This document shows, one piece after another, positions 1 through 64,000 of a DNA stretch of 64,000 nt. The stretch comes from Sphaerotilus natans (GTDB lineage: Bacteria; Pseudomonadota; Gammaproteobacteria; Burkholderiales; Burkholderiaceae_C): NCBI RefSeq assembly GCF_900156335.1, contig NZ_FTMZ01000015.1, positions 1-64,000 of the forward strand. The letters run 5' to 3'. Position numbers and translations under genes: made by a program. The notes below the pieces were generated by a model, which was not told where the DNA came from, made no database searches, and saw only the letters and a program-made list of their open reading frames with translations. How positions within the stretch are numbered: position 1 is the first letter of the stretch; the number at the start of each line of letters is the position of its first letter.

Positions 1-321
1 GCTCCGAGGTGCTCGACGCCCAGGCCTTCAACGCCACCATCCGGGCGCACTGGGCCATCGAGAACGACTGCCACTGGGTGCTGGACGTCAACTACCGCGA
101 GGATGCCTGCCTGATCCGGCGCGACCACGGCCCGCACAACATGGCCACGCTGCGGCGCATCGCCCAGAACCAGATCAAGCTCGACGCCGGCAAGGGCAGC
201 CAGAAGACCAAGCGCAAGCGCATGGGCTGGAGCGATGACTACCTCCAAGCGCTCTTCGGCTTGACTCCAGCCTCACTCAGCCCTGCACAAATTTCGAGCG
301 ATGGCTGATGCAATCGCCCTG
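1..321 (+). mobile_element. Right end of an ISAs1-family insertion sequence (partial)
   Basis: The transposase reading frame enters from the left edge and stops at 306-308. The element most likely ends at CAATCGCCCTG (311-321), because coding sequence of an unrelated minus-strand gene resumes at 322. A terminus only about 13 bp past the transposase stop suits the compact ISAs1 family. The left terminal repeat and the target-site duplication (8-10 bp in this family) lie outside the window, so the exact boundary is inferred from where the interrupted gene's homology stops. Confidence 0.7.
3..308 (+). CDS. ISAs1-family transposase, C-terminal fragment
   Basis: About 101 residues are visible; the start lies beyond the left edge. 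The segment carries the conserved C-terminal block of ISAs1/H-repeat transposases (HWAIENDCHWVLDV followed by REDACLIRRDHGPHN and the MATLRRIAQNQIK helix). In this family a DDE nuclease fold cuts and rejoins the element ends. No frameshift or stop interrupts the visible part, so the copy could be intact. It is oriented opposite to purA and hisZ and probably inserted recently, since the disrupted neighbour still has its start codon and ribosome-binding site. Family assignment rests on motif recognition only. Confidence 0.75.
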   Translation, partial: SEVLDAQAFNATIRAHWAIENDCHWVLDVNYREDACLIRRDHGPHNMATLRRIAQNQIKLDAGKGSQKTKRKRMGWSDDYLQALFGLTPASLSPAQISSDG

Positions 322-388
322 GTCGTTCGATCAGCTGGTGATACTCGTCCCAGGAAACATAGAGGTGCTTGCCGTCATCAGTCAGCAT
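322..388 (-). pseudogene. Phosphoribosyltransferase gene truncated by the IS insertion
   Basis: Starting at 388 is an ATG preceded by a good Shine-Dalgarno (AAGGAG, 5 nt spacing), 13 nt after the purA stop. The first 22 residues (MLTDDGKHLYVSWDEYHQ, then LIER) match the start of the purine/xanthine-type phosphoribosyltransferase normally encoded directly downstream of purA in Burkholderiales. At 321/322 homology stops and the frame runs into the IS end, adding about 27 unrelated residues before a stop at 239. The enzyme's PRPP-binding loop is not present on this side. The rest of the gene may lie beyond the element. In the family it is a PRPP-dependent base-salvage-type enzyme; its substrate in these bacteria is uncertain. 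Confidence 0.72.
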
Positions 389-401
389 GGGAACTCCTTG
401 A

Positions 402-2967
<2,566 letters not shown>

Positions 2968-2994
2968 AGCGGTGGGGGAAGGACTAAAAACGTG

Positions 2995-3000
2995 ATTCTA
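2995..3000 (-). promoter_or_regulatory. Candidate -10 box for hisZ-purA
   Basis: TAGAAT on the minus strand (5 of 6 to TATAAT) lies 28 bp before the hisZ start in otherwise GC-rich intergenic sequence. No convincing -35 hexamer was found at 16-18 bp, so the call rests on the -10 and position alone. Confidence 0.3.
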
Positions 3001-3069
3001 CCGGCCTGCGCGCGGCAGCACGAGATCACCGACCCGCCCGCGGGTCGGTGTCGGCATGATGACAACGGC

Positions 3070-3258
3070 TCAGCCGGCCAGGAAAGCCAGCATCAGCAGT
3101 CCGCAGACGATGCTGATCAGACCCACGAAGCGGATCTGGCCGTCCTGCATCTTCAGCAGTTCCTCGAAGACACGGCGCCATTGCACCGGGCTGGCGAAGG
3201 GCAGCAGTCCCTCGACGATCAGCACCAGCGCCAGCGCGGTCAGCAGCGATTCGCCCAC
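3070..3258 (-). CDS. DUF2065 family small membrane protein
   Basis: A 62-residue protein with two predicted membrane helices (about residues 4-20 and 43-60) joined by the polar stretch VQWRRVFEELLKMQDGQIR. This is the DUF2065/YjeT arrangement. YjeT-like genes commonly lie beside hflC, as here: the ATG at 3258 is 7 bp after the hflC stop, suggesting the last gene of the hflK-hflC transcript. Its biochemical role is unknown; proximity to HflKC suggests an inner-membrane partner or quality-control role, which is inference. Confidence 0.85.
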   Translation of the reverse strand: MGESLLTALALVLIVEGLLPFASPVQWRRVFEELLKMQDGQIRFVGLISIVCGLLMLAFLAG

Positions 3259-3265
3259 GCGCGCT

Positions 3266-4144
3266 TCACTTCGCGGCGCCGGAGCCGCCGCGCATGACGC
3301 GGAAGAAGTCGCTCGAGGGATCGACCACCATCACGTCCGTCTTGTTGCGGAAGCTCGTGCGATAGGCCTCGAGGCTGCGATAGAAGTTCGCGAACTGCGG
3401 ATCGCGTCCGAAGGACTCGGCATAGATCGACGAGGCCTCCGCATCGCCCAGGCCCTTGATCTTCTGCGCCTCGCGGTAGGCCTCGGCCAGGATGACCTCG
3501 CGCTGGCGGTCGGCATCGGCGCGGATCTTCTCGCCATCGGCCGCACCTTGCGAGCGCAGCTCGTTGGCCACCCGCTTGCGCTCGGACTCCATGCGGCGAT
3601 AGACCGACTCGGTCACCGTGGCGGCGAAGTCGACCCGCTTGATGCGCACGTCGACCACCTCGATGCCGAAGTTCTTCGCGTCATCCTGCAGCCGCTTCAT
3701 CACGCCCTGCATGACCTTGTCGCGCTCGCTCGAGAGCATCGTGCCCACGGTGCGCTTGGTGACTTCCTCGTTGAGCGCCGCCTGCACGATCGGGCTCAGC
3801 CGCGCCTCGGCATTGCGCAGATCGACGCCGGTGTTGCGGATGAACTGACGCGCATCCGTCACACGCCACTTGATCAGCCAGTCGATCACCAGGCTCTGCT
3901 TCTCGGCGGTGAAGATCGGGCGGGTCTCGGGGCTGTCGAGGGTCTGGGTGCGACGGTCGATGAACTTGACGTTCTGCAGCGGCGGGGGCAGCTTGAACTT
4001 CAGCCCCGGCTCGGTGATCACTTCCTTGATCTCGCCGAGCGCATAGACGACCGCGTAGTTGCGCTGATCGACCACGAACAGCGTCGACGATCCCACCATC
4101 AGCGCCAGCATCGCGCCGACGCCCATCAGTCCGATTCGATTCAT
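3266..4144 (-). CDS. hflC: FtsH protease modulator HflC
   Basis: HflC pairs with HflK in a large periplasm-facing SPFH/band-7 cage around the membrane protease FtsH and limits its access to membrane substrates. The 292-residue protein has an N-terminal signal-anchor (about residues 4-25), then FVVDQRNYAVVYALGEI, the start of the band-7 domain, and the long Ala/Glu-rich coiled coil around residues 175-240 (AADGEKIRADADRQREVILAEA region written in part). Length matches the family. The gene begins 39 bp after the hflK stop. Gene pairing makes the assignment firm. Confidence 0.93.
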   Translation of the reverse strand: MNRIGLMGVGAMLALMVGSSTLFVVDQRNYAVVYALGEIKEVITEPGLKFKLPPPLQNVKFIDRRTQTLDSPETRPIFTAEKQSLVIDWLIKWRVTDARQFIRNTGVDLRNAEARLSPIVQAALNEEVTKRTVGTMLSSERDKVMQGVMKRLQDDAKNFGIEVVDVRIKRVDFAATVTESVYRRMESERKRVANELRSQGAADGEKIRADADRQREVILAEAYREAQKIKGLGDAEASSIYAESFGRDPQFANFYRSLEAYRTSFRNKTDVMVVDPSSDFFRVMRGGSGAAK

Positions 4145-4183
4145 GTTCTTGCCTGTTCCTGGGGCCTGTGCCTGCGAATCGAC

Positions 4184-5503
4184 TCAGCGGCCGTCACGAT
4201 CGCGACTGCGCTGACCATCACGGGAACGGATGTCCCCACCCGCCGTGCCTGCAGACGGCTCCGGCTGTGCCGCCGAGGCCGGCGCCTGGGCGGCCGGCAC
4301 CGGTGCATTGACCGCCGACTGCTGCATCAGCCGATCGAGCGGCAGATAGAGCAGATTGCTGCCGCTGCGCGAGTCGACCATGACCTTGCTGACATTGGCG
4401 TAGACCTGCGACATCGTGTCGATGTAGAGCCGGTCGCGGGTGACGGCCGGGGCCTTCTGGTACTCGGCCAGGACGCTGCGGAAGCGCTCGCTGTCACCGA
4501 TGGCCTGAGCGACGACACGGGAACGGTAGGCCTCGGACTCCTCCATCAGGCGGGCAGCGGTGCCGCGCGCCTTCGGAATGATGTCGTTGGCATAGGCCTG
4601 GCCTTCGTTCTTCAAGCGCTCGCGGTCGGCACCGGCCTTGACCGCATCGTCGAAGGCGGCCTGGACCTGCTCGGGCGCCTGCACGCTCTGCACGTTGACG
4701 TTCGTCACCAGGATGCCAGCCTTGAGCCGATCGAGCTGGGACTGGATCGACTTGACCAGATCGACTGCAATGGCGTCGCGCTGCTCGTAGAGCACCGAGT
4801 TCATCGTGCTGCGGCCGACGATCTCGCGCACCGCGCTCTCGGCGGCATGCACCACCGATTCCTCGACATTGCGGTTCTCGAACAGGAAGTCCTTGGCCTG
4901 CTTGAGCCGCCACTGCACGGTGAAGCGGATGTCGACGATGTTCTCGTCCTGCGTCAGCATCGAGGAGTCGCGCAGGCCGGTGGTCTGCACCACCGCGTTG
5001 CGACCGATCTCGGTCGAGCGGGTCTGGGTGACGCTGACCGTCTCATGCGACTGGAAAGGCCCAGGCAGGCGGTACTGGATACCCGCCTCGACGGTCCGGC
5101 TGAACTTGCCGAAGGTCAGGATGACCGCCTGCTCGCCTTCCTGCACGATGAAGAAGCCGCTGCCCAGCCACAGCACCGCCGCCACGCCAGCGATCAGACC
5201 GCCGCCGATGCCGACCGCCCGCCCCTCCGACGGGTCAGGCTGACCGGAAGGCGTCGGCGCACCCGGGCCGCCCTTGCCACCGAAGAGGCCACCGAGCTTC
5301 TGGTTGAAGTCGCGCCAGAGCTCGTCGAGATCGGGCGGACCGTCATTGCGTCCGGAGTTGTTCAGAACGGTGCCGCCCGCCGGGCCATGCACCCGGCGTG
5401 TCAGCTGCCTGACGGCGCCGGCCACCAGATGAAGGGCTGCGCCAGCCACATCGGCCAGGCGGGACGAGACGATGCGCTCACCCATCGGTTTCGTGTTGTT
5501 CAT
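4184..5503 (-). CDS. hflK: FtsH protease modulator HflK
   Basis: HflK is the larger SPFH partner of HflC in the FtsH-regulating complex. Using ATG 5503 gives 439 residues: a Gly/Pro-rich cytoplasmic head with the HflK signature GPPDLDELWRDFNQKL (about residues 55-70), a membrane helix near 98-118, the band-7 domain starting at FIVQEGEQAVILTFG, and an Ala/Gln/Pro-rich tail. The frame is open to 5575, but ATG 5503 is 20 bp after the hflX stop and avoids overlap. About 50 residues precede the GPPDLDELW signature, more than in many homologues, and no strong Shine-Dalgarno marks any start, so the N-terminus is uncertain (ATG 5485 is an alternative). Confidence 0.93.
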   Translation of the reverse strand: MNNTKPMGERIVSSRLADVAGAALHLVAGAVRQLTRRVHGPAGGTVLNNSGRNDGPPDLDELWRDFNQKLGGLFGGKGGPGAPTPSGQPDPSEGRAVGIGGGLIAGVAAVLWLGSGFFIVQEGEQAVILTFGKFSRTVEAGIQYRLPGPFQSHETVSVTQTRSTEIGRNAVVQTTGLRDSSMLTQDENIVDIRFTVQWRLKQAKDFLFENRNVEESVVHAAESAVREIVGRSTMNSVLYEQRDAIAVDLVKSIQSQLDRLKAGILVTNVNVQSVQAPEQVQAAFDDAVKAGADRERLKNEGQAYANDIIPKARGTAARLMEESEAYRSRVVAQAIGDSERFRSVLAEYQKAPAVTRDRLYIDTMSQVYANVSKVMVDSRSGSNLLYLPLDRLMQQSAVNAPVPAAQAPASAAQPEPSAGTAGGDIRSRDGQRSRDRDGR

Positions 5504-5523
5504 GTCCGGAATTACAACATGGC

Positions 5524-6762
5524 TCACGCCGCATCCGGCGCGGGTTGAAAATGATCCTCCGGGTCGGAGCGCCAATCCGGGGCAATGGTTCCGTCCCGAT
5601 CAAAACGGGGATCATGTTCGGCGGGCGGGCTGGGCTCGTCCGCCTCGAGAACGATCGCGGCCAGACGCTCGCGCAGCTGCGCGAGCCCCTCGCCGCTGCG
5701 GGCGCTGACATGCAGCCGCTCGATGCTTCGCCCGGGCTCGATCTCGAACTGGTCGATCATCACGCGGGGTCGCGCATCGTCCTCGAGCGCATCGAGCTTG
5801 TTGAAGACCAGCATCTGGCGGATGCCGGCGGCATCGATCTCCTGCAGCACCCGCATCACCTCCTCGATCTGCTCGAGGCGGTTGGGACTGGCGGCATCGA
5901 CCACATGCAGCAGCAGGTCGGCGTCGGCCGCCTCCTGCAGCGTGGCCTGGAAGGCCTCGACCAGGCCGTGCGGCAGATCGCGGATGAAGCCGACAGTGTC
6001 CGACAGCGAGACGCTGCAGCCAGCGTCCTCGAGATAGAGCTGGCGCACGGTGGTGTCGAGCGTGGCGAAGAGCTGGTCGGCCGCATAGCTGCGCGCCTTG
6101 ACCATCGCGTTGAACAGCGTGCTCTTGCCGGCATTGGTGTAGCCGACCAGCGAGATGCGGAAGGTGCCGCGACGCTCGCGGGCACGGCGCTGGGTGCCGC
6201 GCTGGCGCTTGACCTTGGCCAGGCGCTCCTTGACCGACTTGATGCGGGTGTCGATCATGCGCCGGTCGAGCTCGATCTGCGTCTCGCCGGGGCCGCCGCG
6301 CAGGCCATGGCCGCCCTTCTGGCGCTCCAGATGCGACCAGCGGCGCACCAGCCGGGTGGCCAGGTACTGCAGCTTGGCCAGCTCGACCTGCAGCTTGCCT
6401 TCATGGCTGCGCGCACGCGCGGCGAAGATGTCCAGGATCAGCCCGGTGCGGTCGAGAACCTCGACGCCGAGCACCCGCTCGAGATTGCGCTGCTGCGCAG
6501 GGCCCAGGGCCTGATCGAAGATCACGCACTGCGCGCGGTGCTCGAGCACCGTCAGGCGAATTTCCTCGGCCTTGCCGGAGCCGACGAACAGGGCCGGATC
6601 CGGCGACTTGCGCCGGGCAATGATGCGGGCGACCGGGAGGTCGCCCGCGGATTCGGCCAGCAGGGCCAGCTCGTCCAGGGAAGGATCGAAGGAAGACCCG
6701 GGGCCGAGATCCACCCCGACCAGAACAGCGCGTGGAGGCGCGAGAGAAGCCGTTTCAGTCAA
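5524..6762 (-). CDS. hflX: Ribosome-associated GTPase HflX
   Basis: HflX is a GTPase that binds the large ribosomal subunit and splits stalled ribosomes, for example after heat shock. The 412-residue protein has the N-terminal glycine-rich HflX domain (VGSGKAEEI near 60; FDQALGPAQQRNLER near 82-96), the linker RGGPGETQIELDRR (155-168), then the G domain with G1 GYTNAGKST (207-215), G3 DTVGF (255-259) and G4 NKLD (321-324). It sits between hfq and hflK, the usual hfq-hflX-hflK-hflC order. The C-terminal about 30 residues are acidic and His/Asp-rich, typical of a disordered tail. Confidence 0.95.
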   Translation of the reverse strand: MTETASLAPPRAVLVGVDLGPGSSFDPSLDELALLAESAGDLPVARIIARRKSPDPALFVGSGKAEEIRLTVLEHRAQCVIFDQALGPAQQRNLERVLGVEVLDRTGLILDIFAARARSHEGKLQVELAKLQYLATRLVRRWSHLERQKGGHGLRGGPGETQIELDRRMIDTRIKSVKERLAKVKRQRGTQRRARERRGTFRISLVGYTNAGKSTLFNAMVKARSYAADQLFATLDTTVRQLYLEDAGCSVSLSDTVGFIRDLPHGLVEAFQATLQEAADADLLLHVVDAASPNRLEQIEEVMRVLQEIDAAGIRQMLVFNKLDALEDDARPRVMIDQFEIEPGRSIERLHVSARSGEGLAQLRERLAAIVLEADEPSPPAEHDPRFDRDGTIAPDWRSDPEDHFQPAPDAA

Positions 6763-6808
6763 GATGGACGAGAAAGTGCCTTGAGGGCGATTGCTGAGGA
6801 ATCAGGGG

Positions 6809-7051
6809 TCAGTGCGGCTCGGGAGACTCTGCCGCGTGGAAGTTCACCGGACGGCCGGGCACGACGGTGGAAATCGCGTGCTTGTAGACCATCTGGGTCA
6901 CGGTATTGCGCAGCAGCACCACATACTGGTCGAAGGACTCGATGTGGCCCTGCAGCTTGATGCCGTTGACCAGATAGATCGAGACCGGAACATGCTCCTT
7001 GCGCAGGAGGTTCAGGAAGGGGTCTTGTAGCAGTTGCCCTTTGTTGCTCAC
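6809..7051 (-). CDS. hfq: RNA chaperone Hfq
   Basis: Hfq forms a hexameric Sm-like ring that anneals small regulatory RNAs to mRNAs. The 80-residue protein starts [13 protein letters not shown], with proximal-face Gln8 and Asp9, has the Sm1 region ([19 protein letters not shown]) and the diagnostic Sm2 motif YKHAI (56-60), and a short C-terminal tail. It initiates at GTG 7051, which has GGAG 8 nt upstream. It lies between der and hflX; the 46-bp gap to hflX allows cotranscription. The ring residues look complete, so a normal Hfq is expected. Confidence 0.97.
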
Positions 7052-7125
7052 GATATGCTCCGTGTTGGAAAAGTGGAGTCGAAGTGCCGCACGTTATCAC
7101 ACGCGCGGTATCGGGGTCCTGGGAT

Positions 7126-8469
7126 TCAGGAATCCTTTTCCGTGAAGGGATTGCGCGAGGCGCGCAACTCGATGCGCAACGGAGTGCCGACGAGCTTGAA
7201 ATGCTCGCGGAACCGGCTCTCCAGATAGCGCTTGTACACGTCGGTGACATGCTCCACGGCATTGCCGTGAATCACGATCACCGGCGGGTTCTGCCCACCC
7301 TGGTGGGCATAACGCAGTTTCGGGCGGAAGGATCCGGCCCGCTTGGGCTGCTGGAAGGCCACCGCCTCCTGCAGCAGACGGGTCAGCACCGGCGTGGGCA
7401 TCTTGCAGCGCGCCGAGGCCCAGGACGCCTCGATCGCCTGCCACAGCGGGCCCAGGCCCTGGCGCCGACGCGCCGAGATGTTGAGCAGCGGCGCGAACTT
7501 CAGGAAGGACAGCCGCGACTCGATCGAGCGCTGCAGCATCTGGCGCTGGTACTCGTCGACCGCATCCCACTTGTTGATCGCGATGACGACCGCGCGGCCC
7601 GAGTCGAGGATGTAGCCGGCGATGTGCGCATCCTGGTCGGACACGCCTTCGGTGGCGTCGATCAGCAGCAGCACGACGTTGGCGTCGGCGATGGCCTGCA
7701 GCGTCTTGACCACCGAGAACTTCTCGATCGACTCGAACACCCGGCCCTTGCGACGCAGACCGGCGGTGTCGATCAGCTCGTAGCGCTGGCCGTCGCGCTC
7801 GAAGGGCACATGGATCGCGTCGCGGGTGGTGCCGGCCTGGTCGAAGGCGACCAGACGCTCCTCGCCCAGCCAGGTGTTGATCAGCGTGGACTTGCCGACG
7901 TTGGGGCGGCCGCAGACGGCCAGGCGCACCGGCCGGTCGGCGTCGTCGATCTCGGCCTCGTCCTCATCCTCCTCGGGCACCAGGCCTTCGAGCGCCATGT
8001 CGATCAGGCTGCGCACGCCCTGGCCGTGGGCCGAGGAAACGGCGATCGGCTCGCCGATCCCGAGCTCGAAGAACTCGGCCAGCTGCGGGCCGTCCTTCAT
8101 GCCTTCGGCCTTGTTGGCGGCCAGCAGCACGCGCTTGCCGGTCGAGCGCAGGTAGCGCGCGATGTCATGGTCCTGCGCCGACAGGCCCGCACGCACATCG
8201 ACGACGAAGATGACCGCATCCGCCTCGGCCACCGCCTGGCAGGTCTGCTTGGCCATCTCGTGGTAGATGCCCTCGGAGCTGTCGGGCTCGAAGCCGCCGG
8301 TGTCGATGACGATGAACTCGTAGGTGCCGACCCGGCCGTCGCCATAGTGGCGATCGCGGGTCAGGCCGGCATAGTCCGCGACGATGGCGTCACGGCTGCG
8401 CGTCAGGCGGTTGAAGAGCGTGGACTTGCCGACGTTGGGACGTCCGACGAGGGCAATCACGGGTTTCAT
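7126..8469 (-). CDS. der: Ribosome biogenesis GTPase Der (EngA)
   Basis: Der carries two tandem G domains and assists 50S subunit assembly. In this 447-residue protein GRPNVGKS occurs twice (9-16 and 187-194), each followed by DTGG or DTAG switch motifs and NKxD motifs (ANKAEG near 118, INKWD in the second domain). An acidic linker ([15 protein letters not shown]) joins the domains, and a C-terminal KH-like domain ends in RNPFTEK. It lies between bamB and hfq. The 102-bp spacer to bamB contains a hairpin, so der may have its own promoter there. Confidence 0.96.
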
Positions 8470-8540
8470 GGCTCAGATCCGATCTGCGACGCCGCCAGCA
8501 AACGGGGTCGTCGCGTTGTTGTTGCAAGAGACAGCAAGAA

Positions 8541-8564
8541 GCCGCGACCCGCAGGGCACGCGGC
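8541..8564 (-). terminator. Weak candidate terminator after bamB
   Basis: On the minus strand, 7 bp past the bamB stop, GCCGCG and CGCGGC pair around a 12-nt loop and are followed by TTCTTGCTGTCTCTTG. The stem is short and the T-run interrupted, so partial termination between bamB and der is possible but unproven. Confidence 0.4.
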
Positions 8565-8571
8565 CTCCTGC

Positions 8572-9693
8572 TCATTCGGGACGGAAGGCGAAGACGTTGC
8601 CGGCGCGGGTCACCGCCAGCACCGTCAGGCCGGAGCGCACCAGCGGCGCGACGATCGCGCTGCCGTCGGTGGGCAGGCGCAGCAGCGTCTCGCCGCGGTC
8701 GCGCGACATCATGTGCAGCCAGCCCTCGGCATCGCCGAAGACGACCGTGGCGCCCACCGCCAGCGGCGCGCTCAGGCCGCGATGGCGCAGGCGATCATGC
8801 GTCCAGGCGACATCGCCGCTGCTGCGCCGCCAGGCGGTGATGCGGTCGCTGGCGTCCGAGCCGAAGACGAACTCGGCATCCATCGCCACGCCCTGGTGCC
8901 CGCCTTGCTGGCGGGTCCACAGCACCGAGCCGCGCTCCGCGTTGACGCAGCCGACCGCCGACTGGAAGGCGCGCACGCACACCACCTCGCCCTGGCGGGC
9001 GGGCGGCGCGACCAGATCGGCCAGGCGCTCGACCTCGTTGGTGCCGCGTGGCGCGGCGATGGTCATCTGGCCGCGCAGCGCACCGCTGATCGGGTCGATC
9101 GCGGTCAGGCGCGGCCCGACGCCGGCCAGCAGCGTGTTGCGATAGGCCAGCAGCACGCCGGGCTGCTGCAGCGACAGCGCCTCGCCGGAGCGCGGCGTCG
9201 ACCACAGCAGGCGGCCGTCGAAGGCATCGAAGGCCCACAGGCTGCGGTCGATCGCCTGCACGAAGACACGCTCGCCGGCCACCAGCGGCGCGGTGACGAC
9301 CCGCGAGTTCAGCCGGGTGCGCCAGACGACACGCTCGCTGTCGGACACCACCAGCTCGTTGTCCTGGGTGACCACCGCCGCATGGCGGCCGTCGCTGCCC
9401 ACACCGGCCGACAGCGGCGCGCCGATCTCGAGCCGACTGCGGACCTCGCCGGTGCCGATGTCGAGGCTGGTCAGCTGACCGCGGGCACTGGCCAGCAGGA
9501 AACGGTCGCCCAGCACCGCGACCGACAGACCGGCCACCGGCGTGCCCAGGCTCTGACGCCAGACCTGACGGCCGGCGATCTTCGCCTGCAGCGGCTCCAG
9601 TGGCGTGGGCGTCGGCTTCGGACTGGAGCTGCAGGCGGCCAGCAGCGCCACCAGGGTGCTCAGGCCGAGCGCGAGGGCGCGGCGGGCGATCAC
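8572..9693 (-). CDS. bamB: Outer membrane protein assembly factor BamB
   Basis: BamB is a periplasm-facing lipoprotein beta-propeller that supports BamA in inserting outer-membrane beta-barrels. The 373-residue product starts with a lipoprotein signal ending LVALLAACSS (lipidated Cys21), then a Ser/Pro/Thr linker and PQQ-like propeller repeats (for example LWSTPRSGEALS, VLWTRQQGG, VAWTHDRLRH). Length fits the family. Its start overlaps the upstream yfgM-like stop by 4 bp, indicating translational coupling in a hisS-yfgM-bamB-der arrangement like that of E. coli. BamD, another Bam subunit, is encoded at 20680. Confidence 0.92.
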   Translation of the reverse strand: MIARRALALGLSTLVALLAACSSSPKPTPTPLEPLQAKIAGRQVWRQSLGTPVAGLSVAVLGDRFLLASARGQLTSLDIGTGEVRSRLEIGAPLSAGVGSDGRHAAVVTQDNELVVSDSERVVWRTRLNSRVVTAPLVAGERVFVQAIDRSLWAFDAFDGRLLWSTPRSGEALSLQQPGVLLAYRNTLLAGVGPRLTAIDPISGALRGQMTIAAPRGTNEVERLADLVAPPARQGEVVCVRAFQSAVGCVNAERGSVLWTRQQGGHQGVAMDAEFVFGSDASDRITAWRRSSGDVAWTHDRLRHRGLSAPLAVGATVVFGDAEGWLHMMSRDRGETLLRLPTDGSAIVAPLVRSGLTVLAVTRAGNVFAFRPE

Positions 9694-10367
9694 TTGGCCG
9701 CTCCGTCAGCCGACGCGACCGGCGCCGCTTCAGGCGCGGCACCGAGCGCACCGAGCTTGGCCTCGACCAGGCGGCGGTAGTCGGCACCCGCCTCCAGGCC
9801 CTTCCAGGCCTGCTGGTAGGCCGCCACCGCCTCGGCGCGCTGGCCCTTGGCCAGCAGGATGTCACCGCGGCGGTCCGCCGCCAGCGCAGCAAAGTTCTCG
9901 GGCAGGCCCTCGAGCAGGCGCAGCGCCTCGTCAGGCTGCTTGGCCTCGATCTTCAGCGCGGCCAGACGCAGCTTCGCGATCGCGCGGTACTCGTCCTCGC
10001 CGGCGTCGGCCGCGACCCACTCCAGCGTCGCGCGGGCGGCATCGGTCTGGCCCTTGTCCGACTGGACCCGGGCCGTCAGCAGGCCGCCCTGTCCGGCAAA
10101 GGCCGTCGAGCCGTAGCGCGACTTCAGGTCGGCGAAGACCTTGGCGGCCCGGTCGGCATCACCGGCCTGCACCGCACGCTCGAGCTCGTCGTAGACGCCG
10201 CCGGCCTTCGAGGCCTGGTCGCGCTGCCACCACTGCCAGCCGTTCCAGCCGGCATAGGCGGTCAGCACCACCAGCAGGAGGCTCAGGATCAGGTTGCCGA
10301 ACCTGTTCCAGAACGCCTTGAGCTGGTCGAGCTGTTCCTGTTCTTCGAGATCGAGATGCGAGGCCAT
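9690..10367 (-). CDS. YfgM-like TPR membrane protein
   Basis: A 225-residue protein with an acidic cytoplasmic N-terminus (HLDLEEQEQLDQLKAFW), one membrane helix (about 25-41), then a periplasmic TPR-like domain (repeated AGDADRAAKVF, GQTDAARATLEW, KQPDEALRLLEGL units). This is the YfgM/PpiD-associated family, ancillary to the Sec translocon. A TTG lies 9 bp upstream in frame, but ATG 10367 is preferred. It follows hisS by 47 bp and overlaps bamB by 4 bp. The tail is Ala/Pro-rich and probably disordered. Role is inferred from family and gene order. Confidence 0.87.
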   Translation of the reverse strand: MASHLDLEEQEQLDQLKAFWNRFGNLILSLLLVVLTAYAGWNGWQWWQRDQASKAGGVYDELERAVQAGDADRAAKVFADLKSRYGSTAFAGQGGLLTARVQSDKGQTDAARATLEWVAADAGEDEYRAIAKLRLAALKIEAKQPDEALRLLEGLPENFAALAADRRGDILLAKGQRAEAVAAYQQAWKGLEAGADYRRLVEAKLGALGAAPEAAPVASADGAAK

Positions 10368-10414
10368 GCGCTGCAATCGTTGTTGGAATGAGGACGGGAG
10401 GAAGACGAAGAGAA

Positions 10415-11695
10415 TTATGCGGCCAGCGTCGCGGCCCAGCCGGCGACATCGGCCAGCGGGCGCAGCACCTGCTCGCCGCCGCCGCGCAGCGGCTTGACCG
10501 CCACCCTGCCCTCGGCCAGCTCGTTGCCGCCGAAGACCAGCGCGAAGCGCGCGCCGCTGGCGTCGGCCTTCTTGAACTGCGACTTCATGCTGCCGGGGCC
10601 GTCCTTGCCACCGGCGTGCAGCACCACCTTCAGCCCTTGCGCGCGCAGCGCCTCGGCCGTCACGGTGGCCACGGCCAGCGCCGAGGCGTCCGGGATGACC
10701 GCATAGGCGTCGGGCACCTGCGCCGGCACCTGCACGCCGCTATCCTCCAGCAGCGCCAGCACCCGCTCGATGCCCAGGCCCCAGCCGACGGCCGGCGCCG
10801 GCTTGCCGCCGATCTGCTCGATCAGGCCGTCGTAGCGCCCGCCGCCGCAGACCGTGCCCTGCGCGCCGAGGCGGTCGGTGACCCACTCGAACACCGTCAG
10901 GTTGTAGTAGTCCATGCCACGCACCAGGCGCGGGTTGATGCGATAGGGCTGACCGACCGCATCGAGCACCGCGCGCACCGCGTCGAAGTGCGCCAGCGAC
11001 GCCTCGCCCAGGAAGTCCATCAGCTTCGGCGCGGCCTCGACCACCGCCTGCATCGCCGGGTTCTTGGTGTCGAGCAGGCGCAGCGGGTTGCTGTGCAGGC
11101 GGCGCTTCGCTTCCTCGTCGAGCAGGTCGAGGTTGGCCTCGAAGTGCGCGATCAGCGCGGCGCGGTGGGCACGGCGCTCTTCCGGCTGGCCCAGGCTGTT
11201 GATCTCCAGACGCACGTCGCTCAGGCCCAGGTCACGCCAGAGGCTGCGCGCCATCAGGATGACCTCGGCGTCCACGTCCGGCCCGGCGAAGCCCAGCGCC
11301 TCGACGCCGACCTGGTGGAACTGGCGGTAGCGCCCTTTCTGCGGGCGCTCGTGGCGGAACATCGGGCCGATGTAGAACAGGCGCTTGGGGCCGTCGTAGA
11401 GCAGGTTGTGCTGCACCGCCGCGCGCACCACGCCGGCCGTGCCTTCCGGGCGCAGCGTCAGCGCATCGCCGTTGAGCTTGTCCTCGAAGGAATACATCTC
11501 CTTCTCGACGATGTCGGTGACCTCGCCCAGGCCGCGCACGAACAGCGGCGTGGGCTCGACGATCGGGGTGCGCACATTGGCGTAGCCGTAGCGGCGCATC
11601 AGCGCGCGCACGGTGTCCTCGAACCATTCCCACCGCGCCGAGTCCGGCGGCAGCAGGTCGTTCATGCCTTTGACGGCCTGGAGTTTTTCGCTCAT
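10415..11695 (-). CDS. hisS: Histidyl-tRNA synthetase
   Basis: HisS charges tRNA-His. The 426-residue class II enzyme starts [17 protein letters not shown] and shows LRPEGTAG (81-88), motif 2 [16 protein letters not shown] (113-128), the histidine-specific RGMDYYN (259-265), motif 3 [13 protein letters not shown] and a C-terminal anticodon-binding alpha/beta domain (from about 335). An in-frame TTG at 11713 would add six residues but the conserved start is ATG 11695. It lies between ispG and the yfgM-like gene as in many proteobacteria. It is complete, unlike the synthetase-like HisZ at 1804. Confidence 0.96.
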
Positions 11696-11746
11696 CAGAG
11701 AAGGAAGACGCAAGACGTGAAGGGAGAAAGCCGCGCTCGACCGCGC

Positions 11747-13030
11747 TCAGGCGGCCGGGTTCGCGCCGCCGAAGCGGCGCTCGATGTACTGCTGCACCAG
11801 CGCCTGGAACTCGGTGGCGATGCCCTCGCCGCGCAGCGTCAGCGCCTTCTGGCCGTCGATGAAGACGGGCGCGGCCGGCGCCTCGCCGGTGCCGGGCAGG
11901 CTGATGCCGATGTCGGCGTGCTTGCTCTCGCCGGGGCCGTTGACGATGCAGCCCATCACCGCGACCTTCAGGTTCTCGACGCCGGGGTAGGTGGCACGCC
12001 AGACCGGCATCGACGCGCGCAGGTAGTCGTCGATCTGCTTGGCCAGCTCCTGGAAGGTGGTGCTGGTGGTGCGCCCGCAGCCCGGGCAGGCGGTGACGCT
12101 CGGCACGAAGGTGCGCAGGCCCAGCGCCTGCAGGATCTCGGTGGCCACGACCACCTCCTGCGTGCGCGCCTCGCCCGGCTGCGGCGTGAGCGAGACGCGG
12201 ATGGTGTCGCCGATGCCCTGCTGCAGCAGCACCGCCAGCGCCGCGGCCGAGGCCACCGTGCCCTTGGTGCCCATGCCGGCCTCGGTCAGGCCCAGGTGCA
12301 GCGAATGATCGCAGCGCCGCGCCAGCTCCTGGTAGACCGCGATCAGGTCCTGCACGCCCGAGACCTTGCAGCTGATGAGCACCTGCGCCGGGTCCATGCC
12401 CAGCTCGACAGCGTGACCGGCCGAATCGAGCGCCGACTGGATCAGCGCCTCGTACATCACCTGGCGCGCTTCCCAGGGCCGGGCGCGCTGCTGGTTCTCG
12501 TCCATCAGGCGCGCGAGCAGATCCTGGTCGAGGCTGCCCCAGTTGACGCCGATGCGCACCGGCTTGTCGTATTTGAGCGCCGCCTCGATCATCATGCCGA
12601 ACTGGCGGTCGCGCTTGTCGCCCTTGCCGACGTTGCCGGGGTTGATGCGGTACTTCGACAACGCCTCGGCACAGGCCGGATGCTGGCTCAGCAGCGTGTG
12701 GCCGTTGTAGTGGAAGTCGCCCACCAGCGGCACGTCGATCTGCATGCGGTCGAGCTGCTCGCGGATGTGCGGCACGGCTGCGGCGGCCTCGGGCGTGTTG
12801 ACGGTGATGCGCACCATCTCGGAGCCGGCCAGCGCCAGCTCCTTGACCTGGATGGCGGTGCCGATCACGTCGACCGTGTCGGTGTTGGTCATCGACTGCA
12901 CGCGCACCGGCGCATTGCCGCCGACCGTGACCACACGCGAGCCCCAGACGACGCGGGCCTGGAGGCTGCGACGCGGTGCGGCCTCGCCGAGAGGAATCGG
13001 GGCGGTTTCGGGACGGGTGTTCATCGTCAT
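11747..13030 (-). CDS. ispG: 4-hydroxy-3-methylbut-2-en-1-yl diphosphate synthase
   Basis: IspG is the 4Fe-4S enzyme converting MEcPP to HMBPP in the MEP isoprenoid pathway. The 427-residue protein has the three cluster cysteines in CPGC (Cys315, Cys318) and [10 protein letters not shown] (Cys361), a TIM-barrel N-terminus opening with [17 protein letters not shown], and substrate-binding segments such as RINPGNVG. It lacks the large middle insertion of plant or Chlamydia types. ATG 13024, two codons in, is an alternative start. Located between the rodZ-like gene and hisS, the common beta/gammaproteobacterial order. Confidence 0.95.
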
Positions 13031-13078
13031 CGCTGGACTGGGTGGACAGACGGGCAGACCGGGGGACTCACCGAGGGC

Positions 13079-14017
13079 TCACTTGAGCACCACGGTGGCG
13101 GAGGTGCCACGGGTGTAGGGCTTGAGATCGACCGGCTCGCCGCGCAGCGAGAGCTCGAGCGCGCTGGCCACGCCGACACGCACCCGCATCGGCATCGCGC
13201 CATCCAGGCCGACCGTCTCGCCGGACTGCAGCGTGCGCGACAGCAGCACCGCATTGCCGGCATCGCGCACCTCGATCCAGGAGGCAGCGCGGGTCTTGAG
13301 CACCACCGTGCCGGCCGGCGTCGCGGGCGCGGGCACCGGGGCCGATGCGGCCGGCGCCACCGGCGGCGCCGAGGCGGCGGGCACCGGCACGGGCGCCACC
13401 AGCGCGGCGGAGGCGGCAGGCGCCGCAGGCTGCACCGGCGTCACCACCTGCTCGCCCGGTGTGCCATGAATGGTCTCGACGACCACCGTGCTCGAAGCCG
13501 CGGCCTCGCTGCCGGCCGCGACTTCGGCCGCCGGCTCGCTGCCGCTCGACAGGCCCAGCGAGGGCAGCAGCGTCGACAGCGGCGGCATCAGCCACAGCAG
13601 CAGCGCCAGCGCCAGCAAGGCCAGGGCGATGCCATGCACCGGCCGGAAGCCGTCGAAGCCGCTGCCGCCGCCGAAATGGGCGCCACTGCCCTCGCGGTAC
13701 GGCGTCTGCAGGCCGCGGCTGACATGCTCGAGCCGCTGCGGCGGCACGATGGCCTGCGGCAGCAGCGCCAGCACCTCCTGCACGTCGACCCCCACCTGTC
13801 GGGCATAGGACTGGGCCAGGCTGCGGGTGAAGGCAGCGCCTGGCAGCTCCTCGAAGCGGTCCGCCTCCAGCGCCTGCAGCTTGCGCACCGGCACCTTCAG
13901 CAGCTGCGCCAGGGCATCGAGCTCGAGGCCACGACGTTCACGGCCCGCCTGGAGAAGGCGGCCCGCCGATCCGGTCGGCTGCGCACCGGCCGCCGGCGTT
14001 GTCACATCACTCATCAA
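13079..14017 (-). CDS. RodZ-like helix-turn-helix membrane protein
   Basis: A 312-residue bitopic protein: an HTH_25-type domain (about residues 16-85; LLQAGRERRGLELDALAQLLK, in part), a membrane helix near 127-145, an Ala/Pro/Val-rich periplasmic linker, and a C-terminal DUF4115 domain (about 235-312; TRAASWIEVRDAGNAVLL). RodZ links MreB to the elongation machinery and helps set rod shape. The site just upstream of ispG and overlapping pilF is the usual rodZ position. The overlap with pilF (14007-14017) suggests coupled translation. The linker is long and low-complexity. A shape role is inferred from family. Confidence 0.87.
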   Translation of the reverse strand: MMSDVTTPAAGAQPTGSAGRLLQAGRERRGLELDALAQLLKVPVRKLQALEADRFEELPGAAFTRSLAQSYARQVGVDVQEVLALLPQAIVPPQRLEHVSRGLQTPYREGSGAHFGGGSGFDGFRPVHGIALALLALALLLWLMPPLSTLLPSLGLSSGSEPAAEVAAGSEAAASSTVVVETIHGTPGEQVVTPVQPAAPAASAALVAPVPVPAASAPPVAPAASAPVPAPATPAGTVVLKTRAASWIEVRDAGNAVLLSRTLQSGETVGLDGAMPMRVRVGVASALELSLRGEPVDLKPYTRGTSATVVLK

Positions 14018-14879
14018 ATCGTCCTTGATCGAATGCCGCCGCCTCGCGCGATGTCGGAAAGCGAGTGCGCAGCTGACCCCCCAATTCTTCCACGGACGCG
14101 GGCAGATTCCGGCGCTGCTGGATGCGGATGGCCAGCCACAGCGTTTCCGGACGCACCAGCTCAGGCGTCTGGTTCAGGCGCTGCACATGGTAGAAGGCGC
14201 GCTCGAGCTCGCCGCGGCGCATCATCACTTCAGCGAGATTGAAGCTGGTGGCCGGATTGCCCGGCTCGAGATCGAAGCTGCGCTGCAGGATGATCTGGGC
14301 GGTCTGCAGCTCGCCGGCGCGGGCCTCGCAGAGACCGGCGGCCAGCAGCGTGCGCGCCTGGCCGCGGTACTGCGGCACGGCCATCGCCGCCTCGAACTGG
14401 CGCCGGGCCTCGTCGAAGCGGCGGCGCTGGCACAGGAACCAGCCGTGGTTGTGCAGGGTGTCGGCGTCGTCGGGCTTCAGGCGCAGCGCCTCGCGCAGGC
14501 TGGCCTCGGCCAGCTCGTATTCGCTCATCGCCGCGTAGATCATGCCGCGCAGGCTCAGCGCTGGCACATGCTGCGGATCGACCGTCAACGCGCGCTTGAC
14601 CTCGTCGAGCGCGGTGGCGTGCTGGCCCTGGCCGAAGTAGGCCGCCGCCAGCTCGGTGCGGATGCGCACCCGGCGCATCTGCTCGGTCTCGTCGGAGGCG
14701 GTGACCAGATCACGGCGAGCCGCCTGCGTGATCTGCGGCGCGTTGCCGGTCTCGGTGCCCATCGGCACCGGGGTGGCCGGGCCGGCGACGCAGCCGCCCA
14801 GCAGGCCGGACGCACCGACGGCCGCCAGCAGCAGCATCAGGGCCAGCGGTCGCAGGCGGGTCGGGGTCTTCGGCATCAT
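14007..14879 (-). CDS. pilF: Type IV pilus biogenesis lipoprotein PilF/PilW
   Basis: A 290-residue outer-membrane lipoprotein with lipobox LLGGC (Cys30) and about six TPR motifs, for example AAAYFGQGQHATALDEVKR, then LSLRGMIYAAMSEYELAEA and FNLAEVMMRRGELERAFYH. PilF/PilW is the pilotin that localises and multimerises the PilQ secretin for type IV pili. ATG 14879 has GGGAG 6 nt upstream; a second ATG follows at once (14876). It lies between rlmN and the rodZ-like gene, the conserved location. Pilus relevance is supported by the minor-pilin operon at 48050-55815. Confidence 0.9.
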   Translation of the reverse strand: MMPKTPTRLRPLALMLLLAAVGASGLLGGCVAGPATPVPMGTETGNAPQITQAARRDLVTASDETEQMRRVRIRTELAAAYFGQGQHATALDEVKRALTVDPQHVPALSLRGMIYAAMSEYELAEASLREALRLKPDDADTLHNHGWFLCQRRRFDEARRQFEAAMAVPQYRGQARTLLAAGLCEARAGELQTAQIILQRSFDLEPGNPATSFNLAEVMMRRGELERAFYHVQRLNQTPELVRPETLWLAIRIQQRRNLPASVEELGGQLRTRFPTSREAAAFDQGRFDE

Positions 14880-14948
14880 GGCGCTCCCGGGAAGCATGGT
14901 GGGCGGAGGGGGCGAAGCGGCAGCGCCGGGGCGTGGCCCGGCCGGGCT

Positions 14949-16091
<1,143 letters not shown>

Positions 16092-16128
16092 GGCTGATGC
16101 GGGCTGGAAGGGGCGGATCCGAAAAGGA

Positions 16129-16557
16129 TCAGCCGCGGTTGTACACGTTCAGGCCGGGGAAGAAGAACGCCACTTCGACGGCGGCGGTTTCAGCGGCGTC
16201 CGAGCCGTGAACGGCGTTGGCGTCGATCGAGTCGGCGAAGTCGGCGCGGATGGTGCCCGGAGCCGCCTTCTTCGGGTCGGTGGCGCCCATCAGCTCGCGG
16301 TTCTTCAGGATCGCGCCTTCGCCTTCCAGGACCTGGATCATGACCGGGCCGGAGATCATGAAGCTGACCAGGTCGTTGAAGAACGGGCGAGCGGCGTGCA
16401 CGGCGTAGAACTGCTCGGCTTCGGCGCGCGACAGGTGGACCAGCTTGGCCGCGGCGATCTTCAGGCCAGCGCCTTCGAAGCGCGAGTAGATCTGGCCGAT
16501 GACGTTCTTGGCGACGGCGTCGGGCTTGATGATGGACAGGGTGCGTTCGATGGCCAT
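16129..16557 (-). CDS. ndk: Nucleoside diphosphate kinase
   Basis: Ndk equilibrates nucleoside di- and triphosphates through a phosphohistidine. The 142-residue protein begins [15 protein letters not shown] and has the active-site NAVHGSDA with His117. All family landmarks are present and length is standard. It heads the ndk-rlmN-pilF run; a TAGAAT box lies about 100 bp upstream on the same strand. A good Shine-Dalgarno (AAGGAG) occurs in the sequence just before ATG 16557. Confidence 0.97.
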
Positions 16558-16659
16558 GTTCTGACTCCTTGAATGAGATGGAGATGGACGGTTGAAGAGG
16601 ACTGCGGACCCGGCGACGGATCACGCCGCGCGAGGCCGGCATGCCGGGAAAAACCCGGC

Positions 16660-16665
16660 ATTCTA
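16660..16665 (-). promoter_or_regulatory. Candidate -10 box for ndk
   Basis: TAGAAT on the minus strand within the 160-bp rluB-ndk spacer, about 100 bp before the ndk start. No matching -35 was seen. Just downstream is the near-perfect palindrome GCCGGG/CCCGGC around a T-run, which could structure the 5' leader. Confidence 0.3.
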
Positions 16666-16692
16666 GCCTCGCCGCGTGTCGCCGTCGGGTCA

Positions 16693-16711
16693 CCCGGGTC
16701 GGCGACCCGGG
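16693..16711 (-). terminator. Hairpin after the rluB-type gene
   Basis: CCCGGGTC and GACCCGGG form a perfect 8-bp stem with a 3-nt loop, 6 bp past the rluB stop. There is no T-run, so termination is uncertain; it may instead protect the 3' end. Confidence 0.35.
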
Positions 16712-16717
16712 CGGGAC

Positions 16718-18829
16718 TCAGCGGCGACGGCCGCCACGGCCCTTGTTGCCGCCCGGACGGGCGAAGTAGGCGTCGGCGCCGATGTAGCCCACCGAGGTCT
16801 GCATCGGATCGGGCTGGCGCTGGCCGCCGCCCTGGCCCTGGCCCTTGCGGTTGCCGCCCTGGCCGCCGTTGCCCGGCCCCGGCTCCTCGGTCGGACGACC
16901 GAAGCCGGCGGAGATGCGCTTGGAGCCGGAGGCAAAGCGGCGGTCGAAGGTCTGCTCGAGCGGGTTCGGGATGTGCATTGGCGGCTCGTCGTAGCCGTCG
17001 AGATCGCGGTCCTGCTCGGGCACACGATCGCGGCCCGACGCGCCGCGCGGCGCCCCACCCTCGCCGCGCGACGGACGCGGCTTCTTGCCCTGGGGGCCCT
17101 GGGCCATGCCCTGACCGCCCTGACGACGATCCTGGCGGTCAGGGCGATCCGGACGATCCTGGCGTTCGGCACGTTCGCCGCGCTCCGCGCGCTCGGCACG
17201 CGGCTCGGCCTGCGCGCCGCGCGGACCCCGGTCGCCGCCGTGCTGACTGCCCTTGCCACGCCCAGGCTGATCACCCCGGCCGCCGCGCTCGGCTCGGTCA
17301 GCACGGTCGGCACCACGCTCGCCATCGCGGCCGCGGCCACGCCGGCCGCCGTCGCCACCCGCACGCGGGCTGTCCATGCCGGCCAGCGCGCGGATGGTGC
17401 GCAGGTCGTACTCGCCGATCTCGACCCAGGCGCCGCGCTTGAGGCCGCGCGGCAGCACCACGGTGCCGTAGCGGATACGGATCAGGCGGCTGACCGTCAG
17501 GCCGACCGCGTCGAAGAGCTTGCGCACCTCGCGGTTGCGACCTTCCGTGATGACGACGCGGTACCAGCGGTTGAGGCCCTCGCCGCCGCCGTCCTCGATC
17601 GAGCGGAACGCGGCCTTCTGGCCGTCGATGTCCACGCCCTCGAGCAGCTTGGCGCGCTGCTCGGTCTCGAGCGTGCCCAGCACGCGCACCGCGTACTCGC
17701 GCTCGACGCCGAAGCGCGGGTGCATCAGCTGGTTGGCCAGGTCGCCGGAGTTGGTGAACAGCAGCAGGCCTTCGGTGTTGATGTCGAGGCGGCCCACCGA
17801 CAGCCACTTGCCGCTGTGCAAACGCGGCAGGTGACGGAAGACGGTCGGACGGCCTTCCGGGTCGTGGTGGGTGACCACCTCGCCGACCTGCTTGTGGTAG
17901 GCCAGCACACGCGCCGGCGCCGGGGCGATGCGCACCTTGATCGGGCGGCCGGCGATGCGGATCTGGTCGCCCTGCTCGATGCGCATGCCGATGTGGGCCG
18001 CCTCGCCATTGACCGAGACCTGGCCGTCCTGGATCAGTTGCTCCATCTCGCGGCGCGAGCCGATGCCGGCCTGGGCCAGCACCTTGTGCAGCTTCGGCGC
18101 CATCGGGTCCGGGCTCAGCACGCGCTTGCCCAGATCGGCCTGCTCGTCGGCGGCCGGCTCGGCGCTGGCGTCGTAGTCGCCGGAGATCACCTCGGCGAAC
18201 AGGTCGTCGGTGTCGAGCTCGCCGGTGTCAGGGGCCACGATGATTTCCTCGATGGCCTCGCCATCCTCGGTGGTGCTCACGGCCTCGGCGCCATTCGCCT
18301 CGCCGTCACGCTCGCCACGGCGGCCGCGGCGACGGTTGCGGCCACGGCGGCCGCCGCCCTCGCCCGCCTCGTCCTCGGCGGCGGGCTCGGCCCGGGCGAG
18401 CACCGGCTCCGGCGTCACGGCCGGTGCAGCCTCCACGGCGACGGCAACCGGCTCGATGCGGATCGGCTCGGGCATCTCGACCGGCTCGGCAGACGCCACG
18501 GACGGCGCGGCGACGGCCTCGGCGACCGGCTCGGTGGCGGCCGCGGCCTTGCGCGGGGCACGGCGCTTCTTCGGCGCCTCCTCGGCGGGCGCCACCGGCG
18601 TCGGCTCGGCAGCCACGTCGGCCGCGACCGCTTCAGCGGCGGCCTTGCGCGGGGCGCGGCGCTTCTTCGGCGCCTCCTCGGCGGGCGCCGCCGGCGTCGG
18701 CTCGGCAGCCACGTCGGCCACGACCGCTTCAGCGGCGACCTTGCGCGGGGCGCGGCGCTTCTTCGGGGCCTCGGCGGCGGCCGACGGCTCGACCGGCTCG
18801 GCGGCGATGTTTTCCTGGTTCTCGTTCAT
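16718..18829 (-). CDS. rluB: 23S rRNA pseudouridine synthase RluB-type, with long repetitive N-terminus
   Basis: The RsuA-family core makes pseudouridine in 23S rRNA (position 2605 for RluB). The 703-residue product has an S4 RNA-binding domain from about residue 243 (APKLHKVLAQAGIGSRREME) and a catalytic domain with GRLDINTEGLLLFTNSGDL (catalytic Asp349). Flanking it are two unusual arms. The N-terminal about 240 residues contain a 32-residue tandem repeat with the basic core APKKRRAPRK three times and then an acidic stretch. The C-terminal about 200 residues are Arg/Gly/Asp-rich. Start ATG 18829 is 7 bp after the scpB stop with a weak SD. Such arms occur in Burkholderiales homologues; RNA binding by them is inference. 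Confidence 0.9.
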   Translation of the reverse strand: MNENQENIAAEPVEPSAAAEAPKKRRAPRKVAAEAVVADVAAEPTPAAPAEEAPKKRRAPRKAAAEAVAADVAAEPTPVAPAEEAPKKRRAPRKAAAATEPVAEAVAAPSVASAEPVEMPEPIRIEPVAVAVEAAPAVTPEPVLARAEPAAEDEAGEGGGRRGRNRRRGRRGERDGEANGAEAVSTTEDGEAIEEIIVAPDTGELDTDDLFAEVISGDYDASAEPAADEQADLGKRVLSPDPMAPKLHKVLAQAGIGSRREMEQLIQDGQVSVNGEAAHIGMRIEQGDQIRIAGRPIKVRIAPAPARVLAYHKQVGEVVTHHDPEGRPTVFRHLPRLHSGKWLSVGRLDINTEGLLLFTNSGDLANQLMHPRFGVEREYAVRVLGTLETEQRAKLLEGVDIDGQKAAFRSIEDGGGEGLNRWYRVVITEGRNREVRKLFDAVGLTVSRLIRIRYGTVVLPRGLKRGAWVEIGEYDLRTIRALAGMDSPRAGGDGGRRGRGRDGERGADRADRAERGGRGDQPGRGKGSQHGGDRGPRGAQAEPRAERAERGERAERQDRPDRPDRQDRRQGGQGMAQGPQGKKPRPSRGEGGAPRGASGRDRVPEQDRDLDGYDEPPMHIPNPLEQTFDRRFASGSKRISAGFGRPTEEPGPGNGGQGGNRKGQGQGGGQRQPDPMQTSVGYIGADAYFARPGGNKGRGGRRR
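18548..18769 (-). repeat. In-frame tandem repeat, 96-bp unit, in the rluB-type gene
   Basis: Two full 32-codon units (18674-18769 and 18578-18673) and a partial third (18548-18577) each begin with the residues APKKRRAPRK. The units differ at a few codons only, so recent duplication or ongoing unit-number change is plausible. Confidence 0.85.
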
Positions 18830-18836
18830 GTTGGCC

Positions 18837-19427
18837 TCAGGCCTCGGAAGAAAGGGTGGCAACCGGCGCCCCGCTGTCGGGATTCGCGGTCAGGGTGTCG
18901 ACGAGCCTGTCCGGCAGGTTCGCCTCCAGCGAGGGCAGCTGATCGAGGGACTTCAGCCCCAGATCATCAAGGAACGACTTCGTCGTCGCGTACAGCGCCG
19001 GGCGCCCCGGGCCCTCGCGATGACCGATCACATCGATCCAGCCGCGTTCCTCGAGCTGGCGGATGATCTGCGTGCCCACGGTCACGCCGCGGATCTCCTC
19101 GATGTCGCCCCGGGTGACCGGCTGCCGGTAGGCAATGATCGCCAGCGTCTCCAGCACCGCCCGCGAATAGCGCGGCGACCGCTCCGGCTGCAGACGCTCC
19201 AGATACCGGTGCATCTCGGGCCGGCTCTGGTAGCGCCAGCCGCCGGCCACGCAGACCAGCTCGATGCCGCGGCCCTCGCAGTCGCGCGCCAGCTCGTCGA
19301 GCAGCATGCGCACCGTGTCGGCGCCGAGCTGTCCGTCGAACAGGCTGCGCAGCTCCCGCACCGGCAGGGGCTGCTGCGCGCAGATGAGCGCGGTCTCGAG
19401 GACGCGTCGGGCATCCCGGGTATTCAT
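18837..19427 (-). CDS. scpB: Segregation and condensation protein B
   Basis: ScpB is the kleisin-associated subunit of the SMC-ScpAB condensin, with two winged-helix domains. The 196-residue product contains the typical [18 protein letters not shown] start, [21 protein letters not shown] (in part), [27 protein letters not shown] (in part) and [11 protein letters not shown] 19427 is chosen because it opens the conserved region; upstream frame lacks homology. It is followed 7 bp later by the rluB-type gene, the usual scpB-rluB pairing. scpA is not in this window. Confidence 0.93.
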
Positions 19428-19574
19428 CGATCGGTGGTGTCGAAAACCTTGGCGACCGTACCTGAAACACCGGCACGGCGGGCAGTTCACTTCGGGTCGG
19501 GGGAGCCGGGCCCGGAGGCGGGCGGCGGCATCATCGGGAGATCGCTGGGGAGGTGCGAGCCCGTGCTGGAGCGC

Positions 19575-19604
19575 ATTCTAGCGCGAGCGGCACGAAATCG
19601 TCAC
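19575..19604 (-). promoter_or_regulatory. Candidate sigma-70 promoter for scpB-rluB
   Basis: Minus-strand GTGACG (19599-19604), an 18-bp spacer and TAGAAT (19575-19580) form a plausible -35/-10 pair about 150 bp before scpB, in the 198-bp spacer behind rluD. Confidence 0.4.
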
Positions 19605-19625
19605 ATGCATCCATGCACACGCGCA

Positions 19626-20621
19626 TCAGCGCGGCACGATCAGATTCCAGGCCGACTGCAGATCCGGCGCGAGCCGGGAGTCGAACACCATCTCGCGCCC
19701 GCTGACCGGGTGGACCAGGCCCAGCCGCACCGCATGCAGCGCCTGGCGCGTCAGGCCCAGCTCGGGGCGGCCGCCGTAGACCGTGTCGCCGACCAGCGGC
19801 AGGCCGCGGCTGGCCAGATGCACCCGGATCTGGTGGGTGCGCCCGGTGTGAAGCCGGCAGCGCACCGCGCCATAGCGGCGGCCCTCGATCACCGCGGCCG
19901 CCAGCGGGGTGACATCGGTGCGCGCCGGCTTGCCGCCGGCCACCACCGCCATCTTCACCCGCGAGACCGGATCGCGCCCGATCGGCGCCTCGACGCTGAA
20001 GGGGGGCACATCGGGCAGCAGGGCGTGCACCAGCGCGACATATTCGCGGTGCACCTCGCGCGCGGCGATCGCGCGCACCAGCTCGGTCTGCGCGCGCAGC
20101 GTGCGCGCCACCACCATCAGCCCGGAGGTGTCCTTGTCCAGCCGGTGCACGATGCCCGCACGCGCCAGCTGCGCCGAGGCCGGATGGCGCGCCAGCAGCG
20201 CATTGAGCAGCGTGCCCGACCAGTTGCCGGCCGCCGGATGGACCACCATGCCGGCGGGCTTGTCCACGATCAGGATGTCCTCGTCCTCATGCAGCACCGA
20301 CAGCGCGATCGGCTCGGGACGGAAGGCGCTGCTCTGCGCGGTGGGCCGCAGCTCGACCTCGATGCGCTGGCCGGCGGCAACCTTGCGCGAGGCGCTCTCC
20401 AGCACGCGCCCGGCGCTGCGCACCAGCCCCTGCGCAATCAGGCCCTGCAGATGGCTGCGCGAGAACTCCGAAGCGACCCCCGCCAGCCACTTGTCGAGCC
20501 GAAGCCCGTGCGCATCCTGCGCGACCTCCAGCACGCGGGTCTCGAAGCTGTCGATCTCGCCGGCATCCTCGCCGGCGACGCCGGCCATCACGGCCTCGTC
20601 CAGGCCATCGGCCCCGTTCAT
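19626..20621 (-). CDS. rluD: 23S rRNA pseudouridine synthase RluD
   Basis: RluD makes pseudouridines 1911, 1915 and 1917 in helix 69 of 23S rRNA. The 331-residue protein has an N-terminal S4 domain (HGLRLDKWLAGVASEFSRS), the catalytic HRLDKDTSGL with Asp162, and GRTHQIRVHL. It is divergent from bamD across 58 bp, the same arrangement as in E. coli. The frame is open to 20801 but ATG 20621 avoids overlapping bamD; ATG 20588 is another option. Confidence 0.93.
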   Translation of the reverse strand: MNGADGLDEAVMAGVAGEDAGEIDSFETRVLEVAQDAHGLRLDKWLAGVASEFSRSHLQGLIAQGLVRSAGRVLESASRKVAAGQRIEVELRPTAQSSAFRPEPIALSVLHEDEDILIVDKPAGMVVHPAAGNWSGTLLNALLARHPASAQLARAGIVHRLDKDTSGLMVVARTLRAQTELVRAIAAREVHREYVALVHALLPDVPPFSVEAPIGRDPVSRVKMAVVAGGKPARTDVTPLAAAVIEGRRYGAVRCRLHTGRTHQIRVHLASRGLPLVGDTVYGGRPELGLTRQALHAVRLGLVHPVSGREMVFDSRLAPDLQSAWNLIVPR

Positions 20622-20626
20622 ATAAT
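20621..20626 (+). promoter_or_regulatory. Candidate -10 box for bamD
   Basis: A perfect TATAAT on the plus strand overlaps the rluD start codon and lies about 54 bp before the bamD ATG. No -35 hexamer is evident. In a sequence this GC-rich a perfect box in a divergent spacer is noteworthy. Confidence 0.35.
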
Positions 20627-20679
20627 TCACGTCCTGAATCCATTGTCCGGCCGGCCCGAGAGGAAACGGCCACGCCATC

Positions 20680-21498
20680 ATGCCCCTGCATCGCCCGACC
20701 CCGGCCCTGCGCCCCGCCCTGGCCGCCTTCGCGACCGTGACGGCCCTGCTGCTCGGCGGCTGCGCCTCGGGTCCGAAGGACCTCGACGACGGCAAGAGCA
20801 TCTCGAAATTGTACGAAGAGGCCCGAGAGGAGGCCGCCGCCGGCTCCTTCGACCGGGCGGTCCAGCTCTACGAGCGCCTCGAGGGCCGTGCCGCCGGCAC
20901 GCTGCTGTCGCAGCAGGCGCAGCTCGAGCAGGCCCATCTGCTGTACAAGCAGCAGGAAAAGGCCCGCGCGCTGGCGGTGGTCGAGCGCTTCATGAAGCTG
21001 CACCCGACCAGCCCGGCCGTCGACTACGCCTACTACCTGCAGGGCCTGATCAACTTCAACGACGACCTCGGCCTGTTCGGCGGCGTCGCCAAGCAGGACC
21101 TGTCCGAGCGCGACCAGCAGGCCTCGCGCGACGCCTACCAGAGCTTCAAGACCCTGGTCGACCGCTTCCCGGAGTCGAAGTACGCGCCCGACGCCCGCAC
21201 GCGGATGAAGTACATCATCAACTCGCTGGCCTCGCACGAGGTCCATGTGGCGCGCTACTACTACATGCGCGGCGCCTACCTGGCCGCGGCCAACCGCGCG
21301 CAGCAGGCGCTTCAGGACTTCCGCGGCGTGCCGGCCGCCGAGGAAGCGCTGTTCCTGATGGCCGCCAGCTACGACAAGCTCGGCATGAACGACCTGCGCG
21401 ACGATGCCCGGCGCGTGCTGAAGACCAACTTCCCGCGCAGCGCCTGGCTCGAGCGCAGCTACGAGGACAAGCCGCACGGCCTGCTGCGGTTCTGGTGA
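20680..21498 (+). CDS. bamD: Outer membrane protein assembly factor BamD
   Basis: BamD is the essential TPR lipoprotein of the Bam complex. The 272-residue protein has a signal peptide with lipobox LLGGC (Cys28) and five TPR-like units, including the conserved AYYLQGLINFNDDLG and DQQASRDAYQSFKTLVDRFP segments. Length and motifs are standard. It is monocistronic here, divergent from rluD, and convergent with the helicase gene (22 bp between stops). It acts with BamB (8572-9693). Confidence 0.95.
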   Translation: MPLHRPTPALRPALAAFATVTALLLGGCASGPKDLDDGKSISKLYEEAREEAAAGSFDRAVQLYERLEGRAAGTLLSQQAQLEQAHLLYKQQEKARALAVVERFMKLHPTSPAVDYAYYLQGLINFNDDLGLFGGVAKQDLSERDQQASRDAYQSFKTLVDRFPESKYAPDARTRMKYIINSLASHEVHVARYYYMRGAYLAAANRAQQALQDFRGVPAAEEALFLMAASYDKLGMNDLRDDARRVLKTNFPRSAWLERSYEDKPHGLLRFW

Positions 21499-21520
21499 GC
21501 TGCCGCAGCCCCTCTCGGGC

Positions 21521-23524
21521 TCAGACCGGCTCCGGCGGCGAAGCCGGGGCCGAAGGCTCACCCAGCTGCGCCAGCCAGGCCAGCGCCTCGGCCTCGTCGG
21601 CCACCGGCCGCATCGGCGGCAGCGCCGCCAGCAGCCGCCGGCCGTAGCCCATCTGCACCAGCCGGGTGTCGCAGATCACCAGCAGGCCGCGGTCGCTCTC
21701 GCTGCGGATCAGCCGCCCGGCACCCTGCTTCAGCGCGATCGCGGTTTCCGGCACAAAAAGATCGTTGAAGGCACTGCCGCCCTCGGCCTCGATCGCGCGG
21801 CTGCGCGCCTCGGCCAGCGGGTCGCCCGGCGGCGGGAAGGGCAGCTTGTCGATGACGACGCACTGCAGCGCATCGCCCGGCACGTCGATGCCCTCCCAGA
21901 AGCTGTGCGAGCCCACCAGCACCGCACGCGGCCGCTCGAGAAAACGCGACAGCAGCGCACGCTTCGGGCCCTCGCCCTGGATCAGCACCTCGATGCCGCC
22001 AGGCCGCAGCAGCGCCCGCAGGCGCTCGCCGATGCGCTGCAGCGCCCGCAGCGTCGTCGTCAGCACGAAGGTGCGCCCGCCCAGCGCACGCGCGCAGCGC
22101 CCGGCCAGCGCCGCCACCTCGTCCGGATGCTGTGGCTCGGCCGGCCGCGGAAACGGCCGCGGCACCAGCAGCCGTGCCCGCCCGGCATAGTCGAAGGGGC
22201 TGACGACCTGCAGCGTGCGGGCCTCGTCCAGCCCGGCGCGGCGGGTGAACCAGGCCAGGCTCGGCTCGTCGCCCAGCGTGGCCGAGGTGAAGATCCAGGC
22301 CCGGCGACCGGACTCGACCTGCGCACGCAGCGTCTCGCGCACGTCCAGCGGCGACTCGGTCAGCCGGGCCTGATGCGCGCCGGCATCGATCCAGCGCACC
22401 CGCCCCGGCTCGAGCTCGGCGCCGAAGGCCTCGGCGCGCGACAGCAGCGAGCGGGCGCGCTCGAGCAGGCGCTGCAGGTCGGGTCCGGCCGCCTCGACCG
22501 CCTCCAGGTGATCGGCCGCCTCGGCCGCGACCCGCGCGACCCGCTCCAGCGCCTCGTCGAAGGGCGCCTGGCCGGCGCGCTCCTCCCAGCGCAGCCGCAC
22601 GCTGGCGCGCCCCGGCCCGGCGCAGGCCAGCCGCAGCTCGCGTGCGGCCAGCTCGCAGCGCGCCGCCAGCTCCTGCCACGGCCCGAAGCCGCGCGCCTGC
22701 GTCAGCCCGGCCGCCAGCAGATCGCGCCCGAAGTCCATCAGCTGCGCGCTCGCCAGCGTGCGCCCGAGGAACTGCACACCCGCCTCGTTGAGCTGATGCG
22801 CCTCGTCGAAGACCACCGCATCGACGCTGGGCAGCAGCTCGGCCATGCCGGTGTCGCGCAGCGTCAGATCGGCGAAGAACAGGTGATGATTGACGACGAC
22901 GATGTCGGCCTGCATCGCCTCGCGCCGGGCCTGCACCACATGACATTGCCGCCAGGACGGGCAATCCGCCCCCAGGCAGTTGTCGCGCGTCGAGCTCACC
23001 AGCGGGATGACCGCCGAGCGCTCGTCCAGCCCCTCGACCTCGGCCAGATCGCCGCTGCGCGTGCCCTGCGCCCAGACCTCGATGCGGGCCAGCTGGCGCA
23101 GCGCGAACACATCGAGCGGCTCGGGCGCCTGGCGCGCCAGCGTCAGGCGGTGCAGGCAGAGATAGGACGCGCGCCCCTTGAGCAGCGCCACCTGCACCGG
23201 CAGGCCGAAAAGTCGCGCCAGCCGCGGCAGATCGCGCAGGAAGAGCTGGTCCTGCAGGCCCTTGGTCGCGGTGCTGACCATCGCGCGCAGGCCCGACAGC
23301 AGCAGCGGCACCAGGTAGGCGTAGGTCTTGCCGACGCCGGTGCCGGCCTCGGCCACCAGCACGTCGCGCGAGTCCAGCGCCTGCGCCACCGCGTCGGCCA
23401 GGCGGGTCTGACCCGGGCGCGGCCGAAAGCGCGGATCCAGCCGGGCCAGATCGCCGTCCTCGGCAAAGGCCCGCGCCACCTCGGCGCGCAGCGCGAAGGC
23501 ATCGTCGGAAAAGGGTTCGCTCAT
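21521..23524 (-). CDS. DinG/YoaA-family ATP-dependent DNA helicase
   Basis: A 667-residue XPD-like superfamily 2 helicase. Visible are Walker A AEAGTGVGKT (about 58-67), the four Fe-S cysteines (Cys123 in YLCLH; Cys183, Cys188 and Cys194 in DNCLGADCPSWRQCH), DEAH box (240-243) and C-terminal helicase motifs (VGSHSFWEGIDVPG; QGAGRLIRSESDRG). These enzymes are 5'-3' helicases that unwind damaged or structured DNA. YoaA and DinG are hard to separate by eye; the length and DEAH favour YoaA. It is followed upstream by the DUF465 gene 20 bp away. Confidence 0.92.
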   Translation of the reverse strand: MSEPFSDDAFALRAEVARAFAEDGDLARLDPRFRPRPGQTRLADAVAQALDSRDVLVAEAGTGVGKTYAYLVPLLLSGLRAMVSTATKGLQDQLFLRDLPRLARLFGLPVQVALLKGRASYLCLHRLTLARQAPEPLDVFALRQLARIEVWAQGTRSGDLAEVEGLDERSAVIPLVSSTRDNCLGADCPSWRQCHVVQARREAMQADIVVVNHHLFFADLTLRDTGMAELLPSVDAVVFDEAHQLNEAGVQFLGRTLASAQLMDFGRDLLAAGLTQARGFGPWQELAARCELAARELRLACAGPGRASVRLRWEERAGQAPFDEALERVARVAAEAADHLEAVEAAGPDLQRLLERARSLLSRAEAFGAELEPGRVRWIDAGAHQARLTESPLDVRETLRAQVESGRRAWIFTSATLGDEPSLAWFTRRAGLDEARTLQVVSPFDYAGRARLLVPRPFPRPAEPQHPDEVAALAGRCARALGGRTFVLTTTLRALQRIGERLRALLRPGGIEVLIQGEGPKRALLSRFLERPRAVLVGSHSFWEGIDVPGDALQCVVIDKLPFPPPGDPLAEARSRAIEAEGGSAFNDLFVPETAIALKQGAGRLIRSESDRGLLVICDTRLVQMGYGRRLLAALPPMRPVADEAEALAWLAQLGEPSAPASPPEPV

Positions 23525-23544
23525 GCAATCGATCAGGCAGTCGC

Positions 23545-23748
23545 TCAGGCAGGCTCGGGGGGATCGAGCATGCGCTCGAGGCGGGCGATCATGTCGCGCA
23601 GGGCCAGCCGGCGCTTCTTCAACCGGCGCAGCATCAGCTCGTCGATCGGCACCCGGTGCACGATCCCGTCGATCAGGCTGTCGAGATCAGCATGTTCGAT
23701 GCGCAGTTCGATCAGCCGGCGCTGCGGAGAATGCAGGTTATCGTTCAT
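23545..23748 (-). CDS. DUF465 (YdcH-type) small protein
   Basis: A 67-residue, charged, probably helical-hairpin protein: HSPQRRLIELRIEHADLDSL, then LMLRRLKKRRLALRDMIARLE. This is the YdcH/DUF465 pattern, whose function is unknown. It sits just upstream of the helicase gene on the same strand (20 bp) and is divergent from the PP2C gene, 53 bp away. Start ATG 23748. Confidence 0.85.
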   Translation of the reverse strand: MNDNLHSPQRRLIELRIEHADLDSLIDGIVHRVPIDELMLRRLKKRRLALRDMIARLERMLDPPEPA

Positions 23749-23788
23749 CCGCGTGCATCATCAACAGGGGAAAATTGCGAGAAACGAT

Positions 23789-23794
23789 TATAGT
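23789..23794 (+). promoter_or_regulatory. Candidate -10 box, possibly giving a leaderless PP2C mRNA
   Basis: TATAGT (5 of 6) ends 8 nt before the A of the PP2C ATG at 23802. A start 6-8 nt downstream of the -10 would fall at or next to that A. No Shine-Dalgarno lies in the intervening TTTTGAC. No clear -35 is seen. Confidence 0.35.
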
Positions 23795-23801
23795 TTTTGA
23801 C

Positions 23802-24569
23802 ATGACTCCCGACTCCCCTGGCTATCGGCTCGCAGCGGCGACAGGCATCGACCGCGGCGACCGGCTTTATCAACAGGATCAGGTGGAGATATTCTCCCAC
23901 CCCCGCGTGGCAGGCTGCCTGCTGGCGGTGCTGGCCGACGGCATGGGCGGCAAGAGCGGCGGCCGCAAGGCGGCCGACCAGGTGCTGCTGATCGCACGCC
24001 AGCTCTTCGAGCGCTTCGTGCCCAGCCGCGAGCCGGCCGCCGAGCTGCTGCGGCGCATCGTGCTCGAATCGCACCAGATGATCCGACTGACCGCGATCAC
24101 CTCCGAGCAGGAGCCGCACAGCACGATCGCCGCCGCGCTGATCCTACCCGACCGGCAGTGCCACATCATTCATGCGGGCGACTCGCGGGTCTATGTGTTC
24201 CGGGCCTCCAACATGATGTCGCGCACCTTCGACCACTCGCTGGTGCAGCGCCTGGTCGAGGAAGGCGAGATCACCGAGGACGAGGCCAACGACCACCCGC
24301 ACTCGCACCTGCTGACCGGCTGCCTCGGCGCCGACGAGGATCCGCCGATCACGCTGGCCCGCCATGACCGGCTCGAGATCGGCGACTCGATCCTGGTCTG
24401 CAGCGACGGGCTGTGGCACTACTTCACCTCGCGCGAGCTCGGCACCATCGTGCATGCGCTCAAGCCCCGCGACGCCAGCAAGATGCTGATCAGCAAGGCG
24501 CGCCAGCGCGCCCGCGGCGGCGGCGACAACCTGTCGCTGGCGCTGCTGCGCCTGGACCCGATCGAGTGA
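23802..24569 (+). CDS. PP2C-family serine/threonine protein phosphatase
   Basis: A 255-residue metal-dependent phosphatase with the PP2C motifs in order: RLYQQDQ (Asp26), ADGMGG (45-50), GDSRVY (126-131), SDGLW (201-205) and GDNLS (241-245). All metal-binding aspartates appear present, so it should be active. It lacks extra sensor or membrane segments and is probably cytoplasmic. No partner kinase is adjacent; the flanking DUF465 and zapE genes do not suggest a target. In many bacteria such phosphatases regulate type VI secretion or stress signalling, but nothing here supports a particular pathway. ATG 23802 is the first good start. Confidence 0.88.
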   Translation: MTPDSPGYRLAAATGIDRGDRLYQQDQVEIFSHPRVAGCLLAVLADGMGGKSGGRKAADQVLLIARQLFERFVPSREPAAELLRRIVLESHQMIRLTAITSEQEPHSTIAAALILPDRQCHIIHAGDSRVYVFRASNMMSRTFDHSLVQRLVEEGEITEDEANDHPHSHLLTGCLGADEDPPITLARHDRLEIGDSILVCSDGLWHYFTSRELGTIVHALKPRDASKMLISKARQRARGGGDNLSLALLRLDPIE

Positions 24570-24600
24570 CAAGCCGGCGCTGCACTGCGGCGCCGAAGAC

Positions 24601-25701
24601 TCAGGTCAGCGAGGTGTCCACGTCGCGCCGCTCCAGCGCCAGGAACTCCTCCGACTGCATCTCGTTCAGACGCGAGACGGTGCGCGGGAATTCGTGCGAC
24701 AGCGGCCCTTCGGTGTAGAGCTGCTCGGCCGGCACCTCGGCCGACATCACCAGCTTGACGCGCCGGTCGTAGAGCACGTCCACCAGCCAGGTGAAGCGCC
24801 GCGCCTCGGAGGCCAGCTTCGGCGGCATCATCGGCACGTTCGACAGCAGCAGCGTGTGGAACTGGCTGGCCAGCTCCAGATAGTCGTTCTGCGAGCGCGG
24901 ACCGCCGCAGAGCTGCTTGAAGTCGAACCAGGCCACGCCACCGGCCTTGCGCCGCGCGTGGATCTCGCGGTTCTCGATGCGCAGCACCGGGTCCTCGTCC
25001 TTCACCTCGGCCAGCTCCTCGAAGGCCTTCGTCATCTCGGCATCGGCCTGCGCGCCCAGCGGCGTGTGGTAGAGCTGGACATGCTGCAGCGTGCGGCGGC
25101 GGTAATCGGTGCCGTTGTCGACGTTGATGACCTCCAGCTTGGCCTTGAGCAGCTCGATCGCCGGCAGGATGCGATCGCGGTGCAGGCCGTTGGGATAGAG
25201 CTCGTCGGGGTGGAAGTTCGACGTGGTGATGATCGAGACGCGGTTGGCGTACATCGCGTCGAGCAGCCGGTGCAGGATCATCGCGTCGGTGACGTCGGCG
25301 ACATGGAACTCGTCGAAGCAGATCAGCCGGAAGCGCCGCGCGATGCGTTTGCCCAGCTCGTCGAGCGGGTTCTGGATGCCCTTGAGGTCCTGCAGCTCGC
25401 GGTGCACCTCGCGCATGAACTCGTGGAAATGCAGCCGGGTCTTGCGCTGCAGCGGCACCGCCTGGAAGAAGCTGTCCATCAGGAAGCTCTTGCCCCGCCC
25501 CACCCCGCCGTACATGTAGACGCCGCGCGGCAGGGGCGGACGTACCAGCATCTTGGTGATCGCATTGCTGCGCCGGGCCTTGTAGGCGATCCACTCGTCC
25601 TGGCAGCGCTGCAGCGCCGCCACGGCGCGCAGCTGGGCCGGATCGGCCTGGTAGCCGCGCTCGGCGAGGGTCTGGTGATAGATCTCGGTGACGGTGCTCA
25701 T
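24601..25701 (-). CDS. zapE: Cell division ATPase ZapE (AFG1-like)
   Basis: ZapE is a Z-ring-associated AFG1-family ATPase. In 366 residues it has Walker A GGVGRGKS (65-72), Walker B RLICFDEFHV (125-134), sensor region ITTSNFHPDELYPNGL and the C-terminal family segment around ARRFTWLVDVLYDRRVKL. Length and motifs fit. It is downstream of lpdA on the same strand (99 bp gap), an arrangement seen in many Burkholderiales, but a functional link to 2-oxoglutarate dehydrogenase is not obvious. Confidence 0.92.
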   Translation of the reverse strand: MSTVTEIYHQTLAERGYQADPAQLRAVAALQRCQDEWIAYKARRSNAITKMLVRPPLPRGVYMYGGVGRGKSFLMDSFFQAVPLQRKTRLHFHEFMREVHRELQDLKGIQNPLDELGKRIARRFRLICFDEFHVADVTDAMILHRLLDAMYANRVSIITTSNFHPDELYPNGLHRDRILPAIELLKAKLEVINVDNGTDYRRRTLQHVQLYHTPLGAQADAEMTKAFEELAEVKDEDPVLRIENREIHARRKAGGVAWFDFKQLCGGPRSQNDYLELASQFHTLLLSNVPMMPPKLASEARRFTWLVDVLYDRRVKLVMSAEVPAEQLYTEGPLSHEFPRTVSRLNEMQSEEFLALERRDVDTSLT

Positions 25702-25800
25702 GGGTGCAAGGGCAGAAGCAAGGGCCGCGGCAAGGACAAAGGGGCGGCCTGCGCCGCCCCTTCAGGGTCTCACGGCCCGTGGGGGCCGCGATCGGGTCGC

Positions 25801-27228
<1,428 letters not shown>

Positions 27229-27253
27229 GGTTGGATTTCCTGAATGCTTGGCA

Positions 27254-27275
27254 GAACGCCCCCGAAGGGGCGTTC
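27254..27275 (-). other. UUCG-capped hairpin between odhB and lpdA
   Basis: On the transcript GAACGCCCC and GGGGCGTTC form a perfect 9-bp stem with a UUCG loop. There is no T-run after it, so a processing or stability role fits better than termination. Confidence 0.6.
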
Positions 27276-27310
27276 GAGATCACGTCAGATGATCAGATCG
27301 AAGGCGTCGA

Positions 27311-28582
27311 TCAGATGTCGAACAGCAGGCGGGCCGGATCTTCCAGCGCTTCCTTCATCGTCACCAGACCCAGCACGGCTTCGCGGCCGTCGATGATGCG
27401 GTGGTCATACGACATCGCCAGGTAGTTGATCGGGCGCACCACGACCTGACCGTTCTCGACCACCGCACGGTCCTTGGTGGCGTGCACGCCCAGGATGGCC
27501 GACTGCGGCGGGTTGATGATCGGGGTCGACAGCATCGAGCCGAAGGTGCCGCCGTTGGAGATCGAGAAGGTGCCGCCCGACAGGTCTTCCAGACCCAGCT
27601 TGCCGTCCTTGGCCTTCTTGCCGAACTCGGCGATCTTCTTCTCGATGTCGGCGAAGGACATCTGGTCGGCGTTGCGGATGATCGGCACTACCAGGCCGCG
27701 CGGCGAACCGACCGCGATGCCGATGTCGAAGTAGCCGTGGTAGACGATGTCGTTGCCGTCGACCGAGGCGTTCAGGATCGGGTACTTCTTCAGCGCCGCG
27801 ACCGCCGCCTTGACGAAGAAGGACATGAAGCCCAGCTTGATGCCGTGCTCCTTCTCGAACTTGTCCTGGAACTTCTTGCGCATGTCCATGACCGGCGCCA
27901 TGTTGACCTCGTTGAAGGTCGTCAGGATGGCGTTGGTCGACTGCGACTGGATCAGGCGCTCGGCGATGCGGGCACGCAGGCGGCTCATCGGCACGCGCTG
28001 CTCCGGGCGATCGCCCAGGTTCTGCGCGGCCGGCGCGGCCACGGCCGGCAGCGGCTTGGCCACGGCAGCGGGCACCGGCGCGGCGACCGGAGCCGGCACC
28101 GCGGCGGCCGGCTTGGCGCCACCGGCGACGGCGGCCAGCACGTCACCCTTGGTGACGCGGCCGTCCTTGCCGGAGCCGGCGACATCGCCGACGGCCAGGC
28201 CGTTGTCGGCCAGCAGCTTGGCGGCGGCCGGCATGGCCACATCGCCCTTCGAGCCGCCGGTGGCGGCCGGCGCGGCGGCGGCAGCCACCGGAGCGGCGGC
28301 CGGCGCCGCAGCAGCCGGAGCGGCAGCAGCGCCCGCCTTGCCTTCGGTGTCGATCTGCGCGATCAGCTGGTCGCTGACGACCGTGCCGCCGTCACCGACG
28401 ACCAGGGCCGACAGCACGCCAGCGGCCGGCGCCGGCACTTCGAGCACGACCTTGTCGGTCTCGATCTCGATCAGGATCTCGTCGATGGCGACAGCCTCGC
28501 CGGGCTTCTTCTTCCACGTCAGCAGGGTTGCCTCGGCAACCGATTCGGAGAGCTGGGGAACCTTGACTTCTACGATGGCCAT
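27311..28582 (-). CDS. odhB: Dihydrolipoyl succinyltransferase (E2 of OGDH)
   Basis: E2 transfers succinyl groups from E1 to CoA. The 423-residue protein has one lipoyl domain with the lipoylated lysine in ETDKVVLEV (Lys44), an Ala/Pro-rich linker, an E3/E1-binding domain (about 113-150; [20 protein letters not shown]), a second linker and the catalytic domain ending with [11 protein letters not shown] (His394, Asp398). The succinyl-specific core segment [13 protein letters not shown] is present. It follows sucA by 104 bp of highly structured spacer. Equivalent to sucB in enterics. Confidence 0.95.
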
Positions 28583-28625
28583 GATGGGTGGGGAATTCTG
28601 TTGAAGATCGTTTCAACGCCCGCGA

Positions 28626-28684
28626 CCTGTCCCGGGCGCCTGCCTTGCAGGCAGGCGCCGGACACGCGAAGCGTCCGGGACAGG
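28626..28684 (-). other. Branched RNA structure in the sucA-odhB spacer
   Basis: Beginning 2 bp after the sucA stop, a 10-bp outer stem (CCTGTCCCGG with CCGGGACAGG; 28626-28635 and 28675-28684) encloses a perfect 10-bp hairpin (28635-28659, GGCGCCTGCC with GGCAGGCGCC) and a smaller GC hairpin (about 28660-28676). The predicted fold is a three-way junction. No T-run follows, so it is probably not a simple terminator. Confidence 0.6.
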
Positions 28685-28686
28685 GA

Positions 28687-31542
28687 TCACTTGGTCAGCA
28701 CGAAGCCCTTGAGCTTGGCGAAGGCCTGGTCGAGCAGCGCCTTCTGCTGGTCCTGGTGCAGGTGCGCGTAGCCGACCGCCGGCGAGGCCGAGGCGGGACG
28801 GCCGGCGTAGCCGAGCTTCTGGCCTTCCAGCATGTTCTCGTGGATGTAGTGCTGCACGAAGAACCAGGCGCCCTGGTTCTGCGGCTCGTCCTGGCACCAC
28901 ACGATGTCGGTGGCGTTCGGGTACTTCTTCAGCTCGTTGCCGAAGGCACGGTGCGGGAAGGGATAGAGCTGCTCGACGCGGACGATCGCCACGTCGTTGG
29001 CCTTCTTCTCGTCGCGCTTCTTGACCAGGTCGTAGTAGACCTTGCCCGAGCAGACGATGACGCGCTTGACCTTCTCGGCCACCAGGTCGGCCTTCTGCTC
29101 GCCCAGGACGGTGCGGAAGTCGCCCTTGGTGAAGTCGGCGAGCGGCGAGGTGGCGTCCTTGTTGCGCAGCAGCGACTTCGGCGTGAAGATGATCAGCGGC
29201 TTGCGCAGGTTGCGCACCATCTGGCGGCGCAGCACATGGAAGATCTGGCTGGCCGAGGTCGGCTGCACGATCTGCATGTTGGTGTCGGCGGCCAGCTGCA
29301 TGAAGCGCTCCAGGCGGGCCGAGCTGTGCTCGGGGCCCTGGCCTTCATAGCCGTGCGGCAGCATCAGCGTCAGGCCGTTGACGCGGCCCCACTTCACTTC
29401 GCCCGAGGCGATGAACTGGTCGATCACGACCTGCGCGCCGTTGGCGAAGTCGCCGAACTGGGCTTCCCAGATGGTCAGCGTGTTCGGCTCGGCCGAGGCG
29501 TAGCCGTACTCGAAGCCCAGCACCGCCTCTTCCGACAGGATCGAGTCGATGACGGTGAAGGTAGCCTGGCCGTCGGCGACATGCTGCAGCGGAATGTAGG
29601 TACCCTCGTCCCACTTCTCGCGCTTCTGGTCATGGACCACGGCGTGACGGTGGGTGAAGGTGCCGCGACCGCAGTCCTCGCCCGACAGACGCACCGGATA
29701 GCCGGCAGCGACCAGCGAGGCAAACGCCATGTGCTCGCCCATGCCCCAGTCGACGTTGATCTCGCCACGGCCCATCGCGGCGCGATCGTCGTAGACCTTC
29801 TTGACCAGCGGGTGCATGTTGACCGAAGCCGGAATGCTGGTCAGGCGCTCGGCCAGACGCTTCCACTCGGTCAGCGGCAGCGCGGTGTCGGCCGCGTCAG
29901 TCCACTTCTTGCCCAGGAAGGGCGCCCAGTCGACCGCGTACTTGCTCTTGTAGTTCGACAGCACCGGGTCGACGGTGTGACGGCCGGCATCCATCGCGGC
30001 GCGATAGGCCTTGACCATGTCGTCGCCCAGCGTCGCGCCCAGGCCTTGCGCGGCCAGCTTGTCGGCGTAGAGCTTGCGGGTGCCGGGGTGCGCGCCGATC
30101 TTCTTGTACATCAGCGGCTGGGTCAGCGACGGCGTGTCCTGCTCGTTGTGGCCCAGCTTGCGGAAGCAGACGATGTCGATGACGATGTCCTTGCGGAAGG
30201 TCATCCGGTATTCCAGCGCCAGCTGGGTGGCCAGCACCACCGCTTCCGGATCGTCGCCGTTCACGTGCAGCACCGGCGCCTCGATCATCTTGACGATGTC
30301 GGTGCAGTACAGCGTCGAGCGCAGGTCACGCGGGTCGCTGGTGGTGAAGCCGATCTGGTTGTTGATGATCAGGTGGACCGTGCCGCCGGTGGAGTAGCCG
30401 CGGGTGGCGGCCAGCATCAGCGTTTCCTGGTTGACGCCCTGGCCCCCAAAGGCCGAGTCGCCGTGCACCAGCACCGGCAGCACCTGGGCACCGGCAGTGT
30501 CGCCGCGGCGGTCCTGGCGGGCACGCACCGAGCCCTCGACCACCGGGTTGACGATTTCCAGGTGCGACGGGTTGAAGGCCAGCGACAGGTGGACCGGGCC
30601 GCCCGCGGTCGAGATGTCCGAGCTGAAGCCCTGGTGATACTTGACGTCACCGGCAGGCAGGTCTTCCGGCGCAGTGTGGTCGAACTCGGCGAACAGGTCC
30701 TTGGGCATCTTGCCCAGGGTGTTGACCAGCACGTTCAGGCGGCCGCGGTGGGCCATGCCAATGACGATTTCCTGGACACCCTTCTCGCCGGCCTTCTGCA
30801 CCAGCTCGTCCATCGCCGCGATGAAGCTCTCGCCGCCTTCGAGCGAGAAGCGCTTCTGGCCGACGTACTTGGTGTGCAGGAAGCGCTCCAGGCCTTCGGC
30901 GGCGGTCAGACGCTCCAGGATGGCCTTCTTCTTCTCGGCCGAGAACGACGGCTTGCTGCGGATCGACTCCAGGCGCTCCTGCCACCACCGCTTCTCGGTC
31001 GGCTCGGTGATGTGCATGATCTCCGCGCCGATCGTGCTGCAGTAGGTCTCGCGCAGCGCCTGCACGATCTCGCGCAGCGTCATGCTGTCGGCCTTCGTGA
31101 AGTACGTGTTCGTGGCCGAGAAGGTGATGTCCATGTCGGACTCGGTCAGGTCGTAGAACGCCGTCTCGAGTTCGGGAATCTTCGGACGCTCGGTCCGCTT
31201 GAGCGGATCGAGGTCGGCCCAGCGCGAGCCCAGCGAGCGGTAGGCAGCGATCAGGGACTGGACATGGACCTGCTTGCGGGCGACCGCCAGGTCGGCCTCG
31301 CTGGCCTTGTGCGCGAAGGCATTGGCCTTGGCGCGCTGCGCGAAGGATTCGACGACCGGCGCATGAGCGACGTCGCGGCTGTCGGAGCCGTCGACCGCAG
31401 GCACGTGCTGCAGCGCGTCGAAGTAGTCGCGCCAGTTGTCAGGCACGGAGCCCGGATTGTCGAGGTACGCCTCGTACATTTCTTCGACGTAGGGGGCATT
31501 GCCGCCGAAGAGGTACGAGTTCGACCTGTATTGCTGCATCAT
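28687..31542 (-). CDS. sucA: 2-oxoglutarate dehydrogenase E1
   Basis: The thiamine-diphosphate E1 decarboxylates 2-oxoglutarate and succinylates the lipoyl group of E2. The 951-residue product begins MMQQYRSNSYLFGGN with the short N-terminal E2-binding segment (YVEEMYEAYLDNPGSVP), and contains GMAHRGRLNVL, the ThDP-region INNQIGFTTSDPRD, and HGYEGQGPEHSSARLERF. ATG 31542 is chosen because AAGGTG lies about 10 nt upstream and it opens the conserved N-terminus; the frame continues to 31593 without homology. It heads the sucA-odhB-lpdA operon. Confidence 0.96.
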   Translation of the reverse strand: MMQQYRSNSYLFGGNAPYVEEMYEAYLDNPGSVPDNWRDYFDALQHVPAVDGSDSRDVAHAPVVESFAQRAKANAFAHKASEADLAVARKQVHVQSLIAAYRSLGSRWADLDPLKRTERPKIPELETAFYDLTESDMDITFSATNTYFTKADSMTLREIVQALRETYCSTIGAEIMHITEPTEKRWWQERLESIRSKPSFSAEKKKAILERLTAAEGLERFLHTKYVGQKRFSLEGGESFIAAMDELVQKAGEKGVQEIVIGMAHRGRLNVLVNTLGKMPKDLFAEFDHTAPEDLPAGDVKYHQGFSSDISTAGGPVHLSLAFNPSHLEIVNPVVEGSVRARQDRRGDTAGAQVLPVLVHGDSAFGGQGVNQETLMLAATRGYSTGGTVHLIINNQIGFTTSDPRDLRSTLYCTDIVKMIEAPVLHVNGDDPEAVVLATQLALEYRMTFRKDIVIDIVCFRKLGHNEQDTPSLTQPLMYKKIGAHPGTRKLYADKLAAQGLGATLGDDMVKAYRAAMDAGRHTVDPVLSNYKSKYAVDWAPFLGKKWTDAADTALPLTEWKRLAERLTSIPASVNMHPLVKKVYDDRAAMGRGEINVDWGMGEHMAFASLVAAGYPVRLSGEDCGRGTFTHRHAVVHDQKREKWDEGTYIPLQHVADGQATFTVIDSILSEEAVLGFEYGYASAEPNTLTIWEAQFGDFANGAQVVIDQFIASGEVKWGRVNGLTLMLPHGYEGQGPEHSSARLERFMQLAADTNMQIVQPTSASQIFHVLRRQMVRNLRKPLIIFTPKSLLRNKDATSPLADFTKGDFRTVLGEQKADLVAEKVKRVIVCSGKVYYDLVKKRDEKKANDVAIVRVEQLYPFPHRAFGNELKKYPNATDIVWCQDEPQNQGAWFFVQHYIHENMLEGQKLGYAGRPASASPAVGYAHLHQDQQKALLDQAFAKLKGFVLTK

Positions 31543-31678
31543 ATTTTCGCTCACCTTGCGCCCCGGTACCCGGAGCTCCGATGGGTTGGACAACCTTCCG
31601 CGACACGGCTAGACCGGTTGGCGGATCGCGACCCGCCTTAGCTGTTGCCAGAGAAGGGGACGGGAAGGACCTACAGAG

Positions 31679-31840
31679 TCAGGGCGCCAATGTAGCACCG
31701 GGCACGCATCGCGAACCCAGGGTTTTCTTTGTTGCGGCGCCATGACTGTGGTCAAAAAGATGCACTCCTGTCACGGGGATGGACAGTCCTGCACCCGGCT
31801 GGAGCAAGGCGGCATGGCTGCACGAAATCCGGGTCGTCAT
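31679..31840 (-). CDS. Possible small protein (53 residues) upstream of sucA
   Basis: In the 345-bp spacer between the TIGR03790-like gene and sucA, an ATG at 31840 is preceded by a strong Shine-Dalgarno (GCAGGAG, about 8 nt spacing). It opens a 53-codon frame ending at 31679 on the same strand as both neighbours. The peptide (MTTRISCSHAALLQPGAGLS onward) has no recognisable domain, signal or membrane helix. Third-position GC is lower than in neighbouring genes, which argues against long coding history. It could be a real small protein, a regulatory upstream frame or chance. Apart from this and a weak promoter the spacer holds nothing I recognise. Confidence 0.3.
   Translation of the reverse strand: MTTRISCSHAALLQPGAGLSIPVTGVHLFDHSHGAATKKTLGSRCVPGATLAP
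31689..31694 (-). promoter_or_regulatory. Candidate -10 box for the suc operon
   Basis: TACATT on the minus strand lies about 147 bp before the sucA start, within the 345-bp spacer between sucA and the TIGR03790-like gene. No good -35 is present at 16-18 bp. A TTGACC element (31750-31755) lies further upstream but is badly spaced. Confidence 0.22.
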
Positions 31841-31887
31841 GTTCTTGTCTCCTGCGATCTTCTTTTTGTGGGGTGACGGGACGGCGA

Positions 31888-33096
31888 TCAGGGGCGCATC
31901 CGGGCATAGGGCGCCGCCAGCGGATCGCCGACGAACACGCCCTGGCGCGGCCAGGCCACGCTTTTCCAGTACGCCTCGATCGCGGAGCTGCCCTGCAGGT
32001 AGTGCAGCAGCAGCATCTGCGGATGCGGGAACTTCTGCGGATGATTGCAGGGTTCGCTGACAGTTCCATAACTGGCAGTGGCGCCGGCATCGATCCAGTC
32101 GAGCACGGTGCTCTGCCCGGCGCTGCGATCGAGCACGCCACCGAAGGAGGTCAGATGGTCGGCCAGCGCGCCGGGCAGCCAGTCGAGGCTCTCGGCGCCC
32201 TGGAAGCGCGCGATGCCGGTCTGCACCAGCAGCACATCCGGACTGCCGGGAGCGGGCAGCACGCCCTCCTCCACCTTGACCTCGATGCCGAGCGAGCGCA
32301 GCGGCCCGGCGGGCGGGAACAGCGATGCACGCACATTGCGCGCCGCATCGGCGGTGACCATGTAATGCACGTTCGGCACCACGCCGCCACGCGGGGCCAG
32401 CCGCCCGACCGAGGCATGGCCGCGCTCGATCAGGCGCCGCGCCTGCGTCACCGACGAGGCCGCCAGCAGCATCGACGGCCGCAGCCCATGGTCACGCCAC
32501 GGCATGCTGCTGCGCGAATTGAAATAGGGCGAGAGCGACTGCTTCGCGCAGGTCGCCGTGCACAGCCGCGCGTCGCGCCCCAGGGTCAGGGCTGCGGTGA
32601 TCGACTGGCACTCGAGCGCAAAGGGCCGCACCCAGGCCAGGGCCAGGGCCTGGATGCGATCGCCGAAGAAGTCGCCGATGCTGGCACGCAGCCGCTCGAA
32701 GTCCGCCACCGACAGCTGCGCGGCAACAGGCAGCTCGACGCGCAGCACCTGATCATCGCCCAGCCGGTGGATCTGGCGGTAATGCTCACCGACCTCGACC
32801 GAATAAGGGTCGGCGACATTGATCACCAGGCCGACCTGGGAAGGCATGATGCGACCGTTCACCCGAGGCGCCGGCAACCAGCGCCGCTGGGGCGCAGCGG
32901 CCGCGGAAGCCGGGTCCGACGCGCTCCTCGCCTGTGGCGCGCTGCTTGCTTGCTCTGCCGCCGTCTCGCCAGCGACTGCGCCGACGATGCACGACATCAG
33001 CAGAACCGCCGTGGCACTGGCCCGGGCCAGCGACAGGCCGATTCCCCGAGACGGCCCGTGAACGAGCGTTTGCATCGCCAGATATCTTTTCGCCAT
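31888..33096 (-). CDS. TIGR03790-like secreted protein of unknown function
   Basis: About 402 residues with an N-terminal signal peptide (hydrophobic ATAVLLMSCIVGAVAGE) followed by an Ala/Ser linker. The mature part contains VGLVINVADPYSVEVGEHY, YRQIHRLGDDQVLRVELP, LALAWVRPFALECQSITAA and a C-terminal TASYGTVSEPCNHPQKFPHP. This matches my memory of the uncharacterised TIGR03790 family, which is predicted to be exported. The start is uncertain: ATG 33096 and ATG 33075 are possible, and the frame is open to 33141, where it would overlap the divergent iclR-type gene. Role unknown; the neighbouring regulator or 2-oxoglutarate dehydrogenase gives no firm clue. Confidence 0.7.
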   Translation of the reverse strand: MAKRYLAMQTLVHGPSRGIGLSLARASATAVLLMSCIVGAVAGETAAEQASSAPQARSASDPASAAAAPQRRWLPAPRVNGRIMPSQVGLVINVADPYSVEVGEHYRQIHRLGDDQVLRVELPVAAQLSVADFERLRASIGDFFGDRIQALALAWVRPFALECQSITAALTLGRDARLCTATCAKQSLSPYFNSRSSMPWRDHGLRPSMLLAASSVTQARRLIERGHASVGRLAPRGGVVPNVHYMVTADAARNVRASLFPPAGPLRSLGIEVKVEEGVLPAPGSPDVLLVQTGIARFQGAESLDWLPGALADHLTSFGGVLDRSAGQSTVLDWIDAGATASYGTVSEPCNHPQKFPHPQMLLLHYLQGSSAIEAYWKSVAWPRQGVFVGDPLAAPYARMRP

Positions 33097-33139
33097 GTAA
33101 AAATACGCAGGAAAACCGGGAAGACCGAATCGACGCGAC

Positions 33140-33919
33140 ATGACAAAAAAGGATAGTGCACTTCAGACCCCAGCCATCCAGGTGATGGAGCGCATGTTCA
33201 TGCTGCTCGACGTTCTCGCCGAGCATCAGGATCCGGTGCCGCTGAAGCAGATCAGCGAGCAGACCGGGCTTCACCCTTCGACCGCACACCGCATCCTGAA
33301 CGATCTGGCCATCGGACGCTTCGTCGACCGGCCGGAGGCGGGCAGCTATCGGCTCGGAATGCGACTTCTTGAACTCGGAAATCTGGTCAAGGCGCGCCTG
33401 GACGTGCGTGATGCCGCTCTGGTGCCGATGCGCGAGCTGCACAAGCTGACCCATCAGCCGGTGAACCTGTCGGTGCGCCAGGGCGACGAGATCGTCTACA
33501 TCGAGCGGGCCTATTCGGAGCGCTCGGGCATGCAGGTGGTGCGGGCCATCGGCGGGCGCGCGCCGCTGCATCTGACCTCGGTCGGCAAGCTGTTCCTGGC
33601 GCATGACGATCCGCAGCGGGTGCGCAGCTACGCCACGCGCACCGGGCTGGCGGGCCACACCCGCAACAGCATCACCGACCTGCCGACCCTCGAACGCGAG
33701 CTGGCGCGGGTGCGCCAGACCGAGATGGCTCGCGACAACGAGGAGCTGGAGCTGGGCGTGCGCTGCATGGCCGCCGCGATCCATGACGACCAGGGTCGGC
33801 TGGTGGCCGGCCTGTCGATCTCGGCGCCGGCCGATCGGCTCGAGGAAACCTGGGCGGAGCGCCTGCGCGAGACAGCGGGCGCCATCTCGGCCGCGCTCGG
33901 CCATCGCAGCGATCGCTGA
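33140..33919 (+). CDS. IclR-family transcriptional regulator
   Basis: A 259-residue regulator with an N-terminal winged helix (about residues 12-75; VPLKQISEQTGLHPSTAHRI) and a C-terminal IclR effector-binding domain (YRLGMRLLELGNLV; GGRAPLHLTSVGKLFLA; CMAAAIHDDQGRLVAGLSIS). Typical family length. It is divergent from the TIGR03790-like gene, sharing a very short control region (about 43 bp). By the usual IclR habit it may control the divergent gene, itself, or the suc operon behind it. Effector unknown. ATG 33140 lacks an obvious Shine-Dalgarno. Confidence 0.92.
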   Translation: MTKKDSALQTPAIQVMERMFMLLDVLAEHQDPVPLKQISEQTGLHPSTAHRILNDLAIGRFVDRPEAGSYRLGMRLLELGNLVKARLDVRDAALVPMRELHKLTHQPVNLSVRQGDEIVYIERAYSERSGMQVVRAIGGRAPLHLTSVGKLFLAHDDPQRVRSYATRTGLAGHTRNSITDLPTLERELARVRQTEMARDNEELELGVRCMAAAIHDDQGRLVAGLSISAPADRLEETWAERLRETAGAISAALGHRSDR

Positions 33920-33922
33920 GGA

Positions 33923-35050
33923 TCAGGACAGGGAGCCCTTGTCGCGGGTGACGGACAGGGGCTGACCCGGCGACCGCACTGCCGCCCCCGACTCGAGCCA
34001 GCGGCGCACCCGCTCGGCATCGCCCAGTCGCGACTGCTTGCCCGCGGAATCCAGGAAGACCATGATCAGCTTGCGTCCGGCCATCTGCGCCTGCATCACC
34101 AGGCAGCGCCCCGCCTCGACGATGTAGCCGGTCTTCTGCAGGCCGATATCCCAGCCCGGATTGCGGACCAGGCCGTTGGTGTTGCTGTAGTGCAGCGTGC
34201 GGGGGCCGATGTCGACCTCGTGCGCCGGCGAAGTCGAGAACTCGCGCAGCAGCGGATGCTGGTAGGCCGCCTTGACCAGCCGGGCCAGATCGGCGGCGCT
34301 GGACTGGTTGCTGCTGGACAGACCGGTCGGCTCGACGAAGCGGGTGCTGCTCATGCCCAGGACCGCCGCCTTGCGGTTCATCGCGGCCGCAAAGGCCGGC
34401 AGCCCGCCCGGATAGTTGCGCCCCAGCGCATTGGCAGCCCGGTTCTCGGACGACATCAGGGCCAGATGCAGCAGCTCGCCGCGGGTCAGCACCGTGCCGG
34501 GCGACAGCCGCGAACGGCTGCCCTTCTCGGTGTCGATGTCCTCATGGGTGATGACCAGCGCCTCGTCGAGCGGCTGGCGCGCCTCGGTCACGATCAGCGC
34601 GGTCATCAGCTTGGTCAGCGAGGCGATCGGCAGAACCGCCTGATGATTCTTGCTGAACAGCACCTCGGAAGTGTCCTGGTCCACCACCAGCGCGACGCTG
34701 GACTTCAGATCGAGCGGATCGGCGGTTTCATGCAGGCCACTGGCCTGCCCATAGGACAGGCGCGGCGCCACCGCCACCGCGGTGGCAGCAGCACCCGCCA
34801 CCGCACCGCGACGCAAGGCAGCGCGCGACACGCCCTTGCGGGCCTGACGCTTCTGATCCAGCCCTCGGGCCGGCGCAACGGCCTTCTTCGTGCTCTTGGC
34901 ACGCTGCGAAGCCTCGACCGGCTTGCCGTCCTTGCGGCGAGCCGCCTGGGCAGGGTCCGCCGCCAGGCCCGACAGCAGCATGGCCACCCCCACCAGCAGC
35001 GCCGAGCACTGCGACGAAACGATTCTTTTCTTCAATGCAAAACAAGTCAC
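33923..35050 (-). CDS. pbpG: D-alanyl-D-alanine endopeptidase (PbpG/PBP7-like)
   Basis: A periplasmic low-molecular-weight penicillin-binding protein that cleaves peptidoglycan cross-links. The 375-residue protein shows the three active-site motifs SLTK (Ser144, Lys147), SEN (201-203) and KTG (306-308). An N-terminal signal peptide (ALLVGVAMLLSGLAADPAQA) is followed by a very basic, Lys/Arg/Ala-rich segment (about 37-95) before the enzyme core at about 115. That segment is longer than in E. coli PbpG and could bind anionic wall polymers. The gene is convergent with the iclR-type gene, with 3 bp between the stops. Confidence 0.88.
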   Translation of the reverse strand: MTCFALKKRIVSSQCSALLVGVAMLLSGLAADPAQAARRKDGKPVEASQRAKSTKKAVAPARGLDQKRQARKGVSRAALRRGAVAGAAATAVAVAPRLSYGQASGLHETADPLDLKSSVALVVDQDTSEVLFSKNHQAVLPIASLTKLMTALIVTEARQPLDEALVITHEDIDTEKGSRSRLSPGTVLTRGELLHLALMSSENRAANALGRNYPGGLPAFAAAMNRKAAVLGMSSTRFVEPTGLSSSNQSSAADLARLVKAAYQHPLLREFSTSPAHEVDIGPRTLHYSNTNGLVRNPGWDIGLQKTGYIVEAGRCLVMQAQMAGRKLIMVFLDSAGKQSRLGDAERVRRWLESGAAVRSPGQPLSVTRDKGSLS

Positions 35051-35176
35051 GACGGGCCTCTGGAATACAGCAGACAGGGAACCTGAAATCAGTCTAGGCG
35101 AAGCATGTACCGCGCCACAAGGGCGCGATGCGCCGATGATTTTCAGTTGAAGCCCCCTGTTTGCACGATCCCTGCG

Positions 35177-36718
35177 TCAGCCCTGGGCAGCCACCCGCTC
35201 GGCCTTGCTGTGGAGCTTGTTCAGCGCCGACAGATAGGCCTTGGCAGAGGCCACGACGATGTCGGGATCGGCGCCGACCCCATTGACGACGCGGCCGCCA
35301 TGTTGAAGCCGAATCGTGACTTCGCCCTGCGATTCGGTGCTGCCAGACGTGATGGCGTTCACGGAATACAGCAGCATTTCAGCGCCCGTCTCCAGCTTCG
35401 ACTCGATCGCCTTCAGCGTCGCGTCGACCGGACCGTTGCCCTGCGCCACCGCGCGGTGCTCGACCTGGCCAGCGGCGAAGGTCACCCGTGCGCCCGGACG
35501 CTCGCCGGTCTCGGAGTGCTGCGACAGCGACAGCAGGCGGTAGTGCTCGACCTCGGCGCTGACGCTCTCGTCGCCGACCAGCGCGATGATGTCCTCGTCG
35601 AAGATCTCGCTCTTGCGATCGGCCAGGTCCTTGAACTTGACGAAGGCGGCATTGAGCTCGGACTCGGACTCGAGCTCGACGCCCAGGTCCTGCAGGCGCT
35701 GCTTGAAGGCATTGCGGCCCGAGAGCTTGCCCAGCACGATCTTGTTGGCGCTCCAGCCCACGTCCTCGGCACGCATGATCTCGTAGGTGTCGCGCGCCTT
35801 GAGCACGCCGTCCTGGTGGATGCCCGAGGCGTGCGCAAAGGCGTTGGCGCCGACGACGGCCTTGTTCGGCTGCACCACGAAGCCGGTGGTCTGCGCCACC
35901 ATGCGCGAGGCTGGCACGATCTGCGAGGTATCGATGCCCAGGTCGAGGTTGAAGTAGTCGCGGCGGGTCTTGACCGCCATCACCACCTCTTCGAGCGAGC
36001 AGTTGCCGGCACGCTCGCCCAGGCCGTTGATGGTGCATTCCACCTGGCGCGCGCCGCCGATCTTCACGCCGGCGAGCGAGTTGGCCACCGCCATCCCCAG
36101 GTCGTTGTGGCAGTGCACCGACCAGATCGCCTTGTCGGAGTTGGGAATCTTCTCGCGCAGCGTGCGGATGAAGTTGCCGTAGAGCTCGGGGATCGCATAG
36201 CCGACGGTGTCGGGAATGTTCAGCGTCGTGGCGCCCTCGTCGATCACGGCCTCGAGCACGCGGCAGAGGAAGTCGACGTCCGAGCGGTAGCCGTCCTCGG
36301 GCGAGAACTCGATGTCGGCGCACAGGTTGCGTGCGAAGCGCACCGACAGCCGCGCCTGCTCGAGCACCTGCTCGGGCGTCATGCGCAGCTTCTTCTCCAT
36401 GTGCAGCGCGCTGGTGGCGATGAAGGTGTGGATGCGGGCGCGGTTGGCGCCGCGCAGCGCCTCGGCCGCACGCGAGATGTCGCGGTCGTTGGCGCGGGCC
36501 AGCGAGCAGACGGTGGAATCCTTGATGGCGTCGGCGATGGCCTTGACCGCCTCGAAGTCGCCGTTCGACGACGCGGCGAAACCGGCCTCGATGACATCGA
36601 CCTTCAGGCGCTCGAGCTGGCGCGCGATGCGCAGCTTCTCGTCGCGCGTCATCGAGGCGCCGGGCGACTGCTCGCCGTCGCGCAAGGTGGTGTCGAAAAT
36701 GATCAGCTTGTCACTCAT
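35177..36718 (-). CDS. leuA: 2-isopropylmalate synthase
   Basis: LeuA condenses 2-oxoisovalerate with acetyl-CoA, the committed step to leucine, and is inhibited by leucine. The 513-residue enzyme opens with [15 protein letters not shown] (7-21), has the metal-binding [12 protein letters not shown] and GNCSLEEV segments and a C-terminal leucine-binding regulatory domain (from about 390). ATG 36718 has GGAG about 7 nt upstream. It lies behind a leucine leader peptide and terminator (36782-36924), so transcription is probably attenuated by leucyl-tRNA supply. The gene follows pssA. Confidence 0.95.
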
Positions 36719-36781
36719 GGTCGTCTCCAAGGAGGGTGGGTACACCGACGCTGCTCTGGGATCCCGGCGGAACAACCGGGC

Positions 36782-36822
36782 GACAAAAGAGAACGGCCCG
36801 CAGCGTGATGCCATGCGGGCCG
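36782..36822 (-). terminator. leu attenuator: intrinsic terminator before leuA
   Basis: On the minus strand CGGCCCGCA (36814-36822) pairs with TGCGGGCCG (36794-36802) in a perfect 9-bp stem with an 11-nt loop, followed by TTCTCTTTTGTC. It begins 42 bp after the leuL stop and ends about 75 bp before leuA. CGGGC near the end of leuL can pair with GCCCG of the 5' arm, a possible antiterminator. A small hairpin (GTACA/TGTAC, 36839-36852) lies between. Confidence 0.75.
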
Positions 36823-36864
36823 TCGATCCAGAAAGGGGGTACAGGAATGTACAGGTGTGACTGG

Positions 36865-36924
36865 TCAGCGCGCCCGGGGCACTTCGATTAGAAGCAGCAG
36901 TAGGGTGTGAACGCCGAAAGTCAT
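36865..36924 (-). CDS. leuL: leu operon leader peptide
   Basis: A 19-codon frame, [19 protein letters not shown], lies between pssA and leuA on the same strand. It has five consecutive leucine codons, CTA CTG CTG CTT CTA. CTA and CTT are strongly avoided elsewhere in this GC-rich sequence, so the run is well suited to ribosome stalling when leucyl-tRNA is low. A strong terminator hairpin follows and then leuA. There is no Shine-Dalgarno; the -10-like TATAGT ends 7 nt before ATG, so the message may be leaderless. Ribosome stalling at the Leu run should prevent the terminator from forming, as in classical leu attenuation. Confidence 0.85.
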
Positions 36925-36930
36925 GCGTCG

Positions 36931-36936
36931 ACTATA
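36931..36936 (-). promoter_or_regulatory. Candidate -10 box for leuL-leuA
   Basis: TATAGT (minus strand) lies between the pssA stop and the leuL ATG, ending 7 nt before ATG. Transcription would begin at or beside the ATG. The -35 region falls inside pssA and is not consensus. Confidence 0.4.
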
Positions 36937-36943
36937 GCACGCC

Positions 36944-37786
36944 TCAGCGATGCAGGCCCCGCTCGTCAGGCTCGTCGGTCGAGGTGGCGATGACACTGAC
37001 CGGGCGGCCGCGCGACTTGCGCACCCCATACACCACATAGCCCGACAGGCCATAGACGACAAAGACGCCGAACAGCACCAGCGGCGGGTGGTAGGTGATC
37101 ACCGCGATGCCCAGCGCGATCGCCACGATCACGATGAAGGGCACGGTGCGCTTGAAGTTGACGTCCTTGAAGCTGTAGAAGGGCACGTTGGTGACCATCG
37201 TCAGCCCGGCGTAGAGCGTGGTGGCGAAGGCCAGCCAGGTCAGCCACTCGATGTCGCGCACGCCCTTGAAGCCCAGATCGTCCATCACCCAGATCAGGCC
37301 GGTGACCAGCGCGGCAGCAGCCGGGCTCGGCAGCCCCTGGAAATAGCGCTTGTCGACCACGCCGATGTTGGTGTTGAAGCGCGCCAGGCGCAGCGCAGCG
37401 CCCGAGCAGTAGACAAAGGCGGCAATCCAGCCGAGCTTGCCCATGCCCTTGAGCGCCCACTCGTACATGATCAGCGCCGGCGCCGCACCGAAGGAGACCA
37501 TGTCGGACAGGCTGTCCATCTGCTCGCCGAAGGCGCTCTGGGTGTTGGTCATGCGGGCCACGCGACCATCCAGGCTGTCGAGCACCATGGCGCAGAAGAC
37601 GCCGATCGCGGCCTGCTCGAAGCGGCCGTTCATTGCCATCACGATCGCGTAGAAGCCGCCGAACAGCGCCGCCAGCGTGAACAGGTTCGGCAGAATGTAG
37701 ATGCCCTTGCGGCGCGGGCGCTGCAGCACCGGCTCATCCGGCTCGTCGTCGGGTTCGGCCCGCTCGGGGGAGAGGTTTTGGTTCAT
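36944..37786 (-). CDS. pssA: CDP-diacylglycerol-serine O-phosphatidyltransferase
   Basis: An inner-membrane CDP-alcohol phosphatidyltransferase that makes phosphatidylserine, precursor of phosphatidylethanolamine. In 280 residues the family motif is complete: D70xxD73G74xxA77R78, then G87, D91 and D95 (in LDSLDGRVARMTNTQSAFGE). Several membrane helices follow (for example FKRTVPFIVIVAIALGIAVI). Its place between the ilv genes and leuA is a conserved Burkholderiales arrangement with no obvious metabolic logic. An acidic N-terminal extension (about 20 residues) is present. Confidence 0.92.
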   Translation of the reverse strand: MNQNLSPERAEPDDEPDEPVLQRPRRKGIYILPNLFTLAALFGGFYAIVMAMNGRFEQAAIGVFCAMVLDSLDGRVARMTNTQSAFGEQMDSLSDMVSFGAAPALIMYEWALKGMGKLGWIAAFVYCSGAALRLARFNTNIGVVDKRYFQGLPSPAAAALVTGLIWVMDDLGFKGVRDIEWLTWLAFATTLYAGLTMVTNVPFYSFKDVNFKRTVPFIVIVAIALGIAVITYHPPLVLFGVFVVYGLSGYVVYGVRKSRGRPVSVIATSTDEPDERGLHR

Positions 37787-37834
37787 GCCGCGATTATCGC
37801 CAAGCGCGACACCTCGCCTGTCCAGGCGCGGCGA

Positions 37835-38614
37835 TCACTCCTCGCAGAGGAAGTAGATCCACGGATCGCAGGCCGCATCCAGTTCGGCACCCGGCGCGAT
37901 CACGCGGCCGTCGACGCCATGCGCACGCACCTTCGCCCAGCCGGCCGCCTGGCACTGGCGCCACATTTCGGCCGGGCGCAGGTAGGTGGTCAGGCCGCCG
38001 CCGTAAGGGTCGACCAGCTCGACTTCCTGCAGGCGCATCGGCCAACGCCGACGGTTGAGCCAGCGCATGCGGCTCCAGAACAGCTGCGTCTCCAGATAGT
38101 CGCGCCATCCCTCCCAGCGCACATGGCGGCGACTGTCGAGCCAGTTCAGGTTGTGGGAGGAAAAGATGAAGCGCCCGCCAGCGCGCAGCACGCGTCGGCA
38201 CTCCCGCAGCGACTGGCGCCGCTGCTCGCCGCCACCGACCAGATCGAGCCCGTTGAAGCTGAACAGCACCAGATCGAAGCAGGCATCGGCAAAAGGCAGC
38301 GCACGAGCATCGGCCACCTCGAAGCTCACGTCGCCGCGCTGCATCAGATCGGCGAAGCGCTGGCGGCAGGCTTCGACCATCGGCTCGGCGAAATCCGCGC
38401 CGACATAGCCGGCGCAGCGCGAGGCCAGCGCCGGCGTGGTGCGCCCGCCACCGACACCGAGATCAAGCACCCGGCTGCGCGCCAGGACCGCATCGCCCAG
38501 CTGCGCCAGGATGGCCTGCTCGGGCGGCTGCAGCACATGCCCGCGGCTGTAGCTGCGCACCACCTCGTCGGAGCAATAGAAAGAAGCCCAGTCGGGCGAT
38601 CCCGATGTCGACAT
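37835..38614 (-). CDS. Class I SAM-dependent methyltransferase
   Basis: A 259-residue methyltransferase. Motif I is VLDLGVGGGRT (49-59), followed by an acidic strand end (YVGADFAEPMVEAC) and motif IV-like FDLVLFSFNGLDLV; post-motif GGRFIFSSHNL. The substrate is not evident; the fold is shared by methylases of small molecules, lipids and quinones. ATG 38614 is preferred because AGGGA precedes it; an in-frame GTG at 38665 is an alternative. It lies behind the ilvC terminator and 48 bp before pssA, so it may be the first gene of a pssA transcript. Confidence 0.8.
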   Translation of the reverse strand: MSTSGSPDWASFYCSDEVVRSYSRGHVLQPPEQAILAQLGDAVLARSRVLDLGVGGGRTTPALASRCAGYVGADFAEPMVEACRQRFADLMQRGDVSFEVADARALPFADACFDLVLFSFNGLDLVGGGEQRRQSLRECRRVLRAGGRFIFSSHNLNWLDSRRHVRWEGWRDYLETQLFWSRMRWLNRRRWPMRLQEVELVDPYGGGLTTYLRPAEMWRQCQAAGWAKVRAHGVDGRVIAPGAELDAACDPWIYFLCEE

Positions 38615-38730
38615 GCCGGCCGTTCCCTGTATCTGGAAAATGGAGACCGGCCGATTGTCTGACACAAATCATTACATTTGACCGCCATCTGGCGCCGGTC
38701 GCCCGCGCTTCAGGATGGACCAAGAAACGA

Positions 38731-38762
38731 CAAGGGGGCTGCACCTGCGTGCAGCCCCCTTG
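38731..38762 (-). terminator. Terminator after ilvC
   Basis: A perfect 13-bp inverted repeat (CAAGGGGGCTGCA with TGCAGCCCCCTTG, 6-nt loop), followed on the minus strand by TCGTTTCTTGG. It lies about 75 bp past the ilvC stop and should end the ilvB-ilvH-ilvC transcript. Confidence 0.75.
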
Positions 38763-38835
38763 CGATCAGCATCCGATCAGCGAGCTGTCTGCGCCCCCCG
38801 TTCAGCGAACCGGTTCAGCGCAGCCGCCCGGTGAA

Positions 38836-39894
<1,059 letters not shown>

Positions 39895-40386
39895 TCAAAC
39901 ACGCAGGATGCGCTCGCCGCGCCCGATCCCGCTGGTACCGGTGCGCACGGTCTCGAGGATGGCGGTGCGGTCCACCGCCTCGATGAAGGCATCGAGCTTG
40001 GACGAGTCGCCGGTCAGCTCGATGGTGTAGGTCTTGTCGGTCACGTCGATGATGCGGCCGCGGAAGATGTCGGCCATGCGCATCATCTCGTCGCGCTCCT
40101 TGCCGACGGCGCGCACCTTCACCAGCATCAGCTCGCGGGCGGTGAAGCTGCCCTCGGTCAGGTCGACGACCTTGACGACCTCGATCAGGCGGTTCAGGTG
40201 CTTGGTGATCTGCTCGATCACCTCGTCGGAGCCGCTGGTGACGATGGTCATGCGCGACAGCGACGGGTCTTCCGTCGGCGCGACCGTCAGGCTCTCGATG
40301 TTGTAGCCGCGGGCCGAGAACAGGCCGACGACGCGCGACAGCGCGCCCGCCTCGTTCTCGAGCAGCAGAGCGATGATGTGCTTCAT
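39895..40386 (-). CDS. ilvH: Acetolactate synthase regulatory (small) subunit
   Basis: The regulatory subunit confers valine feedback inhibition on acetolactate synthase and boosts its activity. The 163-residue protein has an N-terminal ACT domain (HIIALLLENEAGALSRVVGL; ARGYNIESLTVAPTED) and a C-terminal ALS_ss_C region. ATG 40386 has GGGAG 8 nt upstream. It follows the catalytic subunit gene across a structured 173-bp spacer. Confidence 0.95.
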   Translation of the reverse strand: MKHIIALLLENEAGALSRVVGLFSARGYNIESLTVAPTEDPSLSRMTIVTSGSDEVIEQITKHLNRLIEVVKVVDLTEGSFTARELMLVKVRAVGKERDEMMRMADIFRGRIIDVTDKTYTIELTGDSSKLDAFIEAVDRTAILETVRTGTSGIGRGERILRV

Positions 40387-40407
40387 GTGAGGGTCTCCCG
40401 GCCTGCG

Positions 40408-40537
40408 GGCCACGGCGCGACGGCGTGTGGCCGTCGCCCGTCCCACGGGCCTGTCAACGAAGGGATGGGGGAGTCAGCAGGGTGCGGACTGCACCGGCGC
40501 TTCCCGGCGCCCTGCCCCGCGGGCGGTCACCCGCGGG
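40408..40537 (-). other. Structured spacer between ilvB and ilvH
   Basis: The 173-bp spacer contains GGCCAC/GTGGCC (40408-40432), CCCGT/ACGGG (about 40437-40449) and two copies of CCCGCGGG (40516-40523 and 40530-40537), which pair across a 6-nt loop. No T-runs follow. It may differentially stabilise or process the ilv transcript. Confidence 0.5.
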
Positions 40538-40559
40538 ACCTGGCCGGGTCGCGGACCGG

Positions 40560-42353
40560 TCACAGGTCTTCCGAGCCCAGCAGCATCTCGGTGATGCCCT
40601 TGCCCGCCTGGACCATCGGCCAGACGTTCTCGGTCGGATCGGTGCGCACGTCGAGGAAGACGGTGCGGTCCTTCAGGCGAATGATCTCCTTCAGGGCCGG
40701 CTCGACCTCGGACGGGCGCTCGATCTTGATGCCGATGTGGCCATAGGACTCGGCCAGCTTCACGAAGTCGGGCAGCGCGTCCATGTAGCTGTGCGCGTAG
40801 CGGCCTTCATAGATCAGCTCCTGCCACTGCCGCACCATGCCGAGGTAGCGGTTGTTGAGCGCGATGACCTTGACCGGCGTGCGGTACTGCTGGCAGGTCG
40901 AGAGCTCCTGGATGTTCATCTGGATCGAGCCCTCGCCGGTGATGCAGAACACGTCCGCATCCGGCTTGGCCAGCTTGATGCCCATCGCGTAGGGCAGGCC
41001 CACGCCCATCGTGCCCAGGCCACCGGAGTTGATCCAGCGACGCGGCTCGTCGAAGCGGTAGAACTGCGCCGCCCACATCTGGTGCTGGCCGACGTCCGAG
41101 GTCACGTAGCTGTCGGTGCCGCGCGTCAGGTTCCACAGCGTCTCGACGACATGCTGCGGCTTGATCAGCTCGTCCGAGAGCTTGTAGCTCAGGCAGTCGC
41201 GCTTGCGCCACTCGCCGATCTGCGACCACCAGGCGCCGAGCGCGTTGGCGTCCGGGCGCTGCTGGGCCTCGCGGATCTGGGCGATCAGCTCCTGCAGCAC
41301 GTCCTTGACGTCGCCCACGATCGGGATGTCGACCTTGACGCGCTTGGAGATCGACGACGGGTCGATGTCGACGTGGATGATCTTGCGCTCGACCGAGGCG
41401 AAGTGCTTCGGGTTGCCGATCACGCGGTCGTCGAAGCGCGCGCCCACCGCCAGCAGGACGTCGCAGTTCTGCATCGTCATGTTGGCTTCGTAGGTGCCGT
41501 GCATGCCGAGCATGCCCAGGAAGCGCGGGTCGGTGGCCGGCATCGCGCCCAGGCCCATCAGCGTGTTGGTGACCGGATAGCCCAGCAGGTCGACCAGCTC
41601 GCGCAGCTCGGCCGAGGCATTGCCCAGCACCACGCCGCCGCCGGTGTAGATGTAGGGACGCTTGGCCTGCAGCAGCAGCGACACCGCCTTGCGGATCTGC
41701 CCGCCGTGGCCCTTGCGCACCGGGTTGTACGAGCGCATCGAGATCGTCTCGGGATACTCGAAGGGCGCGGTGTTCAGCGACACGTCCTTCGGGATGTCGA
41801 CGACGACCGGACCCGGGCGACCGGTGCGGGCGATGTGGAAGGCCTTCTTCAGCGTGACGGCCAGGTCGCGCACATCCTTGACCAGGAAGTTGTGCTTGAC
41901 GATCGGGCGGGTGATGCCAACGGTGTCGCACTCCTGGAAGGCATCGAGGCCGATCGCGGCGGTCGGCACCTGGCCGGTGATCACCACCATCGGGATCGAG
42001 TCCATGTAGGCGGTGGCGATGCCGGTGACCGCATTGGTCACGCCGGGGCCGGAGGTGACCAGGGCCACGCCGACGTTGCCGGTGGCACGCGCATAGCCGT
42101 CGGCCGCATGGACCGCCGCCTGTTCGTGGCGGACCAGAACGTGCTGGATCGACTCCTGCTTGTACAGCGCGTCGTAGATGTACAGGACCGAGCCGCCGGG
42201 ATAGCCCCAGATGAACTCGACGCCTTCGGCCTGAAGGCTGCGCACGAGGATTTCCGAGCCGTTGAGCACAGGCAGGGAAGCAGAGGAGGAAGAGGGATCG
42301 CGGGAGGCTTGTGCCGAAGCGGCACGCTTCTGTTCCGCGGCAGACATGTCCAT
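40560..42353 (-). CDS. ilvB: Acetolactate synthase catalytic (large) subunit
   Basis: The ThDP/FAD enzyme makes acetolactate or acetohydroxybutyrate, the first common step of valine, leucine and isoleucine synthesis. The 597-residue protein has a Ser/Ala-rich N-terminal tail (about 28 residues) before the core, the catalytic glutamate in RHEQAA (Glu77), FAD-region segments ([10 protein letters not shown]), and the ThDP-binding GEGSIQMN...ALNNRY signature. ATG 42353 has AAAGG about 9 nt upstream. It heads the operon ilvB-ilvH-ilvC with a leader region of about 300 bp. Called ilvI in some genomes. Confidence 0.95.
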
Positions 42354-42427
42354 GTTGATGAACCTTTCGGGTTTTCTCTGACGAAAATCGATCGGTGCGC
42401 CTCCTCTCGCCCTCGTGAGGCGGAATT

Positions 42428-42457
42428 GGCGCCTGCGCGGTCATCGACGCAGGCGCC
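42428..42457 (-). other. Hairpin in the ilvB leader
   Basis: GGCGCCTGCG and CGCAGGCGCC form a perfect 10-bp stem with a 10-nt loop about 75 bp before ilvB. The following AATTCCGCC has no T-run, so it is not a clear intrinsic terminator. Confidence 0.55.
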
Positions 42458-42507
42458 CGGGGTCGGGCGACCGGTTCAGACCAGGCACGCGTGGTGCGAA
42501 TCCGGGA

Positions 42508-42555
42508 TTATTGCACCAAGCTGGCAACATGTCGAAGAATTGCGCAGCGCACCAT
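42508..42555 (-). CDS. Possible ilv leader peptide
   Basis: A 15-codon frame, MVRCAILRHVASLVQ, upstream of ilvB on the same strand. Six of 15 residues are branched-chain (Val, Ile, Leu, Val, Leu, Val), and the codons include ATT, CTT, GTT and TTG, uncommon here. The last codons lie in a stem (GGTGCAAT with ATT-C-GCACC) and a 10-bp hairpin follows at 42428-42457. This resembles an attenuator leader, but there is no Shine-Dalgarno and no T-run after the hairpin. The rest of the 300-bp spacer holds no other gene I can see. Confidence 0.35.
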   Translation of the reverse strand: MVRCAILRHVASLVQ

Positions 42556-42590
42556 GGTGCACACCCGGATCGGGGGTGGGTCGGCAGCGA

Positions 42591-42599
42591 TGACATAAT
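42591..42599 (+). promoter_or_regulatory. Candidate extended -10 promoter of the sigma factor gene
   Basis: TGACATAAT on the plus strand fits an extended -10 (TG-N-CATAAT, 5 of 6) about 55 bp before the TTG start of the sigma factor gene. No -35 is evident, as extended -10 promoters often allow. Confidence 0.33.
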
Positions 42600-42653
42600 C
42601 CGCGCCGCCCCACTTTCCGGACCGACACAGCCCCGACGGGCCCGGCCCCCTCC

Positions 42654-43223
42654 TTGGCCACCGAACAAGAGCTCTCCGACTTTCTGCAAGGCATCGAGAA
42701 GCGCGCCTTCAAGCGCACCGTCTACGCGGTGCGCGACGAGGACGCGGCGCTCGACATCGTGCAGGACGCGATGATCCGGCTCGCGCAGCGCTACGGAGAC
42801 CGCCCCGCCGCGGAGCTGCCGCTGCTGTTCCAGCGCATCCTGGGCAACGCGACGATGGACTGGTTCCGCCACCAGAAGGTCCGCAACGCGGTGCTGCGCA
42901 ACTTCTCGGATTTCGAGCCCGCCGGCAGCGATGAGGACTTCGACCTGCTCGAGCACCTGAGCAGCCAGAGCCCTGCAGACGATGCCGCCGAAGGCGCCGA
43001 TGCCGGCGCTGCACGCGCACAGACCTTGCTTCTGATCGAGGAAGAGGTCGCCCGTCTGCCGACGCGTCAACGTGAAGCCTTCCTGATGCGTTATTGGGAG
43101 GAAATGGATGTCGCCGAGACGGCAGCCGCCATGGGCTGCTCCGAAGGCAGCGTCAAGACTCACTGCTCGCGTGCCGTGCATGCACTGGCCAAGGCACTCC
43201 AAGCCAAGGGAATTTCACTGTGA
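42654..43223 (+). CDS. RNA polymerase sigma factor, ECF-like
   Basis: A 189-residue two-domain sigma-70-family protein. Region 2 is near 15-85 (RTVYAVRDEDAALDIVQDAM; RILGNATMDWFRHQK) and region 4 near 128-185 (LPTRQREAFLMRYWEEMDVA; GCSEGSVKTHCSRAV), joined by an acidic linker. The start is TTG 42654, where homologous proteins begin with ATEQELSDFL; no ATG fits. It overlaps the DUF3619 gene by 4 bp (GTGA), strong evidence of translational coupling, as in sigma/anti-sigma pairs. Signal and regulon are unknown. Confidence 0.9.
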   Translation: MATEQELSDFLQGIEKRAFKRTVYAVRDEDAALDIVQDAMIRLAQRYGDRPAAELPLLFQRILGNATMDWFRHQKVRNAVLRNFSDFEPAGSDEDFDLLEHLSSQSPADDAAEGADAGAARAQTLLLIEEEVARLPTRQREAFLMRYWEEMDVAETAAAMGCSEGSVKTHCSRAVHALAKALQAKGISL

Positions 43224-43798
43224 AGACCGCCCCCAACTCCTCGCGCCCAGGGCGGCCGGCCAATGCCGAAGCCCTGGAAGCGCGCTTCGCGCTGCGACTG
43301 ACCGCCCGTCTGGAAGCCGGCGCGCAGCAGACGCCCCATGACATCAGCGAGCGGCTGCGCGTGGCGCGCCAGCAGGCGGTCGCGCAGGCGCGCCGCCCGG
43401 CCGTGGCACGCCGACCCGAGCAGACCCCGGCCACGGCGGTGCTGCCGGTCAGCGTCGGTGCCGGCGGCGCGGCCGCGCTGCTGCAGTCAGGTTCGCCCGG
43501 CGAGGACAGCTCGCTGTGGAGCCGCCTGGGCTGGCTGCTGCCGGCGCTGGTGCTGCTGCTGGGCCTGATCGGCATCGGCGAGTGGCGCGACCTGGAGTCG
43601 ATGGCCTCGATGGCCGAGCTCGATGCCGAGCTGCTGGGCGACGACCTGCCGCCCTCGGCCTACGCCGATGCCGGCTTCAGCGAATTCCTCAAGCGCCCCA
43701 TCGAGATCGCCCTGCCCGCGACCGAAGCGGAGACCCAGGCGCCGTTGCCGCCGACGGAAGATCTGCCAGCCGCCCAGGACACCGCCCGCCAGCCATGA
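43220..43798 (+). CDS. DUF3619 single-pass membrane protein, possible anti-sigma factor
   Basis: A 192-residue protein beginning at GTG 43220, overlapping the sigma gene stop. The basic N-terminal half (about 1-100) would be cytoplasmic, with FALRLTARLEAGAQQTPHDI and ERLRVARQQAVAQARRP. A membrane helix runs about 103-121 (LGWLLPALVLLLGLIGIG), then an acidic, Pro-rich outer part (DDLPPSAYADAGFSEFLKRP). The topology, coupling and partner resemble ECF anti-sigma factors, but there is no recognised zinc-binding HxxxCxxC motif. The family is named only as DUF3619; anti-sigma function is inference. Confidence 0.82.
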   Translation: MKTAPNSSRPGRPANAEALEARFALRLTARLEAGAQQTPHDISERLRVARQQAVAQARRPAVARRPEQTPATAVLPVSVGAGGAAALLQSGSPGEDSSLWSRLGWLLPALVLLLGLIGIGEWRDLESMASMAELDAELLGDDLPPSAYADAGFSEFLKRPIEIALPATEAETQAPLPPTEDLPAAQDTARQP

Positions 43799-44688
43799 GC
43801 CTGTCCCGCAGCGCACTGCCCCTTTCCGGTGTCGCCTGCGTGCTGGCGCTGGCGTTGGCGAGCGCCCTGCCGCCGCTGGCCAGGCCAGCCAGCGCCCAGG
43901 CGACGCTCGGCACCACGCTCGGAGGCAGTGCAGGCTGGCAGCAGCTCACGCCGGCGGAGCAGAAGATCCTGCTGCCGCTGCGCGACCAGTGGACCGACAT
44001 CGAGCCGCTGCGCCGCCAGAAGTGGCGCGACATCGCCGCGATCTATCCGACACTGCCCGCCGAGCAGCAGGAGCGACTGCGCTCGCGCATGGCCGAGTGG
44101 GCCAAGATGACGCCGGCGCAGCGCAATGCCGCCCGGCTGCATTTCGGCGAGGTGCGCCAGGTGCCCACCACCGAGCGCCAGGCCCGCTGGGAGGCCTGGC
44201 AGCAGCTGCCCGAGGAGCAGAGGCGCAGCATCGGCACCCAGGCTGCCAGCACGCCCGCGCCTGCCGGCACGGTGCCTGCCGCCGTGCGCAAGACCCCGGC
44301 CGCGGCCCAGGCACCGCAGGTCAAGAGCAACATCGTCGCGACGCCGGTGCGCAGCACGCCGCAGCCGGTCGCGCCCGGCACGGTCCAGGCCGGACCAGGC
44401 GCCAGCACGCGTCCGATCAGCAAGGCCGCGCCGACGCCGCCCCGCCATCAGCCGGTCGGCCTGCCCAAGATCGCCGCCACGCCGGGCTTCGTCGACCGCA
44501 CCACGCTGCTGCCCTCGCGCGGTCCGCAGGGCGCAGCGGCGGCCGGAGCGGCTACGCCGGTCATCAGCCTGCCTGCGCCCGCACCGACCCAGGCCGTCAC
44601 GGCGCTGCCGACCGCAGCGACGGCTTCAGCGCCGATGGCGGTCATCGCGGCCTCCAGCCCGGCGGCAGCGAGCGAGAACAGCCCCTGA
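43795..44688 (+). CDS. DUF3106 secreted protein
   Basis: A 297-residue exported protein starting at ATG 43795, overlapping the DUF3619 stop by 4 bp. A signal peptide ends near ARPASAQ (cleavage about 34/35). The conserved part (about 45-140) is rich in WQQLTPAEQKILLPLRDQW and MAEWAKMTPAQRNAARLHFG repeats of the DUF3106 type, a helical Trp/Glu/Gln-rich domain slightly like Spy/CpxP proteins. A long Ala/Pro/Thr low-complexity tail follows. It may be the periplasmic output or sensor for the sigma/DUF3619 pair; this is inference. Confidence 0.82.
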   Translation: MSLSRSALPLSGVACVLALALASALPPLARPASAQATLGTTLGGSAGWQQLTPAEQKILLPLRDQWTDIEPLRRQKWRDIAAIYPTLPAEQQERLRSRMAEWAKMTPAQRNAARLHFGEVRQVPTTERQARWEAWQQLPEEQRRSIGTQAASTPAPAGTVPAAVRKTPAAAQAPQVKSNIVATPVRSTPQPVAPGTVQAGPGASTRPISKAAPTPPRHQPVGLPKIAATPGFVDRTTLLPSRGPQGAAAAGAATPVISLPAPAPTQAVTALPTAATASAPMAVIAASSPAAASENSP

Positions 44689-44741
44689 AGCTGCGCCTCG
44701 GCACCACGGCCATCCCAGGCGGCCGATGCCGGGCGGTTAAC

Positions 44742-45332
44742 ATGGCGGCCCCGAGAAGACCGCTGCTTCCCCGACCGATGGCCGCCAAGCCCGCCCTGCC
44801 CTATACCCCGGACGATGCCGACCCAGCCGTCCAGCCCACCCCGCCGCTGCGTCGCCGTCTCGCAGCAATGCTCTACGAGGGCGTGCTGCTGTTCGGCGTG
44901 CTGATGATCGGCAGCCTGCTGTTCGCCATCGCCGCCGACCAGCGCCATGCGCTGCACGGCCGCGTCGGCTTCCAGATCTTCCTGTTCCTGCTGCTGGGCC
45001 TGTATTTCTGCTGGTGCTGGACCCGTGGCGGCCAGACGCTGGCGCTGAAGACCTGGCATGTCCGGCTCATCCGGCTGGACGGACGCTCGCCGGGCTGGCC
45101 ACAGGCGATCGCGCGCTATCTGCTGAGCTGGCTGTGGTTCGTGCCCGCGCTGCTGGCGGTGCAGCAGCTGGGGCTGCAGAGCGACAAGCGCCTGTTTTCG
45201 GCCGCCCTGCTGATCGGCATGCTCGGCTATGCGCTGCTGGCGCTGCTGCTGCCGGATCGGCAGTTCCTGCATGACCGGCTGTGCCGGACCCGGCTGATCA
45301 CCTGGCGCCCGGCCCCGCGCCGACGGGCCTGA
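44742..45332 (+). CDS. RDD family membrane protein
   Basis: A 196-residue protein with about four hydrophobic segments (LYEGVLLFGVLMIGSLLFAI; IFLFLLLGLYFCWCW; YLLSWLWFVPALLAV; LIGMLGYALLALLLPD). The RDD signature Arg-Asp positions are represented by PPLRRRLAAMLYEG at the N-terminus and the LHDRLCRTRLI end. RDD proteins are membrane proteins of poorly known, possibly transport-related function. ATG 44742 is used; ATG 44778, 12 codons in, is also possible. It follows the DUF3106 gene by 53 bp and precedes dgkA by 29 bp, so the five genes may be one unit. Confidence 0.85.
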   Translation: MAAPRRPLLPRPMAAKPALPYTPDDADPAVQPTPPLRRRLAAMLYEGVLLFGVLMIGSLLFAIAADQRHALHGRVGFQIFLFLLLGLYFCWCWTRGGQTLALKTWHVRLIRLDGRSPGWPQAIARYLLSWLWFVPALLAVQQLGLQSDKRLFSAALLIGMLGYALLALLLPDRQFLHDRLCRTRLITWRPAPRRRA

Positions 45333-45361
45333 AGCCCATCAAGCCCAGAACTCCACGCCCC

Positions 45362-45745
45362 ATGGACAATCCCCACAAGGGCCGCACCGGCCTGGACCGC
45401 ATCCGCCATGCCGCCGGCTACTCGCTGCAGGGCCTCACCGGCGCCTACCGGCACGAGAGCGCCTTTCGCCAGGAGCTCTGGCTGGCAGCACTGCTGCTGC
45501 CACTGGCCTTCTGGCTGGGTCGGACCTGGGTGGAGGTGGCGCTGCTGGCCGGCAGCGTCGTGATGGTGATGATCGTCGAGCTGCTGAACTCGGCGGTCGA
45601 GGCGACCGTCGACCGCATCTCCTTCGACCTGCACGAGCTGGCCAAGCGCGCCAAGGACTACGGCAGCGCCGCGGTCTTCCTGGCGCTGGCGCTGTGCGGC
45701 GGCATCTGGGCCGCCGCGCTGTGGAGCCGCCTGGCCGGCGGCTGA
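45362..45745 (+). CDS. dgkA: Diacylglycerol kinase
   Basis: A 127-residue integral membrane kinase that phosphorylates diacylglycerol released in envelope polymer synthesis. It has the family signature ELLNSAVEATVDRI (around 71-84) with the catalytic glutamates, the N-terminal amphipathic SLQGLTGAYRHESAFRQEL and three membrane helices. Length is standard. It is convergent with the PII gene, 3 bp between stop codons. It completes the plus-strand set begun by the sigma factor. Confidence 0.92.
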   Translation: MDNPHKGRTGLDRIRHAAGYSLQGLTGAYRHESAFRQELWLAALLLPLAFWLGRTWVEVALLAGSVVMVMIVELLNSAVEATVDRISFDLHELAKRAKDYGSAAVFLALALCGGIWAAALWSRLAGG

Positions 45746-45748
45746 AGA

Positions 45749-46174
<426 letters not shown>

Positions 46175-46182
46175 TCACGTCA

Positions 46183-47847
<1,665 letters not shown>

Positions 47848-48049
47848 GGGTGTGCGGTTGCCTGTCTGTGGGGGTTGCGAAGAATTCCGTATTGTCGCCG
47901 CAGTCTTGCCCCCCGCGCACCAGCCGACGGACGGCCGATCGGAGCCGACCAGCGGCACGCCGCACCGGTGACGGGTGCGCGGCCGCGGCCTAGCATCGCG
48001 CATCCTTTCATTTTTGCGCGATCGCCGATCGAAGGCCTCGCGACCCGAC

Positions 48050-48532
48050 ATGCTCCGCCCGATCCCCGTTTCCCTCCGCAGCCCCCGTCCGAGCCGGGGC
48101 TTCACGCTGATCGAGGTGATGGTGGTGGTGGCCATCATCGGCATCCTGGCCTCGGTGGCGCTGCCCTCCTACAACGACTACATGCGCCGCAGCACGCTGC
48201 CGGAGGCCTTCACCTTCCTGTCGAACGACCGGGTGGCGATGGAGCAGTACTACCAGGACAACCGCAACTACGGCAGCGGCTCGTGCGCGAGCAAGACCGG
48301 TGCGGTGCCCTCGGCCGGCAACCTGCCCGACAAGGGATCGAGCCTGAAGTTCAGCTTCAGCTGCACGCTGGGCGACAACGGCCAGAGCTATGTGCTGCGC
48401 GCCACCGGCAGCGCCGGCCACGCCATCGGCCACGTCTACGAGACCGACCAGGCCGGCAGCCAGCGCACCACGCTGTTCAAGGGCGGCAGCGTCACCAAGG
48501 CCTGCTGGCTCAAGCGAGGCAGCGAATGCTGA
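48050..48532 (+). CDS. Type IV pilin (PilE-like minor pilin)
   Basis: A 160-residue prepilin: short leader, cleavage at RG|FTLIEV (Glu5 present), then the N-terminal helix VMVVVAIIGILASVALPSYN. The globular part has two disulfide candidate cysteines (SGSCASK, FSCTLG) and CWLKRGSEC at the end. It fits the PilE family of prepilin-peptidase (PilD) substrates. As first gene of a minor-pilin operon it is probably a minor pilin rather than the major subunit. The following fimT gene starts inside the last codons (ATGCTGA). Confidence 0.85.
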   Translation: MLRPIPVSLRSPRPSRGFTLIEVMVVVAIIGILASVALPSYNDYMRRSTLPEAFTFLSNDRVAMEQYYQDNRNYGSGSCASKTGAVPSAGNLPDKGSSLKFSFSCTLGDNGQSYVLRATGSAGHAIGHVYETDQAGSQRTTLFKGGSVTKACWLKRGSEC

Positions 48533-49167
48533 AGCCCACGCCCCGCGGCTTCACGCTGATCGAGCTGATGGTCGCGCTGGCCGTGGCCGGCCTGCTGCTG
48601 ATGGGCGCCATTCCGCTGGTGCGCGAATGGATGATGAACATGCAGGTGCGCAACGCCGCGATGTCGATCGCCGGCGGGCTGGAGAAAGCCCGTGCCGAGG
48701 CGGTGCGACGCAACCGTGACGTGACCTTCTCGCTGGTGTGGAGCACCGGCGCCAGCCCGGCCAGCCTGACCGACGACTGCACGCTCTCGGCGCGTTCGGC
48801 GTCCTGGATCATCAGCCTGGAAGACCCCTCCGGCGGCTGCGGCGGCGCCCTGCTGACCGGTGACGCCAGCGCGGCCGACAAGCCGCGGCTGCTGGCGCGC
48901 CACGCCCAGGGCGACGGCTCGCCCGACGTGATCGTCGGTGTCTATGACGCCAGCTGCGCCAGCGCCACCGGCGAGACGCAGGTGACCTTCAACAGCTTCG
49001 GCCGCGCCGCGACCAGCCCGGCGCCGATGCGCTGCATCGTGGTCCGCCATCCCGGCAGCGACACCACCCACACGCTGCGGGTGATGCTGGGCACCGGCGG
49101 CAGCGTGCGCACCTGCGATCCGGCCGTCACCGAGCGTGACGACCCGCGCACCTGCATCCCGACCTGA
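48526..49167 (+). CDS. fimT: GspH/FimT-family pseudopilin
   Basis: A 213-residue prepilin with PRG|FTLIELMVALAVAG, Glu5 present, and the GspH/FimT region after the helix (RNAAMSIAGGLEKARAEAVRR). The C-terminal part has several cysteines. GspH-like proteins sit near the pilus tip and start assembly; related FimT binds DNA for uptake in some species, which is not shown here. It overlaps the preceding pilin gene by 7 bp and precedes pilV by 20 bp. Confidence 0.85.
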   Translation: MLKPTPRGFTLIELMVALAVAGLLLMGAIPLVREWMMNMQVRNAAMSIAGGLEKARAEAVRRNRDVTFSLVWSTGASPASLTDDCTLSARSASWIISLEDPSGGCGGALLTGDASAADKPRLLARHAQGDGSPDVIVGVYDASCASATGETQVTFNSFGRAATSPAPMRCIVVRHPGSDTTHTLRVMLGTGGSVRTCDPAVTERDDPRTCIPT

Positions 49168-49187
49168 CACGACCCGAGACTGTCGCC

Positions 49188-49685
49188 ATGGCCCTGCTCG
49201 CCGCACGCCTCCACCGGCCGCCACGCCGGGGCCGCTCCGCCGGCCGCCCTGCTCGCGGCTTCGCGCTGATCGAGGCGCTGATCGCGCTGCTGATCTTCTC
49301 GCTGGCGGTGCTCGGCCTGGTCGGCCTGCAGGCGGCCATGACCCGCGCCAGCACCGGCGCCAAGTACCGTGCCGAGGCCACCTACCTCGCCACCGACCTG
49401 ATCGGCCGGATGTGGAGCAACCGCGCGATGCTGAAGGACTTCAGCGACTGCCAGGCCAGCAGCGCTTGCCAGGCCTGGCTGAGCCGGGTCGCGGACACGC
49501 TGCCGGCGGGCACCGCCACCGTGTCGGTGGTCGACCGGATCGACACCGCGCTCGACGACACGACCCAGGTGCCGCCCTACTCGGTCAGCGAGGTCACCGT
49601 GCGGGTGCGCTGGCAGCCGCCGGGCGAGAACGCGGCGCACGAATTCTCGACCACCACCGTCATCAGCGCCAACCCGAGCTCATGA
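49188..49685 (+). CDS. pilV: Type IV pilus minor pilin PilV
   Basis: A 165-residue prepilin with a long basic leader (about 24 residues) and cleavage at ARG|FALIEALIALLIFSLAVLG; Glu5 of the mature form is present. The body has the PilV-type disulfide pair (SDCQASSACQAW). PilV is part of the PilVWX priming complex for pilus assembly. The start of pilW overlaps the stop by 4 bp (ATGA). Confidence 0.87.
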   Translation: MALLAARLHRPPRRGRSAGRPARGFALIEALIALLIFSLAVLGLVGLQAAMTRASTGAKYRAEATYLATDLIGRMWSNRAMLKDFSDCQASSACQAWLSRVADTLPAGTATVSVVDRIDTALDDTTQVPPYSVSEVTVRVRWQPPGENAAHEFSTTTVISANPSS

Positions 49686-50908
49686 ACCAGGACGCCATGA
49701 CACCCGACTTTCCGGTTCCGACCGACCGCCTGCGGGCGCGGCAGCGCGGCGTGACGCTGATCGAGCTGATGGTCGGCATGGTCATCGGCCTGCTCGCGGT
49801 GCTGGTGATCAGCCAGGTCGCGATCCTGTACGAGGGCCGCAAGCGCACCATCACCTCCGGCTCGGACGCGCAGGTCAGCGGCGCGCTGTCGCTGATGGCC
49901 ATCCAGCGCGATCTGCAGGACAGCGGCTACGGCCTGGCCGAGGGCGGCGCGGTCGGCTGCCCGGTGCGCGCCCGCCACAGCAGCATGGCGGCGGGCCAGC
50001 TGCTGCGCTTCGTGCTGGCGCCGGCCGTCATCACCGACGGCAGCGACGGCGCGCCCGACCGCATCGCGGTGCTGCTGAGCCGGCCAGCCGACTTCGCGGT
50101 GCCGGTCCGGGTGGTCAGCGACCATCCGCGCGACGGCCAGGTCTTCGGCGTCGGCACCGGCAGCGGCCTGGGGCTGCGCCAGGGCCACCTGATGCTGGCG
50201 GTGCCGACGACGGTGCCCGACCCCAAGACGCTGGCCAACGACGAGACCAGCTGGTGCAGCATCTTCAACCTGACCGCCACACCGGACGCCGACAGCACCT
50301 CGCTGGCCCATGCGGCCGACGCCAACGGCCCGTGGAACCCGGATGCCGGCAGCACCCCGGTCTTTCCCGGCACCACCGGCGTCAGCGTGGCCTATCCCAC
50401 CGGCAGCCTGCTGCTGAACCTGGGCACGCTGACCCGGCGCACCTACTGCATCAGCGGCCTGGGCGACGACTGCGACAGTGCCGGCAGTCCGCAGGTGCCG
50501 CTGAACCTGCGCCAGATCTCCTTCAGCAGCAGCACCGCCCAGGACAGCGTCGAGGATCTGCACCCGCAGGTGGTGCAGCTGCAGGCGGTCTACGGCCTCG
50601 ACAGCAGCGGCAACGACCGCATCGTCGACCAGTGGAGCGCCACCGCGCCGACCACCGCGGCCGGCTGGCGCCAGATCATCGCGCTGCGGGTCGCGGTGGT
50701 GACGCGCAGCGTGCAGGACGAGCGCCGGCCCGACCGCAGCGGCGACAAGGTGGTCACGCCCGACCTGCCGGTCTGGCATCCGGACGGCAGCACCGCCGAG
50801 ACCCTGCGTGTCGACCGGGTCGTCGGCGAGCAGTGGCGCAACTACCGCTACAAGGTCTACGAGACGGTGGTGCCGCTGCGCAACATGCTGTGGCAGGCTG
50901 CCTCGTGA
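49682..50908 (+). CDS. pilW: Type IV pilus minor pilin PilW
   Basis: A 408-residue large prepilin: leader ending RQRG|VTLIELMVGMVIGLLAVLV, then a long globular domain with cysteine pairs (AVGCP, SWCSIF, RTYCISGLGDDCD). Size and position fit PilW. A preceding MNQDAMTPDFPVP leader is 23 residues, longer than usual. ATG 49682 overlaps pilV by 4 bp. pilX follows after 25 bp. Confidence 0.88.
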   Translation: MNQDAMTPDFPVPTDRLRARQRGVTLIELMVGMVIGLLAVLVISQVAILYEGRKRTITSGSDAQVSGALSLMAIQRDLQDSGYGLAEGGAVGCPVRARHSSMAAGQLLRFVLAPAVITDGSDGAPDRIAVLLSRPADFAVPVRVVSDHPRDGQVFGVGTGSGLGLRQGHLMLAVPTTVPDPKTLANDETSWCSIFNLTATPDADSTSLAHAADANGPWNPDAGSTPVFPGTTGVSVAYPTGSLLLNLGTLTRRTYCISGLGDDCDSAGSPQVPLNLRQISFSSSTAQDSVEDLHPQVVQLQAVYGLDSSGNDRIVDQWSATAPTTAAGWRQIIALRVAVVTRSVQDERRPDRSGDKVVTPDLPVWHPDGSTAETLRVDRVVGEQWRNYRYKVYETVVPLRNMLWQAAS

Positions 50909-50933
50909 GCGCCGCGCAGCGCAAGGACATGCG

Positions 50934-51617
50934 ATGACGATGAAACGTCCTCCCCCCGGCCGGCCGGCGCGCCGGGCCGCCCGCGGCGCCTCGCTGGTGT
51001 TCGCGATGATCACCGTGGTGGCGCTGTCGCTGGCAGCCGTGGCGCTGGTGCGCTCGGTCGACACCGGGCTGAACATCCTGGGCAATCTCGGCTTCAAGCA
51101 GGACACCCTGCTGGCGGCCGACCGCGCCACCCAGACCGCCATCCGCTGGATGCAGCAGCAGATGAAGAACGACACCACCGGACTGGATGCGAGCCTGGCC
51201 GACGCCGGCTACTTCGCCGCCTCGATCGCCGATCTCGACCCGGCATCGACCCGCACCGATGCCGATCGGGTGGCGGTCGACTGGAAGTTCGACAACTGCA
51301 GCTCCCAGCCCGGGCCGACGCCCAAGGCCTGCGTCAAGCCGCTGAAGACCGCCATCACCGACGAGACCGCCGGGCTGAGCTCGCGCTACCTGATCGTGCG
51401 GCTGTGCTCGGCCGCCGGCAGCAGCACCGACGGCAAGGTGCGCTGCCCGCGCCCGCCCAACGCCAGCAGCACCGTCTCGGGCGAGCGCAACCAGCTCACC
51501 AGCTCCAGCAGCACCCGCCTGGGCAGCAGCACCGTGACCGAGTACTACCGCATCATCGTGCGCACCGAGGGCGTGCGCGACACCGTCAGCTTCACCGAGA
51601 CGCTGGTGCATTTCTGA
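50934..51617 (+). CDS. pilX: Type IV pilus assembly protein PilX
   Basis: A 227-residue protein with the PilX-type N-terminus ARRAARGASLVFAMITVVAL, in which Glu5 of ordinary pilins is absent, as in PilX/GspK-like tip proteins. Cysteines occur at DNCSSQ, KACVK, RLCSAA and VRCP. ATG 50934 has AAGGA about 7 nt upstream. It is followed by pilY1 after 26 bp. PilX caps the minor-pilin complex and contacts PilY1. Confidence 0.85.
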   Translation: MTMKRPPPGRPARRAARGASLVFAMITVVALSLAAVALVRSVDTGLNILGNLGFKQDTLLAADRATQTAIRWMQQQMKNDTTGLDASLADAGYFAASIADLDPASTRTDADRVAVDWKFDNCSSQPGPTPKACVKPLKTAITDETAGLSSRYLIVRLCSAAGSSTDGKVRCPRPPNASSTVSGERNQLTSSSSTRLGSSTVTEYYRIIVRTEGVRDTVSFTETLVHF

Positions 51618-51643
51618 CCTGACGCCGCCACGGAACCGCCGCC

Positions 51644-54600
51644 ATGACACGCCCCCTCGCCTCTTCGCCCGCCGCCATGACCGCCACCGCGCTGGCCGCA
51701 GCCCTGGTGCTGGCCGCCCCGCTGGCACCGGCCCAGGTGATCGACGTCGCCCAGGGTCCGCTGAACGCGGCCGGCACCCAGGTCAAGCCGAACATCATGT
51801 TCATCCTCGACGACTCCGGCTCGATGAACTTCGAGTTCATGCCGGACGAGGTCGGGCTGGTCAAGGACTGGCAGCGCAACGAGTTCATGGTCGGCTACTG
51901 GTCGGCGCAGTGCAACGGCGTGGCCTTCGACCCCTCGCTCGAGTACGCCCCGCCGGTCAATGCCGCAGGCACCGCCTACCCGAATGCCAGCTTCACCGCG
52001 GCCCTTCCTGACGGCTTCCGCAGCAGCACGGCGACCACCAACCTGCCCACGAACCTGAACAACAGCTTCTACTACGTCTACGTGCCCTACACCGGCTCGC
52101 CGGCGGCGATGTCCTGGACCTACTACAGCTCCGGCGCGGCCAACGAGAGCACCGTCTTCTACCGCGAGTGCCTGCAGACGATGGCGGCGGCCGAGGCCTC
52201 GGGGCGCTTCCGCAAGGTCACGCTGAACACCAGCGACACCAGCGCCGCCGCGGTGGCGCTGCGCCAGAAGTACGCCAACTGGTACACCTACTACCGCAGC
52301 CGCAAGCTGACGATGCGCAGCGCGGTGGGCCGGTCGTTCCGCAGCATCGGCGAGAACTACCGTGTCGGCATCACGCTGCTGAGCGACGCCACCGTCACCA
52401 GCAGCAGCTTCCTGAACGTCGCCGACTTCGTCGACCGCAGCGGCGTGGGCAGCGGCCTGCAGCGCAGCGACTTCTACCGGCTGCTCTACAGCGCCGAGAC
52501 GATCGACGGCTACACCCCGCTGCGGGGCGCGCTGTCCAAGGTCGGGCGCTATTTCGGCAAGACCTATCCCGGCCAGACGGTCGACCCGGTGCAGCACTCC
52601 TGCCAGCGCAACTACGCGCTGCTGTCGACCGACGGCTACTGGAACGTCGGCATCTCGACCGAACCCGGCTACGAGATCGGCAACTATCGCCCGCTCAAGC
52701 TCGACAACAGCGGCCTGGTGGGTCAGCAGGACGGTACGCTCGCGCGGCCCTACCGCGACAGCACCGGCAGCGACGGCGGCGGCGACAGCAACTCGCTGGC
52801 CGACGTGGCCTACCACTTCTGGAGCCAGGACCTGCGCGCCGACCTGAAGAACGACGTGCCGGCCACCGAACGCGACAGCGCCACCCACCAGCATCTGACC
52901 ACCTTCACCGTCGGCCTGGGCGTGCGCGGCACGCTGACCTACGACCGCAACTACCTGACGCAGACCACGGGCGATTACGCCGACATCGTCGCCGGGCGCA
53001 AGCAGTGGCCGGTGCCCACCGGCACCAAGGACAGCAGCGCCTACGGCGACGCCACCCACATCGACGACCTGTGGCATGCGGCGGTCAACGGCCGCGGCCA
53101 GTACTTCTCGGCCAGCAATCCCGATGCGCTGGCCGACGCGATCAGCACCATGATCAGCGAGATCAGCAAGGACAGCGGCTCGGGCGCGGGCGCCGGCACC
53201 AGCACGCTGACCCCGGTGACCGGCGACGACTGGATCTTCCTGCCCAGCTTCAGCAGCTCGCCGAGCTGGTATGGCGACATCCGCGCCTTCCGCTTCACCA
53301 GCGACCCGCTGACCGGCGCGCTGATCGCGCCCGACACCGCCGAGGGCAAGGAAATCTGGAGCGCACGCAAGAAGCTCGATGCCCGCGCCGAGCCGCGCCG
53401 CATCCTGTTCGGCAAGAACGGCGTGCTGGCCGACTTCACCTATGCCAACCTGCAGGCGGCCGGCCTGCAGGGCGCCTTCGACATCGCCTGCACGGCGACC
53501 AAGAGCAGCCTGTCGCAATGCGCGATGCTCAGCGAGGCGGCCAAGGCCAAGGTCGACGGCCCCAATCTGGTCAGCTACCTGCGCGGCGACACCTCGCTCT
53601 ACATGAGCCAGAAGATCACCGAGAACCAGGCCTTCCGCACCCGCAGCTCGCTGCTGGGCGACTTCATCAACAGCTCGCCGGTCTATCTGGCCAAGGCACC
53701 GTTCAAGTATGCGGATGCCGGCTACAGCGCCTTCGCCACCGCGCAGGCCAGCCGGCTGAAGATGATCTACGCCGCCGCCAACGACGGCATGCTGCACGCC
53801 TTCCGCGTCGGCGAGAACACCTCCGACAGCACCGGCGGCGAGGAGGCCTGGGCCTTCGTGCCGCGCGGCGTGATCGACGGCGCGTCGATGTGGCGTCTGG
53901 CCGACACCACCTACGAGGCCAACCACCGCAACCTGCTCGACGCCACCCCGGTGATCGGCGATGTGTACGACAGCACCACGAAGCAGTGGCGCACGATCCT
54001 GGTCGGCGGCATGGGCGCGGGCGGGCGCTACTACTATGCGCTGGACGTCACCTCGCCACTGCAGCCGCAGCTGCTGTGGGAGTTCACTGACGGCAACCTC
54101 GGCCTGACCTTCGGCAATCCGGTCATCACCAAGAACGCGGCCGGCCGCTGGGTGGTGGCCTTCACCTCCGGCCTCAACAATGTCGGCGACGGCATCGGGC
54201 GCCTCTTCGTTGTCGATGCAGTCGACGGTCGACTGCTGCAGACGGTGGCCACCCCGGCCGGCAGTGCCACCGCGCCGAACAATCTCGGCCGACTGAACGC
54301 CTGGGTCGCCAGCGAGACCGACAACACCGCGCTGCGCTACTACGCCGGCGACATGCAGGGCAGCCTGTGGCGCTTCGACGCGGACGACTTGGTCGCGCCC
54401 TCGGGCCCCGAGGCAGTGCGACTGGGCCGCGCGCTCGACGCCAATGGCACGGCCCAGCCGATCGTCGGCATGCCGCTGCTGACCGAGACCACCACCAACG
54501 GCGTGGCCACCGCGATCATCAGCTTCGGCACCGGCCGCCTGACCAACATCGGCGATCTCGCCAGCACTGGCGTGCAGAGCATCTACGCCATCAAGGACAC

Positions 54601-55096
54601 GCTGCAGGCCACCGGCATCGGCGGCAGCGGCGACACGCAGGTCGCGCTGCGCCACCAGGACGCCAACCTGGTGCAGCAGACGCTGGCCACCAGCGCCAGC
54701 ACCCGCCGGGTCGATCCGGTCAAGCCGGTCGACTGGTCGCTCCAGAACGGCTGGTATGTCGACCTGAGCCTGAGCAGCGGCGAGCGGGTGGTGCTCGACG
54801 GCGTGCCGCTGGGCTCGGGCGTGCTGGCCTATGCCTCGTCGATCCCGAACAGCGACCCCTGCGGCAGCGGCGGCAGCTCCTGGCTCTACCAGTTCGACAT
54901 CGGCAAGGGCTCGGTGCTGGCGGCGACCAGCTATTCCTCGCTGCTGGTGGGCATCGGGCGCACCGTCGACAGCAAGGGCAACATCAGCGTGGTGGCCACC
55001 GCACGCGACCAGAGCCTGTCGCTGGCCGCCTCCAGCGCCGGCGTCACCACCAAGTCCAACCGGGTGCGCCGCACCGCATGGCGGGAGCTGAACTGA
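51644..55096 (+). CDS. pilY1: Pilus tip adhesin PilY1
   Basis: A 1150-residue secreted protein with signal peptide (cleavage near APA|QVIDV, about 30). The N-terminal half holds a von Willebrand A-like region with the metal-binding DDSGS (56-60) and TSGGTP-type later segments; the C-terminal half has the PilY1 beta-propeller (YAAANDGMLHAFRVGEN; VGGMGAGGRYYYALDVTSPL; YYAGDMQGSLWRFDADDL). PilY1 sits at the pilus tip, promotes assembly and can act in adhesion and surface sensing. The TonB-like gene starts within its last codons. Length is typical. Confidence 0.92.
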   Translation: MTRPLASSPAAMTATALAAALVLAAPLAPAQVIDVAQGPLNAAGTQVKPNIMFILDDSGSMNFEFMPDEVGLVKDWQRNEFMVGYWSAQCNGVAFDPSLEYAPPVNAAGTAYPNASFTAALPDGFRSSTATTNLPTNLNNSFYYVYVPYTGSPAAMSWTYYSSGAANESTVFYRECLQTMAAAEASGRFRKVTLNTSDTSAAAVALRQKYANWYTYYRSRKLTMRSAVGRSFRSIGENYRVGITLLSDATVTSSSFLNVADFVDRSGVGSGLQRSDFYRLLYSAETIDGYTPLRGALSKVGRYFGKTYPGQTVDPVQHSCQRNYALLSTDGYWNVGISTEPGYEIGNYRPLKLDNSGLVGQQDGTLARPYRDSTGSDGGGDSNSLADVAYHFWSQDLRADLKNDVPATERDSATHQHLTTFTVGLGVRGTLTYDRNYLTQTTGDYADIVAGRKQWPVPTGTKDSSAYGDATHIDDLWHAAVNGRGQYFSASNPDALADAISTMISEISKDSGSGAGAGTSTLTPVTGDDWIFLPSFSSSPSWYGDIRAFRFTSDPLTGALIAPDTAEGKEIWSARKKLDARAEPRRILFGKNGVLADFTYANLQAAGLQGAFDIACTATKSSLSQCAMLSEAAKAKVDGPNLVSYLRGDTSLYMSQKITENQAFRTRSSLLGDFINSSPVYLAKAPFKYADAGYSAFATAQASRLKMIYAAANDGMLHAFRVGENTSDSTGGEEAWAFVPRGVIDGASMWRLADTTYEANHRNLLDATPVIGDVYDSTTKQWRTILVGGMGAGGRYYYALDVTSPLQPQLLWEFTDGNLGLTFGNPVITKNAAGRWVVAFTSGLNNVGDGIGRLFVVDAVDGRLLQTVATPAGSATAPNNLGRLNAWVASETDNTALRYYAGDMQGSLWRFDADDLVAPSGPEAVRLGRALDANGTAQPIVGMPLLTETTTNGVATAIISFGTGRLTNIGDLASTGVQSIYAIKDTLQATGIGGSGDTQVALRHQDANLVQQTLATSASTRRVDPVKPVDWSLQNGWYVDLSLSSGERVVLDGVPLGSGVLAYASSIPNSDPCGSGGSSWLYQFDIGKGSVLAATSYSSLLVGIGRTVDSKGNISVVATARDQSLSLAASSAGVTTKSNRVRRTAWRELN

Positions 55097-55815
55097 GCCG
55101 GGCCGGCGCCTGGCTGCCGGTCTCGCTGCTGCTGCATGCGGCGCTGCTGGCGGCCGCGCTGGCGCGGGGCGGCGAGCCGGCGGCGTCAGGCGCCGCGGCG
55201 ACGGCCCGGGCGACAGGCGAGCTGAGCGTGCGCCTCGCCGCCGCGCCGACCGCTCGGCCCCCGGAGCCCGACACGACGCGGACCCCGGTCCGGCCCGAGC
55301 ACGCTGCACGCGACATGCCGCCTTCGATGCCGGAGCCCGCGCCGGGTCCGATTCCTGATCCGACGCCTGATCCAGCTCATGATCCGGTGCCGCAGCCGCT
55401 GCCCCCGCCCGGTGCCGGCACGCCTCAGGCTGCGGTCGCGCCCATGCCGTCGCCCAGCGGGGCGGAATCGAACGACGGATCGGACGACACATCGGACGAC
55501 GACAGCACCTATCTCGCGCCCGAGCAGCTCGACCGGCGCGCACGTGCAGCCGCCGCGATCGATCTGCCCTACCCGGAGCTGGCCCCGCCCGGACAGTTCC
55601 GCGCCGCGCTGACGCTGTTCATCGAGGCGGACGGCCGGGTCAGCCGGGTGCGGCTGGAGCCGGACGCCGACGCGGCCGATGGCGGCTCGCTGCCGCCGGT
55701 GCTGGAAGACAGCGCGCGCCAGGCCTTCCTCGCCAGCCCGTTCGAGCCGGGCGAGCTCGACGGCCGCGCGGTGCGCAGCCGGCTGCGGATCGAGGTGCAG
55801 TTCAGGGACGACTGA
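55078..55815 (+). CDS. TonB-like energy transducer domain protein
   Basis: A 245-residue protein that starts inside the pilY1 stop region (ATG 55078, 19-bp overlap). It has one N-terminal membrane helix (about 13-30), a long Pro/Ala/Asp-rich span (about 50-150, with DP repeats PGPIPDPTPDPAHDPVPQP) and a C-terminal TonB-like domain (FRAALTLFIEADGRVSRVRL; ARQAFLASPFEPGELDGRAV). TonB proteins span the periplasm to energise outer-membrane transporters. The lack of adjacent exbB/exbD and the coupling to pilY1 suggest a pilus-linked or divergent use; this is inference. Confidence 0.78.
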   Translation: MAGAELSRAGAWLPVSLLLHAALLAAALARGGEPAASGAAATARATGELSVRLAAAPTARPPEPDTTRTPVRPEHAARDMPPSMPEPAPGPIPDPTPDPAHDPVPQPLPPPGAGTPQAAVAPMPSPSGAESNDGSDDTSDDDSTYLAPEQLDRRARAAAAIDLPYPELAPPGQFRAALTLFIEADGRVSRVRLEPDADAADGGSLPPVLEDSARQAFLASPFEPGELDGRAVRSRLRIEVQFRDD

Positions 55816-55840
55816 GACCCTTCCAGGCTCCCCACCCCCG

Positions 55841-55886
55841 CCCCGTCACCCTCGCACCGCCCCCGTCACCCTCGCGAAGGCGAGGG
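55841..55886. repeat. REP-like palindrome with a partial copy
   Basis: CCCCGTCACCCTCGC occurs at 55841-55855 and 55861-55875 (20-bp period). The second copy extends into the palindrome CCCTCGC-GAAG-GCGAGGG (55869-55886). It sits between the convergent TonB-like and deacetylase genes and could also act as a bidirectional terminator, though no T-runs flank it. It resembles REP-type extragenic repeats of proteobacteria. Confidence 0.5.
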
Positions 55887-55898
55887 CCCACGCACCGC

Positions 55899-56837
55899 TC
55901 AGACCCCCGCCAGCACCCGCAGATGCGCCGCCACGCTGCGCGCCAGCGAGCTCAGCACATAGCCGCCTTCCAGGCAGGACACGATGCGCCCCTTGGCATG
56001 GCGCTCGGCCAGATCGACCAGACGCTGGGTGATCCAGGCGTAGTCGGACTCGACCAGGCCGAGCTGACCCAGGTCGTCCTCGCGGTGCGCGTCGAAGCCG
56101 GCGGAGATGAAGATCATCTGCGGCCGGAAGGATTCCAGCCGCGGCATCCAGTGCAGGTCGATCAGCTCGCGCACCTCCATGCCGCGGGTGTAGGCCGGCA
56201 CCGGCACGTTGACCATGTTGTCGCCCATCGGCACGCCGCCGCTGTAGGGGTAGATCTGGTCCTGGAAGAAGCTCGCCATCAGGATGCGATCGTCGCCGGC
56301 GACGATGTCCTCGGTGCCGTTGCCGTGGTGCACATCGAAGTCGATGATCGCCACCCGCTCCAGACCGCGCACGTCCAGCGCATGGCGCGCCGCGATCGCG
56401 ATGTTGTTGTAGAAGCAGAAGCCCATCGCCTCCGAGCGGGTCGCATGGTGACCGGGCGGGCGGATCGCGCAGAAGGCGTTGGCATAGGTGCCGTCGATGA
56501 CCGCATCGGTGGCGGCGATCGCCGCGCCCACCGAGCGCAGCATCGCCTGGCGGGTGGCCGGGCAGACGCTGGTGTCGGGATCGAGCGCGCGGTGCTCGCC
56601 GGTCTCGGCCGCCTGGCGCAGGAACTCGTCGAGCTCGACCAGATAGCGTTCGCTGTGCGCCAGCATCAGGTCTTCGTGGCGCGCCAGCGGCACCTCGTCG
56701 GGGCGGTGCAGCGCGATGTCCAGGCCGGTGGCCAGCAGATGATCCTCGATCGCGTCGAGGCGCTGCGGGCATTCGGGGTGTCCCGGGCCCATGTCATGGC
56801 CGCGGCAGTCGGTATGCGTGTAGAAGGCGGTGCTCAT
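55899..56837 (-). CDS. Histone deacetylase family protein
   Basis: A 312-residue arginase/deacetylase-fold zinc enzyme. Motifs include GPGHPECPQRL, the HH pair in RPPGHHATRSEAMGFCFYNN, the zinc-binding DFDVHHGNGT, ISAGFDAHREDDLG and CLEGGYVLSSLA. All metal and catalytic positions appear present. Bacterial members deacetylate acetoin-related, polyamine or protein substrates; which applies here is unknown. ATG 56837; the frame is open to 56873. It is divergent from the MoxR gene across about 70 bp. Confidence 0.9.
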   Translation of the reverse strand: MSTAFYTHTDCRGHDMGPGHPECPQRLDAIEDHLLATGLDIALHRPDEVPLARHEDLMLAHSERYLVELDEFLRQAAETGEHRALDPDTSVCPATRQAMLRSVGAAIAATDAVIDGTYANAFCAIRPPGHHATRSEAMGFCFYNNIAIAARHALDVRGLERVAIIDFDVHHGNGTEDIVAGDDRILMASFFQDQIYPYSGGVPMGDNMVNVPVPAYTRGMEVRELIDLHWMPRLESFRPQMIFISAGFDAHREDDLGQLGLVESDYAWITQRLVDLAERHAKGRIVSCLEGGYVLSSLARSVAAHLRVLAGV

Positions 56838-56906
56838 GGTCTGTGTTCGCGTCAGTGCGACGGCTGTCCGCACTGCGTTGTCCCTCTCGCTTCAGGTATG
56901 GTGTTG

Positions 56907-57866
56907 ATGATGACAAGCCCACATCACATGCAACTGACACAGCCGGCCGTCCTGTCCCGGCTGCTCGAGCGCCTGCTCGAACGGATCGGATCGGTGGTGG
57001 TCGGCAAGCCAGTCCAGATCCTCGACAGTGTCGCCTGTCTTCTCGCCGGGGGCCATCTGCTGATCGAGGACGTGCCCGGCGTCGGCAAGACCACGCTGGC
57101 GCACGCCCTGGCCGCCGCGCTCGGACTGCGCTTCGCCCGGGTGCAGTTCACCGCCGACCTCACGCCCAGCGACCTGATCGGGGTCAGTGTCTACGAGCGA
57201 AACCGCGAGAGCTTTGTCTTCCATCAAGGCCCGGTCTTCACCCAGGTGCTGCTGGCCGACGAGATCAACCGGGCCGGGCCGCGCACCCAGAGCGCGCTGC
57301 TCGAAGCCATGGAGGAGCATCAGGTCAGCGTCGACGGCGAGACGCTGCGCCTGCCCGCGCCCTTCTTCGTGATCGCCACCCAGAATCCGGCCGAGCAGAT
57401 CGGCACCCATGCGCTGCCCGAGAGCCAGCTCGACCGCTTCCTGATGTGCCTGACGCTGGGCTATCCCGATCCGGCCTCGGAGCGTGCGCTGCTCGAGGGC
57501 CACGACCGCCGCGCCGCGGTGCGCGAGCTCGCGGCGGTGATGGGCGCGGCCGAGCTGCAGGCCGCGCAGGCGGCGGTGCAGCAGGTGCATGCGGCGCCGG
57601 CCTTGCTCGACTACCTGCAGACGCTGATCGCCGCGACCCGCGACGGCCGCTGGTTCGTGCAGGGCCTGTCGCCACGCGCGGCGCTCGGGCTGCTGCGCGC
57701 GGCGCGTGCGCGCGCGCTGCTGGCCGGGCGCGACCATGTGATCCCGGAAGACCTGCAGGCGCTGGCGGTGCCGGTGCTGGCCCACCGGCTGCAGCCCCGG
57801 CACGGCGCCGGGCGCAGCCGTGCCGCGCAGGTGCAGGCGATGATCGAGGCGGTCGGGCTGGTCTGA
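56907..57866 (+). CDS. MoxR-family AAA ATPase
   Basis: A 319-residue AAA+ protein: Walker A EDVPGVGKTTLA (55-66), Walker B VLLADEINRAGPRTQSALLE (in part), sensor-1 region FFVIATQNPAEQ and sensor-2 LSPRAALGLLRAARA. MoxR ATPases act as chaperone-like remodelers, usually for a neighbouring VWA or DUF58 protein, which follows 1 bp later. Several ATGs lie near the start (56898, 56907, 56910) without a clear Shine-Dalgarno; 56907 is used. Confidence 0.9.
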   Translation: MMTSPHHMQLTQPAVLSRLLERLLERIGSVVVGKPVQILDSVACLLAGGHLLIEDVPGVGKTTLAHALAAALGLRFARVQFTADLTPSDLIGVSVYERNRESFVFHQGPVFTQVLLADEINRAGPRTQSALLEAMEEHQVSVDGETLRLPAPFFVIATQNPAEQIGTHALPESQLDRFLMCLTLGYPDPASERALLEGHDRRAAVRELAAVMGAAELQAAQAAVQQVHAAPALLDYLQTLIAATRDGRWFVQGLSPRAALGLLRAARARALLAGRDHVIPEDLQALAVPVLAHRLQPRHGAGRSRAAQVQAMIEAVGLV

Positions 57867-57867
57867 C

Positions 57868-58902
57868 ATGCGGCCCGGCAGCATCGGCGCGGCGCTCAGG
57901 CAGCGGGCGCGGGACTGGCGCGAGGCGCGCCAGCCGCGCACCGACCGGCTGGCGCTCACCCAGCGCAATCTCTACATCCTGCCAACGGCCTCGGGCTGGC
58001 TGTTCGCGCTGCTGCTGCTGGCGCTGCTGCTGGCCTCGATCAACTACCAGCTCAATCTCGGCCATCTGCTGACCTTCTCGCTGGCCAGCGCCGGGCTGGT
58101 CGCGCTGCACGCCACCCATGCGGCGCTGCGCGGGCTGGCGCTGGAGCTGGTGAGCGCCGAGCCGGTCTTCGCCGGCGAGCGCCTGGCGCTGCAGATCCGT
58201 CTGGATGACCGCCACCCGGCCCGCCGGCCGTGGCGCTTCGGCCGCCACGGCATCGTGCTGCGCTGGCGCGAACCGGCCAGCGCCGATGCCGTGGCCCCGC
58301 GCAGCACCGGTGTGCCCGAGGGCGGCTCGGTCACCGTGCGGCTCGAACGTCCGACCTCGCGGCGCGGCGCGCAGACCCTGCCGCCGCTGGAGATCGAAAG
58401 CCGCTTTCCGCTCGGGCTGTTCCGCGCCTGGGCGGTGTGGCGCATCGCGCGCGAGCCGCTGGTCTGGCCGGCGCCCGAGCCGGACGCGCCACCGCTGCCC
58501 GAGCCGCTCGATCCCGGCGATCCCGGACCGCGCCGCCTGGCCCGGTCCGGCGCGGAGGATGGCGAGAGCGGCATGCGCGCCTGGCGGCGCGGCGACCGGC
58601 CCTCGCAGGTGCTGTGGAAGCAGTCGGCACGCAGCCTGGCCGGCGGCGGCACGCTCCTGGTGCGCGACCCGCCACCGCTGCCCGAGCCGGGCCGCGAGCT
58701 GCGGCTGGAGGCGGCGCAGCTCGCCGGCCTCGACGACGAGGCCCGGCTGCGCCGGCTCTGCGCCTGGGTGCTGGAGGCCGAGCTGCAGCAGCGGCGCTGG
58801 GAGCTGGTGCTCGGCGCGCTGCACATCGGCCCGGGCGGCGGCACGGCGCAGCGGCGCGCCGCGCTCGACGCGCTGGCGCTCTGGCCGGGGCCGGGGCGAT
58901 GA
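57868..58902 (+). CDS. DUF58 domain protein
   Basis: A 344-residue protein with two N-terminal membrane helices (about 40-70; ASGWLFALLLLALLLASINY) and a DUF58 region (FRAWAVWRIAREPLVWP; SGMRAWRRGDRPSQVLWKQS). DUF58 proteins are typical MoxR partners, and the start at 57868 directly follows the MoxR stop. The next gene overlaps by 4 bp (ATGA). The unit MoxR-DUF58-transglutaminase recurs in many bacteria, with envelope or stress roles suspected. Confidence 0.88.
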   Translation: MRPGSIGAALRQRARDWREARQPRTDRLALTQRNLYILPTASGWLFALLLLALLLASINYQLNLGHLLTFSLASAGLVALHATHAALRGLALELVSAEPVFAGERLALQIRLDDRHPARRPWRFGRHGIVLRWREPASADAVAPRSTGVPEGGSVTVRLERPTSRRGAQTLPPLEIESRFPLGLFRAWAVWRIAREPLVWPAPEPDAPPLPEPLDPGDPGPRRLARSGAEDGESGMRAWRRGDRPSQVLWKQSARSLAGGGTLLVRDPPPLPEPGRELRLEAAQLAGLDDEARLRRLCAWVLEAELQQRRWELVLGALHIGPGGGTAQRRAALDALALWPGPGR

Positions 58903-60977
58903 ACATGCGGCCATCCGCCCTGGCCGTCGCGATCGACAGCCGCCCGCGCGAGACCCGCGACACCCTGTTCCTGCTGGCGGTGCTGGCCTGGACGCTGCTG
59001 CCGCAGATCGCCCAGGTGCCGGCCTGGTGCTCGGCCCTGGCCTATGCGGCGCTGGCCTGGCGGGCGCGGCTGGCCTGGCGCGGTGCGGCACTGCCCTCGC
59101 GCTGGCTGCTGCTGCTGGCGCTGGTGGGGGCCTCGCTGGGCACGGTGATCAGCCACCAGACGCTGCTGGGCAAGTCGGCCGGGCTGACGCTGCTGGTGGT
59201 GCTGGCGGCGCTGAAGACGCTGGAGCTGCGCGCCCGGCGCGATGCCACCGTCGTGTTCTTTCTCGGCTTCTTCCTGGTGCTGGCGAGCTTCCTGCATTCG
59301 CAGTCGCTGCTGACCGCGCTGGCGATGGGCATCTCGGTCTGGACGCTGCTGGCCGCGCTGGTGCTGGCGCACATGCCCGAGGACCGACCGCCGCTGACGC
59401 TCGCGCTCGGCCTGGCCGCGCGGCTGCTGCTGACCGGGCTGCCGCTGATCGTGCTGCTCTTCCTGCTCTTCCCGCGGGTCGCGCCGCTGTGGAGCCTGCC
59501 TGCGGACGGCACCGGTCGCACCGGTCTGTCCGACCGCATGCAGCTCGGCCAGGTGGCCGAGCTGGCGCAGGACGACAGCCCGGCGCTGCGGGTGCAGTTC
59601 GACGGCGAGCCGCCGCCGCCGGAGCTGCGCTATTTTCGCGGCCCGGTGCTGGCCGACCCCGATGGCAGCGGCTGGCGCATGCGCCCGGGCCTGACCAGCG
59701 AGCCGGCGCCTGCCCCGGCGCCGGGTGCCCCGCTGCTGCGCTACCGCATGACGGTCGAGCCGCTCAACATCAGCACGCTGCCGCTGCTGGAGCGGGCGCG
59801 CTTTGCGCCGCTGCCCGCCGAGGGCCATCCGCGCTGGCTGCGCCATCGCGACGGCGCGTGGCTGGCCGACCGGCCGCTGTCGGGCCGGCTGCAGGTCCAG
59901 GCACAGGCGCTGCTCGACACGCCGCTGCACCGCGCGCCGGCCGGTGCGGGCACAGGCGCAGGCGCCGCGCCCCCCTCGCCCGCCGAGCCGGCCCCCGCGC
60001 TGCGCCAGGATCTGGCGCTGCCGGACGGCCGCCACCCGCGCACCCGGGCCTGGGCGCAGGCGCAGCTCGATGCGGACGGCCGCGCCCGCGACGAACCGGC
60101 CCGCGCCGCGCAGCAGCTGCTCGACCACATTCGCCGCCAGCCATATGTCTACACCCTGACCCCGGGCGAGAGCGGCCCCGAGCCGGTCGACGAGTTCTGG
60201 CTCGACCGGCGCAGCGGCTTCTGCGAGCACTACGCCAGCGCCTTCGTCATCGCGATGCGGGCCGTCGGCGTGCCGGCGCGGCTGGTCACCGGCTACCAGG
60301 GCGGCCGGATCAATCCGGTCAACGGCATGCTGGAGGTTCGCCAGAGCGACGCCCACGCCTGGGCCGAATACCACGAACCGCGTCGCGGCTGGGTGCGCAT
60401 CGACCCGACCGCGGCGGTGGCGCCCGAGCGCATCCTGCAGCCGGCACGCGCCGGTGGCGGGGGCGGCGCGATCGCCGACACCTTCGCCGCGCTCGATCCG
60501 CTGCTGCTCGAGCGCATGCGTGCGCTGTGGAGCGCGGCCGACCACCGCTGGAACCAGTGGGTGCTGGGCTACGGCAGCCAGGGCCAGCGCGAGCTGGCGC
60601 GCTCGCTGGGCTGGCAGATGCCCGATGCCACCACGCTGGCGCGGCTGCTGGCCGGACTGATCGGCGGCCTGGCGCTGGTGGGCGCGCTGATGCTGATCGG
60701 CCCGCTGCGCCGGCGCGATCCGGACCGGCTGTGGCGCCAGGGCCAGGCGCAGCTGCGCGAGGGCCTGCGCCGACGCGGCCTGCCGGTGGCCGAGCACCAT
60801 GGCCCCGACACCCTGGCGCAGCAGGTGCGCCAGCGCTGGGGCGCCGCCGGCGAGCCCTTGGCCACACGGCTGCAGGACCTGGGGCGGTGGCGCTACGCTC
60901 GGCAGGAACAGCGCGGCGCCCTGCGTCCGCTGCTGCGCCAGGCCCGCCAGGCCCTGCGCCGGCTGCCTCCCTCATGA
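58899..60977 (+). CDS. TgpA-type transglutaminase-like membrane protein
   Basis: A 692-residue protein with several N-terminal membrane helices (DUF3488 region, about 20-190) and one near 590-610, enclosing a periplasmic transglutaminase-like domain. The Cys-His-Asp triad is visible: Cys442 in [12 protein letters not shown], His486 in DAHAWAEY, and Asp502 in IDPTAAV. A C-terminal DUF4129-like tail follows. TgpA is an essential transglutaminase-like protein in Pseudomonas aeruginosa, so this may be a cell-envelope protease or cross-linking enzyme. It overlaps the DUF58 gene by 4 bp. Confidence 0.9.
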
Positions 60978-60993
60978 ACCCAGGTCTTTCACG

Positions 60994-61392
60994 ATGAGAA
61001 TCCTCCACACCATGCTGCGCGTCGGCGACCTGCAGCGCTCGATCGACTTCTACACCCAGGTGATGGGCATGACGCTGCTGCGCACCACGCACCGGCCAGA
61101 GCAGAAATACGACCTCGCCTTTCTCGGCTATGGCAGCAACCCCGAGCACGCCGAGCTGGAGCTGACCTGGAACCACGGCGTCGACCGCTACGAGCTGGGC
61201 AGCGCCTACGGCCACATCGCCGTCGGCGTGGACGATGCCGCCGCCACCTGCGCGGCGGTGCGCGAGCGCGCGCAGGCGCTGGGCGGCGCCGTCACCCGCG
61301 AGGCCGGCCCGGTGCAGGGCGGCAGCACCGTGATCGCCTTCATCACCGATCCGGACGGCTACAAGATCGAGCTGATCCAGCACGGCACCTGA
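60994..61392 (+). CDS. gloA: Lactoylglutathione lyase (glyoxalase I)
   Basis: GloA converts the methylglyoxal-glutathione hemithioacetal to S-lactoylglutathione. In 132 residues the metal ligands are His5, Glu56 ([12 protein letters not shown]), His74 ([10 protein letters not shown]) and Glu126 (DGYKIELIQ), all in place. The pattern and length match the nickel-type enterobacterial enzyme. ATG 60994 is 16 bp after the tgpA-type stop, so it may be carried by the same transcript. Confidence 0.95.
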
Positions 61393-61437
61393 GCGCCGGC
61401 GTGACCGTCGTCACGGCAGCGGCACAATCGGTCCCCG

Positions 61438-64000
61438 ATGAATGCCCTGCCCCCCACCCCCATCGCGCTTCCCGAGGATCTGACGCCGCTGCAGCATGAT
61501 GTGCTGCAGGCGCTGGCCCTGCTCACCGGCCACCGGCAGCGCGCCGTCATCCACAAGTTCCTGCAGGCCGCCAGCTGGCTCACCGAGAAGGGCAAGCCCC
61601 CCACCGGCGACGCGGTGCGCCGGGCGGTCGACGAGCTGGCCGCGCAGGGCCGGCTCGCCGGTCATCCGAGCCGCAGCGGCTACTGGGCGGTGCCGCCCGA
61701 GCTGCATACCGCCGCGTACCTGGGCGGACTGACGCGCGACACGCCCGAGCGGCTGGCCCAGGTGCTGCTCGCGGTCGACGGCCTCGGCGAGATGGCGCTG
61801 CCCTTCGGCGGCCGGACACGCATCGTGCCCTTCGTCAACATGGACGCGGCCTGCGCCGCGGTGCGGCTGGCGCTGTTCAGCGCCGCCCCGCCCGACCAGC
61901 TCGAGCCGCTGAGGCTGCGCTGCGGCTGGGGGCTGGAGTGGCAGGCGGTGCTCGAGCGCGCGCTGTTCGATCGCCTCGACGCCACCCTGCTGATGCGGCT
62001 GCATCCGCTGATGCGCATGGAGACGCTGCAGTCCTGCCTGGAGCTGCGCGTCCGCCGCTGGAGCAGCCCGGACCGGCTGCCGATGCGCGAGCTGATCGAT
62101 GCGCTGCTGAGCGAGGCCGGCCGCGATCCGGCCCTGATGGCGCTGCTGTCCGGGCACACGCTGCCGATGCACATCGAGGAATGGCGGCTGCTGGCCGAGC
62201 TGCCCGATGACCCGCCCCTGCCCCTGCTCGACCCCTTCGACCCGGCCTCGGACGTGATGCCGGCGCTGCGCGAAGCCCATGCCGGTCTGCGGCTGATGGC
62301 GGCTGGCCGCTGGGCCGAGGCGGTCTCGCACTACACCCGCGCGCTGGAGAGCCTGCGCCGCGTGACCGGCCAGCGCAAGGAGCTGCTGCCGACCTGGATC
62401 GCGCTCGGCCATGTGCTGGCGCTGATGGCGCAGGGCACGCCGACCGCGCTGGCGCAGGCGCAGAAGTTCTGCCTGACCGAGAGCGGCCGGCGCCAGGCCA
62501 GCACCGACAGCCTCTGGGGCCTGCTGGCGCTGGCGATCCGCATGCGCCAGGGCGAGGAGCGGCGCGATCCGCGGGCGCTGCCGATCCGCAGCCGCCCGCC
62601 CCATCTGCATCCGGACGATCTGGCCAGCTGGATCGGCCGGGCCTGGCTGCATGACCCGGCCAGCGACCCCGCCCTCACCCCGAGCGAGCGCACGATCGCG
62701 CTGGAGACGATCACCCGCCTGCACCAGTGCGGCCTGACGCTGCTGGCCGGGCTGATGGCGTCGGCGCTGGCGGTGCTCGAAGGCCGCGCACCGGCGCGGC
62801 CCTTCATCACCGGCGAGCACCTGCACCAGCCCGCCTGGCAGCGGGCACTCGACGAGCTGGCCCGGCTCGGCCAGGACAGCGCGGCGCGCCCGGAAGGCGC
62901 CAGCCAGGCCACCCGCCTGGTGTGGGTGCTGTCGGTCAACCCGCACGGCGCGCTGGAGGCGATCCAGCCGATGGAGCAGCGCCAAGGCACGCGCGGCTGG
63001 GGCAAGCCGCGCGAGCTGCCGCTGTCGCGGCTGCTGCGCGACGACAGCCTGCCGCCGCAGGACCTGCGGCTGGTGCGCTGCATCCGCGCCAGCGTGCACG
63101 AGCGCGGTGGCCAGCGCCTCGATCTGGCCCAGGCCATCGTCGCGCTGGTCGGCCATCCGCTCCTCGAGTTCGACGATGCGCCCGGCGTGAACGTGAGCCT
63201 GACCGAGGCGCCCGCCGAGATCGACGTGACCGACCTGGGCGGGCGGCTGCGGGTCACGCTGCTGCCGCCGCCGCGCTGGTGCGATCCGCAGGCCGACCGC
63301 AGCGAGCCGCAGCTGCCGATCGACAACGCCGCCGATCAGCGCGAGGCCGACCAGCTGCTGCTGACCACCGTGCTGCGCGACGGGCCGGACCAGGCCCGCG
63401 TGGTGCGCTTCAGCGCCGCGCAGAAGCGCGCCGCGCAGCTGATCGGCGCCGGCCTGGAGGTGCCGCACGAGGCGATGGCGCAGCTCGACGAGGTGCTGCG
63501 CGGGCTGGGCGCGCATTTCCGCATCCACAGCGACAGCGCAGGCACCGGCACGGCCGGTGCGGACGGCGCCGCGCCTGCGCAGGAAGTCGAGGCCGAAACC
63601 CGGCTGCGCGCCGAACTCACGCCCGAGGGCGACGGGCTGGCGCTGCGGCTTGCGGTGGCGCCGCTGGGCGCCGAGGGCCCGCGGCTGGAGCCCGGCCAGG
63701 GCCGGGTGCGGCTGATCGCCACCTCCAGCGGCGGCACGCCGCGCGCGACCCGGCGCGATCTGGCCCGCGAGCGCGATCACCTGGAGCGGGTGCAGGAGGC
63801 CTGCCCGATGCTCGAGCCGCTGCCCGACGGGGCGCCGGCGCGCTGGTCGGTGGCCGAGCCCGAGCTGGCGCTGGCGTTGCTCGAGCGGCTGCACACGCTG
63901 CAGGCGGTCGAGGCGCTGGACTGGCCGCGCGGCCGCCCGATCCAGGTCGACAGCGCCGGCCTGAAGCAGCTCAAGGTGCGGGTGCGCAGCGGCCAGGACT
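61438..64000 (+). CDS. Large protein of uncertain function, continues past the right edge
   Basis: An open frame of at least 854 codons with no stop starts at ATG 61438, 45 bp after gloA. Codon GC bias matches the neighbours and the frame carries the strong plus-strand pattern, so it is very likely coding. The N-terminus (LTPLQHDVLQALALLTGHRQ, then AVRRAVDELAAQGRLAGHPS) looks like a small winged helix. The middle is Leu/Ala/Arg-rich and helical, perhaps with TPR-like parts (MAAGRWAEAVSHYTRALESL). The portion visible has no Walker motif. It may be the N-terminal part of a large SNF2/DEAD-type helicase, as I recall for Burkholderiales proteins of this type, but that is a weak guess. Confidence 0.6.
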   Translation, partial: MNALPPTPIALPEDLTPLQHDVLQALALLTGHRQRAVIHKFLQAASWLTEKGKPPTGDAVRRAVDELAAQGRLAGHPSRSGYWAVPPELHTAAYLGGLTRDTPERLAQVLLAVDGLGEMALPFGGRTRIVPFVNMDAACAAVRLALFSAAPPDQLEPLRLRCGWGLEWQAVLERALFDRLDATLLMRLHPLMRMETLQSCLELRVRRWSSPDRLPMRELIDALLSEAGRDPALMALLSGHTLPMHIEEWRLLAELPDDPPLPLLDPFDPASDVMPALREAHAGLRLMAAGRWAEAVSHYTRALESLRRVTGQRKELLPTWIALGHVLALMAQGTPTALAQAQKFCLTESGRRQASTDSLWGLLALAIRMRQGEERRDPRALPIRSRPPHLHPDDLASWIGRAWLHDPASDPALTPSERTIALETITRLHQCGLTLLAGLMASALAVLEGRAPARPFITGEHLHQPAWQRALDELARLGQDSAARPEGASQATRLVWVLSVNPHGALEAIQPMEQRQGTRGWGKPRELPLSRLLRDDSLPPQDLRLVRCIRASVHERGGQRLDLAQAIVALVGHPLLEFDDAPGVNVSLTEAPAEIDVTDLGGRLRVTLLPPPRWCDPQADRSEPQLPIDNAADQREADQLLLTTVLRDGPDQARVVRFSAAQKRAAQLIGAGLEVPHEAMAQLDEVLRGLGAHFRIHSDSAGTGTAGADGAAPAQEVEAETRLRAELTPEGDGLALRLAVAPLGAEGPRLEPGQGRVRLIATSSGGTPRATRRDLARERDHLERVQEACPMLEPLPDGAPARWSVAEPELALALLERLHTLQAVEALDWPRGRPIQVDSAGLKQLKVRVRSGQD

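Follow-up and report, generated by a model that had tools for sequence, protein, structure and literature searches.

A leucine-rich frame between pssA and leuA

Between pssA and leuA of Sphaerotilus natans lies a frame of 19 codons, five of them a run of leucine codons, followed by a hairpin with a T-rich tail. Does this short stretch sense leucine and control leuA, and, if so, how does a ribosome reach a frame whose start codon stands immediately behind a promoter? In the window, which is the whole 64,000-nucleotide stretch of DNA analysed, the element (leuL) occupies the space between the stop codon of pssA (36944) and the ATG of leuA (36718) on the minus strand. Its parts and neighbours are the following.

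36944..37786, minus strand: pssA, CDP-diacylglycerol--serine O-phosphatidyltransferase, upstream neighbour (TIGR00473, 112.7 bits, cut-off 107)
36939-36931, minus strand: extended -10 promoter element TGCTATAGT (hexamer TATAGT, 36936-36931), without a conserved -35
36930-36925, minus strand: CGACGC, gap between the -10 hexamer and the leuL ATG
36865..36924, minus strand: leuL, 19-codon leader peptide (ATG at 36924, TGA at 36867-36865), starting at the predicted transcription start
36903-36889, minus strand: putative control codons CTA CTG CTG CTT CTA, with the CTA bias of the leaders
36861..36876, minus strand: segment 2, predicted 5' arm of the antiterminator, overlapping the leuL stop codon, CGGGCGCGCUGACCAG (pairing with segment 3 under a ribosome on the Leu codons; swap tests)
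36839..36852, minus strand: small spacer hairpin GUACA-UUCC-UGUAC (class A leaders compared)
36816..36831, minus strand: segment 3, predicted 3' arm of the antiterminator, whose GCCCG core is shared with the 5' arm of the terminator
36783..36824, minus strand: intrinsic terminator, with its hairpin at 36824-36792 (11 + 2 pairs, -22.7 kcal/mol) and the tail CTCTTTTGT at 36791-36783
36728-36725, minus strand: GGAG, Shine-Dalgarno-like site of leuA
35177..36718, minus strand: leuA, 2-isopropylmalate synthase, the putatively regulated gene (NCBIfam NF002087, 899.7 bits, cut-off 729)

The start of leuA at 36718 was set by homology, the mechanical open reading frame opening earlier, at 36814. Among the neighbours, NCBIfam identifies ilvC as ketol-acid reductoisomerase, and the gene between pssA and ilvC is methyltransferase-like, with matches under all cut-offs shown. 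By eye, no leader was seen before the ilvB gene of the window. A simple promoter and terminator scan, whose rules need a -35 hexamer and at least five T in eight bases near the stem, listed neither the leuL promoter nor the leuL terminator. The leader as a whole folds at -50.6 kcal/mol (z = -4.1), a stability equalled by none of 200 shuffles. Rfam returned no known RNA family or riboswitch at the site, where positions 36700-37000 gave two unrelated sub-threshold matches; as no covariance model matches it, the element is not filed under any Rfam family. Rfam's gathering threshold is passed once in the window, by a sucA RNA motif (RF01070) at 31548-31631 on the minus strand, which scores 83.4 bits where 40 are required.

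Conservation of the arrangement in relatives

Relatives were taken from a LeuA scan of public genomes, in which the best 80 of 584 confirmed stretches were retained, and from 13 genomes of the window's genus. This search yielded 86 loci with the end of pssA and leuA, one of which duplicates the window, leaving 85 distinct loci. An extended -10 element followed 6-10 nt later by a Leu-rich frame was found in 81 of these 85. The strict combination of -10, ATG and Leu run was present in 77 and appeared in none of 50 rounds of dinucleotide shuffles, which confirms, on the minus strand, the 19-codon frame and its CTA CTG CTG CTT CTA run described in an earlier note on this DNA. Under these criteria the element is missing from four loci (L016, L048, L071 and L074), which are close relatives; apart from them, the Leu run and the hairpin, which that note had proposed to look for in close relatives, are both retained. 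In L071, a terminator-like hairpin and a Leu-containing frame remain, and by eye the locus looks like a case of decay.

The position behind pssA, initially judged unusual, is in fact the ordinary gene order: pssA lies directly upstream in the 85 distinct loci, with the leader in between in 81. Downstream, leuA directly follows in 64 of the 85 loci and a second gene, from the 2-isopropylmalate synthase superfamily, intervenes in 21 (e.g. L005, L028, L099 and L102). In L005, the one example scanned, this intervening gene is a second, yeast-type 2-isopropylmalate synthase (NCBIfam NF002991, 830.5 bits); an assignment as citramalate synthase was rejected, the TIGR00977 score being 76.4 bits for a cut-off of 450. 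Three loci with ample flank (L060, L062 and L068) have no pssA match and yet carry the leader before leuA (seen by eye in L060), which indicates that the element goes with leuA.

The leaders fall into two sequence classes, A (32 leaders, including that of the window) and B (49 leaders). The spacer hairpin at 36839-36852 belongs to the sub-clade of the window and was found in four of the 32 class A leaders (L001, L083, L084 and L085); in L085 it reads GUACG/CGUAC, a compensatory change from A-U to G-C.

Leucine codons and leader peptide

CTA accounts for 186 of the 367 leucine codons of the leaders (51%) and for 26 of 5205 (0.5%) in leuA and pssA of the same 81 loci, and at least one CTA occurs in each of the 81 leaders. 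No other single observation speaks as strongly for a leucine sensor as this enrichment. Both CTA and CTT had been described as rare: CTA truly is, whereas CTT is only moderately so, with 5.5% of the leucine codons in leuA and pssA and 7.4% in the leaders.

The remainder of the peptide behaves differently. When the relatives' leaders were compared by eye, the peptide sequence appeared unconserved save for the Leu run and an arginine-rich end. The word CGGG near the leuL stop codon stands in codon phase 2 in 39 leaders, in phase 0 in 22, in both in 8 and in phase 1 in one, and is absent from 11; its retention across two reading phases points to an RNA element rather than to the peptide. These observations bear on the idea that the terminated leader RNA or the peptide acts in trans, besides or instead of attenuation, in the manner of rnTrpL and peTrpL of Sinorhizobium meliloti. 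A terminated leaderless leader would indeed be a small mRNA, like the trpL of S. meliloti in the excerpts of its description (PMC7298713), but the poorly conserved peptide and the varying codon phases of its CGGG argue against such a function, which we consider unlikely.

Promoter and predicted leaderless start

Across the 81 loci, the leuL promoters share the extended -10 consensus TGnTAnAnT, and sequences anchored on the -10 show no conservation or information at the -35 position. The start codon, ATG in 79 leaders and GTG in two, follows the hexamer after 6 nt in 39 leaders, 7 in 27, 8 in 8, 9 in 6 and 10 in one; in the window, the A of the ATG is the seventh base past the hexamer. Since transcription canonically starts 7 nt after the -10 hexamer, the first base of the start codon would be base 1 or 2 of the RNA in 66 of the 81 leaders. 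On the strength of this spacing, the predicted 5' end of the leuL RNA is the AUG itself or lies no more than a few bases from it. A GGAG, GAGG or AGGA word before the start was found in none of the 81 leuL frames, against 69 of the 81 leuA genes. The relatives, by both the 6-10 nt spacing and the missing word, lend support to the probable leaderless start suggested from the single sequence. The base right after the start codon is an A in 68 of the 81 leuL frames.

Conventional translation of leuL, from a transcript arriving from upstream or through coupling to pssA, would make the frame not leaderless at all. The spacing does leave room for a short 5' end, of roughly 4 nt at most, in those 15 loci whose gap is 8-10 nt. 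However, this explanation has to contend with the lack of any such word in all 81 leaders, with the gap of 6-7 nt in most of them, and with the recurrence of the same arrangement in other families of the order (see below). Excerpts of a study on Burkholderia cenocepacia describe, in addition, a TA-rich promoter motif directly upstream of leaderless genes (PMC4603805), and we regard conventional translation as quite improbable.

Terminator and alternative pairing

An intrinsic terminator is present in all 81 leaders, with energies from -15.0 to -25.1 kcal/mol (median -20.5). The hairpin and T-rich tail of the window are as first reported, except that the stem, given as 9 bp, is slightly longer, with 11 + 2 pairs. 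In the alignment of the class B stem (A2, 47 of the 49 leaders, L063 and L077 left out), two-sided changes occur at 2 of 10 pairs, one being A-U in 27 leaders and C-G in 20, the other G-C in 38 and A-U in 9. The class A stem (A1, 29 of the 32 leaders, L021, L069 and L084 left out) shows a two-sided change at 1 of 8 pairs, in a single sequence.

The fate of the GCCCG core was followed in folding models. Left untranslated, 80 of the 81 leaders adopt the terminator fold. With a ribosome placed at the stop codon, the core is in the terminator with a value above 0.5 in 81 of 81 leaders; under the same placement, but before the 3' arm of the terminator is made, it is in an upstream pairing above 0.5 in 7 of 81. 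In the window, segment 2 is hidden by a ribosome that has reached the stop codon, which leaves the terminator as the principal fold. When the ribosome is instead put on Leu codon 5 and the RNA ends before the 3' arm of the terminator, segments 2 and 3 pair as CGGGC.CG.UGACCAG / CUGG.UCG.CGGCCCG at -22.8 kcal/mol.

Sequence swaps between leaders addressed the same pairing. In class A (31 leaders), matched segments 2 and 3 beat permuted ones, with 0 of 2000 permutations reaching them both with and without the core; after thinning to 19 leaders, the counts were 0 of 5000 with the core, 1 of 5000 without it and 1489 of 5000 for a spacer control. As the leaders compared are related sequences, the p-values given here and below are optimistic and overstate the evidence. 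Because their antiterminator core does not vary, the class B leaders gave no signal when it was included (1335 of 2000); leaving it out produced a weak trend (71 of 2000). Covariation of the class B core was also sought as such, and none was measurable in a core that never varies.

Ribosome placements were then compared in all leaders with footprints of 12 and 15 nt. With the ribosome on the first or the middle Leu codon, the median probability that the core pairs with segment 2 was 0.98-1.00 in class A and class B alike, against 0.58-0.66 for controls whose upstream sequence had been shuffled. Once the ribosome was moved to the last Leu codon, class B lost this effect under the 15-nt footprint (Wilcoxon p = 0.52, with values above 0.5 in 33 of 49 real leaders and in 47 of the 49 controls). 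Counting the leaders that exceed 0.5 is in most settings a poor way to tell real ones from controls, because the core finds partners in shuffled upstream sequence too. With the ribosome on the last CTA, the antiterminator probability exceeded 0.5 in 57 of 81 leaders and in 63 of 81 controls, so that the control was not beaten in count. What the placements consistently predict, then, is a ribosome that stalls early in the Leu run. Taken in the models, an exclusive switch between antiterminator and terminator is supported for the window and class A by these pairings, and for class B by complementarity and folding.

Proposed mechanism

The leuL locus has two hallmarks of an attenuator, namely a short frame with successive codons for the amino acid that the downstream gene helps to make, and an intrinsic terminator ahead of that gene. 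Computation shows the parts and how well they are kept, the bias in codon use, the terminator and, best in the window's class, the alternative pairing; where transcription starts, that ribosomes stall and that leuL responds to leucine are inferred. We hold it to be highly probable that leuA is under leucine-dependent transcription attenuation, mediated by a ribosome on a leaderless leader frame. The reading as a leucine attenuator had been put forward in the earlier note; with the Leu-rich frame, the CTA bias, the terminator in 81 of 81 leaders and the class A pairing in relatives behind it, it is very probably right.

In the proposed sequence of events, transcription would begin on the leuL AUG or a few bases away from it, and a ribosome would load on this 5' AUG without a Shine-Dalgarno site. 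Scarcity of charged Leu-tRNA, above all of the reader of the rare CUA, would cause stalling on CUA CUG CUG CUU CUA. The stalled ribosome would leave segment 2 (CGGGC..UGACCAG, at the leuL stop) free to pair with segment 3 (CUGG..GCCCG), and this pairing would block the terminator, so that RNA polymerase could enter leuA. When leucine is plentiful, the ribosome would reach the leuL stop and mask segment 2, and the GCCCG/CGGGC terminator would form. The untranslated leader is predicted to adopt the terminator as well, so transcripts running in from pssA would end there; in the folding model, the terminator may therefore insulate leuA from pssA read-through.

That the hairpin is simply a constitutive terminator of an ilv-pssA operon, with leuA unregulated and the short frame incidental, would agree with its place directly behind pssA in 81 of the 85 distinct loci and with the terminator fold of nearly all untranslated leaders, but is very improbable, since the promoter precedes the terminator instead of following it, the Leu run with its CTA in 81 of 81 leaders and the class A antiterminator covariation would have no role, and three loci carry the leader without pssA upstream.

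If the attenuator reading is correct, a large group of bacteria, most of them environmental, govern leuA through a leucine-sensing leader that does without a ribosome-binding site. The locus would be a compact natural system in which to study how leaderless initiation is coupled with transcription attenuation, and whether such a leader can shield the gene behind it from read-through. For genome annotation, leuL is a short modelled RNA element, and frames of about 20 codons are easily overlooked.

Distribution in the family and the order

A model built on the class B leaders found the element in 147 of 200 genomes of the window's family, covering 112 of 141 genera; in five of the 147 (G042, G106, G112, G127 and G206), it matches the 3' part with the terminator only. 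The window, of class A, is not matched by it. The class A model matched 14 of 300 genomes of the order, of which seven belong to the window's family, three to family f10 and four, with weak matches (three of them partial), to other families. The two f10 loci that were read (L123 and L125) each have both the leaderless frame and a hairpin that runs into a T-rich tail.

Beyond the models, 40 leuA upstream regions were sampled across the order, 38 of which were usable (L140 and L153 were not). A Leu-rich frame 6-9 nt past a -10-like hexamer was found in 26 of the 38, from 23 of 35 families, against a mean of 0.32 and a maximum of 2 in shuffles. Twelve regions have no such frame by the 6-9 nt rule. 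Among these, L139 has one at 10 nt by eye, and the L129 stretch ends short of that genome's model match, so some of the twelve are misses of the rule or of the region; in L130, from family f10, no frame was found before leuA.

Two of the 26 frames, both from f32, are followed by a hairpin with a T-rich tail. No convincing intrinsic terminator was found for the other 24, a candidate occurring in seven of them with at best -13.1 kcal/mol and a poor tail. Their leucine codons are mostly CTG (106 of 172), with 10 CTA. The frame of these 24 leaders (within L135-L168) usually ends in LLLRPAR or a variant thereof, usually followed by a C-rich stretch. Sequestration of the leuA Shine-Dalgarno site by the stretch after the stop codon was tested and not supported, matched pairs doing no better than permuted ones (830 of 5000 and 2561 of 5000) in a set where the leuA start was probably wrongly chosen in L135 and no start codon stood at the place used in L157. 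Our guess is that the terminator-free leaders use Rho.

A tentative history can be drawn from this distribution, although we doubt it more than we believe it. Leaderless leuL may be ancestral to the betaproteobacterial order and its output device may have been swapped, an intrinsic terminator serving the window's family as well as the loci read from f10 and f32, while elsewhere the LLLRPAR-like end and the C-rich stretch may steer Rho; only transcripts from the leuL promoter would then be translated and read into leuA, which would insulate leuA from ilv-pssA. What is new here is the depth of conservation, with the frame in 26 of 38 order-level leuA upstream regions, and the finding that 24 of these 26 have no convincing intrinsic terminator.

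Comparison with known systems

A close known parallel in design is the attenuator of the enterobacterial leu operon (Rfam family Leu_leader). Both have a run of Leu codons in the leader, a mutually exclusive antiterminator and intrinsic terminator, and leuA downstream. In contrast, leuL has no Rfam match, is leaderless by its geometry and lies within an ilv-pssA-leuA gene order. It is also shorter, with 19 codons against 28 in the Escherichia coli leu operon according to excerpts of a review (PMC6123439), which also place leader peptides and terminators ahead of the genes for branched-chain amino acids in a variety of Gram-negative species.

No leuL of Betaproteobacteria was found among the literature matches listed, although an earlier prediction is possible (Vitreschak 2004, Lopatovskaya 2010), and no match combined the terms leaderless, leader peptide, leucine and betaproteobacteria. 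Excerpts of PMC2965389, PMC4833913 and PMC3766115 hold no mention of leuA.

Leaderless leaders of this type are documented elsewhere. In Streptomyces lividans, excerpts of PMC8079986 describe leaderless LeuL1 before leuA and LeuL2 before leuS. They share with our element a short leaderless peptide with a Leu run, and LeuL2 has a hairpin and a uridine stretch. S. lividans is, however, a member of the Actinobacteria, its LeuL1 appears in those excerpts without a typical terminator, and its peptides differ from leuL by eye. In the trpL/rnTrpL leader of S. meliloti, the transcript begins at the ATG of the leader peptide, which makes it a leaderless attenuator leader too; it differs in responding to tryptophan, in belonging to an alphaproteobacterium and in the trans-acting products reported for it, as far as the excerpts go (PMC7298713).

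Other leucine leaders share the codon run. In partial texts on Campylobacter jejuni (PMC3847290, PMC11955535), LeuL is a short frame with five rare Leu codons before leuABCD, and its RNA ends soon after the stop codon. Unlike the frame studied here, it has 28 residues, its relatives were predicted partly by a ribosome binding site, and the label leaderless was not found in those texts. The actinobacterial LEU element likewise places a leader peptide with a Leu run before leuA, but in the excerpts of its description it works through a pseudoknot in which the Leu run pairs with the leuA Shine-Dalgarno site (PMC1262725), where our locus has an intrinsic terminator instead. As leaderless leuL in S. 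lividans, trpL in S. meliloti and LeuL in Campylobacter have been reported, the kind is already known: leuL is a well-conserved example of it, set within a broader and less explained pattern in the order.
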